Shown one piece after another: positions 1-49,971 of a stretch of 49,971 nt of DNA. The notes below the pieces were generated by a model, which saw nothing but the letters and a program-made list of their open reading frames with translations, did no database searches and had not been told where the DNA came from. This DNA is from a virus: positions 1 through 49,971 of the IMG/VR virus record IMGVR_UViG_3300044630_005024, one strand, 5' to 3'. The translations under genes were made by a program, and so were the position numbers. Numbering within the stretch: position 1 is the first letter of the stretch; each line of letters begins with the position of its first letter.

Positions 1-2
1 TT

Positions 3-1448
3 GTTGAGTTTGCGCCTAAGATCACGCCGACTAAAATTGAGATGTTGGACCTTGAGTCCAAAAATGCTCAAGTCAAGGCCCTAGACCCAGAGTCTGGAGG
101 ATATGATAGACAGCGTGGTAAGAAATTTCCGATGATTAGTATTGGAGGATTCTTGATTATTGAATCTGATCTATTGTCATTCACACTTTCACAAGCTGAT
201 TTTTTACCAAATATCTATTTTAGTTTTATTGACTCAGCTAAGATTTTTACATCAGAGGGATTTCCAACAACTACTCCAATTGCTAGCATATTTGTTGCAC
301 CAACTAACAAACTGCTAAAGTCGATTGCTGGCGATTATTTGATTACGAATATTAGATCGATGACAATGCCAGATGGCCGTATTCGATATGATTATATTGG
401 TGAACTCTATATTCCAAATCTAAATACAAATAAGTCAATTGCTTATTCAAAAATGACGTCAGTTGACGCAATGCGAGCTATTGCAAAGGATCTTAATTTG
501 GGATTTGCAACAAACGAGAATCAAACTAATGATACGATGACTTGGATCAATCCAAATTTGAGTTATAAAACGTTTATTCAAAAGATAGCAGACCGAGCAT
601 ATACTAACGAAAAGTCATTTTATCAGGTCTTTATCGATAGAGGCTATGTGTTAAACTTTATAAATGTTGAAAAGCAGTATTCTAGAGATCAGGAAGTAGA
701 CGTTACATATATTGGAATGAATACTCGAGAAGACATTGACTTTGAAAGAGTTGACGATCTTTCGACAAATGATAATTTGATGGAAGTTCCAATGGTATTG
801 ACATACTCAAAATCTTCAAAGGCAGATGATATGAAGATTTTAGAATATTCTCCAATAAGTGAGAATGGCGGAGTCCTAATGACGGAATCCTTTAGAAAGA
901 GAGTAAATTGGTATAGACATAATGCTGAAAAATTGGATTTCTTTATTGAGCCACTATCTGATTTGAAACCAGAAGATGGAAAGGTTCACCAAACACCAAC
1001 GATTACGGAGTTTACTGAGTCTGATATTATCAAATGGATAGGTATTGATTACAATAATGCTCATGAAAATTACAAATTTGCAAGAGTAATCAATATGCAT
1101 AATGAGAAAGAGCTTTATAAGAACCAACTTAAAGTGACGCTAAACGGTCCAAATTTCTCTGTACCTAGAGGAAGTAGAGTTAGAGTAGTGATCTCTCGAG
1201 AGGCTGGCGAAACTCTCTTCATGGGAGCAGCAGCGAATGCTAATTATATGGAAGATAAGAATGATTTCACTTCAAACGTAAATGAAGAATATATCGACCG
1301 AAATTTAACTGACTTTTATTATGTAAAGGATGTTGTTATTCGATACAGAAAAGACAATTCAACTCGACCAGTATACACGACAGAAATGATACTCTCTAAG
1401 AGAAACTGGCTGCCGGCTAGACAAAAATTAATAACACCAACTCGATGA
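3..1448 (+). CDS. Baseplate hub-like protein (gp27/gpD-type candidate), 5' end may be cut
   Basis: The reading frame is already open at the first base of the window, so the gene may begin upstream. The first in-frame ATG is at 42 and would give 468 residues. I recognise no exact family. Size, soluble mixed alpha/beta composition and position make a baseplate hub the best guess: the next gene overlaps it by four bases (ATGA) and a gp5-like spike follows two genes later. T4 gp27 is about 390 residues and sits under the gp5 spike. The C-terminal part (residues about 370-468) is rich in beta-type sequence with basic R/K clusters. No Shine-Dalgarno sequence precedes the ATG at 42. An alternative is another baseplate wedge protein. 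I am confident it is a real gene and only moderately confident of its role. Confidence 0.6.
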   Translation, partial: VEFAPKITPTKIEMLDLESKNAQVKALDPESGGYDRQRGKKFPMISIGGFLIIESDLLSFTLSQADFLPNIYFSFIDSAKIFTSEGFPTTTPIASIFVAPTNKLLKSIAGDYLITNIRSMTMPDGRIRYDYIGELYIPNLNTNKSIAYSKMTSVDAMRAIAKDLNLGFATNENQTNDTMTWINPNLSYKTFIQKIADRAYTNEKSFYQVFIDRGYVLNFINVEKQYSRDQEVDVTYIGMNTREDIDFERVDDLSTNDNLMEVPMVLTYSKSSKADDMKILEYSPISENGGVLMTESFRKRVNWYRHNAEKLDFFIEPLSDLKPEDGKVHQTPTITEFTESDIIKWIGIDYNNAHENYKFARVINMHNEKELYKNQLKVTLNGPNFSVPRGSRVRVVISREAGETLFMGAAANANYMEDKNDFTSNVNEEYIDRNLTDFYYVKDVVIRYRKDNSTRPVYTTEMILSKRNWLPARQKLITPTR

Positions 1449-2641
1449 GTAATCCAACCTTTATAAACTTTTTAGGCCAAGGCGATAGACTGCCGACCGT
1501 GATGAACTATTTCAGAAAGGGCTCCATTTATGCAAACGAAGATCCGTTATATTTGACATTTTTCCTAGACTTTAATCCATCGGTCGGTGACCCTCACCCT
1601 GAGACTATTGCATTCAATTCATTACTAATGGATATGGAGCCAACTGCTGCACGTGAAGTAAACTTGGCAAATTCTCCAACCGGTTTTGAACTATCTACGT
1701 TGGAGTATTTACAACGCGCATATAACCAAACTTACGTTTCAGCAAAGGATGGTCCTGCTGGAAACCTTAGAAAATTTCAGACTGTACTGAACAATATGTA
1801 TCAGGAGACTCCATGGTATTTTCAAAGCGTGTCCGGTATCTCAGACCTTTGGAAAAAATCAATGGAAGTCGGAGATGTCGGGAAGAAGGTTACGCTGACT
1901 GTTACATGTAACGAATCAGTTGACATGAGACTTATTCAAATGGCAGACTTCTATCGTAATGCAATATACGATAAGAGAGCCAGAGCATACAGAGTTCCAG
2001 ATAATCTAAGAAAGTTCTCATTTGACTTGTACTTATTTGAAATTAGAGATCTAAAGGTATTTCAAAATTCAACTAGAAAAAGAGAGACTTCGATCTTTAC
2101 GAACGGCAATCACTTTATAAAGTTTAAGTGCAAGATGTGCGAGTTTGACTTTTCCGATATTTTACAAGGAGGCCAGAGCGCCGTCGATTCTAAGTCATTT
2201 ATTGAAGATCGACCTTTCACAACTCAATTCAAGATCAATATTGACTGGGTGAGCGAAGATTCTTCATATCAAGAAATAGAAGCAGTACTTAAAGACGTCT
2301 CAAGCCCGATCGCTAGCCGTCTTGGAGATAGCGCAATCGGATCAAATGAAGCAAATTTTGGAATCCTGTCAGGAGCAGTTCAATCTGCAACCAGCCAAGT
2401 AACTAGACAACTTACTAATATATCAAGAGTGCCGAGCCGAATTATTGGTGCAATACTAAATGAGATTCAAACTACAATTGAAGGAAAGGTTCTTGGAAAT
2501 GTATATGACGGCAGATACGGCCCAATCATTAGTACTTCAGGACTCGTTAACGACATCGGTCAGGTGTATACTCCACCAAGAAGATCGCCAGTCGGGCCAC
2601 CTACTCCACAAGATCTGGGAACAGCTGGTGGATACGGTTAA
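1445..2641 (+). CDS. Baseplate protein with tail-tube-like features (gp48/gp54-type candidate)
   Basis: A 398-residue protein translationally coupled to the upstream hub-like gene by an ATGA overlap. The middle part (residues about 185-270) has the alternating hydrophobic pattern of a tail-tube beta sandwich, with the stretches FSFDLYLFEIRDLKVFQN and HFIKFKCKMCEFDFSD. This is what one expects of proteins that initiate or cap the tail tube, such as T4 gp48 or gp54. The C-terminal 100 residues are S/G/P-rich and probably flexible. The neighbours (hub, then spike) support a central baseplate role. The specific identity is inference from fold-like pattern and position, since no diagnostic motif is visible. 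Confidence 0.55.
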   Translation: MSNPTFINFLGQGDRLPTVMNYFRKGSIYANEDPLYLTFFLDFNPSVGDPHPETIAFNSLLMDMEPTAAREVNLANSPTGFELSTLEYLQRAYNQTYVSAKDGPAGNLRKFQTVLNNMYQETPWYFQSVSGISDLWKKSMEVGDVGKKVTLTVTCNESVDMRLIQMADFYRNAIYDKRARAYRVPDNLRKFSFDLYLFEIRDLKVFQNSTRKRETSIFTNGNHFIKFKCKMCEFDFSDILQGGQSAVDSKSFIEDRPFTTQFKINIDWVSEDSSYQEIEAVLKDVSSPIASRLGDSAIGSNEANFGILSGAVQSATSQVTRQLTNISRVPSRIIGAILNEIQTTIEGKVLGNVYDGRYGPIISTSGLVNDIGQVYTPPRRSPVGPPTPQDLGTAGGYG

Positions 2642-2676
2642 AAACAAAATTGCAAAATAGAGTATAACATAAAACA

Positions 2677-3477
2677 ATGATTCTAAATCCAGATCACGAT
2701 ATAATTAAAGACCCAACTGGTGGAGAATTTACAACAGTAGAGTATCTTGGCGAAGTCCTTGCTGTGAATGATCCTATGAAAGAAGGTCGTTGTAAGATCC
2801 GAGTTTTTACAGTATATGACGATCTAGCAGTTGATGATATTCCATGGGCAGTGCCTATTCAAAAGCCAACATTCTTTGGCCAAGACGGAAAGGCTGGCTC
2901 ACTGTCGATCCCAAAGAAAGGATCGATCGTTGGTGTCAATTTTAATTCAGGCGACATTTATTCCCCAGAATATAAGCAAATCCAAGAGGTCGGAGACGAT
3001 ATTAAAGAAGAACTTAGAAAAGAGGGAGAATACGAGGGAGCGCACTTTGTCCTATTTGACGGAGATGAGGAACTTAAAGTCTGGTTTACTGTCAAAAAAG
3101 GCTTAACTATTCAACTTAAGAATTCTAGAATTAATATTGATCAAACGTCAAAGATCACGCTTGAACATGAGGACTCTCTATCAATTATTGAAATGGAAGG
3201 TCCAGTAATTAGAGTAATTTCTGACTCTCAAGTAAATATCACGTCAAATGCAATTAGAGCGACAGCCGATACTATTTGGCTTGATGGAGATTCTACTCGA
3301 GTCGGACACAGCCCAATCACAGGACCAGCTGTGCTCGGTGATAGACTATTTGGAGTATTGAAAGCTTTGGCTGGAATGATTGATGCAAAGATGCCGTCTA
3401 CGCCAGGGGCAGCTCAACAGGTTGTCGAAGCGGCAAAGGTGCTTTGCTTATCAGAAACAGTAATAGTCGGAAAGTAA
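2677..3477 (+). CDS. gp5-like baseplate central spike, OB-fold plus beta-helix, no lysozyme domain
   Basis: A 266-residue protein. Residues about 22-105 resemble the gp5/VgrG OB-fold: a leading EYLGEVLAVNDPMKEGRCKI stretch, then IPWAVPIQKP and a basic KKGSIVGVNF strand. Residues about 145-215 show short alternating beta repeats (for example LTIQLKNSRINIDQ and VNITSNAIRATADTIWLDGD), as expected of a needle-like triple beta-helix. T4 gp5 is 575 residues and carries a lysozyme domain between these parts. There is no room for one here, so peptidoglycan cutting must be done by another protein. It follows the hub-like and tube-like genes with a 35-base gap and no hairpin, so it probably belongs to the same transcript. 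Confidence 0.72.
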   Translation: MILNPDHDIIKDPTGGEFTTVEYLGEVLAVNDPMKEGRCKIRVFTVYDDLAVDDIPWAVPIQKPTFFGQDGKAGSLSIPKKGSIVGVNFNSGDIYSPEYKQIQEVGDDIKEELRKEGEYEGAHFVLFDGDEELKVWFTVKKGLTIQLKNSRINIDQTSKITLEHEDSLSIIEMEGPVIRVISDSQVNITSNAIRATADTIWLDGDSTRVGHSPITGPAVLGDRLFGVLKALAGMIDAKMPSTPGAAQQVVEAAKVLCLSETVIVGK

Positions 3478-3496
3478 TTGGGTAAAATAAGCTAAC

Positions 3497-4378
3497 GTGG
3501 CGAATTATTACGATACATTAGGACTTGATACGAATGCAACGAAAGACGATATTAAAAAAGCCTATCGTAAACTCGCACTCAAGTACCATCCGGATAAAAA
3601 CCCAGATGGAGAGGGCCGCTTCAAAGAAATTACTGAAGCGTATGAGACCCTGTCTGACGAAACCAAGAAAGCTAAATATGATAGACAGCAGACTAGCTTT
3701 GATTTTAGCGGGTTTCGAGATCACGGCTTTGGTAAATCGGCTTATCGAGAATATCAATACTCTGATTTTAGCTCATTTAATTCAGGATTCAGTCGTAAGG
3801 CTAAAAAGGATCTTGACATCATTCATAATCATCAAGTCGATTTACTAACGGTGCTTACCGGTACTCCATTTGAAGTATCGTATGAAACTAATCAAAGGAG
3901 TCAAACTGTGAGAGTGTCAGTTGATTTGCGAGAAGCTTTTTATGCAATGACAAAAATGAAGAAGGGTCTGTATTCAGTAAAGCTTCGAGTAAAAGGTTAT
4001 GGAAATTCTGGAGAAGTTATAACTCCATGGAGCTCAAACGAAGAGACAGGAGACCTTATTCTCAATGTATTGATCACAACTAACGACATTGAGATAGACG
4101 GATCTGACATTGTACACAATATCTCACTTTCTTTAAAAGATGCCTTGTACCCAGAGGATCTTATTTTTGAATCAGTTGACGGAAAGCGCTATAAAATCAA
4201 GTCTTTTAATACTGATAATTTTAGTTGTATCACAATAAACATTGGCGAAGCTGGCATTCGAAATGAAGCTGGCGGCCTCGGTCGTTATATTTTCAAACCT
4301 TACATCCTAAAACCTGATCTATCTTCACTTTCTGATGAGGAAAAATCAAATCTTGTGAATTTTTTATCTAGATCGTAA
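3497..4378 (+). CDS. J-domain co-chaperone (DnaJ/CbpA-like)
   Basis: A 293-residue protein starting with GTG. Residues 4-65 are a clear J-domain: [20 protein letters not shown], then a basic helix, the invariant HPD tripeptide at about residues 31-33, and a [12 protein letters not shown] helix IV region. J-domains stimulate the ATPase of DnaK-type Hsp70, so this should recruit host DnaK. The rest lacks the CxxCxGxG zinc repeats of DnaJ proper and resembles the substrate-binding C-terminal part of CbpA-type proteins. It is placed just before the head assembly genes on the same strand, which suggests a role in folding or assembly of virion proteins. Together with GroEL and GroES elsewhere in the window it makes a near-complete phage chaperone set. 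Confidence 0.9.
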
Positions 4379-4386
4379 TAAATAAC
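4376..4386 (+). promoter_or_regulatory. Late-promoter-like motif (upstream copy)
   Basis: TAATAAATAAC overlaps the stop codon of the J-domain gene. It matches the ATAAATAA core shared by the late-promoter-like sites of this window. A second, better copy lies 50 bases downstream, nearer the protease/scaffold gene. Confidence 0.4.
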
Positions 4387-4425
4387 GATATAGGGATAGG
4401 ATACGCATTGCGCAGGCCGACTCCG

Positions 4426-4435
4426 TATAAATAAT
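4426..4435 (+). promoter_or_regulatory. T4-type late promoter for protease/scaffold gene
   Basis: TATAAATAAT contains the exact T4 late promoter octamer TATAAATA. Its last base is 21 bases before the GTG start at 4456, the same spacing seen at several other structural genes here. A gp55-type late sigma factor is encoded in the same window. Use as a promoter is inferred from motif, spacing and context. Confidence 0.7.
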
Positions 4436-4455
4436 AAAAAATTTACAACGGCTTA

Positions 4456-6426
4456 GTGGATACTAATATCATTAACTTAAGTACTACTGTTCCAGCAGAC
4501 AGCCAAATATTCATCCTCGAGAGAATGAATGAGGGTCTTTCTGCAACTACCAGCAACGGTGATATCGTTATGGAAGGAACTGCTGCAGTATTCGGTGTTA
4601 AGAACAATAACAACCGAGTATATGAAAAGGAAGAGTACTTACCTCACCTTTCTTATCTGCAAGAAAAAATCTCTAAGGGACAGCTGTTCGGAGAATTAGA
4701 CCACCCTCAAAGCTTTGACGTATCGTTGAAGAACGTTTCGCATGTTATTGAAGGGCTAAGCTACGATGAAGGATCTAATTCAGTTAAGATCAAACTTAGA
4801 ATACTAAACACACCAGCTGGTCAAATTGCAAAGGCTCTAGTTGAAGCTGGTTGCACTATCTCTTGTTCATCACGCGCCGCTGGTCAAGTAATGAATGAAG
4901 GAAAGGTAAAACTTCATAAGATCTTTACTTACGACCTAGTTGCTGAACCTGGTTTCTCACAAGCTATCTTACAAAAGACAGTTAATGAGAGTCTACAGTC
5001 TCAATTTACAAACGTTTTCGAATCGCTAGACCACTTAAAACAGACAGCGATTACAAACCAGCTAGTTGATATTTCAGAAGGATTCAGTTTCGAGGATTCT
5101 GTGAGAGTCTATAGGATAAATAATTCAGAAATGAACACAACTACTCAAAATAACAACAAACAAATGGCTAATGAGTTTGTACGCAAAGAAGAACTTAATC
5201 AATATTCCGAACTAGTGAAGAAGAAGTTTGAGGCTCTTCAGGAAAGCATTAACAACAACAATAAAGGTATCTCGGCTCTAACTGAGAGTACTGAATCTCC
5301 TAAATTAGTTGAGTACGTAAACTACTTAGCTGGAGAAATGGAAAAGATGGTTGAATACACTAACTATCTTTCTACTATGATGAACAAAGGAATCAACTAC
5401 ACAGAGCATGTTGCAGAAAAAGTAAACAACGTAATTGATTACACTGACTACCTTGCAGAGAAGACTGAACAAAACATCCAGTACTCTGACTATTTAGGCG
5501 AGAAAGTCAATCAGACTATTAACTACTCTGAGTATGTTGCTGAGCAAGTTGAAAAGAATATTGAATACACTGAATATGTTGCAGAAGCAGCAGACAAAGG
5601 TATCCAATACGCTGAATACATTGCTGAACAAGCAGAGAAAGGAATCAAATACTCTGAGTATATCGGAGAAAACCTTGAAGCTGCTATCAAATACGCAGAT
5701 TATCTTGGCGAAAACCTTGAAAAAGGAATCAAATACTCTGAGTATCTTGCAGAATCAATGAACGAAAAACTTACTCCTTCAGCTGCAGTTTCTGCACGTA
5801 AGCTTCTAGCTGACGTAAAGACTCTTAATGAAGGTGCCAATTACGAAATCAACGAAGAATCTGGAGTTGATGAGCTAGTTGGAGCAGTTGATGGTATTCT
5901 AAGCCACATCAAATCTAACTCAGCGAATGCAGTTCTAGAAAACAGATATCCGTTCTTAAAGCTTCTAGCTGAAAACAATAAGCAAAAATTCTTTGCTCTT
6001 GATCAAGAAACGAAGACTGCTATTGTAGAAACTATGAGAGGTGCTGTATACTTCACAGAAGCTGAAGTTATCAACATCATGGAAGCAGTTCTTAACAAGA
6101 CTAACGAAAATATTCCAAACTACGTAAGATTCATGCCTGAAAAATACAAAGAAGTATTTGAAAGCATGTCAGATGCAGAAAGAAATTGGGTTGCTGCACA
6201 AGCACACAACTTCCAATTAAATACACCGTACCAGGTTAAATCTTTCTGGGATTCTAGAGATCTTCGCGGAATTTACGAAAGAATCGCGATAAATAACTCA
6301 AATTCAGAAAAAATTAACGAGAGCCAAGGTACAGAAGGCTATGTATCGTTAAATAAGGTTCAAGAGTCTCTTAGAGGTTACTCTAACGACTACTTGGAAG
6401 CTCTAAAACGTAGAGCACAAAACTAA
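4456..6426 (+). CDS. Prohead protease fused to scaffolding (core) protein, gp21-gp22 fusion
   Basis: A 656-residue protein with GTG start. Residues about 35-170 are a T4 gp21-type (herpes assemblin-like) serine protease, with likely catalytic His83 in GELDHPQ and Ser138 or Ser139 in GCTISCSSRAAG, followed by a conserved-looking YDLVAEPGF. Residues about 235-656 look like a scaffold: charged, helical and rich in E, K and N. Within it, residues 285-438 are eleven tandem 14-residue repeats. In T4 the protease (gene 21) and the major core protein (gene 22) are separate neighbouring genes just before gene 23, so the order 21-22-23 is kept but the first two are fused. An ATG at 5131 (Met226), preceded by GATAAATAAT, could start a separate scaffold polypeptide. 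Confidence 0.88.
   Translation: MDTNIINLSTTVPADSQIFILERMNEGLSATTSNGDIVMEGTAAVFGVKNNNNRVYEKEEYLPHLSYLQEKISKGQLFGELDHPQSFDVSLKNVSHVIEGLSYDEGSNSVKIKLRILNTPAGQIAKALVEAGCTISCSSRAAGQVMNEGKVKLHKIFTYDLVAEPGFSQAILQKTVNESLQSQFTNVFESLDHLKQTAITNQLVDISEGFSFEDSVRVYRINNSEMNTTTQNNNKQMANEFVRKEELNQYSELVKKKFEALQESINNNNKGISALTESTESPKLVEYVNYLAGEMEKMVEYTNYLSTMMNKGINYTEHVAEKVNNVIDYTDYLAEKTEQNIQYSDYLGEKVNQTINYSEYVAEQVEKNIEYTEYVAEAADKGIQYAEYIAEQAEKGIKYSEYIGENLEAAIKYADYLGENLEKGIKYSEYLAESMNEKLTPSAAVSARKLLADVKTLNEGANYEINEESGVDELVGAVDGILSHIKSNSANAVLENRYPFLKLLAENNKQKFFALDQETKTAIVETMRGAVYFTEAEVINIMEAVLNKTNENIPNYVRFMPEKYKEVFESMSDAERNWVAAQAHNFQLNTPYQVKSFWDSRDLRGIYERIAINNSNSEKINESQGTEGYVSLNKVQESLRGYSNDYLEALKRRAQN
5115..5124 (+). 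promoter_or_regulatory. Possible internal late promoter for a nested scaffold protein
   Basis: GATAAATAAT lies inside the protease/scaffold gene, right at the junction of the two domains and 7 bases before the in-frame ATG at 5131. It matches the core of the late motif, but the spacing is shorter than the usual 21-24 bases. It could therefore be chance in AT-rich sequence or the source of a leaderless message. Confidence 0.3.
5308..5769 (+). repeat. Eleven tandem 42-bp units encoding 14-residue scaffold repeats
   Basis: Eleven consecutive 14-residue units occupy residues 285-438 of the scaffold half. Typical units are INYSEYVAEQVEKN, IKYSEYIGENLEAA and IQYAEYIAEQAEKG. Positions 1 (V/I), 3 (Y), 6 (Y) and 9 (E) are almost invariant. 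Units 3-11 all carry (L/I/V)-(A/G)-E at positions 7-9, which matches the T4 gp21 cleavage consensus of a hydrophobic residue, any residue, then Glu. The DNA units have diverged while the protein pattern is kept, so this is selection on protein and not recent slippage. A 14-residue period equals two heptads, which also suits a coiled coil. Confidence 0.92.
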
Positions 6427-6448
6427 AATTAAAAAAACATTTAACAAA

Positions 6449-8047
6449 ATGGCAACTAAAGTTTTCAAAAGACTTAACGATGCTAGCGTCCGTGAAACTT
6501 GGACTCCTGTACTAGAAGGATATGGTGTTGACCTCAACGCACGTCCTTGGTTAGTAGACTACGCTCACAACCACGCTATCTTCGAAAACGCTGGTGCAAT
6601 CAACGAAGCAGCAGCAGCTCCAGGCTTGTTCTTCCAACAGCCAGGATCAATCAGCTCAATGGGCGCTATCGCAGCTCCAACAAGCGCAATGACCCCTTTC
6701 TCAGCAGGTGGTGTAAAAGGAACTACCGCAGGTTCTGGTGATAAATTCCCAAGCTTGATGCCTGTAGCTATCCAAGTAGCAGCTAAAACTATCGGTTTCG
6801 ACCTAGTTGGTGTTGTTCCTATGGATTCTCCAGTAGGTTTCCTTCCTTACCTTGACTATGTTTACCAAGGTGGTAATGTAGGTACGTCTTTCGAGCCGTT
6901 CCTAATCAAAGTAACTGACTCAGCAGCAGTAACTGGTACTTCAACTGGTGATGGTACTGGCTCAGGCGATACAATCGACGCGGCTAACCACTCATTCAAA
7001 TATGTTGGTTTATCACGTGTTGATGGTCACCCAATCTACAAAGTAGTTTCAGTTGACGATGCTTCAACCGTAACTGTAGCACAAGCTGCAGTTGACGCTG
7101 GTATCGCAGCAACAACTGCTGGTGTAGAATTAGTATCAGCTCTTGAAAACCATATTTCTGGTTTTACATCAGTATCTGATGCTGACTACGCTGGAACTGA
7201 CTTCAACGGTCCATTCTACGAAACAACTGGTTCACAATCAGCTTTCGGAATGACTCGTGAAAAAGCGGAGCAATCAAAATTCCGTCAAATGGGTCTTCGT
7301 ATGTTCACTAAGTTCATCGAAGCAAAAGGCGACCAAGTTGCGATCTCTGCATCAGTTGAGCAAATCCAAGACCTTAACAGAGTATGGAACTTCGACGTTA
7401 TCTCAATGTTGGAGAACGTAGCTGTTAACGAGCTTGCACAATCAATCAACAAGAAACTTGTTGACCGTGTAGCTCAATTGGGTGCTACTCACGCAACTAA
7501 AGCAGCTACTCTAGAAGGTGTATCTAGCACTCTAGCTTCATTGCTTGATCCAGCTGCAACAGGAGCTGACGCTCTAACTCTTCAAGCTAACCAACGTAAA
7601 GTTGTTACTAAGATCCTTGAAATCGCAAACCTAATCTACCACAGAGGACGTTTCGGTGCAGGTACTTTCGTAGTAACTAACGGTCGTATTGCTTCTGCTC
7701 TAGCAGACGTATCTGGCTACGTTATCGCTCCGTTCAACAACGATCTTCCTTCTGGAGCAGGTCAGTTGTACCCAGCTGGTAAAGTATACGGATTGACTGT
7801 ATACGTTGACCCTAACATGAAGTTCAACGACAACCGTATCATCATCGGCCGTAAAGGTGCAGATGAGGAGCCGGGTGTTAAATTCCTTCCATATATCATG
7901 GCCGAGTCTCTTCAAACTATCTCTGAGGGTACATTCTCTCCGAAGATCGGTATGAAGTCTCGTTATGCTATCACTGAGGCTGGCTGGCATCCTGAAACTC
8001 AATACTTCACTCTTGGAGTAACTGGTTCAAGTTTCCTAATGGCGTAA
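6449..8047 (+). CDS. Major capsid protein, gp23-like
   Basis: A 532-residue protein similar in layout to T4 gp23 (521 residues), which forms the hexamers of the head. Recognisable blocks are VAAKTIGFDLVGVVPMDSPV at about residues 110-130, the following FLPYLDYVYQGG, and the C-terminal KIGMKSRYAI region. The N-terminal 53 residues look like a removable propeptide: the sequence AINE then AAAAPG at Glu53/Ala54 fits gp21-type cleavage. It follows the protease/scaffold fusion by 22 bases with an A-rich leader and no Shine-Dalgarno sequence, and it ends before a strong terminator. Codon choice looks more uniform than in neighbours (many GCT, GTA, AAC), as expected for a very highly expressed gene. 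Confidence 0.93.
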   Translation: MATKVFKRLNDASVRETWTPVLEGYGVDLNARPWLVDYAHNHAIFENAGAINEAAAAPGLFFQQPGSISSMGAIAAPTSAMTPFSAGGVKGTTAGSGDKFPSLMPVAIQVAAKTIGFDLVGVVPMDSPVGFLPYLDYVYQGGNVGTSFEPFLIKVTDSAAVTGTSTGDGTGSGDTIDAANHSFKYVGLSRVDGHPIYKVVSVDDASTVTVAQAAVDAGIAATTAGVELVSALENHISGFTSVSDADYAGTDFNGPFYETTGSQSAFGMTREKAEQSKFRQMGLRMFTKFIEAKGDQVAISASVEQIQDLNRVWNFDVISMLENVAVNELAQSINKKLVDRVAQLGATHATKAATLEGVSSTLASLLDPAATGADALTLQANQRKVVTKILEIANLIYHRGRFGAGTFVVTNGRIASALADVSGYVIAPFNNDLPSGAGQLYPAGKVYGLTVYVDPNMKFNDNRIIIGRKGADEEPGVKFLPYIMAESLQTISEGTFSPKIGMKSRYAITEAGWHPETQYFTLGVTGSSFLMA

Positions 8048-8070
8048 TCGTATTGAACGATCATAAATTG

Positions 8071-8104
8071 AAAGGCTCTCCTATGGAGAGCCTTTCTTTT
8101 TTTA
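8071..8104 (+). terminator. Rho-independent terminator after major capsid gene
   Basis: AAAGGCTCTCC, loop TAT, GGAGAGCCTTT form an 11-bp perfect stem followed by a T-rich run. It closes the protease-capsid transcript and precedes a new late-promoter-like site. Confidence 0.93.
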
Positions 8105-8114
8105 TACGGGTCGT

Positions 8115-8125
8115 GAATAAATAAC
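8115..8125 (+). promoter_or_regulatory. Late-promoter-like motif before small head gene
   Basis: GAATAAATAAC directly follows the capsid-gene terminator and is 34 bases before the ATG at 8159. It shares the ATAAATAAC core with the other sites. A promoter is needed here because of the terminator just upstream. Confidence 0.6.
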
Positions 8126-8158
8126 TCTACTAAAACTTACAAAAAATATTTTACAAAA

Positions 8159-8527
8159 ATGAGCACTAAGCCAGTATTAAATTATTTCGAGTTCATCGCT
8201 GAGAAGAAGAATCAGGATCTTGCAACTCTTCCTACTAACGGTGGATCTAAATCAGCTAAATCAGTTGATGCGAAAATGGCGAAACTTGAAGGAACTAAAG
8301 GTAAAGCAATCACGAAGTCTGTTAAAGACGAGATGGCTCCTATGCCTAAGGCTAAAGGTTCTGAACCTAAGAAGATGGTTGACACTAAAGCTTCAAAGAT
8401 GCCTGCAGCAAAAGGATCTGAGCCTAAGAAGTCAGTTGACTCTAAGTTCTCAAACCTAAAAGTTACAGGTTCTGTTTCTAAGAAAACTGTAGCTGATAAC
8501 ATGGCTAAATTGCCAGGTAAAAAATAA
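8159..8527 (+). CDS. Lys-rich small protein with capsid-targeting-like N-terminus
   Basis: A 122-residue, strongly basic, low-complexity protein. Residues 7-15 read LNYFEFIAE. This closely resembles the capsid-targeting sequence of T4 internal proteins (TYQEFIAE) and the repeat of the scaffold encoded upstream. The body is built from loose repeats of about 20-25 residues around AKGSEPKKMVD and AKGSEPKKSVD. A basic, repetitive body is typical of DNA-associated internal head proteins. I infer a packaged internal protein cleaved after Glu15 by the prohead protease, released into the head and possibly injected with DNA. The ORF is flanked by its own promoter-like site and followed after 12 bases by another small gene. 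Confidence 0.7.
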   Translation: MSTKPVLNYFEFIAEKKNQDLATLPTNGGSKSAKSVDAKMAKLEGTKGKAITKSVKDEMAPMPKAKGSEPKKMVDTKASKMPAAKGSEPKKSVDSKFSNLKVTGSVSKKTVADNMAKLPGKK

Positions 8528-8539
8528 TCTTGCTCAATA

Positions 8540-8863
8540 ATGAAATTGACTTTCACAAACAGCAACCGTAACGACGGTTATGTAGCAGAGAGCTTTTCGT
8601 CATACGTGCAAGAAAATTCACTCAAAGATCTAGTCGGTAAGACTGACGATGAGGAATTGGATCTCGATGATGCAAGAGCAATCGGCAAGAAAATTACTAA
8701 GATGAAGGGCGAAGACCGTAAGAAATATATCGGAATCGTTAACTTCATGGGCGCTTCTTGCAGAATCTATAATGAGATCTGGGCAAACTATAAGCCAGTT
8801 GACCCAACCAAGAAGAAATCAAACACTGGCAAAGAATTCAAAGGCGAAAAAACAGTAGGATAA
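8540..8863 (+). CDS. Small hypothetical virion-type protein with tag-like motif
   Basis: A 107-residue protein of unknown family. Residues 18-25 read SFSSYVQE, close to the tag motif seen in the scaffold repeats and in the preceding gene. If cleaved there, a mature product of about 82 residues would remain, rich in K, D and E. The remainder has a KKYIGIVNFMGASCRIYNEI segment that looks helical and folded. It lies between the Lys-rich internal protein and an unknown gene, all on the late-promoter transcript that leads to the tail tube. Head or neck protein is a reasonable guess, not more. Confidence 0.6.
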   Translation: MKLTFTNSNRNDGYVAESFSSYVQENSLKDLVGKTDDEELDLDDARAIGKKITKMKGEDRKKYIGIVNFMGASCRIYNEIWANYKPVDPTKKKSNTGKEFKGEKTVG

Positions 8864-8864
8864 T

Positions 8865-9695
8865 TTGAACGCACGTGGTGTTATAGTTGAAGCAACAGCA
8901 AGTTTTGCAATTACATGGCAGAGAGTCGATGGTCAAATCAAATGGGATCAAAATGCCCAAAAGATTGAGCTACATGATGCTGATGTGTATCCTGATTTGG
9001 AATACACTGAGGCCTCAGCTAGAGCAACGTACGTTAAATACGTTTCTGCTGCAAGAATAAATGAACTGCTTACCGCTATCAATAATAAGATTGATCAACT
9101 TATCGGCACTGAAGATAAACCTGAGGACGCTGGCGCAACTCAAGCTCCAGACGATAGTACCAATCAACAGCAGGGAGCTGGTGGAATCCAGGTGAACGAG
9201 GATGAATCTAAAAAGGTTTCGGACATGACTGTAATTGTATATGGCCAGAACTTAAAATTCATTGAAGGTCAACGAAATACTACAACAGCAAATGCTGAGA
9301 TTCTTTTTAAAGTATCGAGCAATCTACAACCTGAACTTGGGGGTGGAGGTTTTGATAATACTGAAAAGATTTATGCAGAAATTACGACCTCAACTGGCAA
9401 ACACAAATTAGAATTTAATCAATTTGCTGAGGAGGTAACAAAATTTGGAGGAAATCTTCTAGCTCAAGTTCTACCATCTGTTGAGATGAGGCTTAAAGCA
9501 AAAGAAGACGTCTATGCATATGGTGACGAAGACTCAGCAGAGATCAAAGTAACCAAAGCAGTTAGAGCGGATCTTGAAAAACTTGATGACGTTAAACTCA
9601 AAGAAATTGAAGATACGATTCTTAGAATCAGAAATGATAGAACTGCGAAGAAAACAAAGGACATTGAAGCTCTCAATCAGTCCGCTGATAAATAA
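8865..9695 (+). CDS. Hypothetical protein between head and tail-tube genes
   Basis: A 276-residue protein with a probable TTG start, two bases after the previous stop codon. I do not recognise it. Residues about 60-80 form a short helical segment (SAARINELLTAINNKIDQLI). Residues about 85-120 are a Q/D/G-rich linker. Residues about 120-200 have beta character, and the C-terminus (about 215-270) is charged and helical. Its context between small head-type genes and the gp19-like tube gene suggests a virion or assembly role. Its last codons overlap a late-promoter-like motif for the tail tube gene. The start is uncertain because no ATG lies near the expected position. Confidence 0.6.
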   Translation: MNARGVIVEATASFAITWQRVDGQIKWDQNAQKIELHDADVYPDLEYTEASARATYVKYVSAARINELLTAINNKIDQLIGTEDKPEDAGATQAPDDSTNQQQGAGGIQVNEDESKKVSDMTVIVYGQNLKFIEGQRNTTTANAEILFKVSSNLQPELGGGGFDNTEKIYAEITTSTGKHKLEFNQFAEEVTKFGGNLLAQVLPSVEMRLKAKEDVYAYGDEDSAEIKVTKAVRADLEKLDDVKLKEIEDTILRIRNDRTAKKTKDIEALNQSADK

Positions 9696-9696
9696 C
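9686..9696 (+). promoter_or_regulatory. Late promoter-like motif for tail tube gene
   Basis: TGATAAATAAC overlaps the stop codon of the preceding gene. Its last base is 21 bases before the ATG at 9717, the same spacing as at the protease/scaffold and 47234 genes. Confidence 0.65.
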
Positions 9697-9716
9697 TAAA
9701 AAGTAAAAGACACGAA

Positions 9717-10307
9717 ATGGCTGGATTACCACATTGGAGAAATTCTACCGCAGCGACAAAGAAGTACGAACCTCTGTACCTTAACCAGTTCGAGGTAATT
9801 ATTACTCCTCCGCCAGCGGTTGCACAGGCAATCGGTTACGGAGATAACCTAATGCTCGAGCACGTTAAAAAAATTGAAGGTTTGCCTGAACTTGCTGCAA
9901 CTGGTAAACTCGCTGAACAGACTTACAAGTTCGCTAAGCGTATGTATGCTCCAGCAAAGCCAGTTGATACTATTGCTACACTTAAGATTGACTTTGAAGT
10001 TAACTTGAATGAAGATAATGACATGTACATCTATAATGCTCTTAGAGCATGGGCGGATCTAGTTTATGATCCACTAACTGGTGCACAAGGTCTTAAAAGA
10101 GACTACGCGGATGCTATCATTTCGGTAAATATTTTCAACAGAGTTGGAGACATTTACAGACAATTTGACTTTACTCCAGTATTCATCGGTCCAGATAAAT
10201 TATCTGAAATGAAGCTTGATTATGGTTCTGACGAGATTTTCCGTCTCCAAGCAACATTCACAGCTGACACATTCACTGAAACTAGAATCGGTGCGGTAAG
10301 AGTATAA
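9717..10307 (+). CDS. Tail tube protein, gp19-like
   Basis: A 196-residue protein of the T4 gp19 family (T4 gp19 is 163 residues). Polymerised hexamers form the inner tail tube through which DNA passes. Supporting features are the LYLNQFEVIITPPP start of the beta sandwich (residues about 20-35), an EHVKKIEGLPEL segment, a tyrosine-rich KFAKRMYAP loop, the NEDNDMYIYNALRAWADLVYDP helix region, and the C-terminal RLQATFTADTF strand. It has its own late-promoter-like motif. The tail sheath lies about 15 kb away on the same strand and is also expressed late. Confidence 0.88.
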   Translation: MAGLPHWRNSTAATKKYEPLYLNQFEVIITPPPAVAQAIGYGDNLMLEHVKKIEGLPELAATGKLAEQTYKFAKRMYAPAKPVDTIATLKIDFEVNLNEDNDMYIYNALRAWADLVYDPLTGAQGLKRDYADAIISVNIFNRVGDIYRQFDFTPVFIGPDKLSEMKLDYGSDEIFRLQATFTADTFTETRIGAVRV

Positions 10308-10327
10308 AATAAACTGAGACTATAAAC

Positions 10328-10966
10328 ATGGATATGTTCAATGCAAAAGATCGCAGAAACCCGAAGATGGACGACTATATGAACGTCTCTAAACCGGCAT
10401 TTGGCGGTCCAAAAGAAAAACAAGATTTTGATAAATCTAAACGCACATTCCTAAAAGGCTATCAACGAGAAATCGAAAGAAACGCTGATTTCGAAGGCGG
10501 AAAAGAAAACCCAAACTACGATACCACTTGGAAGGCAATATCTAGAGATGTTGTTAATAGACAAGCGGGAAAAAAACCATTTGATCCGATGTACACATCA
10601 CCAACATTTAAAACTTCCGATAAGGTCGAAGAGGGCAGAATTCTACGCTATAATGAATTCGTCAACGAAAACTTTGAGGACATGCTTAACGGCGAAGAAA
10701 AGGAAGAAATGCCGAATGGCATGGAAGGTATGGAAGACATGCCAGAAAAACCTGAACTAGACGAGGAAAAACTTGAAGCACTTATTGAAGAATTCGGTAA
10801 GGACATGAAGAAACTGATCGATGCAGTTTGCGAAGCAATGGAACTTGAAAAAGAAGAATGCTGCGACTATATTTGTGCTGCTATTGAGAAAGTATGTCAT
10901 TCACCAGAAGAAGAAGGCGAAGAGAAAGAAGAAGGCACTGAAGAAGACGAGAACGAAGAAAAGTAA
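10328..10966 (+). CDS. Acidic protein with internal tag-like motif
   Basis: A 212-residue unknown. The N-terminal 100 residues are polar, with many K, D and N. Residues 106-114 read LRYNEFVNE, matching the tag motif of the scaffold repeats. The region after it is extremely acidic (ends in an E-rich run) and contains a helical segment with four cysteines (residues about 154-190, including EKEECCDYICAAIEKVC). Cleavage after Glu114 would separate the two halves. T4 has an acidic head-core protein (gp67) that is digested during maturation, so a minor core or scaffold protein is one possibility. It ends just before a bidirectional terminator shared with the opposite-strand block. Confidence 0.62.
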   Translation: MDMFNAKDRRNPKMDDYMNVSKPAFGGPKEKQDFDKSKRTFLKGYQREIERNADFEGGKENPNYDTTWKAISRDVVNRQAGKKPFDPMYTSPTFKTSDKVEEGRILRYNEFVNENFEDMLNGEEKEEMPNGMEGMEDMPEKPELDEEKLEALIEEFGKDMKKLIDAVCEAMELEKEECCDYICAAIEKVCHSPEEEGEEKEEGTEEDENEEK

Positions 10967-10990
10967 TCGATTCTAAATACTATTGGAAAC

Positions 10991-11020
10991 AAAAAAGGAC
11001 CTCTTACGGGGTCCTTTTTC
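10991..11020. terminator. Bidirectional terminator between convergent blocks
   Basis: AAAAAGGACC ... GGTCCTTTTT gives a stem of about 10 bp with A-run on one side and T-run on the other. It can therefore stop transcription arriving from the plus-strand late genes and from the minus-strand replication block, whose last gene ends at 11020. Confidence 0.9.
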
Positions 11021-11415
11021 TATTTTATACGAACGATGTCGGTTCGAGTAGTTTCATACTCGTCATCCGGATCTAGTACCTTTGCGTGAAACTGAACAGT
11101 CGAGTAAGACTGGTTCAAGAATTCCAATGTATTGATTATGGAAGTCAAACTCAGGCTCTGATTGACGTAGATTATTCGGCTGTATTTACGATTTCTAACG
11201 TTTACTGCCTTATCGATCAATTTCTTAATCTCATAGTTGATCAAAAATGCTTGAATCTTATTTGGCACAACAATATCTTGCTCAAATTTCTCCTTTAATA
11301 TCTTATTGACATTAAGAAGGTAATCACATTTGGCTTTCTTTGAAAATTTGTTTATGAACTGCTTCTGATCCCTTACAAATAGGATTTCCAGATTGCGGTC
11401 AATGCTGTCTATCAT
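11020..11415 (-). CDS. Hypothetical protein at end of replication block
   Basis: A 131-residue protein, basic and rich in I, K, N and L, with no family I recognise. The start codon overlaps the stop of the dCMP deaminase gene (ATGA), so the two are probably translationally coupled. It is the final gene of the long minus-strand block, ending inside the terminator stem. Predicted to be mostly helical in residues 10-70, with a beta strand in RIIYVNQSLS. No signal peptide or membrane segment is apparent. Confidence 0.6.
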   Translation of the reverse strand: MIDSIDRNLEILFVRDQKQFINKFSKKAKCDYLLNVNKILKEKFEQDIVVPNKIQAFLINYEIKKLIDKAVNVRNRKYSRIIYVNQSLSLTSIINTLEFLNQSYSTVQFHAKVLDPDDEYETTRTDIVRIK

Positions 11416-11876
11416 GGTAAATCAATTTTTTTGAGATCAATGCCGGCCTTCGCTAAGAGCTCAAGGCCTTGACGGTCTCTATATTCTTCTAAATAGACGA
11501 CTCGAGTAATTCCCGATTGTAGAATTAATTTGCTACATTCTCGGCATGGAGAATACGTAATATAGAGAGTTGAACCTTCGCAACTTTGAGTTGATCTAGC
11601 AACTTTTGCAATTGCATTTGACTCAGCGTGTAATACGTACCACTTAGTCTCATAGTCAACGAAATTGTTATTCTCATCGAATGTTGGAATCTCACACTCG
11701 TTTTCAAAGCCAGATGGCGTTCCATTATATCCATCTGAAATAATGGTGGTCCCTTTAACTATGAGAGCTCCCACTTTTTTACGGCGAGCCTTTGATAGCT
11801 CTGCCCAAGTGAGTGCCATTTTGATGTATGTTATGTCATACTGGTGCTGTCTTTCTGAATCTTTATGCATATACAT
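11412..11876 (-). CDS. dCMP deaminase (zinc-dependent cytidine deaminase family)
   Basis: A 154-residue enzyme converting dCMP to dUMP, the precursor for dTMP. The two zinc-site motifs are plain: HAESNAIAK (His zinc ligand and catalytic Glu, about residues 78-86) and PCRECSK (two Cys ligands, about residues 110-116). The region KVGALIVKGTTIISDGYNGTPSG (first 20 residues and following) matches the family's substrate-pocket segment. T4 gene cd encodes the equivalent 193-residue enzyme. Its start abuts the stop of the TS-family gene, so the pair is coupled. Together with the dUTPase and ribonucleotide reductase it shifts pools toward DNA precursors. Confidence 0.93.
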   Translation of the reverse strand: MYMHKDSERQHQYDITYIKMALTWAELSKARRKKVGALIVKGTTIISDGYNGTPSGFENECEIPTFDENNNFVDYETKWYVLHAESNAIAKVARSTQSCEGSTLYITYSPCRECSKLILQSGITRVVYLEEYRDRQGLELLAKAGIDLKKIDLP

Positions 11877-12763
11877 TATTTCGTCTTATCGTAGTTTTCG
11901 AATATCCAAGCAAGCAAATCGTCTTTGTCTTGTATAAGTAATATTGAATTGTCTTCTGGTCCTTCTAGCGTTTGGAAAATAGTCATGAGATCTTGAGTTG
12001 GAACTCCAGCTGGATCAACTAGATCCGTTTTGACTGGGGGCAGACTCTCAGGAATAAAGTGGTGTTGTAGCATTTGATTGACTAGTTCATAGTGTCTATC
12101 ATAGATATGATACGAGTTTGCAGTATGCGAATACTGGCCCAATTCCAAATTAGGGTAAGTTGGTTTCAAGTGAGCGAGCATCTGCATCTGTAAAGCACAG
12201 AAAAACGCGACATCAGTTGGAGTTCCCCAAATTGCATCATTACTTCTCATAAAGACACTCATGTGAAGTCGATTCTCTCTAATATGGAAGTTTGCATACA
12301 TTGTACACACAAAATCCTTATTCTCAGCATACTGATGTATTGGCATATTGAAATGCATCACAGCTTGTCTAGTATATTGATCTTTAATTAAAGAGGTTAA
12401 TGCCCATTGATATTGGGATGTGCCTACGTGATTTTTTACACTAAAGATAAGGTTACCATAAGCAGAATTTGCCGTCCCGTCTGGGTTTTGGATTGTTTCC
12501 CAGAATTTAGCGTGTTTTGAAATAAACGATACATCATTACGTCCCAAGAAATACCACAAAAATTCTGCAGCTAGATACTTCTTTTGAGAGCCTCTAACTG
12601 GATTTCTATATAGACATGACGTTGGATCTTCCACGACAATGCATGCATCAAGATATTCTTTACTGACTGTTCCTCTGGCATTATTTACTACACCAGTTAA
12701 CATTAATGACTTTAATGATTGGTGGTATGCTTGAGCGAAAGTTTTTCCTTTAAATACTAACAT
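11876..12763 (-). CDS. Thymidylate synthase/dCMP hydroxymethylase family enzyme with Asp at the base-selecting position
   Basis: A 295-residue protein of the thymidylate synthase superfamily. Family features: EFLWYFLGRNDVSFISKHAK at 67-86, the SAYGNL block at 100-105, catalytic Cys153 in FVCTMYANFHIRENRLH, the phosphate-binding FMRSND at 171-176, and HIYDRH at 219-224. In dUMP-specific synthases the residue 31 positions after the catalytic Cys is Asn (E. coli Cys146 and Asn177). Here it is Asp184. T4 dCMP hydroxymethylase (Cys148, Asp179) also has Asp there, and T4 gp42 shares the MRSND string. The substrate may therefore be dCMP, which would give 5-hydroxymethyl- or 5-methyl-dCMP. The adjacent dCMP deaminase fits either reading. 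Plain thymidylate synthase remains possible. Confidence 0.8.
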   Translation of the reverse strand: MLVFKGKTFAQAYHQSLKSLMLTGVVNNARGTVSKEYLDACIVVEDPTSCLYRNPVRGSQKKYLAAEFLWYFLGRNDVSFISKHAKFWETIQNPDGTANSAYGNLIFSVKNHVGTSQYQWALTSLIKDQYTRQAVMHFNMPIHQYAENKDFVCTMYANFHIRENRLHMSVFMRSNDAIWGTPTDVAFFCALQMQMLAHLKPTYPNLELGQYSHTANSYHIYDRHYELVNQMLQHHFIPESLPPVKTDLVDPAGVPTQDLMTIFQTLEGPEDNSILLIQDKDDLLAWIFENYDKTK

Positions 12764-12770
12764 ATTTTAT

Positions 12771-12796
12771 TTTACTAAGGTTTGATGAATAGTTTA
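12771..12796 (-). promoter_or_regulatory. Possible middle promoter element upstream of the TS-family gene
   Basis: Read on the minus strand: AAACTAT, five bases, then AAACCTTAGTA and an A/T-rich run to the ATG. The same two-block element occurs before gp32 and, with changes, before uvsX. All three are replication or nucleotide genes, so a phage-specific early or middle promoter is plausible. Not matched to any known consensus. Confidence 0.4.
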
Positions 12797-12797
12797 G

Positions 12798-14465
12798 TTA
12801 AGAGATTGTCATATCAGAGAAGTGCTCTTTATTCTCAACATAGATCTTCATATCGAATAGCTCCTCTGGTAGCATATCATGGGAAATTACAAAGATGTTC
12901 ATGTTATACTTCTTTGAAAAATCTTTAAGTAAATCGACAATTCTATAGATTGACTCAACATCGAGAGAAGAAAATACTTCGTCTAGGAATAGCAGATTTA
13001 CTTGATGATGCTTCATTTTAATAAGTTCAAGCATACAGAGTAAGACAATTAAGTTCATCTTTTTCTGTTCACCAGCCGACAATGAATCTGGAGAGATCTG
13101 CATTCCCAAGTGAGTGATAATTGGATCAAACTCAAGATCAAATTCAAATGCAAATTTGAACTCAAGAATCTTTGCAACCTTTAGGATCTTTTTATTTAGA
13201 ATTGGAATGATTTGACTCATTAGTAACTTCTTCATACCATTGTCTCCTAAGATTACTTCCATTTCCTGACTCATCTTAAGCTTCTCGTCGATTTCGACCT
13301 TTTCAGTCGAGATCTCTCTGATCTTTTGTTTGATAGTATCGATTACTTTCTTGATTCGATCAACTCCAGTTGTGTCAGTTTGTATCGGATTCTCAAGATT
13401 CTGCTTCTCACGCTTGAGAGCTGGCAGCTGAGCCTGAATTGTAGTATAATCGGTTTTCTTCTTGGCTTGAGAAGTCTCAAGTTCTCTAACTTTGTTGGTA
13501 AGCTCAGTTAATCTAGCTGTGATATCTGGTAGCTTGTTTTTCTCTGTAATCTGCTTCGCTTCAAGCTTATTCTTAATTTCTAAGTGAACTGTGTCAGTAA
13601 GATCCGAAAGACAGTGTGGGCACTTGTTCTTTTCATAAATCGCAAGTTTTGAGTTAATCTCCTGAATATTAAATTGGACTTTGCTGCGTTCTTCTTTAAC
13701 TGAGTTAACGTCTTTTGTGATAGCATCGAACTCAGTTTTTAAAGCAGTAAATTCGTCCTTAATTGTTGTCTGACTTGATTCAAATTTTGAAATTTGGTCA
13801 GCAAGCTCAGCAATTCTAGATTCATTTATTTGAACGATATCGTTTTTGAGACCGTTCAATTGCTCAATTGAATTTTTTAGTACCTCAGTATTATGTTCAA
13901 TCGACGCTTGTATTGAACGGCTCTTGGTCAAAAGTTCCTTTGTCTCTTCTTTAGTTATGACTGCCATATCATTTAAGACGTCAAGGCCAAAGATCTTATC
14001 GATAATTTTTCGCTTATCAGCTGGACTAAGTTTTACGAAACTCTTAAAATCGTTTACGGATAAAGAGATTGTGTTAGAAAATACGTTGAATGGGATCTTA
14101 GTGAGTTCCTCTTCGATAAATTCATCAACTCGTCTTTTATCTGGTAAATTATGATCAGTGCTGTTTATTTGTAGCCTAGAAAAATTCGGTTCGAGGCCTC
14201 GTTCTATCTCAATTGAATCTCCGCCTCCAGTCTTAAATTTGATGTAGGTATATGCATTCTTATTAATTCGATTTGGAATCTCTTTAGTCTTACGAACCGC
14301 GGACTTTCCATAGATTGAAACCGTTAATGCATCAGAAATTGAAGACTTACCTCCGCCATTCTTACCTTGAACAAGGACAAGTCGTGGATTGTCATCGAAT
14401 GTGAATTCTTGTAATTTGTTTCCGTACGAACAAATATTTTTAAAGGCAAATTTTTCTATCTTCAT
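12798..14465 (-). CDS. 46: Recombination exonuclease subunit gp46 (Rad50/SbcC-like ATPase)
   Basis: A 555-residue SMC-type ATPase, matching T4 gp46 (560 residues). With gp47 it forms the nuclease that resects DNA ends for recombination-dependent replication and host DNA breakdown. Visible motifs: Walker A GKNGGGKSS at residues 34-42, two coiled-coil arms (about 175-275 and 295-395), the zinc hook CPHC at 282-285 between them, the LSAGEQKK signature and a Walker B LLFLDEVFSSLD in the last 90 residues. It overlaps the SET-domain gene by four bases, which in turn overlaps gp47, so all three are translated together. Confidence 0.95.
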   Translation of the reverse strand: MKIEKFAFKNICSYGNKLQEFTFDDNPRLVLVQGKNGGGKSSISDALTVSIYGKSAVRKTKEIPNRINKNAYTYIKFKTGGGDSIEIERGLEPNFSRLQINSTDHNLPDKRRVDEFIEEELTKIPFNVFSNTISLSVNDFKSFVKLSPADKRKIIDKIFGLDVLNDMAVITKEETKELLTKSRSIQASIEHNTEVLKNSIEQLNGLKNDIVQINESRIAELADQISKFESSQTTIKDEFTALKTEFDAITKDVNSVKEERSKVQFNIQEINSKLAIYEKNKCPHCLSDLTDTVHLEIKNKLEAKQITEKNKLPDITARLTELTNKVRELETSQAKKKTDYTTIQAQLPALKREKQNLENPIQTDTTGVDRIKKVIDTIKQKIREISTEKVEIDEKLKMSQEMEVILGDNGMKKLLMSQIIPILNKKILKVAKILEFKFAFEFDLEFDPIITHLGMQISPDSLSAGEQKKMNLIVLLCMLELIKMKHHQVNLLFLDEVFSSLDVESIYRIVDLLKDFSKKYNMNIFVISHDMLPEELFDMKIYVENKEHFSDMTIS

Positions 14466-14956
14466 GAATTTAAGTATGTAAGCTCTTCACCGGTTCCGAT
14501 ATCTTTTACTGTGATAATATGGTATAGTTTACTATCACTATCAAAGTTCATTTTGATATTCGGATAAGAACTTCTGTTATAAACTGACCCGAACCCTGAG
14601 AGCAGGCCACCAGTTTCAATTTCAAGTAAAGCGGTGACGTTTCCAGGACCAAGTAAAATGCTCTTTGCTTCAGATGGAGTCAGCTGACCTTCATTTAAAC
14701 GGCGCTGGATCTCCATATCACTTAGGGTAGAAATAATTTCTCTTTCTCGACGAAGTCCATCTGGATTTGGAAAGATTCTATCAAGTAGAGGAGATTTAAC
14801 TTTTTCCAAAGAGTTAATTGTTATCTTTGGCAGCATGATTAAAATACAGGTCTCGATAGTGGTTCCCATTGGGATATAGTCTCGAGCAAAGACTCCAAAT
14901 TTAGAAAGACTAAGCTTCTTGATCTCAAGAAGATTATGAACGAATGGATTATGCAT
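14462..14956 (-). CDS. SET-domain-like protein inserted between gp46 and gp47
   Basis: A 164-residue protein with three blocks typical of SET lysine methyltransferases. These are KFGVFARDYIPMGTTIE at residues 19-35 (the G-x-G-(V/L)-F-A and I-x-x-G strands), GSVYNRSSYPNI at 123-134 (compare NHS-x-x-PN, which binds the methyl donor S-adenosylmethionine), and VKDIGTGEELTYLN at 150-163 (compare I-x-x-GEEL-T-x-x-Y). The NH of NHS is replaced by NR and the final Y-x-Y tyrosine is shifted or lost, so activity is uncertain. The middle (36-117) is an unrecognised insert. It overlaps both neighbours, implying expression with the gp46/47 nuclease. Protein methylation of a host or phage target is the inference. 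Confidence 0.7.
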   Translation of the reverse strand: MHNPFVHNLLEIKKLSLSKFGVFARDYIPMGTTIETCILIMLPKITINSLEKVKSPLLDRIFPNPDGLRREREIISTLSDMEIQRRLNEGQLTPSEAKSILLGPGNVTALLEIETGGLLSGFGSVYNRSSYPNIKMNFDSDSKLYHIITVKDIGTGEELTYLNS

Positions 14957-16064
14957 ACTTATTGAGCTCCTTTACTTTTTTAAAAGTCTGATTGAAACGC
15001 TGAGTTAGGTCGTCCTTAACTGTTTGTGAATAGTCTTTAGCGTTTAAATAGTGAGAAAAAATATCTCCAATATTGAATTCGTCTTGAATATCAAATTCAA
15101 CGGTTTGAGCTTCATCTGATTCCTGAGAACCGACATACGTAAAGAATTCTACTTTGCGATATTTTGAGTCGGCGATCTTTTCCAAGAAATTTGTGATTGA
15201 TATTCTATTTGCAAAGCTCACGTCAATCATTACATCGACAAAGTTGTTTTTGAACTTTTGATTGATTTCTGCAATCGTCATTTCTAGTATGTCGTACATG
15301 TCTATCTTTAGAAAAGTAGGTGACACTAGATTCGGAACAAATTGTTCAACTAATTCTGAACTAGTTACGTCTAATATGTAATGACCTTTTTGATTGTCTC
15401 TATCTCCACGATCCATTTGATATGGAGTTCCTGTGTAGAGTAGGTTTTTCTTTTCTTGACGAATGTGAATATGCCCTGCATAGACTCGAGCATAACTCTT
15501 AAGCGCATTTAGCTCTAAACCATGCTCAACCTTAGCGAATTTATTAAGAGTAAGCCCCTTAACGTCAGCATGACAAACTATATACTTTGCCGAATCAGTA
15601 TAGTCCTCAACTATACCGGCAAGCCTAGTATAATCTTCAACCCAAGGCAACATCAAGAAAGGATGAACTTTGTTAATGTTGAGTAATTCAGGTTTCTCAA
15701 ATACGTGGATGTTATCTGCCAAATAGGTCAGAGATTTTACAGAGTTGACGTCATTTTTGTCTTTGTAGTAGACGTCATGATTTCCCAAGATTATGAAAAC
15801 TCCCCTCTTAAACTTTTTAGCGAGCTGTGAAAAGATTCCAAAAACCTCTGTTTGGATTCGAATATTGACTGATTCTCTTGAATGGAAGATGTCTCCCTCT
15901 AACATCAAAATATCTCGATCTTCGTCGAAGTCTGAATCGACTTGATGAATAAACTCTTCCAGTAGCCATTGCTTCTGAATCTCAAGCCATTCAATCGAGT
16001 TGTTCTTGATGCCAAGGTGTAAATCTCCGACGAGATGTATTTTTCTGATGTTATCTAGTTTCAT
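14949..16064 (-). CDS. 47: Recombination nuclease subunit gp47 (Mre11/SbcD-like)
   Basis: A 371-residue calcineurin-type metallophosphoesterase (T4 gp47 is 339 residues). The metal-binding motifs appear in order: GDLHLG (Asp14, His16), LEGDIFHSRES, LGNHDVYY, a CHAD motif about 170 residues in, and YAGHIHIRQ. The C-terminal 110 residues would hold the capping and gp46-binding region. It pairs with the downstream gp46 ATPase. The start overlaps the stop of the preceding acidic gene by one base. Confidence 0.95.
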   Translation of the reverse strand: MKLDNIRKIHLVGDLHLGIKNNSIEWLEIQKQWLLEEFIHQVDSDFDEDRDILMLEGDIFHSRESVNIRIQTEVFGIFSQLAKKFKRGVFIILGNHDVYYKDKNDVNSVKSLTYLADNIHVFEKPELLNINKVHPFLMLPWVEDYTRLAGIVEDYTDSAKYIVCHADVKGLTLNKFAKVEHGLELNALKSYARVYAGHIHIRQEKKNLLYTGTPYQMDRGDRDNQKGHYILDVTSSELVEQFVPNLVSPTFLKIDMYDILEMTIAEINQKFKNNFVDVMIDVSFANRISITNFLEKIADSKYRKVEFFTYVGSQESDEAQTVEFDIQDEFNIGDIFSHYLNAKDYSQTVKDDLTQRFNQTFKKVKELNKYA

Positions 16065-16762
16065 TAGAACATTTTATTTGACTTTGTTAATTTGTCCAAG
16101 AAACCGTATTTTGAATTTAATTCGAGAAGCAATGTTTCTTTATTCTCATAACTTAACATATCGAAGATCTTTTTGTAGTCTGTTGATATTGTAACCGACA
16201 TTGCATCAAGCACATAGATCGGAGTTATGAAATAGTTTCGATTGTTTGTCGTTATCAAATTGTGACACAGTATCTCAAACATTTGATTTATTTCTTGTTT
16301 TACAAATTTTTTCTTTTCAGGTTCAGACCCAAGAATCTCATTTAATTGAGCATTGCCTTGAATAAAACCAAATATCTCTCGCTGAATGATTCCCTGATCG
16401 ACGTACTCCGAGTATTTTTCTTGGTCGTACATAAAGTAATCTGGAGAAGATGCATCGACCTTGATTTCTTTGATTGAGGATCCGCTTGTTTCGTTCTCAT
16501 CTTCTTCACTAGTTTCATAACCCATATTGTATGTGTTATTGAAAATCTTGTCGTCTTTCTTGAGTTCGGCATATCGAGTCCGTCTTCTTTCGAGCTCAGT
16601 CGAATCTTCGTCTGATTCTTCAAAATCGTCTTCATAATCTTCTACTGAATCGAAGGTTGTGAATAGATCATCTTCGTGTTGTTGATCATCTGAGTAATCT
16701 TCCTCTGGAGAATTTACTCCATCAAACTCATCAAAATGATCGGTGTGTTCATGTTGTTCCAC
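16064..16762 (-). CDS. Hypothetical protein with very acidic N-terminus, in the replication block
   Basis: A 232-residue protein I do not recognise. Residues 1-60 are dominated by D and E with several H, and are probably disordered. Residues about 115-232 look like a compact helical domain (QREIFGFIQGNAQLNEILG, KKKFVKQEINQMFEILCHNL). It sits between the gp41 helicase and gp47 and is co-transcribed with both. In T4 the replisome includes the small helicase loader gp59 and primase gp61, neither of which is visible elsewhere in this window. I see no motif that identifies this as either. An acidic tail suggests contact with a basic DNA-binding protein. Confidence 0.62.
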   Translation of the reverse strand: MEQHEHTDHFDEFDGVNSPEEDYSDDQQHEDDLFTTFDSVEDYEDDFEESDEDSTELERRRTRYAELKKDDKIFNNTYNMGYETSEEDENETSGSSIKEIKVDASSPDYFMYDQEKYSEYVDQGIIQREIFGFIQGNAQLNEILGSEPEKKKFVKQEINQMFEILCHNLITTNNRNYFITPIYVLDAMSVTISTDYKKIFDMLSYENKETLLLELNSKYGFLDKLTKSNKMF

Positions 16763-16778
16763 TTCATATTGAATCTTT

Positions 16779-18299
16779 TTAATTGATCGAATTCAATATG
16801 TCATCGTGCGGCGAGACTGATGTGACTGTTGTTTCAGGCGGCAACGTTGTCATATTGATTAGTTGATCGGTTTTTTGCGGAATATGCTGAGAAGTGTGGT
16901 ATTGATTTCTCATTTCATTTTCCAGTGACATTGTATCGTCATCGTCAGAATAGTATTGACTCGCTGGGTCAGTCTCTTCGACTAATCTTGCAAAATCGTA
17001 ATCCATTCTGTACATTTTAAAGCTTTCCGTGTAACCACCATCACGGTTTGCGATTAGTTTAATCTTCATACGGCGCTCCATTGGTCCTCTAATTAGTCCA
17101 AATAACGAGTCAACTGTATGAACTAGACCAAAGGATTCAGCAATATCACTCATTCCTATATCTTGATCGTCAACTGCATCTCTCTTAATTTGAGTCGCTG
17201 TAATAATGCACCATTCATTTCGAATAGCAACGGCTCTAAGTTCTTCAGAGATTACTTTGATTTTTTCATAAACGTTACCTTGTTCTCTAAGCGGTCTCAT
17301 CAAGTTGATGTAGTCAACTACAATTACTTTGAATCTGATTCCAGTATTATTTTGAACAGTAATAAAGTAATTTTCAATATCGATAGCTGAAGCAGTTCCA
17401 GTTGGAAACTCTTTCACCATCATTTGACCCATTTGCGGATTATTCTTCTTTAGTATTTCAATCCGCTCTTTAACTCCGCCAGTTTGATCTTTATGTAATA
17501 GTGAATCGTAATCTTTGAATGGGAGATTTAGTGCGTTTGATCCGATACGTTTCATGTATTTGGCATCAGATAATTCAAGAGTCGCTACGCCAACTTCGCA
17601 ACCTGCTAGGAAAGCTCTAGTTGCGATATTTGATAGAACCATTGACTTACCGACTTTTGGACGACCCTGGAATACGACAAGCGTTTTAGGGTTCCATCCT
17701 CCTCCTAATACCTTATCGAAATACGGAAAACCGGTTGGCGTTCCTATTTTTGATAACTGAACGTGATGTTCTGCATTGAAGAAATCTAGACCAGATCCAG
17801 CATTTGCAAAGTTAACATTCAATTTTTGATTGAACTTTTCTCTGACTTCGTTGGTAATTAACTCAACGTTATTTGGATTGATGTCCGTTGTTTTTAAGTA
17901 TGAAAGTACATCGATCACGGTCTCATTTAAGTTCTTGTAAAAGATGAACGCTTTAGTGTACTTGTAGAGGAAATCGTAATTGTATTGTGTTAGATCTACC
18001 TCGAATATGCTATTAAATCTTCCTTCTGGAATATTTAAGTTCGCGAGGTTACATACTTCTCTAAGTTCTCCCCTAGTAGGAACCTTTAAGTATTCATTAA
18101 AGAACTTCTTGGCTTCTCGATAAACTTTCTGAAGAAGATCATCGTTGAAATAATGGGCCTTGACTGCTGGAATTATTTCACGCTTTTCTACTCCTTCGTA
18201 ATTTTTTGGGCGAATCACTCGATCATTGTCGTCTTCAGTCAAAACGAAGTTAAAAATGACCTTCTCGAGTAGTTCAATATTTTCTTTAAAGTCTATCAT
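16779..18299 (-). CDS. 41: Replicative DNA helicase gp41 (DnaB-like)
   Basis: A 506-residue hexameric helicase of the DnaB/gp41 family (T4 gp41 is 475 residues) that unwinds DNA ahead of the fork. The RecA-like motor starts near residue 185. Walker A is GRPKVGKS at 212-219. This is followed by EVGVATLELSDAKYMKRIG (motif H1a with the catalytic Glu), Walker B FKVIVVDYINLM, and the sensor ITATQIKRDA. The N-terminal 160 residues are helical, as expected of the oligomerisation domain. The C-terminal 50 residues are polar and variable. It lies in the T4-like order uvsX, small gene, 41. Confidence 0.93.
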   Translation of the reverse strand: MIDFKENIELLEKVIFNFVLTEDDNDRVIRPKNYEGVEKREIIPAVKAHYFNDDLLQKVYREAKKFFNEYLKVPTRGELREVCNLANLNIPEGRFNSIFEVDLTQYNYDFLYKYTKAFIFYKNLNETVIDVLSYLKTTDINPNNVELITNEVREKFNQKLNVNFANAGSGLDFFNAEHHVQLSKIGTPTGFPYFDKVLGGGWNPKTLVVFQGRPKVGKSMVLSNIATRAFLAGCEVGVATLELSDAKYMKRIGSNALNLPFKDYDSLLHKDQTGGVKERIEILKKNNPQMGQMMVKEFPTGTASAIDIENYFITVQNNTGIRFKVIVVDYINLMRPLREQGNVYEKIKVISEELRAVAIRNEWCIITATQIKRDAVDDQDIGMSDIAESFGLVHTVDSLFGLIRGPMERRMKIKLIANRDGGYTESFKMYRMDYDFARLVEETDPASQYYSDDDDTMSLENEMRNQYHTSQHIPQKTDQLINMTTLPPETTVTSVSPHDDILNSIN

Positions 18300-18305
18300 A
18301 TAAGC

Positions 18306-18644
18306 TTATACTATGGAAAAGTAATTGGTAAAGGTTTGTTCTGAAACAAAAATGAACTCGCCATCTTTTGATAGCGAGCCATTAGTGAGGCCTTCAGCGA
18401 CAACTGTTTTGATTTTAGCCTTAAAAGCTTCATCTTCCAGTTGAGTGCCAAAGATATATTTTAAAGTCTTTGCCGAAAATTTAAGATCCGACTGGGACAA
18501 TTCTGATTTTTTTGATCCATGAACTTTTATTAAGTAAGAGCAAGTATCTACGATAAAATCAGAAAGAGTTGGATAATTCGGCAAAGCTGTGTGTACTAGC
18601 AAATCATATTTGATTGGCTGCTCTGCGTTTATCTTATAACTCAT
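18306..18644 (-). CDS. Small protein in the gp40 position between uvsX and gp41
   Basis: A 112-residue protein starting at the ATG at 18644; an in-frame GTG lies one codon upstream. Its start overlaps the end of uvsX, so it is coupled to it. T4 has gene 40 (114 residues, a head-vertex assembly factor) at exactly this place, but I see no sequence feature that proves the relation. Mixed helical sequence, with SDFIVDTCSYLIKVHGSKK and DEAFKAKIKTVVAEGL as probable helices. Name by position only. Confidence 0.6.
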   Translation of the reverse strand: MSYKINAEQPIKYDLLVHTALPNYPTLSDFIVDTCSYLIKVHGSKKSELSQSDLKFSAKTLKYIFGTQLEDEAFKAKIKTVVAEGLTNGSLSKDGEFIFVSEQTFTNYFSIV

Positions 18645-19830
18645 CACTAAAATCGTTGTCTGTTAAATCTTCAAGTTCGTCAGTTTCAAGATCGAGCATT
18701 TCGGTATGTCCGTCTGGATATTTGAAAGTCGGCTTGATTACTTTTTCGTCTAACGCTTTAAGTACTTCGTCTGAGAATACTTTTGATGAGAAGAATTCTC
18801 TAACTGGAACAGCTTCTCCAGTAAAACCGTTTAGATAAGTCTTACCGAGTTTTTTAGGTTGGAAATAACAAGTCTCACCATTTAGTTCAAATTGAACAAG
18901 GCCTTCTTGATCGACTGGCTTTAATTTGTCGTATTCTTTTTGAGTGATTAAATTACCTCGACCGACTTTACAATTTTCCCAACTAACGAATTGTTCAAGT
19001 CCAACATACGGATTCATACCTTTGTGGAATGAAATGTGGAATTCAATGTCAATAGGTTTTGCAAGACGATTCTTTTTTGTCTTAGATCGAACAATAATAC
19101 CGGTCGTTGCCTTAGCTTCATCACGAAGAGTTCCTTTACTTAACATCAAAATGATTGATGCAGAGAATTCAGGACCTCCACCGCCTGACATGCCCTTTGG
19201 TGTGTATTGATCCATTGAAGCGTAGGTGTGGTTCGTAAAAATGAACGGTACTTTGTAATTTGAAAGGTCAAGAGTGAACGATTTGAAGAGAGCTCTCATC
19301 TCTTTCGAGCGGAGACCCATATCAGCAGCGTTTTTACCCTTATCCATGTCAGTTTTAGACTTGTCTGTGTCCAACATACCAACCGAGTCAACAAAGACTG
19401 CAATTTTTAGACCTGGATTTTCTTTAATTGTATCAATAAGGTCATTGATAAAGAATTTGACTTCTGAAATAAGGCCCAGACGTAAGTATCTAAGTTTTTC
19501 AAGATCAACTCCAAACTTTACGTAGTCGGATGAGTCAATTGCACCTTCAGTGTCAATATAGAAGACATTGTATCCGGCTTTTTGGAGCTCACGAACTGCA
19601 TTTAAGCAGAGAAACGTTTTTCCAGCGCCTGAGTCGCCAGCAATACCAATACTTCGAGTGTTTGGATACCCTCCAAATAGGGAGCCCGACATTTGGGCAT
19701 TTAATAAGTAATTTCCGGTTGAGATGTATTCCTCAATGTCTGAGAAACCACGAATCTCTACCTTAGATTTTACTCGTTTGTCAAGAATGTCATTAAATTT
19801 TGCAAAAGCATCTAACGGAGATTTAGCCAT
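18634..19830 (-). CDS. uvsX: UvsX recombinase (RecA/Rad51-like)
   Basis: A 398-residue strand-exchange protein (T4 UvsX is 391 residues) that coats single-stranded DNA and drives recombination-dependent replication. Walker A is GDSGAGKT at 65-72. FYIDTEGAIDSSDYVKFG carries the catalytic Glu region. Walker B is KIAVFVDSVGMLD. The DNA-binding loop area is NHTYASMDQYTPKGMSGGGG. The last 20 residues are acidic (ELEDLTDNDFSDEL), as in RecA-type C-terminal tails. The presumed partner, gp32, is encoded at 31566-32639. A probable promoter element lies upstream at 19861-19887. Confidence 0.95.
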   Translation of the reverse strand: MAKSPLDAFAKFNDILDKRVKSKVEIRGFSDIEEYISTGNYLLNAQMSGSLFGGYPNTRSIGIAGDSGAGKTFLCLNAVRELQKAGYNVFYIDTEGAIDSSDYVKFGVDLEKLRYLRLGLISEVKFFINDLIDTIKENPGLKIAVFVDSVGMLDTDKSKTDMDKGKNAADMGLRSKEMRALFKSFTLDLSNYKVPFIFTNHTYASMDQYTPKGMSGGGGPEFSASIILMLSKGTLRDEAKATTGIIVRSKTKKNRLAKPIDIEFHISFHKGMNPYVGLEQFVSWENCKVGRGNLITQKEYDKLKPVDQEGLVQFELNGETCYFQPKKLGKTYLNGFTGEAVPVREFFSSKVFSDEVLKALDEKVIKPTFKYPDGHTEMLDLETDELEDLTDNDFSDEL

Positions 19831-19860
19831 GTGTCTTTATTCTTTTTAAAGTTCAGTATC

Positions 19861-19887
19861 TTTTACACTAAGCTTTAACCAAGTTTC
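19861..19887 (-). promoter_or_regulatory. Possible middle promoter element upstream of uvsX
   Basis: On the minus strand: GAAACTT, five bases, AAGCTTAGTGTAAAA. It matches the AAACTAT/AAACCTTAGTA pair found before the TS-family gene and gp32 at most positions, with the same block order and spacing. It overlaps the end of the upstream Nudix-like gene by two bases. Confidence 0.38.
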
Positions 19888-20464
19888 ACGAAAAATATGA
19901 AACAAGTAGAAAACACGCAGCGAGCAACATAGAATCACTGTGATCGCCATTCACGACTTTATAAAAACCGACCTCTTCGATTGATGAGTTATCTCTGATT
20001 AATTGGTTCTTAGAGAGAACTCTCGAAAAGCCAAGATTTTGTGAACCTTGTGCGTCAGTTAAGTCGATTGCATAACATTTGTAAGTTGAATAGATTGGTG
20101 AGACTGAAGAAAGGTCTCCAAGATAAAACATAGAGTCTTCATTTAGACTAAATGTTGAAAGATCGAAGCCACATTCCTCGATCATACAACGACCAACTGA
20201 CTCAAACGGTGATGAATCTAGTTCGTCATTGTATTCGTCAGTGATCAGTGTGACCTCATCATTATCCTTGATGAAGTTTGGCTGCTTCATTGCATATATC
20301 TTATTGATTTTGCCGTCTTCGCTTCTAGTAAAAGGCAAAACGGCAATGCCAGTTCTAAGGTAATTTAGCTGGTTTGCCGTATCTTGATCTCTTTGAACAG
20401 AGACCATTTCAAATCGATTGTCGATTAAAGGTGTTCTGGTCTCAATTTTAGGACGATTTGTCAT
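19886..20464 (-). CDS. Nudix-like protein with a degenerate Nudix box
   Basis: A 192-residue protein. Residues 88-100 read ESVGRCMIEECGF, which fits the second half of the Nudix box (R-E-hydrophobic-x-E-E-x-G) except that the first Glu after Arg is Cys93. Glu96 and Glu97, the main metal ligands, and Gly99 are present. The upstream G-x5-E half is not clear. Nudix enzymes hydrolyse nucleoside diphosphates linked to other groups, and T4 has one (NudE). The loss of one conserved Glu makes activity doubtful. The start overlaps the previous gene by 17 bases, and it lies directly upstream of uvsX. Confidence 0.6.
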   Translation of the reverse strand: MTNRPKIETRTPLIDNRFEMVSVQRDQDTANQLNYLRTGIAVLPFTRSEDGKINKIYAMKQPNFIKDNDEVTLITDEYNDELDSSPFESVGRCMIEECGFDLSTFSLNEDSMFYLGDLSSVSPIYSTYKCYAIDLTDAQGSQNLGFSRVLSKNQLIRDNSSIEEVGFYKVVNGDHSDSMLLAACFLLVSYFS

Positions 20465-21143
20465 TAAGCTTCTTCTTTTTCTCAGGATCGAGCATCTTCC
20501 ATAGGGAATCCGTAATGGAGTCAGCCGTTACACTGTTATTTATATAGACAGACAGCTTGTTGATAAATTCTTCCCTGTTCTGAGAGTTTTGATACATTGC
20601 CTTTAGTAAGTTCTTATTTGGAAGTCTTACTTGAACAGTTAAATTAAGGTTTGTCTCTTCCAACGCAAACATTCCAAAAAGATCATTCTCTGAGACCTGT
20701 TGCTTCGGTTGAGGAGATGGCGATTCAGCAACTTTTCCGTGTAAAAGTTCGGATGGAGATTTCTTTTTTGGAGCAGCAAGTTCAGCAGCAATCTCAAGTG
20801 GGACATCTAGCCCTGGAGCAATTTCCGATGCCGGTTGACTTGGTGCAGTGTACCCATCGTTAATCGAGGCAATCTCTGCCATACCCATTGGTGGCTGCTC
20901 GTCCATCAACATCATAAAATTACTGTTTAATGAATCTACTGATAGCTTTGTTCCGTCATTGAGCATTGCAAAATATCCTCCTCTAGTAGGCTCAATATCA
21001 ATTACCTCAAATATTTTTCCAAGTTTAGGGCCCTTACCCTTAACCATTTGAAATCTTTGACCCTGAAAACTATTTTTAAGGGCCATTATTGCATCTATGT
21101 CCATGCCAAAAAATTTTTTTATTTGTTTAATCAGCTTTTGCAT
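20448..21143 (-). CDS. Hypothetical protein downstream of the polymerase fragment
   Basis: A 231-residue protein of no family I recognise. Residues 25-75 form a small beta-rich module (QRFQMVKGKGPKLGKIFEVI, then GGYFAMLNDGTKLSVD) similar in style to KOW/SH3-like barrels. Residues about 85-150 are a P/A/S-rich linker. Residues about 165-225 are helical and charged, ending in a basic KKKKLNDKSS. Its start overlaps the end of the polymerase fragment by 17 bases, so it is coupled to it. It is not the missing half of the polymerase: there is no KxxxNSxYG-like or DTDS motif. Confidence 0.6.
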   Translation of the reverse strand: MQKLIKQIKKFFGMDIDAIMALKNSFQGQRFQMVKGKGPKLGKIFEVIDIEPTRGGYFAMLNDGTKLSVDSLNSNFMMLMDEQPPMGMAEIASINDGYTAPSQPASEIAPGLDVPLEIAAELAAPKKKSPSELLHGKVAESPSPQPKQQVSENDLFGMFALEETNLNLTVQVRLPNKNLLKAMYQNSQNREEFINKLSVYINNSVTADSITDSLWKMLDPEKKKKLNDKSS

Positions 21144-22509
21144 GAGCTAATTCGTCTTCGAGCTTTTTAATTTGTGCTTTTGTATCAAAACGACCTTGAT
21201 AGAGGCCACTTAAGATAGTTCGAGCAGCAGAATCGAACTTATTTGTAAATATTGTATCATTCTTAGTGAAGATAGTTTCCATTGGAATTTCTTGACCTGA
21301 TTGATATTTACCTAGGAATGAATCTGGTGAAATATTAAATTGGATTTGTAGGTTCGGATACATTGATGCAAAGTCAAAACATGATACGTTTTTGTAGTAT
21401 CCTGGTTCAGGTTTAGCAACAAATGCTCCAGCATAAGCAGCTTCTTCTGCAATATCTCTCTTGTCACTTGCCATTCTCTTGCCTCTAGCCAAAAATTCTC
21501 GACACATTAGCGATTCTGTGATGTATACTGCAGAGAATACTTTTGATACGTCGACCTTTGCAAGCTGTGAGATTGAGAAGGCGACATCTAATAATCCAAG
21601 TTTGTCTTCTATAAGTTTGACAAGGATTGTATCGATCACGTTATACAGAACGAAATTTTCAACGTCTTGTTGAGCTTCCATCATAGTTGCATATTCGCTA
21701 TGTAACTTAGTTGTACCCAGGACAAGATTTGCAATATAATCAAGCTTATAGTTCTCAACGACTTTATATGGCTTTGTGTTCATGAATACTTCCATATAGT
21801 CAAGAAGCCCGACGTGTAGAGGCATTTTAGCTTGACCTATTGTCTTATCGCTTTCCATGTTCTCCATCGGATCGATATTGAGACGTTTTGCTCTATTGAC
21901 TAAATATAACCAGTCAAATCCAATTACATTCCATCCAGTAAAGAATGGGATCTTTGGAAATACTTTATGGAAGAATGTTGACATTAGCGCGTCCTCAGTC
22001 TCAAAGTACATATACTTGACAGTAAAAACTTGATTGTGAGACTTAAAATACTCGTTTGTGTCTGCTTCTAGTTTGGCCATTGCCTCTTGATCATAGGCTT
22101 TCATAGTTGACATTACGTAACATACGTTTTCTTCATTTACGAAAGTAATTAGATTGACTGGCATTGCAGCCTTAGCTGGATCTGGGAAATCGTTGGACGT
22201 TAATTGGATCTCAATATCCAGATAGTATTTCTTTGGGCCTTGTGAAGAAAAGATAAGATCTAGTTCTTCTTGGGTAAATCTTTCTTGAATAAGCTCTTCT
22301 AAACGAAATCGGCTCAGCCACTTGGACTTTGATTTCTTGAGAAATCTATTATCCCAGTTTCGATATTCGGTTGGGCTTGGGGTCAAAACCCAATTGTATT
22401 GGTCAATATCATGAATGTATTTACGAATATATGCAACTTGTCCATTTGCATCGTAATACGAAACTAAGAGTTCGCAAGTGTCCTGGTTAAATTCTGTGCT
22501 TATGATCAT
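21127..22509 (-). CDS. 43A: DNA polymerase gp43, N-terminal part (exonuclease and palm motif A) of a split polymerase
   Basis: A 460-residue protein from the ATG at 22509. A longer frame to 22644 would run over the divergent promoter and is unlikely. It is a family B polymerase fragment. Exo I is KKYYLDIEIQ (Asp/Glu pair), Exo II is TGWNVIGFDWLYL and Exo III is LYNVIDTILV. Polymerase motif A, SCFDFASMYPNLQ, lies about 100 residues before the end. The protein then stops in the fingers region, before motif B (K-x3-N-S-x-YG) and motif C (DTDS). T4 gp43 is 898 residues. No complementing half is in this window. Split gene 43 (43A/43B) is known in some Aeromonas T4-like phages, so a functional two-part enzyme is more likely than decay. 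Confidence 0.9.
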   Translation of the reverse strand: MIISTEFNQDTCELLVSYYDANGQVAYIRKYIHDIDQYNWVLTPSPTEYRNWDNRFLKKSKSKWLSRFRLEELIQERFTQEELDLIFSSQGPKKYYLDIEIQLTSNDFPDPAKAAMPVNLITFVNEENVCYVMSTMKAYDQEAMAKLEADTNEYFKSHNQVFTVKYMYFETEDALMSTFFHKVFPKIPFFTGWNVIGFDWLYLVNRAKRLNIDPMENMESDKTIGQAKMPLHVGLLDYMEVFMNTKPYKVVENYKLDYIANLVLGTTKLHSEYATMMEAQQDVENFVLYNVIDTILVKLIEDKLGLLDVAFSISQLAKVDVSKVFSAVYITESLMCREFLARGKRMASDKRDIAEEAAYAGAFVAKPEPGYYKNVSCFDFASMYPNLQIQFNISPDSFLGKYQSGQEIPMETIFTKNDTIFTNKFDSAARTILSGLYQGRFDTKAQIKKLEDELAHAKAD

Positions 22510-22571
22510 TTTTACTCGATTTACTAGTGTACTGTACTCATTTTTTATAAAAAGTTCTTGGAAAGACCTTG

Positions 22572-22581
22572 TATAAATAAC
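22572..22581 (+). promoter_or_regulatory. T4-type late promoter for fibre/adhesin gene
   Basis: TATAAATAAC, with the exact T4 late octamer, ends 23 bases before the ATG at 22604. It lies in the 94-base divergent gap between this gene and the polymerase fragment. Confidence 0.72.
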
Positions 22582-22603
22582 TAAAAAGAAATCCAGGTAG
22601 AAA

Positions 22604-25090
22604 ATGGCACTAATTAAACGTAAACAGATTGACCTATACATCAAACCGGCGCCAGACGGAACATATGGTCTCTACAACTTGGCAAACCTCAGTAGCGGAG
22701 CCTATGCAATTACAAATGGCGATCAATATGAAGTTGTTATCGATAAAATCGTAGCAGCTATTGACCAATTAATCGAAAACACAGCTAACGCATATTATAC
22801 ATACACAGTAGATGGTGCAAGCTCTAAGCAAGTAACGCTCGGTGGATCGATTGATCTTGGCGGAACGGCTAATCAGATCTCTTTATCTAAAACTGATGCG
22901 ACAAACGGCGTAGATTATACATTCAGCCTACCGTCTACCTTGATTACTCCAGGTTCGTTGAAGGTAACTACGACTACTGAATTAGTTGGAAACGTTACCC
23001 TAAGCGGTAACTCTCAAACAGTTACTCATACTGGAACTGGTAATTTAACAATCAGTTCAACGAATGGTAATACTTTAATTGAAGGTTCAACGTTTACTGG
23101 AAATGATGTAACTATTCCTGGAAGCCTTGGTGTAACTGGCGATGTTACTGTTACTGGAAACCTTAACGTTACTGGTAATGTAACACAAACCTCAGTTAAC
23201 GATGTGATTGTTGCAGACCGATTTATCAAACTGGCGAATGGAAATACTGGAGCAGTTACAGTAACCGGTCTTTACACACAAACTGGCTCTTCTACCTATT
23301 CCGGATTAATTTACAATTCTGTCGAAAATCAATTTAGACTATTTACTGCATCAGTTGAGCCTACAACATCAAGCTCAATGAGTGTTCTTTCTCCGGCAAC
23401 CCTTAAGATTGGAAACTTAGACGCTGCGACTATCGAAGGCGTTGCGTTTGGCCCAAATGCAAAAGAGGCAATCCAAGATCTTATGGGAGCTACTCTAACT
23501 GAGGGTACTGGAATCAACTTAACTTATTCTGATTCAGGCGCGGCTGGTACTGGAACAATCTCAATAGCAGTAGATACTGCTGAAATCGCAAGCTTGCTTA
23601 ATTTACAAGTTAGAACGTATGAAGATAGCAGTTCACCTAACCAATATGGCATCAATTTAGCTACTGAAGCTCTAACCTTTACTGATTCAGATACGGCTCT
23701 AGTTAAGAAGGTATCTGGCCAGGAGGCGCTTAAAGTAGTTATTCGTGGAACAATTCATGAAGAGATTGATTACGCTGCATCTGCTGCAACTGGTAAATTT
23801 CCACTAAGTGGTGGAAATGCAACATTAACTCTTAGCTACAATATTGCAACGGACGAATTTGAGGATATTAAGAACAATAAGGAATACGTTCAAGTATACA
23901 TCAATGGAGTTAAATGTAGATATACTGAATGCAATTGGACAGCTGGCCAAGCGACAGTAACTGTATATGGAGGTTCTTATAGTTCAGGTGGATATGTTGG
24001 TGTTGGATTTGATCTTGACTTAAATGACGTATTTACAGTTCTTTATTATGGAGATAAGACAAATATTACTCCAGGTGAAGTAACTACGACAACGACTACT
24101 ACAACAACCACAACTACTACAACTGCATCAACTACGACAACGACTACTCCAATTGAAACTACTGCTGGTGAATTATTCGAAACAGTATTGGTTAACTCTG
24201 GAGGCCAAACGCCTAGTGCGCTTGCAGTAGATTCTACTGGAAATAATTATGCAATTGGTCTAACTACTGGTAATATAACATATAAGCGAGCCGGTCAAAA
24301 TTTTTCAACTGGATGGGGCGGAGGAACTGAAGTTTTGTCTGTTGCAATCGCAGAAGATGGAGCAGGTAATGTCCAAGGAGTATATGGAGTTTCTGCTAAC
24401 TATTTTGCATATTGGGGAGGCGGATCATTTTTACAAGGAACTACGCCAATCTACACCGGAACACTTAGTGCAGTAGGCGCAACTACCGGATATGTTGTAC
24501 TAGGAACGACTACTGGAGAAGTATGGGTATCTCAAGTAAACCAAGCTGGTGTACCGTCAGATGGATGGTCGCTAGTAACAGGATTAGAGATTGGCGACGC
24601 AATCGTTGATTTTTCAAATAACTATAATTATCCACAACTAATTGTTGGAATTACCTCAGGTGGAGTAGTCTTCTCAACAGTAGACCAATGTACCAGTTGG
24701 CAAACGAATCATACTGCGCCTAACCAATTAGTAGCAGTCGCCGCTTCATATAATAATGGACAGATAATGATTGCTGCTGCTGGTCTAAATTCCTTGTCTG
24801 TATGCGCAGATTTAGGAGTTTCACAATGGAATGATCTAATTGTTAGCGGACTAGCCTTAACTATTCAAGGAGTTGCATTCCAAGGAGTTACTGGCAGACT
24901 ATTTATTGCAGAAGGCAGTACTGACGTATTGGATATAACTAGAAATACGCTATTAAGCGCATCCGGTACGGTTCCTGTATCAATTGCACAAAGTTTATCA
25001 TATAATGTAAGTCATGCTGAAGCGATTAATCGTACAGTTGGAGTTTGCGGTAAACTTGGAAATAGTTTGTATTACTCAACATTAATCTAA
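22604..25090 (+). CDS. Fibre/adhesin-like virion protein with poly-Thr linker and repeat C-terminal domain
   Basis: An 828-residue protein. The N-terminus (residues 1-70, ALIKRKQIDLYIK onward) is conserved-looking and probably anchors to the virion. Residues about 90-210 hold beta repeats rich in T, G, N and V (DVTIPGSLGVTGDVTVTGNL), typical of fibre shafts. Residues 494-515 are a run of 14 Thr, Ala-Ser, then 6 Thr, an extended linker. Residues about 525-828 show repeated AVDSTGNNYAIG-like and GQIMIAAAG-like blades and are probably a beta-propeller that could bind a glycan receptor. It has its own late promoter and terminator. The host-binding role is inferred from architecture. Confidence 0.72.
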   Translation: MALIKRKQIDLYIKPAPDGTYGLYNLANLSSGAYAITNGDQYEVVIDKIVAAIDQLIENTANAYYTYTVDGASSKQVTLGGSIDLGGTANQISLSKTDATNGVDYTFSLPSTLITPGSLKVTTTTELVGNVTLSGNSQTVTHTGTGNLTISSTNGNTLIEGSTFTGNDVTIPGSLGVTGDVTVTGNLNVTGNVTQTSVNDVIVADRFIKLANGNTGAVTVTGLYTQTGSSTYSGLIYNSVENQFRLFTASVEPTTSSSMSVLSPATLKIGNLDAATIEGVAFGPNAKEAIQDLMGATLTEGTGINLTYSDSGAAGTGTISIAVDTAEIASLLNLQVRTYEDSSSPNQYGINLATEALTFTDSDTALVKKVSGQEALKVVIRGTIHEEIDYAASAATGKFPLSGGNATLTLSYNIATDEFEDIKNNKEYVQVYINGVKCRYTECNWTAGQATVTVYGGSYSSGGYVGVGFDLDLNDVFTVLYYGDKTNITPGEVTTTTTTTTTTTTTTASTTTTTTPIETTAGELFETVLVNSGGQTPSALAVDSTGNNYAIGLTTGNITYKRAGQNFSTGWGGGTEVLSVAIAEDGAGNVQGVYGVSANYFAYWGGGSFLQGTTPIYTGTLSAVGATTGYVVLGTTTGEVWVSQVNQAGVPSDGWSLVTGLEIGDAIVDFSNNYNYPQLIVGITSGGVVFSTVDQCTSWQTNHTAPNQLVAVAASYNNGQIMIAAAGLNSLSVCADLGVSQWNDLIVSGLALTIQGVAFQGVTGRLFIAEGSTDVLDITRNTLLSASGTVPVSIAQSLSYNVSHAEAINRTVGVCGKLGNSLYYSTLI
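24083..24148 (+). repeat. Thr-codon low-complexity tract with an exact 18-bp repeat
   Basis: Twenty-two codons, all Thr but two, encode the linker of the adhesin-like protein. The 18-mer ACTACGACAACGACTACT occurs identically at both ends (24083-24100 and 24131-24148). Codons in between are mixed (ACT, ACA, ACC, ACG), so the tract could expand or shrink by recombination between the 18-mers. Confidence 0.85.
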
Positions 25091-25110
25091 TACAATTCAA
25101 CTTAAATAAC

Positions 25111-25137
25111 AAAGGGGCCGAATGGCCCCTTTTTTTA
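25111..25137 (+). terminator. Rho-independent terminator after adhesin-like gene
   Basis: AAAGGGGCC, loop GAAT, GGCCCCTTT followed by a T run: a 9-bp perfect stem. It lies between the convergent adhesin-like and dUTPase genes; the opposite strand has a weaker T-rich tail. Confidence 0.93.
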
Positions 25138-25162
25138 TGTGAACAGACTCTCGCCTGGGATA

Positions 25163-25654
25163 TTAATAACCTCGCTCTTGACGTGCTCGGTTTTCCTCAT
25201 TCTTTGACATGTACATATTATACATCTCTTGAGAAGTCATTCCGATTGATGCTGCATAGTTCATAAAGAAATGGAGCATATCAATAATCTCGAATTTACA
25301 CTCGATTTGATCCTCTTGTGATAGATCTGAGAACTTTTTATTGGCGTATTCAGGATAAGCTGCTTTCCAACGTTTCCAAATAGCATTGCCCTTTCCGTCC
25401 TTGATTCCACCGAGAGCATCAGTTGCTTCATGAATCTCATCGATCATGGCATGATTATTCATGTGCCAAAATGTCATTAAGTCACGAAGACTCATGTTCT
25501 CAAAGTCATAACCATAAACAGTTTTTTGAGTCTCGGCCTGTAGGTTGAGAATATCTCCAAGCGTATCAATTGCTTGATTCTCGGTACTATGGACGACTTC
25601 TGAATGTAGGTCCTTAATCTCTAATTTAGCGCAGCTATTATCGGTGTTTGCCAT
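25163..25654 (-). CDS. All-alpha dUTPase-like (MazG-fold) nucleotide pyrophosphatase
   Basis: A 163-residue protein of the all-alpha NTP pyrophosphatase superfamily, closest in pattern to dimeric dUTPases that convert dUTP to dUMP. Metal-site motifs are HAMIDEIHEATDALGG (E-x-x-E, about residues 69-84) and CKFEIIDMLHFFMNYAASIG (E-x-x-D, about residues 121-140), followed by a KNEENRARQERGY tail. T4 has a different dCTPase/dUTPase of this broad class (gp56). It would keep uracil out of phage DNA and feed dUMP to thymidylate synthesis. It sits alone on the minus strand between two late plus-strand structural genes. Confidence 0.82.
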   Translation of the reverse strand: MANTDNSCAKLEIKDLHSEVVHSTENQAIDTLGDILNLQAETQKTVYGYDFENMSLRDLMTFWHMNNHAMIDEIHEATDALGGIKDGKGNAIWKRWKAAYPEYANKKFSDLSQEDQIECKFEIIDMLHFFMNYAASIGMTSQEMYNMYMSKNEENRARQERGY

Positions 25655-25723
25655 ATTTCTTCTGTAATTGTAGGCTCTTTTATTCTGGTTTGTGAAAAAG
25701 TTTCAGTTTTGGCCAGTTTTTGC

Positions 25724-25734
25724 TGATAAATAAC
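25724..25734 (+). promoter_or_regulatory. Late-promoter-like motif, distal copy before tail sheath
   Basis: TGATAAATAAC lies 90 bases before the sheath ATG. It is the upstream member of a tandem pair; the proximal copy has the usual spacing. Confidence 0.5.
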
Positions 25735-25785
25735 AGTAGATGGCAGATTGTCTGATTCTTCGAATGATGATTTTTGGACGTAAGC

Positions 25786-25800
25786 TGATAAATAAATAAC
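25786..25800 (+). promoter_or_regulatory. Late promoter-like motif for tail sheath gene
   Basis: TGATAAATAAATAAC ends 24 bases before the ATG at 25824. Doubling of the AAATA unit gives two overlapping core matches. Confidence 0.68.
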
Positions 25801-25823
25801 TTCAAAAAATAACAATACCCGCA

Positions 25824-28800
25824 ATGGCAGAAAAATTAAATCTGAATAGGTTCAAATCAAGCGGAGTCTATACGGTGGAAATTGACGAGAGCGTCAATCT
25901 TAGCCTACCTATCACAACTGGTCGTTTAGTGATCGGTTCTAGTAAGAAAGGCCCAATCAATGCAGTAGTTGCAGTAAATGATCTAAGAACTCGTTTAGCA
26001 GTATACGGCGAGAACGACACTAAGCTCGAAAAGAACGGAAGCTATTTCCACAGAACAATTGACGTTGCTTTACGTGAAGGTCCAGTATTCGCACTTAACA
26101 TAGTACCAGTAACTGATTCTGATCAGGCATACTTTGCAACGTTTAACACAGAGTCGGCTTCAGGAAACACACCTTGGACAACAAATCAATTCAAGAGCAA
26201 GATTTCCGATTTCTATAACACTCAAAAACTTTGGTTCGCTAGCATCGACCAGCTAAACAAGACTAAGAATATTGTTCTAGGTAATGGTGACTGGGTTAAC
26301 TCAGGTACTAACTACGGAAACGTAGATAAGGATGCAAATAAGATCCTTAGTTTTGTAAACCTTGGTAAAAAGGACGTAACTATTTGGACAAGAGTCGCAG
26401 ACGTAACTGGATACGATTTAACTGTTGGGGAATACTACAAGCTTCTTGGAGCAAATGTTGAAATCCCTGAATTCTTAAATGTTGACGACGTCGTTGCAGA
26501 CTTTTTCGTAGAAGCGGTTGTAGTTGAAGGAGATTGGTCTGATTACTTAAAGCTCAGCCAAGATCCAATTTACAAACAATATTTTACTGAACAAGGATTG
26601 ATCATCTCTAAGCTTAATGATTTCACTGCACTTAGAGAGGTTACTGTTGTAAATAAGGCAATTGGCTGTATTATTCCAGATTTCAGAGACCTTACTAATG
26701 CAAACGTTGCGATCGACAGAGTATTCAATAGAGCATTTGCTCAATCTGGAGTATTCTGTGCTCTTGATTTTGGAAAAGTAGATATTATGGATCTTACTGA
26801 AGATGCATTTGATGCGTCTAATACAGAAAACGTTCGCACTCACCGCCTTGACCTAGTTGGACACGGTTTTGATGAAAATCAATACTACGTTGATGCTGAC
26901 GCTGAAAACCTTAGCCCATTGATTGATGTACTTTCACACAGAAAAGCGGCTGACAATAACTTGTCATTTAGAGTTCAAAACACAAATGCAACTTTAAGTA
27001 ATGGAGCATTGGGAGAAACTCACGCAATCGCTTTAACTACTTCAACGATTTACACACCAACTGCAGTTTCTTTTAGCGGTTCATCTACTGCAACATCAAC
27101 TACTCTCCATAAAGTACCTGGTGATGTAACTGGACAGATCACAGTTGGTAAATACTTGCAAACTACTGGTAACACTTACGTTGCAATCTCAAATGTTACG
27201 TATAGCGTAATTAATGACAATACTGAGATTACTCACGCAGCCGGAACCATTGCAGTATCAACTAGCTCAATCAACATCTACACACAATCAACAACTACTC
27301 TTAAGTACTTAGCTGCTTATGAGAACGGATTGGTTTGGAATGCTTGGAAGAAAGGTATCATTAAGAGTGGTGATAAGCATGGCGCCAAATACATCAAAAT
27401 TGATGGAGCAGTAAAAACCACAACAGTTGGCGGAAGCACTATCAAATATATTGAAGTTAACGCATATTCTGATGTTACTCTATTAAACCAAGTAACAGTA
27501 GATACAACTGCTTACAATTCAATGAACTTCTTCAATGTTATTACTTCTCAAGATTCATTCAAGAAAGTATTTGACTTGACGAATTCTTCTTACTTTAATG
27601 GTTCTTACCAATACTTTGCTCCTAATAAGTTAGTATTCACATTGAATCCTAATCTATACGGAAACACTGCTAAAGGAGAACCTGTAAATAATAGCTACGA
27701 TTCAACAAAGAGAACAGAAATCGATGAGTTCTTTAAAGTTGGCCAATACCTTAAAGCTAACGTGTCTGGCGGTAGAGGACGTCTCTTAAAGATTACATCA
27801 GTGGTTGCTCAAAAAGTAACGGTAAACTCTTCGATTACATTGAAATACACAGTTACGACAGTTTCACCCGCTGCAACTACAACATCAGGTCTAGATTTAA
27901 CAGGTAACACAGTATCTTGCTACAAAGGTATTAAGAATTTCGTTAAGACAGCGGTAGGTATTAAAGTTCCAGCTCTTTCATGGTCAGAAGCAGATCTATT
28001 CCCTAATGGAACAGCTGCTAGACAAGAAGATATTTTGAACTACATGTTTGAATCTACTAATCTTGCTTCAACTCTAGCTGACGGAGAAACTATTGATTTC
28101 AGATACATTATTGACTCGTATGAAGGTCATGTTGATGCAAGCTCTAAATCTCCATTGGTCCAACTTGCAGCAGATCACGGTAAGTGTTTAGCTATCCTAA
28201 ACGATCCATCGTTCCAACAACTTGAAAGATCAACTGATCCTAGCTTTATTGATCCTATCACTAAGCTAGTTTCAGCCGAGTATATCGCAGCTGGTGGAGA
28301 TCTTAGTCAAAACCCAAGCTTCCAATTTGGATTTGCCGCTGGTGAGAAAAATGGTATTCCATTACAGTCTTACGCTGCATACTTCATGCCTAACTTAGTA
28401 ATTCAAGAAAACGGTAGAAATAAATCAGTTCCACCAGCAGCTTATGTTTCTAATGTATTTATGAAGAAATACAGAAGCGGTAACACATTCTCTATCGCAG
28501 CAGGTAAGAGAGGTATTATCACTGATCCAGAAGTCGTAGGTGTAGAATACGATCTAACAAACGAAGACAGAGACTTCTTAGAGCCAGCAGGACACAACTT
28601 GATCGTAAGACGTAGAGGTTTCGGAATCATGGTATTCTCAAACAATACAGCTTATCAAAGAGTTAAGTCAGCCCTCAATAACATCCACGTTAGAGAAGCG
28701 CTCGTTACAATTGAGAAAGATATTGAAAGAATCCTTCTTAACTTCCTATTCGACTTCAACGATCCAATCACTAGATTGAGAGTTAAGACTCTAGTTAAAA

Positions 28801-29021
28801 ACTATCTTGAAGCAGTTAAGGACGCGAGAGGAATCACTTCTTACGATATTGTTTTCGACGAAAGTAATAACGGACCAGAAGTTCTTGAGAATAATGCCGG
28901 AATCGTTGATATTATTATCGACTTCCCAAGAGGAATTCACAAGTTCATCAACCGTATCACTATCACAAGAGCAGGCGGTCAACTATCTTCACAATCAAGT
29001 GGATTTACTCCTTCTTTCTAA
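25824..29021 (+). CDS. Tail sheath protein, gp18-like, with large insert
   Basis: A 1065-residue protein, against 659 in T4 gp18. The sheath contracts to drive the tube into the cell. The N-terminus has the sheath pattern SSGVYTVEIDESVNLSLP and GRLVIGSSKKGP (residues 12-45). The C-terminal 200 residues contain the conserved domain: RRRGFGIMVFSNNTAYQRVK, VREALVTIEKDIERILLNFL, and FPRGIHKFINRITI near the end. Roughly residues 380-680 are T/S/V-rich beta sequence not needed for the core fold. They are probably surface domains projecting from the tail. Two tandem late-promoter-like motifs precede it and a strong hairpin follows. Confidence 0.9.
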   Translation: MAEKLNLNRFKSSGVYTVEIDESVNLSLPITTGRLVIGSSKKGPINAVVAVNDLRTRLAVYGENDTKLEKNGSYFHRTIDVALREGPVFALNIVPVTDSDQAYFATFNTESASGNTPWTTNQFKSKISDFYNTQKLWFASIDQLNKTKNIVLGNGDWVNSGTNYGNVDKDANKILSFVNLGKKDVTIWTRVADVTGYDLTVGEYYKLLGANVEIPEFLNVDDVVADFFVEAVVVEGDWSDYLKLSQDPIYKQYFTEQGLIISKLNDFTALREVTVVNKAIGCIIPDFRDLTNANVAIDRVFNRAFAQSGVFCALDFGKVDIMDLTEDAFDASNTENVRTHRLDLVGHGFDENQYYVDADAENLSPLIDVLSHRKAADNNLSFRVQNTNATLSNGALGETHAIALTTSTIYTPTAVSFSGSSTATSTTLHKVPGDVTGQITVGKYLQTTGNTYVAISNVTYSVINDNTEITHAAGTIAVSTSSINIYTQSTTTLKYLAAYENGLVWNAWKKGIIKSGDKHGAKYIKIDGAVKTTTVGGSTIKYIEVNAYSDVTLLNQVTVDTTAYNSMNFFNVITSQDSFKKVFDLTNSSYFNGSYQYFAPNKLVFTLNPNLYGNTAKGEPVNNSYDSTKRTEIDEFFKVGQYLKANVSGGRGRLLKITSVVAQKVTVNSSITLKYTVTTVSPAATTTSGLDLTGNTVSCYKGIKNFVKTAVGIKVPALSWSEADLFPNGTAARQEDILNYMFESTNLASTLADGETIDFRYIIDSYEGHVDASSKSPLVQLAADHGKCLAILNDPSFQQLERSTDPSFIDPITKLVSAEYIAAGGDLSQNPSFQFGFAAGEKNGIPLQSYAAYFMPNLVIQENGRNKSVPPAAYVSNVFMKKYRSGNTFSIAAGKRGIITDPEVVGVEYDLTNEDRDFLEPAGHNLIVRRRGFGIMVFSNNTAYQRVKSALNNIHVREALVTIEKDIERILLNFLFDFNDPITRLRVKTLVKNYLEAVKDARGITSYDIVFDESNNGPEVLENNAGIVDIIIDFPRGIHKFINRITITRAGGQLSSQSSGFTPSF

Positions 29022-29040
29022 TCGAAAGACTTATATTACT

Positions 29041-29069
29041 AAAGCCGAGAGAAATCTCGGCTTTTTTTA
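29041..29069 (+). terminator. Rho-independent terminator after tail sheath gene
   Basis: AAAGCCGAGA, loop GAAA, TCTCGGCTTT and a T run: a 10-bp perfect stem with a stable GNRA-type tetraloop. Confidence 0.94.
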
Positions 29070-29075
29070 TGTGAC

Positions 29076-29105
29076 AAAAAAAGGGAACCAAGTTAATGAT
29101 TCCCC
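29076..29105 (-). terminator. Minus-strand terminator after HAD nucleotidase gene
   Basis: On the minus strand GGGAA, a 12-base loop, TTCCC and then TTTTTTT. The stem is short, but the T run and the position after the 29143-29736 gene, facing the sheath-gene terminator, support it. Confidence 0.6.
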
Positions 29106-29142
29106 GAGGCCGACCGGTTTCAGTCTAACTCCACCACTCAGT

Positions 29143-29736
29143 TTAGGTCTGAGAACCTTCTCGTATACGTTCGAGAATTGTTTCTAGTACTTTAATTGTG
29201 TCAGTTGAATCGTTGTGTAGGATTCCAGTCCCGCCAGCTTCGACCCACTTATCAATTTTAGATCTAGTATCATCAATTAGAATATCGTTTGGTCCTGTTG
29301 CAAACAAATGTTTTTGCTGCATTAAGATCAATCGACTGTCTGGCGTTTGATCAGTTCTTTTAGTTATAGGTTGTTGTTTGATTCCAAGGTTCAGTCTGAC
29401 CCATTTGGTCTTTCCTGTGATGGAATCTTGGCTTCTACTAGGAGAACTTAATATGATAGGTTTGTATTCTTCGAGATAGTCCCAAAGCTCACGACCATCA
29501 TTCTTCCAATAGAGTTCAGACCAATACGATTCACCGTACTTGTCAATCAATGCCCAAATAGAATTTTTGCCGTGCTCCTCCTCATATTCAGATGGCAATA
29601 GCTGGTCTGAATTTTCAGGTATCTCGGCGAACCCTCTGTCGAAATCGACGAGGACTCCATCTAGGTCACAAAAGATTCTGACTCCAGAGTTTTCTTGTGA
29701 TTCTAAGAACGAATTGAATTGTAATGGTCTTCTCAT
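29143..29736 (-). CDS. HAD-superfamily phosphatase (5'-nucleotidase-like) with tag-like N-terminus
   Basis: A 197-residue HAD hydrolase, probably of the deoxyribonucleotidase type. Motif I is FCDLDGVLVDFDRGF at about residues 22-36 (nucleophile Asp and acid/base Asp). Motif II is IILSSPS near residue 94, and motif IV is NDILIDDTRSKID near residue 150. Residues 5-13 before the enzyme domain, LQFNSFLES, resemble the capsid tag motif seen in other genes here. A late-type motif (CAATAAATAAC) ends only four bases before the ATG. Timing and tag suggest that the enzyme might be packaged in the head, which would be unusual. Otherwise it is a standalone nucleotidase that balances dNMP pools. Confidence 0.8.
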   Translation of the reverse strand: MRRPLQFNSFLESQENSGVRIFCDLDGVLVDFDRGFAEIPENSDQLLPSEYEEEHGKNSIWALIDKYGESYWSELYWKNDGRELWDYLEEYKPIILSSPSRSQDSITGKTKWVRLNLGIKQQPITKRTDQTPDSRLILMQQKHLFATGPNDILIDDTRSKIDKWVEAGGTGILHNDSTDTIKVLETILERIREGSQT

Positions 29737-29739
29737 ATT

Positions 29740-29750
29740 GTTATTTATTG
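29740..29750 (-). promoter_or_regulatory. Late-promoter-like motif immediately before HAD gene
   Basis: On the minus strand CAATAAATAAC ends four bases before the ATG at 29736. The core is intact but the spacing would give a nearly leaderless mRNA, unlike the 21-24 bases elsewhere. Confidence 0.45.
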
Positions 29751-30065
29751 AACTCCTATCGTTACGCCGATTGCATCCTCTGGAGAATCAAAGATTCCGA
29801 GGACGTCGTTAGCCATTACCAAATGGTAAAGCTCGCCATGCAACGTGATGTCCATTCCAGCATATCGTTGATAGAGGACAGTATCACCTACTTTAATTGG
29901 TAGTTTTGAATCTGCGACCAAAGGTCCACATTCAATAACTGTGCCAATATTTGGTCTCTTTCGAGCCTCAACTGGTAGCACGATGCCTGTCTCAGTAACG
30001 TCTTCTTTTTTATTTGGAAGAATTAGCACTCTTTCAAAGGCTGGTAAAAATCCGGTTTTTGCCAT
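29745..30065 (-). CDS. groES: GroES co-chaperonin (Cpn10)
   Basis: A 106-residue protein of the true Cpn10 family. Residues 7-35 match the start of the beta barrel and the mobile loop that binds GroEL (ERVLILPNKKEDVTETGIVL). Then follow IGTVIECGP, the VGDTVLYQRYAG strand and YHLVMANDVLGIF near the end. Bacterial GroES is usually about 95-97 residues; here there are about 10 extra C-terminal residues. T4 uses gp31, which is structurally similar but very divergent in sequence. This protein is much closer to the bacterial type. The cognate GroEL is at 43446-45032, not adjacent. It lies two bases after the RNase H gene on the gp32-to-groES transcript. Confidence 0.93.
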   Translation of the reverse strand: MAKTGFLPAFERVLILPNKKEDVTETGIVLPVEARKRPNIGTVIECGPLVADSKLPIKVGDTVLYQRYAGMDITLHGELYHLVMANDVLGIFDSPEDAIGVTIGVQ

Positions 30066-30067
30066 GA

Positions 30068-31177
30068 TTATTGCTTGTAATTTTTTTTGAACTTTACGTA
30101 GTCGAAACGTCTGCGATTTTCCAAACGAACGGCCTGTATAATATCTGACCTTAACTTGATTGGCAAAACGTTTGTGTGTAAACGTATGATTGTCTTATTA
30201 CGGCCAAGATTGTTCTGGATCGTCTGTCTTTCACCTGGGTCGTTTATCTTTAGTGATTCACAGATAATATTGACCAATAGATCAGTGAAAACTGGATCAT
30301 TAGAATCAATCGCAGGTTTAATACTATTCCACTCACACTGTTCCTTTAATCTATCAAGAGTCTTTGTTACCTTAGATGCAGTCATCTTTGGATGGATTCT
30401 TGGAATATTATCGGAACTGTCACCGCCTAGAAACTTTGTTAGGATCTCTAGAGTCGGATCTACTGGAAAATGCTTGTAATCTTTCTTTGTCAGATCATGC
30501 AGCACATTTATTACTGACGTGTTATCAATTGCTGACATTTCAAGATTGAAGAGATCAACTGGTTTGGGTTCGATTTTGTCGAAGTCCTCAGTTGTGTAGA
30601 TCTTTTTGAATTTGGTCATCATCTTAGGTGTAATTAAGATGACTTTACGTTTCTCGCTTTCTAGTAACTGAATAAGATCCTTATCTACTGACCAAATGCA
30701 AATATCCTCTTGGATATTTTCGCAAATGTAAGCAATAAGGTCGTCTCCCTCAGCGCCTAGTACCCGATTGTGGATGACTCCATACTCTTCAGCCAATGAA
30801 GGCAAGATTTCCTGTTGAAAGTAATCAAAGAAAAGGTAGATTTTCTCATCATAAGTGCGTTTGCCCTTATATGCAAAGTCTCCCTCTCCATGAAACTCAA
30901 AGTGTTCCTTGATGTATTGACGACGCCAGCTTTTGGAGTCGAAAACAAAGAATACTGAAGAAATGTTGTCCTTAAAAGGAGCAAGGATGCTTCCAAAGTA
31001 ATTTAGAGAAAAACTTCGAAAAGAATCCTTGCTTGCCTGTTTAAGTATGAACTTATCGTCATCGGTTAAGTCAGAAACGTAGTACTTTTCTCCTATCCTC
31101 TTGTCTTGGAGTAGGATGTTCTTAACGATGCTTGACGCGACATTAAGAAAGGCGTTTCCGTCGATGACTAAATTCAT
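30068..31177 (-). CDS. rnh: RNase H / 5'-3' exonuclease (FEN-like, T4 rnh)
   Basis: A 369-residue flap/RNase H nuclease, removing RNA primers and flaps from lagging-strand fragments. I place the start at the ATG at 31177, giving MNLVIDGNAF, since the upstream 34 codons overlap the preceding gene and look non-coding. Acidic metal-site motifs: LVIDGNAF (Asp6), FFVFDSKSWRRQY, GAEGDDLIAYI, CIWSVDKDLIQLL and LGGDSSDNIP. The last matches the helix-hairpin-helix region of the FEN family. T4 Rnh is 305 residues. Its place near gp32 parallels the T4 gene order. Confidence 0.9.
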   Translation of the reverse strand: MNLVIDGNAFLNVASSIVKNILLQDKRIGEKYYVSDLTDDDKFILKQASKDSFRSFSLNYFGSILAPFKDNISSVFFVFDSKSWRRQYIKEHFEFHGEGDFAYKGKRTYDEKIYLFFDYFQQEILPSLAEEYGVIHNRVLGAEGDDLIAYICENIQEDICIWSVDKDLIQLLESEKRKVILITPKMMTKFKKIYTTEDFDKIEPKPVDLFNLEMSAIDNTSVINVLHDLTKKDYKHFPVDPTLEILTKFLGGDSSDNIPRIHPKMTASKVTKTLDRLKEQCEWNSIKPAIDSNDPVFTDLLVNIICESLKINDPGERQTIQNNLGRNKTIIRLHTNVLPIKLRSDIIQAVRLENRRRFDYVKFKKNYKQ

Positions 31178-31181
31178 GTTC

Positions 31182-31541
31182 TTATTGTTTGCGCGAACGC
31201 GTTGGTTTTTTAGGAGCAGATTTTGCAGCAGCTTTCTTTGCAGGAGCTTCGGCCGATTCTGCCTCAATTGGTGCCTCAACTGGTGCCTCAGCTTGAGCCT
31301 CTGGCTGCACAGTCAATTTACGAATTGCTTTAGCAACAAGCTCAGCCTCATCAAGATTGTAAGCTCCTCGACTTTGTGCATGATTTGCAGCAGCAATCAG
31401 AGTTACGATTGCGTGCTCACCAGTCATTGTTGTCAAGAAAGCTTCATAGTCTGCTCGACTTGTGTAGCTAATAGCCGAAAGAAGAGTTACCTTTGGAACT
31501 TCTTGTTCGTTTGCAGCGGTTGTTTGTTCAACGTTTTCCAT
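31182..31541 (-). CDS. Hypothetical Ala/Lys-tailed protein between gp32 and RNase H
   Basis: A 119-residue protein. Residues about 15-75 form a small helical domain (YTSRADYEAFLTTMTGEHAI and following). Residues 78-119 are an A/E/P-rich linker ending in a basic KKAAAKSAPKKPTRSRKQ tail that would bind nucleic acid. In T4 the stretch between 32 and rnh encodes gp59, gp33 and DsbA, which assist helicase loading and late transcription. By position this protein could do a related job, but there is no diagnostic similarity. Bacteroidota proteins often have such A/K-rich tails, which fits the proposed host. Confidence 0.6.
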   Translation of the reverse strand: MENVEQTTAANEQEVPKVTLLSAISYTSRADYEAFLTTMTGEHAIVTLIAAANHAQSRGAYNLDEAELVAKAIRKLTVQPEAQAEAPVEAPIEAESAEAPAKKAAAKSAPKKPTRSRKQ

Positions 31542-31565
31542 TTTTGAATATATGGTTTTTTTTAA

Positions 31566-32639
31566 TTAAAGATCTGAGAAGATGTCGTCATCGAGATCAG
31601 TTGATGGAGTGCTCTTTGTTGGAGCTGGAGCAGCTTTTGCCGGTTCCGATGCTACACCAAAGTCGTCATCATCTAAATCTACCGATAAGCTTTGGCTTTT
31701 GGCCGGAGCTGACGCTGGTGTAAATTCTAAATCGTCATCCAAAGAAGATGTCTTTTTCATAGACGATTTTGAAGAACCAGCATTAGTAAATAACGCCTTC
31801 ATTTTTTCGTCCTTCATGCCGGCAACGAGGTTATCGATGATTTGCTTGTAAGGAACGATTGCTTTGATATACTCTGCAACTTTTTCATAGTCAGAGTCAG
31901 TCCATTCTTTGTAGTGGTAAGCAGACATGTCTGGCGTGTTGTTCTTAAGGAACTCGGAGATAAAGCCGCGAACTTTAGGATCATCACTGATAGGAATATC
32001 TGTGCCCTTAGTTGGATGCTTCACGATTAGAGGAGACACCTCGTTCATGAATTTTGAAGAAGAGAAGTCTCTCCATGCTTTAGTCTTACGTTTAACTACG
32101 AGCACAAAGTCCTTACCTTCAGTCAATGAGAAAGGATTGATTTTAGAAACTGAGACAAGCTCTGCTTCTGGATTGATCTCTTGTTGGATCAAGTTGTCAA
32201 TCGTGTATCCGTAAGAGAATACTTTAATTTGACCTTCAAGACCCGGGTTTTGAGGATCTCTCTTGATGTAAACTGGAGAGTAGTAATTGTAGTAGCGATT
32301 GAAGTGCTTCTGAATTTCTTTTACGATTTCAGGTTCTTCATTCGCAAGCTTACGAAGCTCAAGGTCAAGTGACCATAAGATCGAAGACTTTCCAATTGTA
32401 GAAGGACAATCAATTACGATACGTTCATTTGTCAAAGGATTGACAAGTTTTGCAGCGTACTTCTTGTACTTACTTTTAGATGGGTCAGCTGCCCATGGAA
32501 CAAAGCGAATTACTGATTTGTAAACGCCATTTTGACCCTGATCAGGGCCTGGGTTGTAGACATTCTCGTCTACTTTACGAGCTTGTGAGGCTGCTTTGCC
32601 TGAAAAGTCGTCCGGATTGAGATTAAAGAGATCTTCCAT
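31566..32639 (-). CDS. 32: Single-stranded DNA-binding protein gp32
   Basis: A 357-residue protein (T4 gp32 is 301). A B-domain-like N-terminus leads to the OB-fold core: YKSVIRFVPWAADP near residue 40, IDCPSTIG at 77-83, a tyrosine-rich HFNRYYNYYSPVYIKRDP, and GQIKVFSYGYTIDNL. The C-terminus has repeated acidic clusters (SLDDDLEF, DLDDDDFG, DLDDDIFSDL), the protein-docking tail of gp32. T4 gp32 binds zinc through His64, Cys77, Cys87 and Cys90. Here Cys78 is the only cysteine, and the positions 10 and 13 residues on are Leu, so the zinc site is lost. A probable middle promoter element lies upstream. Confidence 0.92.
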   Translation of the reverse strand: MEDLFNLNPDDFSGKAASQARKVDENVYNPGPDQGQNGVYKSVIRFVPWAADPSKSKYKKYAAKLVNPLTNERIVIDCPSTIGKSSILWSLDLELRKLANEEPEIVKEIQKHFNRYYNYYSPVYIKRDPQNPGLEGQIKVFSYGYTIDNLIQQEINPEAELVSVSKINPFSLTEGKDFVLVVKRKTKAWRDFSSSKFMNEVSPLIVKHPTKGTDIPISDDPKVRGFISEFLKNNTPDMSAYHYKEWTDSDYEKVAEYIKAIVPYKQIIDNLVAGMKDEKMKALFTNAGSSKSSMKKTSSLDDDLEFTPASAPAKSQSLSVDLDDDDFGVASEPAKAAPAPTKSTPSTDLDDDIFSDL

Positions 32640-32672
32640 TGTTCTTAAAGATTTGTTTATGATTTAATAGAT

Positions 32673-32700
32673 TGTACTAAGGTTTACTAAAATAGTTTTC
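32673..32700 (-). promoter_or_regulatory. Possible middle promoter element upstream of gp32
   Basis: On the minus strand AAAACTAT, six bases, AAACCTTAGTA, then an AT-rich region. The same 11-base block AAACCTTAGTA, also preceded by AAACTAT, occurs upstream of the TS-family gene. Confidence 0.42.
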
Positions 32701-32737
32701 ATAAAAAATGGGATGAGTTGTTCGATACCCATCCCAT
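32701..32737 (-). terminator. Minus-strand terminator after Hc1-like gene
   Basis: On the minus strand ATGGGATG, a 14-base loop, CATCCCAT followed by TTTTTTAT. It ends the Hc1-like transcript and is directly upstream of the gp32 promoter element. Confidence 0.72.
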
Positions 32738-32765
32738 CGTGAAATTTTGCTAAAGGTTTTTCGGA

Positions 32766-32954
32766 TTACTTAGCTTCAGTTACACGAGCTTCTTGGATAT
32801 GCTTACGGCCATCTTGACTCAAGGTCTTGATTTCTTGTAATGCTTTACGAGCTCTAGTTCCTGCCGACTTGTTACCTTTTACATAGAATTTTTCAGCTTC
32901 TTCTTCTAGTGAAGCAACTGCTGTCTTCAAGGCATTTAACCATTCTGGTGTCAT
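32766..32954 (-). CDS. Histone H1-like protein, Hc1 type, as in Bacteroidota
   Basis: A 62-residue protein with the pattern of the small Hc1-type proteins common in Bacteroidota: a short helix VASLEEEAEKFYVKGNKSAG, then TRARKALQEIKTL and a charged C-terminal helix. The core KGNKSAGTRARKALQ is very close to what I recall of host copies. These proteins bind DNA and are thought to compact the nucleoid. A phage copy could bind phage or host DNA during infection or be packaged. It forms its own transcription unit, with an upstream TATAAT-like stretch around 32980 and a terminator downstream. Confidence 0.82.
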   Translation of the reverse strand: MTPEWLNALKTAVASLEEEAEKFYVKGNKSAGTRARKALQEIKTLSQDGRKHIQEARVTEAK

Positions 32955-33027
32955 ACGTATTGGATTTTTTCAATATTATACAGTATGAATCAAAAAGGTT
33001 TTAACTTGGGGTGTCGATTGGTGAATA

Positions 33028-33774
33028 TTAACCTTTATGGTTACGAGTTTTAGCTAGTTTTTCAAGTTTTACCATAGTAGAAGCTTTACTTTGTTCATAC
33101 CAGGTTGAAACTTTGCTAAAAAGTAATTTGACAACAGTATCTCCAGGATCACCGTCATTGTTTATTTCCGAAATTTCGTCTGGACTAAAATACCAAGACT
33201 TCCAATCTTGAACATTGAACTCTGTTATAGTGTCGTTCCAGCTATTGGTCTCAATTACAATGTCTATCGAGTATCTAATTGGATACTCTTGTAGACCTAT
33301 ATCAATTAGGCCAGTCTCTTCGTCATTGAAGTTTGAAAAAATTATTTCGACTGATACGTCTGTCTGTAGAGCGGCATCGTAATTTAGATCATCAAGCTCT
33401 GCAGAAAAATCAATGTCCTTGAATAATAAGGTTACTCCATGTTCGTGGTTAACTATCTCATCAATAGCTCCAAATTTAAGGACATTTGGATTTGATATGA
33501 TTTTGGTTGTTGAGTTTTCGATCCAAGATGGAGTGCCGTTCTCATTGATTACATCGGTAAATTGGTGATAACAGCTGATTGCTGATTCTCGGATTTTGAC
33601 AAAAGCTTGAGTCTTAGATGAACATTTTGAAAGCTCAATAAATTTACCATTCTCCAGCAGACCGGTTCTCCATCCACGAGAAGACGATTCTATTAAAAAG
33701 TCTTGGCCGAGAGCTGAGAGCTTTGTATAGCTTGCAGGTTGTGTATGTTCATTAAATCTTTTAAGCTTGATCAT
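33028..33774 (-). CDS. Hypothetical protein coupled to a tagged gene
   Basis: A 248-residue unknown. The first residues MIKLKRFNEHTQ look like a weak form of the tag motif. Residues about 15-60 resemble a small beta module (GQDFLIESSSRGWRTGLLEN). Residues about 105-200 are acidic and beta-rich (LLFKDIDFSAELDDLNYDAA), and the C-terminus is basic. It overlaps the end of the upstream gene at 33761-34327 by 14 bases and shares its late-type promoter. A virion protein is the simplest inference. Confidence 0.6.
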   Translation of the reverse strand: MIKLKRFNEHTQPASYTKLSALGQDFLIESSSRGWRTGLLENGKFIELSKCSSKTQAFVKIRESAISCYHQFTDVINENGTPSWIENSTTKIISNPNVLKFGAIDEIVNHEHGVTLLFKDIDFSAELDDLNYDAALQTDVSVEIIFSNFNDEETGLIDIGLQEYPIRYSIDIVIETNSWNDTITEFNVQDWKSWYFSPDEISEINNDGDPGDTVVKLLFSKVSTWYEQSKASTMVKLEKLAKTRNHKG

Positions 33775-34327
33775 TTGCTGTAGGTTGAATAGTTTCGGAG
33801 TTTTCCTCTTTTTTATCTTCCTCCTCTTTCTTTGTTTCCTTTTCAGTCTTTGCGGCCTTAAGGAAAGTTACGTCAAGATTATCAGTGTATGGAGTATTAT
33901 CAGAATCATACTCGACATCGATTTCGCCAAGCTCTTTATACTCTAATGATTTATCTCGCAATCCCTGTTTAAGGGTAAAGAACAGGTCTTTTTCCATTTC
34001 TTTCTCTCCAGTAAGAGAATCTTTGATCTCTTCTGCACGGCTTGTGAGTTTTTTCTCTTCAATCCATTTATCTAGATCGGCTGAGTTGACTTGGTATCTT
34101 TTATACTTCTTAATTCCTCCACCAGTTGGATATTCTGCTGCCCAGTCCTTATCTGCTGTAATAAAAATGAATACGTATTTCTTAGCGGCAGCCGGTGCAG
34201 CTGGCTCTCCTTCTGGAGCAGCACCGTCTGCTGGTGCTCCACCCATTGCTCCTAAATCTGGAAGCGGTGGAAGTTCATCCTCGTTGACTACTGACTCGTT
34301 AAATTCGGTAAACTTTAAAATCTTCAT
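33761..34327 (-). CDS. Hypothetical protein with tag-like N-terminus
   Basis: A 188-residue protein. I choose the ATG at 34327 because a late-promoter-like motif lies 22 bases upstream and the longer frame runs through that motif and a terminator. It begins MKILKFTEFNES, close to the T4 capsid-targeting start MKTYQEFIAE. Residues about 25-50 are an A/P/G-rich linker, residues 52-140 a folded domain (KKYVFIFITADKDWAAEYP), and the end a K/E-rich tail. I recognise no family. The N-terminus and late promoter suggest a packaged or head-associated protein. Confidence 0.65.
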   Translation of the reverse strand: MKILKFTEFNESVVNEDELPPLPDLGAMGGAPADGAAPEGEPAAPAAAKKYVFIFITADKDWAAEYPTGGGIKKYKRYQVNSADLDKWIEEKKLTSRAEEIKDSLTGEKEMEKDLFFTLKQGLRDKSLEYKELGEIDVEYDSDNTPYTDNLDVTFLKAAKTEKETKKEEEDKKEENSETIQPTANDQA

Positions 34328-34348
34328 GAGATGTTCTCTTTTTGTAAG

Positions 34349-34360
34349 ATTATTTATCTG
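34349..34360 (-). promoter_or_regulatory. Late promoter-like motif before tagged gene
   Basis: On the minus strand CAGATAAATAAT ends 22 bases before the ATG at 34327. It lies between the terminator of the nrd transcript and this gene, exactly where a new promoter is needed. Confidence 0.65.
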
Positions 34361-34365
34361 ACTTG

Positions 34366-34398
34366 AAATAAAAAAGGGAACCCTTTTGAGGTTCCCTT
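34366..34398 (-). terminator. Terminator after nrdA
   Basis: AAGGGAACC, loop of 7, GGTTCCCTT: a 9-bp stem, followed on the minus strand by TTTTTTATTT. It ends the nrdB-nrdA transcript. Confidence 0.9.
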
Positions 34399-34422
34399 CT
34401 TCTGTAGGTTTATTAGTAGTGT

Positions 34423-36822
34423 TTATGATCCGCAAGCAAGACAATCTTCTGGATTGTCCAAAGAACAACTGATGTTTTCTAGATCAACTGTTACATCTTG
34501 AACATTAAGTTTCGAAATGTCTACACCAAGCGACTGAATAGCATCGTTTGCGCTCTCAGTTCTGAGGTAGTACATTCCAGTCTTAAGACCTTTTCTCCAA
34601 GAATGAAAGTGAGCTGAAGTCAACTTAGCTGTGTTTGCATCCTTAATGAACAGGTTTAGCGACTGAGACTGGCAGATGAATCGACCTCGGTCGGCTGACA
34701 TATCTATTAAGTCTTTCTGTTTGATCTCCCAAACGGTCTTGTAAATCTCCTTAAGTTCAACTGGGATCTCAGGAATATTTTGAATCGATCCGTTTTCCTT
34801 AATGATCTTCATTCTCATTTGATCAGACCAAAGATCAAGAGCAATAAGGTCCTTAATTAGATGCTTGTTAACTGTAACGAACTCTCCAGCAAGGGTACGG
34901 CGTGTTCCGATATTTGAGGTGAATGGTTCGAATGCTTCATTGTTACCCATGATTTGAGCGGTAGAAGCAGTCGGCATTGGCGCAAGAAGTAAAGAGTTTC
35001 TAGCTCCATGCTTCATGACCGCTTTACGAAGCTTTGCCCAATCCCAACGTCCTGAAAGCTGCTCATCTGAGAAACCCCATAGATTGAATTGAAATTCTCC
35101 CTTAGAAAGCGGACTACCTTCAAATGATTCGTATGCGCCTTCTTTCTTAGCTAGATCAACTGATGCTGACATTGCGGCGAAGTAAATCGTTTCAAAAATG
35201 TCAGAGTTCATCTGTTTTGCCTCATCACTCGTGAAAGGAATTCCCATGATAGCATATAGATCAGCTTGTCCTTGAACTCCGATTCCGATTGGTCGATGTT
35301 TCATATTTGAATTTCTAGTCTCTGGAGTCGGATAGAAGTTTACGTCTATAACTTGGTTCAAATTAAGAGTTGTTTGATATGCAACATCATAGAGAGCTTG
35401 GTAATTATATTCAGCTGTGTGCTTCTTAAGTTTTCCGGATCTCTTACCTAATGTGACAAATTTGTTAACTGGAATTGATGCTAAGTTACAAACAGCCGTC
35501 TCATCCTTTGAGGTGTATTCCATAATCTCAGTACATAAGTTTGAAGACTTGATTGTACCTAGATTCTTTTGATTTGATTTCTCGTTTGCTGCATCTTTAT
35601 AAAGAATGTAAGGAGTTCCAGTTTCAATTTGAGATTCTAAGATCTTTTGCCACAATTGGCGAGCTTTAATCGTCTGTCTGCCTCTACCTTCTTGCTCAAG
35701 GCGAGTGTAGTTTTCTTCAAATTCTGCACCATACATTTCCCATAAAGGAGTTTGGATCTCGTTTGGATCAAATAGTGTCCAATCTGCATCAGCTTCAACT
35801 CTCTTCATAAAAAGATCTGATGTCCAAAGCGCCAAGAAAAGGTCACGTGCTCTGCGCTCTTCCTTACCATGGTTCTTGCGAAGATCTAACCAATCTTCAA
35901 CGTCAGCATGCCAAGGTTCCAAATAGATTGCAAATGAACCTTTTCGCTTTCCTCCGCCTTGATCTACGTAACGAGCAGTCTCATTGAATACTCTAAGCAT
36001 TGGTACGATTCCATTAGACGTTCCATTCGTGCCCTTAATGTAAGAACCTGTCGCTCTAACGTTGTGAATCGCTAGTCCAATACCTCCAGCATTCTGCGAG
36101 ATCGCTGCAACATCGGCAAGTGTCTTATAGATTCCCTGAATGGAGTCATCGTCCATCATAAGTAGGAAACAGCTTGACAATTGTGGACGTTTTGTTCCAG
36201 CGTTAAATAGTGTTGGAGTCGCATGCGTCATTTGGTGAGTTGATAATAACTCATACGTTTTGATCGCTTGCTGAATATTGTTTCCCCAAATACCAACCGC
36301 AACTCTCATATACATGTGTTGAGGAGTCTCTGCTACTTGGCCATTCGTCTTTAGAAGATAGCTTCTCTCCAGAGTCTTGAAACCAAAATAATCGAACACA
36401 AAATCTCTATCGTGAATCACTGATTCATTTAGCACATTTTTGTGTTTCATAACAGCTTGGTATGTCTCGTCAGAAATTAGCCCCGCATTAAGTCCAGTTT
36501 TCGGATCAACGTACGAATATAGATGTTCTATCGTATCGCTGAATGATTTCTGAGTCACTTTGTGAAGTCTAGTGATAGCTATTCTTGCGGCCAGAATTGA
36601 ATAATCTGGGTGCATGTAAGTCAACCCAGCGGCAGTTTCTGCAGCTAACGTATCAAGCTCATGTGAGCTTATTCCATCGTAGATTCCAGCAACGACTTTA
36701 GTTGCTACTTCCAATGCATCGATGAAGTCTGTATCAAGATCATAAGTTTGTTTCTTGATACGATTTGTAATTTTGTCTAATCTAAGGGTTTCTAAATGCC
36801 CGTCTCTCTTTAATACTTTCAT
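34423..36822 (-). CDS. nrdA: Ribonucleotide reductase class I large subunit (NrdA)
   Basis: A 799-residue subunit reducing ribonucleoside diphosphates to deoxy forms. An N-terminal ATP-cone (residues 1-90, [20 protein letters not shown]) implies allosteric dATP/ATP control. Active-site segments are [11 protein letters not shown] (first redox Cys), [11 protein letters not shown] (Asn, Cys, Glu) and [12 protein letters not shown] (second redox Cys). The C-terminal tail EDCLACGS carries the C-x-x-C pair that exchanges electrons with thioredoxin or glutaredoxin. Size is slightly above E. coli NrdA (761) and T4 NrdA (754). nrdB lies 21 bases upstream in the same transcript. Confidence 0.96.
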
Positions 36823-36843
36823 TGTTCTGTTTGTTGCTTTATT

Positions 36844-37809
36844 TTAGAAATCTTCATCAGTTGAAAATGCTGAGTCATTGCCAGATTTTACTCCAGCCTT
36901 CTGGTATTCACCAACCCTTTTCTCAAAGAAGTTGGTTTTTCCTTTAAGTGCAATATTAACCATGAAATCAAAAGGATTTGATGAGTTAAACACTTTTTCA
37001 CAGCCTAAGTCGATAAGCAGACGATCTGCAACGAACTCAAGATACTGCTTCATGAGGTCAGCATTCATACCGATTAGTCTAACAGGCAACGCTTCAGTTA
37101 TGAATTCTTTTTCGATCTCGAGCGCAGAAAGAATGATTTCCTTTATACGATCTTGAGAGACCTTATTGACAATGTGGTTATTATGAAGGTGCACCGCAAA
37201 GTCTGTATGAGAGCCTTCGTCTCTTGAAATAAGCTCGTTTGAGAAACTTAGTCCAGGCATGAGCCCGCGTTTCTTGAGCCAGAAAATAGAACAAAAAGAT
37301 CCTGAAAAGAAAATTCCTTCGACTGCAGCGAATGCAATTAATCTTTCTTGGAAAGAAGAGTTTTTAATCCAACGAAGAGCCCATTCAGCTTTCTTTTTGA
37401 CAGCAGGAATTGTATCAATTGCATTGAATAGTGTATCTTTCTCAGCTGGATCAGTAATATAAGTATCGATTAAGAGGGAATACGTCTCTGAGTGGATATT
37501 TTCCATCATGATTTGGAACCCATAGTAAAACTTTGCTTCTGGGTATTGCACTTCGCTAACAAAGTTTTCTGCAATGTTCTCGTTTACAATACCGTCACTT
37601 GCTGCAAAGAAAGCAAGCACATTTTTGACGAAGTATCTTTCGTCATCGGTTAACTTAGTGCGCCAATCAACAAGATCGGCGGCAAGATCAATCTCCTCAG
37701 CTGTCCAAAAGGAAGCTTCGGCTTTCTTATAAAAATCCCACAGATCGTGGTGCTGGATAGGAAAGATGACAAATCGGTTGGGATTCTCTACTAAAATAGG
37801 CTCCATCAT
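36844..37809 (-). CDS. nrdB: Ribonucleotide reductase class I small subunit (NrdB)
   Basis: A 321-residue radical-generating subunit. Di-iron ligands and the radical site are visible: the Asp/Glu area [19 protein letters not shown], then [18 protein letters not shown] with the E-x-x-H pair and the candidate radical Tyr, and later E-x-x-H in [19 protein letters not shown]. The C-terminal [14 protein letters not shown] tail would bind NrdA. The gene precedes nrdA by 21 bases. A small ORF and a TATAAATAAT motif lie immediately upstream. Two adjacent ATG codons could start it. Confidence 0.95.
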
Positions 37810-37820
37810 ATTAATTTTTT

Positions 37821-37961
37821 TTAAAGGTTAGTGAACTTGATACTGTGAATCGAAAATTGGCCATGATGGGAGCTAACTGAGGTTGCAAATTTGCATAAAT
37901 TGGTAGCTCTACCATTCAATGGTTGACCTGTAGTGTGAAAGTTGTTGTTCGACCAAAGCAT
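37821..37961 (-). CDS. Possible 46-residue ORF before nrdB
   Basis: An ATG at 37961, five bases after a TATAAATAAT motif, opens a 46-codon frame ending TAA at 37821, 11 bases before nrdB. Sequence begins [17 protein letters not shown] and is rich in N, S, H and T, with no known motif. The intergenic gap is 186 bases, long for this genome. In favour: promoter-like motif, ATG and position in the operon. Against: short, unusual composition, and the motif is so close that the message would be almost leaderless. Confidence 0.35.
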
Positions 37962-37965
37962 CTTG

Positions 37966-37975
37966 ATTATTTATA
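37966..37975 (-). promoter_or_regulatory. T4-type late promoter motif upstream of nrdB
   Basis: On the minus strand TATAAATAAT, with the exact T4 late octamer. It lies 157 bases before nrdB and five before the small ORF. Late control of nrdB would be unexpected, so it may serve the small ORF or an RNA. Confidence 0.45.
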
Positions 37976-37995
37976 TTGGTACTACTGGTCTAGGG

Positions 37996-39186
37996 TTACT
38001 CGGAAAAGCCGAAATTGATGTTATTCTTGATAATGTCAACCTCTGTGATCGTCAGTAAACCTTCACTTGCAATTTTCATCTTACCTTTTAGATGGGATAC
38101 GTCCATGTTGAACGAATCTGATGTGCCGGCTATAAAAATAGTGAGAACGTTATTGTCTTTATTGAATTCGTATTCGTGCTCTTTGTTAAGAGTTCGATCT
38201 TTTAGCGTCTGCCAAGTTAATTTGTCAGCATTAATTAGATCTCTACTGGTAGTCAGAATGATTCTTGGCTCTCCTTTCTTAAGGACAATATCCTTAATGT
38301 AGAAGTCGATCTCCTTTCCGGATTCGAAACCTGCAGTATCTTTAGCATAGTTTGCGAATTCTGTCTTGTGGAGAAGACCGGTAAAGTAATTTTGGAACTC
38401 GATGAACATTCCGAAATCGTATGGCTTGTTCGTAAGAGTACCAGTATACTTTTGGCCAAAATTCAATTCGTGGATTCTATCAGGAAGAGTGTGCTTGATG
38501 TATTTCTTGTAAGAAACGATGAACAAGTCATTTGCTTGATCGTAGTTTTCAATCATAACTGGAATCTCCTTGTTCAAGTAATCATTAAAGTCTCTGATTA
38601 CGTTGGCAGCTGCGTGCGAACCTGGTAAGAAACATTTTACGCCACCCTTGTAAGTACATAGGTATCCGCCCTTGACAAGAGAATTGACTTTGATATAGAA
38701 CCATTGATTTGTTTTTTGGAACTCTTCTAGATCCTCGCGGTGTGCGATAGTAGAGCACTTACGCTCTGATGCAAGGAATTCGCCGTTATCTGCTTTATAG
38801 ACAACTACTTTAAACTCGCGATCAGTCTCTCCATGAATGAGTAGCGCAGGTTCATGTGAGAACTCTCTAAATGGAACGTATAGAGTTGTGTATGTTGCAT
38901 TGTCTTGCACAACGATTTGCTTGGCTTCAAAATCTACTTGCTTAGCAACGACTTTACAGATTTGACCAGCAGCAAGATCCTTGGAGCCAGTTATTTCATG
39001 TCCGTTGAAGTACGCATTGTACTTGTCATATAATTCCTGAGCGTAAGGTTCTTTACAGAAAATCTTGAGACCTGCCTTACGATCAGCCTCTGTCAATTTG
39101 ACTGATGTGTTGTACTTAGACGAAGGTTGGTTGAGGATGTCCTCAACATTTTGATCGTCGAAATTGGATGAGTTTATTTTGTTCAT
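37996..39186 (-). CDS. Ribosomal protein S1-like protein (tandem S1 domains)
   Basis: A 396-residue protein with at least two, probably three, S1 (OB-fold RNA-binding) domains. Domain B, residues about 161-235, has VNSLVKGGYLCTYKGGVKCF then LPGS, matching the V-x-G-x-x-GG-(F/Y)-x-x-x-x-G-x-x-(A/G)-F-x-P-x-S signature. Domain C, residues about 238-315, has FGQKYTGTLTNKPYDFGMFI, then TGLLHKTEF and an IDFYIKDIVLKKGEPRIILT end. Domain A, about 68-115, is more diverged. Bacterial S1 brings mRNA to the 30S subunit, which matters for messages without a Shine-Dalgarno sequence. I infer that it diverts host ribosomes or a host S1 partner toward phage messages. Phage replicases can also borrow S1, so other roles are possible. 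Confidence 0.82.
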   Translation of the reverse strand: MNKINSSNFDDQNVEDILNQPSSKYNTSVKLTEADRKAGLKIFCKEPYAQELYDKYNAYFNGHEITGSKDLAAGQICKVVAKQVDFEAKQIVVQDNATYTTLYVPFREFSHEPALLIHGETDREFKVVVYKADNGEFLASERKCSTIAHREDLEEFQKTNQWFYIKVNSLVKGGYLCTYKGGVKCFLPGSHAAANVIRDFNDYLNKEIPVMIENYDQANDLFIVSYKKYIKHTLPDRIHELNFGQKYTGTLTNKPYDFGMFIEFQNYFTGLLHKTEFANYAKDTAGFESGKEIDFYIKDIVLKKGEPRIILTTSRDLINADKLTWQTLKDRTLNKEHEYEFNKDNNVLTIFIAGTSDSFNMDVSHLKGKMKIASEGLLTITEVDIIKNNINFGFSE

Positions 39187-39241
39187 ATCGTTACGTTAAA
39201 TATAGTAACTTATACGACGTTTCTCACCAAAGTTTTCATTT

Positions 39242-42200
39242 TTATACTCTGGGCGGTGGAACAAATAGAGTCGGAAAGGTCGAAACTCCATACATGCCAG
39301 GAAGTTTTGTTTTGAAAATTAAAGTGCCCAAAGACATGTGAGTTGACCTATGTAAGATTTCGTCCAAAAATATAGCGAACAATGGATTTTTTCTAGTTAA
39401 TCTTTCCCAAGGCGGAAGATCATCTTGATTAAAAATTGGATGGAATTGTCTTGCAACCAATACTCCAGGGCCACCAGTTGAGCAGAGAACAACGGTTCCC
39501 ATAAAAGCTATTTCTTTGAGACCAATTTCTAATTTTTCAAAAACAGGCAGAGCAGTTGCTAAGAATATTGGATAGATGTCCATATTCACATTGCTTACTT
39601 TTAAGCCTTTCGCAATTGCTTCTTGGATCGCTAATTTAATTTGCTTAATTATTGCTCCAATTGGATTAACTAGATCTAAAGGAGTTAAAGAGCTCCATGA
39701 ACCAGATGGAATTAGGTTTAGGATTGGAATTACTATCTCTGAGATTGGTTGAAGAATTGAATCTAACGCAGCATTAATTAAATTCTTGAAAAATGAAATG
39801 ACATCGGTATTCATCATGAATCCGAAAAATGCAAGCATATCTAAAGGAAGATCTGGAAAAAGTGGCAATTTGATTTTTTTACCATTAGGTAGAGTAATTT
39901 CAACTTGATTTGATCGGATTCTCTGTAGTCGAACAATTCCAAAAGCTCCACAATCAATTTCTCGAATAACTTCTTTGATGTCAAGTGTTGAGTTGACACC
40001 TTTGCCTGAACCAGTCTTTCCTAGGTTATTTAGCAAATCTGACATTAATCTGAAGATCGCTTGGATTAATGCAGCAAGAGCAAGCTTTAATAGCGGCTTA
40101 ATTATTGCATCAAGAGGAATCTTAATTTGGATTGGCAATGGAGGTTTTCCAGGAATTGGAAGTTCCGGTAAAGAAATTGCTGCAAGAATTGGAGTTAAAA
40201 TAGATCCAATTAATGCGCTAGGACTAAATGATGCAGGAAGAGGTATTGGCGGTATTGCTCCCAATAGTGTACCAAACATTCCAGTGATTGCGCTGACGCT
40301 GACTGATTTCAGATCACTGACGTTTAGCATCTTTTTTATATCTTCTTTAGTTAAGCCATCAATGAGTGCAGCAGATAGACTTGTAAAAATAGCAAGAACT
40401 GCAAGAACTTCTGGCCGAACTCCTTTAAATAATGCATCTGATTTCGATTCGCAACAAGGTTTACTTGGGTCAAAGACTGAAATTTTAGGTGGAGAAGCAA
40501 ATGCGACTGCAGTAAACGATAAAGCTTTGACTAACAAATCTTGCATTTCATTAGCTGCATCGGCCATTTCTTTTTCTTCTTTCTTATTTCTAGCTTCGCT
40601 TGTATCTACTGACTGCTGCTTTCCCTTAAAATAATCGGTGGCCTTTTTCGAAAGGTTCTTTAATGCATTTTTGAATTCGACGATATCTTCATCTTTTTCA
40701 AGATTAAACGACTCCTTTGAAGTAAGATCTCGAGGATTTATCTTTTTGACGCGTCTTTTGATCTTCTTAACTAGATCAGTGTCTGTTGCAACTTTTAATT
40801 CGCCACGGCCTGCCATTTCAAGCAAATCCATAACACTAGTGATTGCTGCAGATAGATGCGGATTTAATTTAGAAGGATCGTCTGGATATATGATTTCGCC
40901 TAGTGTTAAATTATCGATTAATTTATTAGACTCATCAATCATTGCACGAATTTTTGTCTCAAGATTAATTGGATCAACCTTTCTAGCAAGAGTTTTTAAG
41001 TCTCGTCTTTTCTTGGAGTCTGGTTCTAATCTCGCTTGCTCTGTATCGTTTTGTCTAGCATCTTTTATTTTTCGCTTCAAATCATTAACGCTAGTTGTTG
41101 CAAAATCATCAAACGAATCTATTTGCTTGTTTATCGTTGATCGGATTTTTGTGACAAGACGTTCGTAATCTTGAGCTGGTGTAGTCTCGATAGAATTGAG
41201 AGCGACTTCATCGCCTGTTAAAATTGAATTTCTTGCAGCATCCACCGAAAGTTCTCCTCTATCTCCTGGCGCAAGTTTGCCATTTGGCATAGTAACTGCT
41301 GGCAATTTACCTTGCGCAAGGTCAGCTGTAATCTTTGCGATTTTTGCAGCTTTCGCAGCAGCTCCAGTTAATTTAATTGGAATGGTAAATGCTCCTTTAA
41401 TTGGAAGACCTGCGTATGGACCATTTAACCCTAACGGATTTTGAGCAGACGAATCAAATTCAAATCCTAATTTTGCCTGATTAGGTAAAACTAGTGATGG
41501 TAAATTTGGTCCAAATAGCATGTACTTGCTGCCGTCTGGTGCTAGATAAAAAATAAAGATAGACGGTAATGGAATAGGAACTGGTGATGGAAAGCTTATA
41601 GGCAGAGCTATCATTGGAACAATTGTGCCTATTGGCGAAGAAATAACTGAGAGTACTTTCCAAGTTTGAGGTAGAGTTACTATAATTGGACCGGGAAAAG
41701 CGGGAATCAATCCATTAACTGGATAATACCTAAAGAGTGGTGCAGTAAGATCCGGAATTGGTAGAATTCCTAGGAGTGTCAATTCTTCAGCAAAATATTT
41801 CCAATAACAGGGAGTAGTCATATCTGGTAGACTTGCATCATTTCCAGTTAATGTGCGTATTCCGAATGGATCGGTCCCTCTCTTAGGTTTTATTGCATCT
41901 TCACAATTTCCACCAGCCGCATTTGCTTTAGCGGCAGGTCCTCCGAAACATTTAATTTGTAGTAGCTTCTTTTGAAGTTCTTCTGGATCGCCAGCTGCCT
42001 CCTTTATGAGAAGGTCAATATTTTGTAGTTCGAGATCAATTCGGTCAATTACACTAGAAACTAGTTTAGCTGACTCTTGATATATTTGAAGAACTTTTGG
42101 TAAGGACTTTGACGTTGCTGGGTAAGTCTTTTTATCAAAGACTGTATCTTGTGAAAGAGTTTGAGCAATATTTCCTTCTCGTAAATGATGAGCTGCTTCT

Positions 42201-43357
42201 CTACGAGCAAGAGCTTTAATATTTTCAATGTTTGCTGCAATATTTGCTGGATAAACTTCTTCTCGTTCCTTCTTGCTTCGACTAACAATTTCTGGACCTA
42301 GATTTTGATAAAATGCCTGATATTTTTCAACATTTTTTATGAAGAATAGACGGTCATCTTCTTTGAAAGTTTTGGGTAAATCTGGATTTCCTGAAAGTAT
42401 TGGATCAACTTCATCAGCTTTTATAGTAAGCCCGCGTTCGTCAAGCGTAAATAGGTTTTGAATAGGCGCACGCAAAGTCTTAAATAAACCGCGATATCCT
42501 CCAGCTCCATCATATAGTTTCGAAGAGACGTCAATATCGTTTTGTGCTTTACTTGCTGGAATATATGTGACGTAACTGCTAATATTATTCATCACATTAG
42601 TATCTTTCAGGAATCGATTACGTCGTATTTGAATTGTTTTGTCTTCTTGGCCATCTTTGATCGTTGCATTAATTAATTCGTAAAGACGTAATTCAAAAGT
42701 AACTAAGTTGTCTTTTGCGGTTGGTATGATTTTTCCTGAAATTACTTTGAATTTACCTCTCAAATCATTTAGATACTCTGTGTATTTTGGATTAATTTGA
42801 TTGGTGTTCACTGGCCCATACGTTGTTGGAACAGTTATGTATTGATTAGGAATATCTTTATATTGATCAATTAGATCCTTTGCTTTATTGGCCGCGTTTT
42901 TTTCGAGCTTATTGATCTCTTGCTGAAGTGCGATCCTTGCTGCTGGGTTTATCGTAGCTTTAAGTTTGTCCCTAGCTGCCATAGTTTCAGCAGTGATTGG
43001 GTTGACTGCGCTAGACACGGCTAAATAAAATCTAAGTCTTTCTACAAGATAAGAATCAATCAAAACAAGATTAAAACGAATTTCGTCGAGTCGGCCTTTA
43101 ACTGCAGACAATTCGACTAAGTCTTTCATTTTATCTCGACTGGCGCTTAAGATTGCATCAGCCTCTTTTAGAGCAGCTGGCAAACATGATTCTTCTAGAG
43201 AAACGGCTGGTGGCGGAGAAGCTGGTTTAGCTTTTTCCAAAGGCGGCAGACAAGACTTGACCTTTTTGAGATCGTCTTCTGAGAATCCAGTTGGAGTAAT
43301 GTCTCCACATTCTATCTTTTCGAGTAAGTCCTTAAAGTCTTTGGCCACGTAGTGCAA
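39242..43357 (-). CDS. Very large hypothetical protein (1371 residues), probably structural
   Basis: One unbroken frame, TTG start at 43357 or GTG at 43348 (VAKDFKDLLEKIE). I recognise no family. Residues 1-130 are helical with a P-rich stretch (LPPLEKAKPASPPPAVSLEE). Residues 130-480 are charged and helical. Residues about 540-680 are unusually rich in P, I, L and F (PGPIIVTLPQTWKVLSVISS), but prolines make ordinary membrane helices unlikely. Residues 760-960 are basic/acidic helical and 1000-1371 again P/L/I-rich. A CCESKSDALF motif and scattered Cys are present. Size and domain mosaic suggest a baseplate, tail or injected virion protein. The minus-strand location next to groEL separates it from other structural genes. 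Confidence 0.7.
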   Translation of the reverse strand: MHYVAKDFKDLLEKIECGDITPTGFSEDDLKKVKSCLPPLEKAKPASPPPAVSLEESCLPAALKEADAILSASRDKMKDLVELSAVKGRLDEIRFNLVLIDSYLVERLRFYLAVSSAVNPITAETMAARDKLKATINPAARIALQQEINKLEKNAANKAKDLIDQYKDIPNQYITVPTTYGPVNTNQINPKYTEYLNDLRGKFKVISGKIIPTAKDNLVTFELRLYELINATIKDGQEDKTIQIRRNRFLKDTNVMNNISSYVTYIPASKAQNDIDVSSKLYDGAGGYRGLFKTLRAPIQNLFTLDERGLTIKADEVDPILSGNPDLPKTFKEDDRLFFIKNVEKYQAFYQNLGPEIVSRSKKEREEVYPANIAANIENIKALARREAAHHLREGNIAQTLSQDTVFDKKTYPATSKSLPKVLQIYQESAKLVSSVIDRIDLELQNIDLLIKEAAGDPEELQKKLLQIKCFGGPAAKANAAGGNCEDAIKPKRGTDPFGIRTLTGNDASLPDMTTPCYWKYFAEELTLLGILPIPDLTAPLFRYYPVNGLIPAFPGPIIVTLPQTWKVLSVISSPIGTIVPMIALPISFPSPVPIPLPSIFIFYLAPDGSKYMLFGPNLPSLVLPNQAKLGFEFDSSAQNPLGLNGPYAGLPIKGAFTIPIKLTGAAAKAAKIAKITADLAQGKLPAVTMPNGKLAPGDRGELSVDAARNSILTGDEVALNSIETTPAQDYERLVTKIRSTINKQIDSFDDFATTSVNDLKRKIKDARQNDTEQARLEPDSKKRRDLKTLARKVDPINLETKIRAMIDESNKLIDNLTLGEIIYPDDPSKLNPHLSAAITSVMDLLEMAGRGELKVATDTDLVKKIKRRVKKINPRDLTSKESFNLEKDEDIVEFKNALKNLSKKATDYFKGKQQSVDTSEARNKKEEKEMADAANEMQDLLVKALSFTAVAFASPPKISVFDPSKPCCESKSDALFKGVRPEVLAVLAIFTSLSAALIDGLTKEDIKKMLNVSDLKSVSVSAITGMFGTLLGAIPPIPLPASFSPSALIGSILTPILAAISLPELPIPGKPPLPIQIKIPLDAIIKPLLKLALAALIQAIFRLMSDLLNNLGKTGSGKGVNSTLDIKEVIREIDCGAFGIVRLQRIRSNQVEITLPNGKKIKLPLFPDLPLDMLAFFGFMMNTDVISFFKNLINAALDSILQPISEIVIPILNLIPSGSWSSLTPLDLVNPIGAIIKQIKLAIQEAIAKGLKVSNVNMDIYPIFLATALPVFEKLEIGLKEIAFMGTVVLCSTGGPGVLVARQFHPIFNQDDLPPWERLTRKNPLFAIFLDEILHRSTHMSLGTLIFKTKLPGMYGVSTFPTLFVPPPRV

Positions 43358-43398
43358 ATTTCTTTATTTTATCTATCAGCTCTAGTAAAATGACGGAC

Positions 43399-43419
43399 GC
43401 TCAGGCTATTGACCTGAGC
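43399..43419 (-). terminator. Hairpin between groEL and the 1371-residue gene
   Basis: GCTCAGG, loop of 7, CCTGAGC: a 7-bp perfect stem in the 88-base gap. The minus-strand side lacks a strong T run, so it may be a weak terminator, an RNA-processing site or a stabilising hairpin for the groEL message. Confidence 0.45.
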
Positions 43420-43445
43420 GCCGCCCAACAGAGTTGCATCAGCTT

Positions 43446-45032
43446 TTACACTGAAAGGTCAGTAGGCGGTTGAACCATTAAGCAGTCTGTTGTTATGAGC
43501 AGAGATGCAATTGAAACTGCATTCTCCAATGCACATCTAGTTACTTTCACTGGGTCAATGATTCCTGATTCAAGCATGTTGACATACTCTTCAGTTTTAG
43601 CATTGTATCCCAGATCAGGATGATCAGAAAGTCTATTCCAAATAATATCTGCATTAAGACCAGCATTGGCTAAAATTGCTTCAAACGGTCTGTGGCACGC
43701 AGTTATCAAAATTTCTTTACCGAGTTCTTGATCTCGAGTCGGTAGCGTGAGTGATGCTTTGACATGCTCACTGGCTCTATAAAGAGAAATTCCTCCGCCT
43801 GGAATAATTCCCTCTAGCACAGCAGCTTTTGTTGCACCTAGTGCATCATCAATTCTATCTCGTTTTTCTTTAGCTTCTACTTCAGAAAATGCGCCGATTT
43901 TGATAATTGCGACTCCGCCTTGAATCTTTGCAAGTCGCTCCTTTAACATTAATTTAGTCGACTCTGTAGAAGTTGCTTCAATTTGAGCCTTTAGACTTTC
44001 AACTAATTCGGCAATCTTTGTTGATTCACCAGAGCCACCAACGATAGTTGTAGAATCGCCAGTGATTGTTACTCTTTCGGCTGAACCTAAAACGCTAGTT
44101 GCAACAACTTCTTTTAGGATCATACCTTCTTTTTCGGATACAGTTTTACCACCAGTTACAGTTGCAATGTCGTCTAGTCTAATTTTGCGTTGGTCTCCGA
44201 AACCTGGAGATTTAACAGCAGCTGCTTTAATTGTTCCACGCAGTCGGTTAACGATTAGAGTATTAAGAGCTTCACCATCAACTCCATCAGAAATAATGAG
44301 AAGCGGACGATTGCTTTTGTTTGAATACTCTAAAAACTGGATAATATCATTCAATGACGAAATCTTACCATCATATAGTAGGATCAATGGATTATCAAAT
44401 TCAATTGTTCCTTTTTCTGGATTGTTTACTAAGTATGGAGAAAGGTATCCGTTATTAAACTGCATTCCCTCTACGATTTCTACATAGGTTTCTGCAGTTT
44501 TACTTTCAGCGACTGAGATGATTCCATCAAAACCGACTGCCTCCATCGCGTCGGCAATTATTTGACCAATTTCTTCATCATTATTTGCAGAAATTGTTGC
44601 GACTTGTTTAACTGTTGAAATATCTTCAACTTTAATGGCTTTTGATTTTAGGTACTCAACGATTGCCTTTGATGTGGCTTCGATTCCCTTTTTAAGTTCC
44701 ATTGGGTGTGCTCCTGATTCTACCATGCGATTGCCTTCCTTGAAGATAGCATGAGAGAGGACTGTTGCTGTTGTTGTACCGTCGCCGGCTTCAAATGCAA
44801 CTTTTTGTGCAACTTGTTTTACGAGTTGCGCGCCTACATTCTCTTGATAATCTTCAAGATCAACTTCTCTGGCAACTGTCACACCGTCTTTGGTAATTGC
44901 TACTGAATTATCACGGGCAATAATTACATTACGTCCTCTTGGACCTAGTGTAACTTGAACCGCTTCGGTTAGTTTTTCAATACCGCTTGCTAGTTTTTGA
45001 CGAGCGCTAGCTCTAAAGTTCATATCTTTCAA
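43446..45032 (-). CDS. groEL: GroEL chaperonin
   Basis: A 528-residue complete group I chaperonin (bacterial GroEL is about 545). N-terminal VTLGPRGRNVIIARD, the ATP-site GDGTTTATVLSHAI (about residues 86-99) and the catalytic Asp region IDDALGATKAAVLEGIIPGGG (about 390-410) are intact. The apical domain SPGFGDQRKIRLDDIATVTGG is also plain. The end, TDCLMVQPPTDLSV, lacks the G-G-M repeat tail of most bacterial GroEL. The copy looks diverged rather than recently captured, with the same AT-rich codon style as its neighbours. GroES is at 29745-30065. A phage-made folding chamber would probably fold capsid or tail proteins. It follows the exonuclease gene by 16 bases. Confidence 0.96.
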   Translation of the reverse strand: MKDMNFRASARQKLASGIEKLTEAVQVTLGPRGRNVIIARDNSVAITKDGVTVAREVDLEDYQENVGAQLVKQVAQKVAFEAGDGTTTATVLSHAIFKEGNRMVESGAHPMELKKGIEATSKAIVEYLKSKAIKVEDISTVKQVATISANNDEEIGQIIADAMEAVGFDGIISVAESKTAETYVEIVEGMQFNNGYLSPYLVNNPEKGTIEFDNPLILLYDGKISSLNDIIQFLEYSNKSNRPLLIISDGVDGEALNTLIVNRLRGTIKAAAVKSPGFGDQRKIRLDDIATVTGGKTVSEKEGMILKEVVATSVLGSAERVTITGDSTTIVGGSGESTKIAELVESLKAQIEATSTESTKLMLKERLAKIQGGVAIIKIGAFSEVEAKEKRDRIDDALGATKAAVLEGIIPGGGISLYRASEHVKASLTLPTRDQELGKEILITACHRPFEAILANAGLNADIIWNRLSDHPDLGYNAKTEEYVNMLESGIIDPVKVTRCALENAVSIASLLITTDCLMVQPPTDLSV

Positions 45033-45048
45033 ATCTCAAAGAATTTTT

Positions 45049-45795
45049 TTACTTAGCTATTATATTGTGGGGTTCGATTAAGTTTTGACCAGACAGCTTT
45101 AAAATGATTTGCGCTAGTGCGAGCACATCCTTTTGACAATATTCAGCAATTCGATCAACATTACCTGCCCAAAACTGTTCATGGACTTGATCTCCTTTAA
45201 TATCGTCTTTTGGTGAATCGATTCCTAGCACGCAAGTTAAAAGGTCTAAAGAAGCAAATCCCTCTTGCCAAGCCCCAAATGACCAGAGCTCAGAAGTATC
45301 TAAAAACGGAAGTTCCCAAGGTTTTTTATCCCAAATTTGAAGAGGGACCGGAAGCTGCATTCCATTGATCAGACCTCGCTTGCAGAGGAACGGAATATCG
45401 AATCTCTTGATGTTGTGCCCGGATAGTTTGATTCCAGACTTGGCTAATTTGTTCATAAGGTCGAAAGTCTGTTGCAGAATGACCTCTTCATCGGAACCTT
45501 TATAGGTAATGAGCTGAAAAACAGGTTCTCCATCCTCATTGAACTTCATTTTTCCAAAAGAGACACAAACTACTCGGCCGAATTCGGCCTGAAGAGCAGA
45601 CTTAGCTAGAAAGAGGTTTTCATCTGTCTTGTCTAAGTTGTCAGGATATTTGTCCCCCAGATGGTTACGTAAAAATTCAGCTCGTTTGACCCATTGGTCT
45701 TGAAGGCGATCGTTAATGTCATCAAGCGAAGCTTGTTGACCAGCTGTCTCAATATCAAAAAAGACGAGCTTTTCTAGTTGGGGTTGTGTAAACAT
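45049..45795 (-). CDS. DnaQ-like 3'-5' exonuclease (PolB-exonuclease type)
   Basis: A 248-residue RNase H-fold exonuclease. Exo I is VFFDIETAG (Asp14, Glu16). Exo II is KLSGHNIKRFDIPFLCKRG, and Exo III is IAEYCQKDVLALAQIIL. This arrangement matches standalone proteins related to the proofreading domain of family B polymerases. The polymerase fragment at 21127-22509 has its own Exo I-III, so this is an extra nuclease for repair, end trimming or RNA. It is the first gene of the unit that leads to groEL. A diverged form of the middle promoter element (AAACCAACAGTAAAAT on the minus strand) lies just upstream. Confidence 0.85.
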   Translation of the reverse strand: MFTQPQLEKLVFFDIETAGQQASLDDINDRLQDQWVKRAEFLRNHLGDKYPDNLDKTDENLFLAKSALQAEFGRVVCVSFGKMKFNEDGEPVFQLITYKGSDEEVILQQTFDLMNKLAKSGIKLSGHNIKRFDIPFLCKRGLINGMQLPVPLQIWDKKPWELPFLDTSELWSFGAWQEGFASLDLLTCVLGIDSPKDDIKGDQVHEQFWAGNVDRIAEYCQKDVLALAQIILKLSGQNLIEPHNIIAK

Positions 45796-46093
45796 ATTTT
45801 TCTTTTAGAAGTTGAATATACCAATTTTACTGTTGGTTTGTAAAAAGATTTTAGCAGGTTCCTATTTTTCTGCCTCCGCGCGTCTCGGCCCAGCCTGTCG
45901 TCTTAAGTAGTTACTAATTAAGAGTCAGATTATTTACTAATTAATAACTCTAAAGTCTTAAGGTTACATGCTGTTATCTTATCTACACCCTCCCTAAACA
46001 CCCTTATTCTACACACACTTTTTGGAAAGTTTTGAAAAACCGTACACATTTTTTGGGTAAAAGATGAGTATCGATAAAATAATCACATGGTAA
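45796..46093. promoter_or_regulatory. Divergent 298-base intergenic region with repeated motifs
   Basis: No gene seen. The region separates the minus-strand exonuclease/groEL unit from the plus-strand RuvC-like/gp55 unit and must hold promoters for both. It contains GTCTTAAGTAGTTAC at 45900 and GTCTTAAGGTTAC at 45955, two copies of TTACTAATTAA (45911 and 45934), a GC-rich patch around 45872-45900 and pyrimidine-rich stretches near 45980-46020. Candidate operator cluster or origin. Confidence 0.55.
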
Positions 46094-46765
46094 TTGTTAG
46101 TAATTGGTCTAGATTTCTCTCTCAACTATCCAGCCTTCTGCATAAGTAAGGACTGGTCTAAATTCATGTGGCTGGCTGCAGTCAATACCTCTATTCCAAA
46201 GAATTACCAAAAACAACTCGAAGATTTTCAAAAGGAATTTCCAGGCATCGAGATCCTGCAATTTGAGGCTCGTCCGAAAAAGACAGACGTCTATTCGACT
46301 AACGAACGAAACAAACTGCAGAACTATTCGATTATGATTGATGCTCTCATCGACAGACTGGCCCCCCTAGCCGCTGACCAAAATATCGTAGTTTCGATTG
46401 AAGGTGTTGCGTATGGAGCTCAAGGAAATGCACTAGTCGATATTTGTATTGCTACTGGCATGGTCAGAAAAGCGATATTAGATAGAGTCCTCAATGGTGA
46501 TGCCAGTCGAATGTTTATTTTCTCACCAGGAGAACTTAAGAACGCAATTGGAGCAAAAGGAAATGCAAACAAATTTGAAGTCTTCCAAGTATTCAAAACT
46601 GAACCCAAGATTGAAGCGGTGAAACAAAGCTCACTGTTCCAAATTATAAATAAATATGAGGACCAGATTCTTAAAGGCACGGAGGTAAAATCTCCATTCT
46701 CCGATATGGTTGACTCGTATTTAGCTGTTCTCAAGATACATGAGAGCCTAAAAGAACCAAACTAA
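46094..46765 (+). CDS. RuvC-like Holliday junction resolvase
   Basis: A 223-residue RNase H-fold endonuclease. The acidic residues of the family are at VIGLDFSLNYPAFCI (Asp7), VVSIEGVAYGAQGNA (Glu), KGNANKFEVF, and SPFSDMVDSYLAVLKI (terminal Asp pair). T4 resolves branched DNA with endonuclease VII (gp49), a different fold; many other T4-like phages use RuvC-type enzymes instead. Likely role: clear junctions before packaging. Start: TTG at 46094. The ATG at 46087 is out of frame, so either TTG is used or the start lies elsewhere. It precedes gp55 by two bases. Confidence 0.82.
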   Translation: MLVIGLDFSLNYPAFCISKDWSKFMWLAAVNTSIPKNYQKQLEDFQKEFPGIEILQFEARPKKTDVYSTNERNKLQNYSIMIDALIDRLAPLAADQNIVVSIEGVAYGAQGNALVDICIATGMVRKAILDRVLNGDASRMFIFSPGELKNAIGAKGNANKFEVFQVFKTEPKIEAVKQSSLFQIINKYEDQILKGTEVKSPFSDMVDSYLAVLKIHESLKEPN

Positions 46766-46767
46766 AC

Positions 46768-47187
46768 GTGTCAAAAGCAAAAGCCAATAAGTACTACATT
46801 AACAATAAGGACTTTACGAACGAGATCATTCGATGTAAACACGGACTCTTAAATGAAGAGACCGGTTACCAGCATAAAGCTGGCGAACTTTCACCAATTG
46901 CTATCAATTACTTCATCATGCTCGCAAACCGAGCTATCTTAAAGTTAAAGTTTTCAAATCCATTAGACAAGGAAGATTGTATTCAATCAGCTCTACTTGA
47001 TCTCTTGAGATACTGGCGAAACTTTAACGAGGAAAAATCCAACAATGCCTTTGCATATTTCACACAGATTGCAAAAAATGGCTATGCTAAGGAGTACAAG
47101 AAGATTTATAAGCATATCGGCAAGGGAGAAAAGATCGAGTACGTTTCTTTGAGCCACAATTCAGAGAGCGAAATCTACACGATTTGA
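46768..47187 (+). CDS. 55: Late transcription sigma factor gp55
   Basis: A 139-residue sigma-like protein (T4 gp55 is 185), GTG start. The central match to gp55 is good: YYINNKDFTNEIIRCK at residues 9-24, SPIAINYFIMLANRAI, NPLDKEDCIQSALLDLLRYW and the characteristic FNEEKSNNAFAYFTQIAKNG. These form the region 2-like helices that recognise the -10 element. T4 gp55 lacks a -35 reading domain and reads TATAAATA, with gp33 and the clamp as partners. The same octamer occurs before several structural genes here, which fits. Cotranscribed with the RuvC-like gene. Confidence 0.9.
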   Translation: MSKAKANKYYINNKDFTNEIIRCKHGLLNEETGYQHKAGELSPIAINYFIMLANRAILKLKFSNPLDKEDCIQSALLDLLRYWRNFNEEKSNNAFAYFTQIAKNGYAKEYKKIYKHIGKGEKIEYVSLSHNSESEIYTI

Positions 47188-47202
47188 TCTTGAAGTTCGG
47201 GC

Positions 47203-47213
47203 TAATAAATAAC
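47203..47213 (+). promoter_or_regulatory. Late promoter-like motif for the large structural gene
   Basis: TAATAAATAAC ends 21 bases before the ATG at 47234, in the short gap after gp55. Confidence 0.65.
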
Positions 47214-47233
47214 ATAAATCGATCGGCTCGTAC

Positions 47234-49971
47234 ATGAACATTAGTAATCTTAGATTCTTTGATAAGAATGGAGAGGCATACAACCTCGAACTTATCACAA
47301 CTGGAACAACTCCATACTGGTATGGGGCAGATTACTTTCTGCCAATTTCGACGGCACTTTACGATGTTTCAAACATATTCGTACTTGAAGAAACTAACGG
47401 CGAGTATCATTATCCAAACCTTGGAACAAACGGCAGCCTCTCCGCTAAATGGAAGACTTCTAAAGAAGCGGATGCCTTTTTCCTCTATACGATTACTGCA
47501 CCAACTGCAGCAGACGACAATTCATATTTGGTTAAACAGAGCGATATTGTAATTTCCGCGTCAGACTTTAATGCAAATTTTGATTTTACAGGATTTAAGT
47601 ACCCACTTCAACTAAATGTCGCGTTCAATCCGATTATCGAAAGATCTTATCGTCGAGAGCTTGAACTCTTTTGGAATAACGGTACAAGCGAGGTTAAAAT
47701 TGCTGAAATTGGATTTTATGGGGAGGGCGAAGACGAAGATGAAAGATTCCGAGTGTGGTTAAGCAACTTTGGAGTCAAATTCAATCGAGAAGACGCTGAA
47801 ATCCTAAAAACGTACGATCTTAAAGAGGGTTTACCTAATTGGCAAGACGTAAACAAAGCCAGAAAGCAATTATTAGTTAATCGTGATCAAGTTTATCCGT
47901 ATGTTGGAACATATAAAGGATTAATTAACTTAGTTAACTTACTAGGTTATCGAGACGTTCTTAAAGTTAAGGAATATTGGAAGAATGTTGATACGAAATC
48001 ACAATATTATGAAAAATTTGCCCAAGTAGACATCACTGACATGATGGATGATGGCATTATTCAAAATTTAGACCTTGTAAATCGAAATGCTCAAATCAAA
48101 CAAGGCGAGCGTTTTGTTAAAACTGAGTTTCTTGCGCTAGTTTATGAATTTTCGCAAGCAAGTGATAATTATGATGACGACGGCTTACCGGAAGTTGAAT
48201 TTACAACAGAGTTCACAGTCAATGAGATCTTCTATAAGCTTAACAAGATGTCAGAAAAGCTAAAAGTTGAAGTTTTACCAATCAATGTCGTAATTAAGGA
48301 CATCATCGGTGAATTTATCTACTTTGAAAAGTTTAATTTAAGATACTGGCCAGATAGAACTGATATTGTTGCGACTGAATTGAACGAAAAGTTCAAAGTT
48401 AAGATCTTACAGCCCGATACAAACGTTCAGGAACTGGTTATTCGAGACATTAAGTCACTATTTCCAAAAGAAAATCTAACTTCAGCTTTCCCGTTTGTAA
48501 CTTTTAACATAACTAGCGAATTCCCATATAAAAATGGACAACACTATGATGTTTTACAAGCACCAGGTTTTGTTCAAGCAATCTCAAGTTACTATACTCA
48601 CGAAAAAGCATACGAATTTAATTATCACGGGCAGCCAAATCCTTTTAAAGAAGGAGATGACGCTCACGGTAAAACCGGTTGTCCAATAGTTTTATTATCA
48701 GACATCCAGGATCTTACTTTACAGGATTTAGATGGTTGCACATTTGACGAATTTAGAGAAGCTAATGCATTTGTTAGACTCGCAACAACAGTCAATGTTC
48801 AATTAAGTGATTTGCAAGAAGTCGATGGTACGCAAGTGTTGAATGGAGATAGAATCCTTGTAAAAAATCAAACAAATCCTATTCAAAACGGCATATACGT
48901 AGCTAGCACAGGTAGTTGGATTAGAACTTCTGCATTAGTTCCATACCAAGGAAGCCTTGGAGCCGTAATATTTGTTGATGAAGGCGACATTAATGCAAAC
49001 ACCGGTTGGTATTCAACCGACAATATTCTTGGAGCAGCTGGTACAATTCCACTAGCATTTGCCCCATATACAGCAGAGACAGCTAATTCTAAAAAGTCGC
49101 ATCACACAATTGGAACTTTAAAATATCGAGACAGCTTTGAAACTGAATGGACTATCACAGGCCCAAATAATTATCGTTACAACGTTAGGGGAAAGACTGG
49201 CGACTACGCGAAGTGGCCGCATATTTTACCGTATGTTGGAACTTACAATGTTGAGCTTAAGGTTTATGACTTAAGTGGTGGAGTTTCGTTAGACTATATT
49301 CACTTTAACGTTGAGACCGAGGAACCAGTTGTAACTAGTTTTATCAGAATTGAGGATAAATTTGACTATAGATTCAAAAATCTATCAAATATAACAATTG
49401 GTGATTTTGGTGGCAGAACCATATATGACGCAGGAGTCAATGTACTTGATCCAGATCCTGGGTCATTAACTTTAGATTCTCACTATTTCAGCGCATTCAC
49501 ATATCTCAACAATTTCGGCTTAGGCTCAAATGTCTCAGCTGTCCAAATATACAATGGCACAGATTGGGAAAATCTTAAAACTTCAAGTTTATCTGCTGCA
49601 AAGCAGTGGGGAGTTGGTAGAAATAATGCTAATTTGACAATCGGTGATCTTGGAAACGTTCCAATTGGAGGCCTTTATCACACCAGATTTACAAATGCAG
49701 TATATTCACCAGATTTCTTAAATGGTTTCTCGATAAACCCAATCGGTTTAATAAAAATGAAGTACGGCGAATTCTCTGAAATAACTGTGCCTCCTCAATA
49801 CTCTTCAAACATCAACCAATTCGTAAATTATATGAATCAAGTAAATTTTCCAGGTTGGAAAGAGTACACATATAAAGTTATTGGAAACCAAGTTAAAGCA
49901 GATGCGCGGAGCGTAGACCGAAGAAATCATGCGATTCTGACATTTACTTTCCCAAGTAATGTTGTCCAAAC
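47234..49971 (+). CDS. Large virion structural protein (baseplate/fibre type), cut by window end
   Basis: The frame from ATG 47234 stays open to the last base, at least 912 residues, so the C-terminus is missing. It starts MNISNLRFFDKNGEAYNLEL. Residues about 190-230 hold the NRDQVYPYVGTYKGLINLVN and GYRDVLKVKEYW segments. Residues about 515-600 contain a module common in phage tail and fibre proteins: VDGTQVLNGDRILVKNQTN, then a NGIYVASTGSW strand and NANTGWYSTD. Residues about 640-700 look like a PKD/Ig-type beta domain. It is expressed from a late-type promoter and begins a new structural cluster downstream of gp55. The role is probably baseplate or fibre attachment. Confidence 0.75.
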   Translation, partial: MNISNLRFFDKNGEAYNLELITTGTTPYWYGADYFLPISTALYDVSNIFVLEETNGEYHYPNLGTNGSLSAKWKTSKEADAFFLYTITAPTAADDNSYLVKQSDIVISASDFNANFDFTGFKYPLQLNVAFNPIIERSYRRELELFWNNGTSEVKIAEIGFYGEGEDEDERFRVWLSNFGVKFNREDAEILKTYDLKEGLPNWQDVNKARKQLLVNRDQVYPYVGTYKGLINLVNLLGYRDVLKVKEYWKNVDTKSQYYEKFAQVDITDMMDDGIIQNLDLVNRNAQIKQGERFVKTEFLALVYEFSQASDNYDDDGLPEVEFTTEFTVNEIFYKLNKMSEKLKVEVLPINVVIKDIIGEFIYFEKFNLRYWPDRTDIVATELNEKFKVKILQPDTNVQELVIRDIKSLFPKENLTSAFPFVTFNITSEFPYKNGQHYDVLQAPGFVQAISSYYTHEKAYEFNYHGQPNPFKEGDDAHGKTGCPIVLLSDIQDLTLQDLDGCTFDEFREANAFVRLATTVNVQLSDLQEVDGTQVLNGDRILVKNQTNPIQNGIYVASTGSWIRTSALVPYQGSLGAVIFVDEGDINANTGWYSTDNILGAAGTIPLAFAPYTAETANSKKSHHTIGTLKYRDSFETEWTITGPNNYRYNVRGKTGDYAKWPHILPYVGTYNVELKVYDLSGGVSLDYIHFNVETEEPVVTSFIRIEDKFDYRFKNLSNITIGDFGGRTIYDAGVNVLDPDPGSLTLDSHYFSAFTYLNNFGLGSNVSAVQIYNGTDWENLKTSSLSAAKQWGVGRNNANLTIGDLGNVPIGGLYHTRFTNAVYSPDFLNGFSINPIGLIKMKYGEFSEITVPPQYSSNINQFVNYMNQVNFPGWKEYTYKVIGNQVKADARSVDRRNHAILTFTFPSNVVQ

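What the first reader, a model, noticed from the sequence alone, without database searches (positions are those of the whole stretch)
37996..39186. Phage-encoded ribosomal protein S1-like factor
Two clear S1 domains and a third diverged one in a 396-residue protein with no other recognisable domain. Phage S1 homologues are rare as far as I know. Leaders in this window lack Shine-Dalgarno sequences, so mRNA delivery by S1 could be the limiting step. The factor may favour phage mRNA or block host S1.
Basis: partly seen in the sequence, partly recalled or inferred. Interest (0 to 1): 0.7.

Follow-up and report, generated by a model that had tools for sequence, protein, structure and literature searches.

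The report
Phage copy of ribosomal protein S1
A large virus of bacteria of the Bacteroidota kind carries a shortened copy of the ribosomal protein that delivers messenger RNA to the ribosome, probably to steer the host's protein factory towards viral messages; such copies have been reported before, but they prove common and well preserved in this virus group.

Summary
The ORF is real (37996-39186, minus strand, 396 aa). It is a genuine bS1 homologue, not just an OB-fold protein: rpsA models match at E about 1e-22, and the predicted structure has four OB folds. Three match bS1 OB1-OB2-OB3 in order; the fourth is degenerate; OB5-6 are absent. OB1-3 is the minimal active S1 in E. coli. The mRNA pocket of OB2 and the RNA-binding residues of OB3 are kept, and OB2 is the best conserved part. 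The uS2 anchor is recognisable in the family but partly lost in the window's own protein. Relatives are not rare: 213 candidate IMG/VR stretches, Lak phages, and 462-735 kb huge phages, forming one clade apart from cellular bS1. Al-Shayeb et al. 2020 already reported phage S1 and its link to missing Shine-Dalgarno sites. That link is confounded: Bacteroidota phages without S1 lack SD equally. Likeliest role: the protein docks on the host 30S in the S1 position and delivers A-rich, SD-less phage mRNA. Blocking host S1, or acting off the ribosome, remains open. A new member of a known kind.

The parts
37996..39186 (-). phage bS1-like gene, 396 aa
   Evidence: ORF; rpsA models E ~1e-22; family alignment A3; one copy in each of four large relatives searched
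38962..39186 (-). N-terminal extension, residues 1-75. Relatives carry a Bacteroidota-bS1-like F[DNE]W motif or FDLLF here; the window has a diverged form (NFDDQNVEDILN)
   Evidence: residues 1-22 mostly pLDDT < 50
39004..39042 (-). helix 49-61 (AQELYDKYNAYFN) just before OB1, at the place of the uS2-binding helix of bS1; Y56 aligned with E. coli F9, tyrosine in 29 of 30 phage rows
   Evidence: register uncertain
38767..38961 (-). OB1 (residues 76-140)
   Evidence: AlphaFold2; structural alignment to bS1 from residue 17
38512..38700 (-). OB2 (residues 163-225), with bS1-type K172-G-G-Y175...F186-L-P-G-S; most conserved domain
38251..38451 (-). OB3 (residues 246-312), canonical S1 RNA-binding residues F258, F261, H273, R308
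38002..38181 (-). OB4 (residues 336-395), degenerate OB barrel
   Evidence: weak structural matches to S1 domains; the equivalent region in 462-735 kb phages is a clear S1 domain
39187..39206 (-). leader ACTATATTTAACGTAACGAT, no Shine-Dalgarno site
34423..37809 (-). nrdA and nrdB, downstream neighbours in most relatives; conserved context, not part of the mechanism
39242..43357 (-). 1371-aa protein of unknown family, upstream neighbour in more than 20 relatives; conserved context

Best explanation
The gene encodes a phage-lineage version of bacterial ribosomal protein bS1, cut down to the part that E. coli work shows to be sufficient for S1 activity on the 30S subunit (OB1-OB3), plus a degenerate OB4. 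During infection of a Bacteroidota host it docks at the S1 site on the 30S platform (near uS2) through its N-terminal helix and OB1. OB2 lies at the mRNA exit channel and OB3 holds single-stranded mRNA, so the phage's A-rich, SD-less leaders reach the decoding site. It thereby supplements or replaces host bS1. Shown: sequence and structural homology to OB1-OB3 of bS1, conserved RNA-facing residues, strong conservation of OB2, long-term maintenance in a phage lineage. Inferred: ribosome docking, mRNA delivery, preference for phage mRNA.
For: rpsA models match across OB1-OB3. The top PDB fold hit is bS1 in the 30S mRNA delivery complex (9gut_B, E 1.5e-17; Z 13.9 over 235 residues, model 70-317 against bS1 17-263). 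The OB2 mRNA pocket of E. coli (K117, F120, F130; PMC10123108) is K172, Y175, F186 here, with K in 24 of 30, Y or F in 30 of 30 and F in 30 of 30 phage rows. OB3 Y205, F208, H219, R254 are F258, F261, H273, R308. OB2 is the most conserved domain (85% mean pairwise identity against 60% overall, dN 0.01-0.04). In E. coli, OB1-OB3 retains mRNA and 30S binding and RNA melting (PMC3858243). The N-terminal F[DNE]W motif is in 73 of 73 Bacteroidota bS1 and in 23 of 69 phage S1 against 0.26 expected. Phage leaders are A-rich; adenines at -12/-13 promote initiation in Flavobacterium johnsoniae and bS1 has been proposed to read them (PMC6847099). Added bS1 raised initiation on one SD-less mRNA two-fold with F. 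johnsoniae ribosomes (PMC9976891).
Against: No ribosome or RNA association has been tested for any member. K43, which enters the uS2 zinc pocket in E. coli, is Y99 in the window (K in only 12 of 30 phage rows). The F[DNE]W motif is only a diverged remnant in the window's protein. E. coli with S1 lacking OB4-6 grows extremely slowly (PMC3858243), so a truncated S1 may not be a full substitute. Phages of the same hosts do without the gene.
Confidence: 0.58

Rival explanations
1. Decoy or competitor: the phage protein occupies the S1 site (or binds host bS1 or mRNA) and lowers host translation that depends on the full-length six-domain S1, as a host shut-off factor.
For: It has the docking half (OB1-OB2) and lacks OB5-6, with OB4 degenerate. 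In E. coli, truncated S1 forms that still bind the ribosome are lethal or support very slow growth (PMC3858243).
Against: OB3 and the OB2 mRNA pocket are kept under strong constraint, which a pure blocker would not need. The phage's own leaders are SD-less as well, so a blocker would hurt the phage too. In the 462-735 kb relatives OB4 is an intact S1 domain, so truncation is not the shared feature of the family.
Confidence: 0.17
2. Off-ribosome RNA binder: an mRNA chaperone or protector, or a transcription-associated factor, descended from bS1 but no longer docking on the 30S.
For: Weakened uS2 anchor in the window (K43 to Y99; diverged N-terminal motif). Host bS1 has extraribosomal roles, for example in Q-beta replicase and as activator of T4 RegB (PMC13157829).
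Against: OB2, which in bS1 sits at the mRNA exit channel on the ribosome (PMC10123108), is the most conserved part, above OB3. No RegB relative was found in four large relatives of the window; T4 as positive control gave E 1e-69.
Confidence: 0.2
3. Ordinary phage OB-fold protein with only generic S1-domain similarity and no relation to bS1 function.
For: Pfam detects only one S1 domain just above its cut-off.
Against: Domain order and OB2 signature are specific to bS1; rpsA models score E ~1e-22, whereas single-S1 families (CvfD/GSP13, PNPase) score 0.006-0.04.
Confidence: 0.03

Closest known systems
Possible rpS1 proteins of huge phages (Al-Shayeb et al. 2020, PMC7162821)
   Same: Same family by homology: Lak and the LR745206/LR756500-504 records are hit at E 4e-12 to 4e-23 for the best of them and join one phage clade with 100/100 support. 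The same proposed role, and the same lack of SD sites, were already published.
   Different: The window's phage belongs to a ~250-271 kb T4-like aquatic lineage. Its OB4 is degenerate, and the relatives of that lineage tested lack bS21, which four of the 634-735 kb phages carry.
Cellular bS1 (rpsA), Bacteroidota type
   Same: OB1-OB2-OB3 order, OB2 pocket, OB3 RNA-binding residues; N-terminal F[DN]W segment shared by part of the phage family
   Different: No OB5-6, degenerate OB4, phage-specific sequence after FLPGS (HAAANVIRDF), separate clade
bS1 of Microcystis phage PhiMa05 (PMC13157829)
   Same: phage-borne bS1
   Different: That one is traced to a Vampirovibrio-like host in the paper and comes with five other ribosomal proteins. 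It was not compared by sequence here.
Phage-encoded bS21 (PMC6375957, PMC9723584)
   Same: a ribosomal protein of the mRNA exit region carried by phages, many predicted to infect Bacteroidota
   Different: different protein; bS21 was not found in the three 271 kb relatives searched
A0A6J5NIG6, '30S ribosomal protein S1' of an uncultured Caudovirales phage (BFVD/UniProt)
   Same: 40% identity over 376 columns, E 2e-43 by structure search
   Different: annotation only; no function tested as far as known here

Membership tests
bacterial ribosomal protein bS1 (rpsA) | tandem OB/S1 domains in the order OB1-OB2-OB3 | tested here: met
bacterial ribosomal protein bS1 (rpsA) | OB2 signature KGG(F/Y)...F(L)PGS with the mRNA pocket K117, F120, F130 | tested here: met
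   K172, Y175, F186 and FLPGS in the window
bacterial ribosomal protein bS1 (rpsA) | OB3 RNA-binding residues (Y205, F208, H219, R254) | tested here: met
   F258, F261, H273, R308
bacterial ribosomal protein bS1 (rpsA) | uS2 anchor: N-terminal aromatic helix (F5, F9) and K43 | tested here: inconclusive
   helix present, Y56 conserved in 29 of 30, but F5 position is L52 and K43 is Y99 in the window; K kept in 12 of 30 phage rows. F[DNE]W motif in relatives, diverged in the window.
bacterial ribosomal protein bS1 (rpsA) | full set of six OB domains as in Gram-negative bS1 | tested here: not met
   four OB folds, the fourth degenerate; the Bacteroidota bS1 fetched here that are complete are mostly 586-780 aa
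bacterial ribosomal protein bS1 (rpsA) | falls among cellular bS1 in a tree | tested here: not met
   separate phage clade, 100/100. Grouping phage plus Bacteroidota is not rejected (p-AU 0.354).
bacterial ribosomal protein bS1 (rpsA) | physical association with the 30S subunit and mRNA | not testable with these tools
   needs experiment
phage-encoded rpS1 of huge phages (Al-Shayeb et al. 2020) | sequence homology to the S1 proteins of those phages | tested here: met
phage-encoded rpS1 of huge phages (Al-Shayeb et al. 2020) | encoded in a large phage genome by shared phage backbone | tested here: met
   capsid protein nearest to LR756500, Lak, LR745206 and LR756501-504, the same records that carry S1; relatives of 250-271 kb
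phage-encoded rpS1 of huge phages (Al-Shayeb et al. 2020) | host genes without SD leaders | tested here: met
   1 of 35 against 1.45 expected; not specific, as S1-less Bacteroidota phages are the same
single-S1 RNA-binding regulators (CvfD/GSP13, PNPase) | best profile match to these families | tested here: not met
   E 0.006-0.04 against ~1e-22 for rpsA

The most novel reading that the evidence does not exclude
The phage protein replaces host bS1 on SD-blind Bacteroidota ribosomes and makes specialised ribosomes that prefer the phage's A-rich leaders: a natural case of a virus re-tuning start-site selection where Shine-Dalgarno pairing is not used. The Bacteroidota-type N-terminal motif would be its mimic of the host's docking segment.
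Probability: 0.3. Interest if true: 0.75.

Novelty: new member of a known kind. Interest (0 to 1): 0.42.

Why it matters
A compact phage S1 (OB1-OB3 plus a degenerate OB4), kept by selection in a large lineage of phages of these hosts, offers a small protein with which to test that. The work here also shows that the published link between phage S1 and missing SD sites is confounded by host phylum.

Tried and rejected
1) SD absence as evidence for an S1 role: rejected as uninformative after S1-less Bacteroidota phages gave the same values. 2) bS21 or IF3 as a standard companion: bS21 not found in the 271 kb relatives, Lak or LR756500 and present only in the four 634-735 kb phages; IF3 found only in the 735 kb phage of eight records searched. 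3) RegB partner: none found in the window's relatives; T4 control positive. 4) Sequence link of OB4 to S1 domains: hhalign gave no support (Prob 12% or less), while the same region of the huge phages matched bS1 OB4 at 98.9%. Alone it folds as an OB-like barrel with weak hits, best to M. tuberculosis S1 (E 0.0085, Z 5.2), so 'degenerate OB4' rests on position and fold. 5) Recent capture from a Bacteroidota host: not seen; phage S1 forms its own long-branched clade. 6) Structured leader or promoter signals around the gene: nothing beyond chance. 7) Dedicated PHROG family: the window protein reaches none, and the best of any relative is E 0.006.

Full report
WHAT IS THERE. The ORF 37996-39186 (minus strand, ATG, 396 aa) is intact. 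It lies in a fragment of a T4-like myovirus: major head protein 6449-8047, sheath 25824-29021, UvsX, DnaB-like helicase, late sigma factor, thymidylate synthase, gp32-like protein, NrdA, NrdB, GroEL, GroES, DnaJ. The record itself is a 49,971-base virus fragment. Relatives of the S1 protein at 55-72% identity sit in contigs up to 253-271 kb, and the order GroEL, 1371-aa protein, S1, NrdB, NrdA is kept in most of that lineage. In L028, L030, L031, L046 and L047 the downstream nrdAB has been lost or replaced while S1 stays.

DOMAINS. Pfam alone finds one S1 domain. NCBIfam rpsA models match 68-300 with E ~1e-22; single-S1 families score 0.006 or worse. A profile of 31 phage relatives aligns with OB1-OB3 of E. 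coli bS1 (E 7.6e-27). AlphaFold2 on that alignment gives mean pLDDT 82 and four OB folds at 76-140, 163-225, 246-312 and 336-395, with helices at 33-37 and 49-61 and a disordered start. The best PDB match is bS1 in the 30S mRNA delivery complex, with Z 13.9 over residues 70-317 against bS1 17-263. The overall TM-score is low (0.33) because the domains are flexibly placed. OB4 folds as an OB-like barrel on its own but has only weak matches and no profile support. In the 462-735 kb phages the same region is a clear S1 domain, so a loss of character in the window's lineage is the simplest reading. Lak phages end before OB4.

RESIDUES. I mapped published contacts of E. coli bS1 (D'Urso et al. 2023, PMC10123108) onto an alignment of 30 phage, 18 Bacteroidota and 8 other S1 proteins. 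The E. coli sequence in that alignment was typed from my own knowledge; its residues 30-221 agree with the PDB alignment printed. The OB2 mRNA pocket K117/F120/F130 is K172/Y175/F186. OB3 Y205/F208/H219/R254 is F258/F261/H273/R308. The uS2 anchor is less clear: the F9 position is Y56 (Y in 29 of 30 phage rows), the F5 position is L52, and K43 is Y99 (K in 12 of 30). OB2 is the most conserved domain within the lineage (85% mean pairwise identity against 54% for OB1, 72% for OB3 and 46% for OB4).

N-TERMINAL MOTIF. All 73 complete Bacteroidota bS1 fetched here carry F[DNE]W in their N-terminal extension. Of 69 distinct phage proteins, 23 carry the same motif and 14 carry FDLLF; shuffling gives 0.26 and 0.006 on average. 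The window's protein has only a diverged counterpart. The Bacteroidota set was chosen by similarity to a Flavobacterium bS1, and few bS1 of other phyla were looked at, so phylum specificity of the motif is not proven. That the motif docks on the ribosome is an inference from its place.

HOW COMMON, AND WHERE FROM. With the ten-row alignment A1, 213 stretches in IMG/VR encode a relative. Among GenBank phages the hits with phage context are Lak (Prevotella) and uncultured 462-735 kb phages; some other hits (for example the Acinetobacter, Enterococcus and Listeria records and several unverified fecal scaffolds) look like bacterial DNA filed as phage. All 30 phage rows form one clade with 100/100 support, apart from cellular bS1; the result holds after long branches are dropped, and a joint clade of phage and Bacteroidota is not rejected (p-AU 0.354). 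The nearest capsid relatives of the window are the same Lak and huge-phage records, whereas the next ones, cultured Chryseobacterium, Flavobacterium and Tenacibaculum phages, lack the gene; the three searched whole gave no match. So the gene appears to be an old, inherited part of one group of large phages.

SHINE-DALGARNO. In the window 1 of 35 leaders has an SD-like 4-mer (1.45 expected) and leaders are about half adenine. The S1-bearing groups with 13 or more leaders range from 0 to 10%. But MA9V-2, MaF61 and PTm1, without the gene, have 0, 5 and 0%, against 59% in T4. SD-less, A-rich leaders are thus a property of phages of these hosts in general, fitting Bacteroidota ribosomes, whose anti-SD is sequestered (PMC9976891). 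The association of phage S1 with missing SD sites reported by Al-Shayeb et al. (PMC7162821) may therefore reflect host phylum; this is a small control of three phages and not a survey.

MECHANISM. Duval et al. (PMC3858243) showed that OB1-OB3 of E. coli S1 keep 30S binding, mRNA binding and RNA melting, while cells with S1 lacking OB4-6 grow extremely slowly. The phage protein has just this part, with its RNA-facing residues intact. F. johnsoniae bS1 roughly doubled initiation on one SD-less mRNA (PMC9976891), and bS1 has been proposed to read adenines near -12/-13 (PMC6847099). I therefore put mRNA delivery on the host ribosome first (0.58), an off-ribosome role second (0.20) and a decoy third (0.17). 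Docking, delivery and selectivity are inferred; nothing here tests them.

NOVELTY. Phage S1 in huge phages, the proposed role and the SD link are published, a phage bS1 in PhiMa05 is published, and a close structural relative is annotated as 30S ribosomal protein S1. Mizuno et al. left S1 domains out for ambiguity (PMC6375957). What is added here: domain-by-domain assignment to bS1, the count and single clade, the retained OB2/OB3 residues, the N-terminal motif, and the control on SD use.

Noticed in passing
39242-43357: A 1371-aa protein directly upstream of S1, without any Pfam or PHROG match, keeps its place between GroEL and S1 in more than 20 relatives (24-53% identity).
   Followed up: partly
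L028, L030, L031, L046, L047: The nrdA-nrdB module next to S1 is replaced by a distant nrdA-like gene (22-23% identity) or absent, while S1 and its upstream neighbours remain.
   Followed up: no
29745-30065, 43446-45032 and 3497-4378: The phage carries GroES, GroEL and a DnaJ-like protein, a chaperone set of its own.
   Followed up: partly
LR756501, LR756502, LR756504, LR745206 (634-735 kb): These huge phages carry bS21 together with S1; the 735 kb one also carries IF3. The 271 kb relatives, Lak and LR756500 do not have bS21.
   Followed up: partly
L178, L179, L180 and several unverified fecal records in the phages collection: Records filed as phage hold ordinary bacterial rpsA genes (for example cmk-rpsA-himD), so they look like bacterial contamination.
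   Followed up: partly
phage S1 OB2, e.g. window residues 190-200: After FLPGS the phage proteins share an (A)AN-(I/V)-x-DF stretch that cellular bS1 lacks; a possible phage-specific contact.
   Followed up: no
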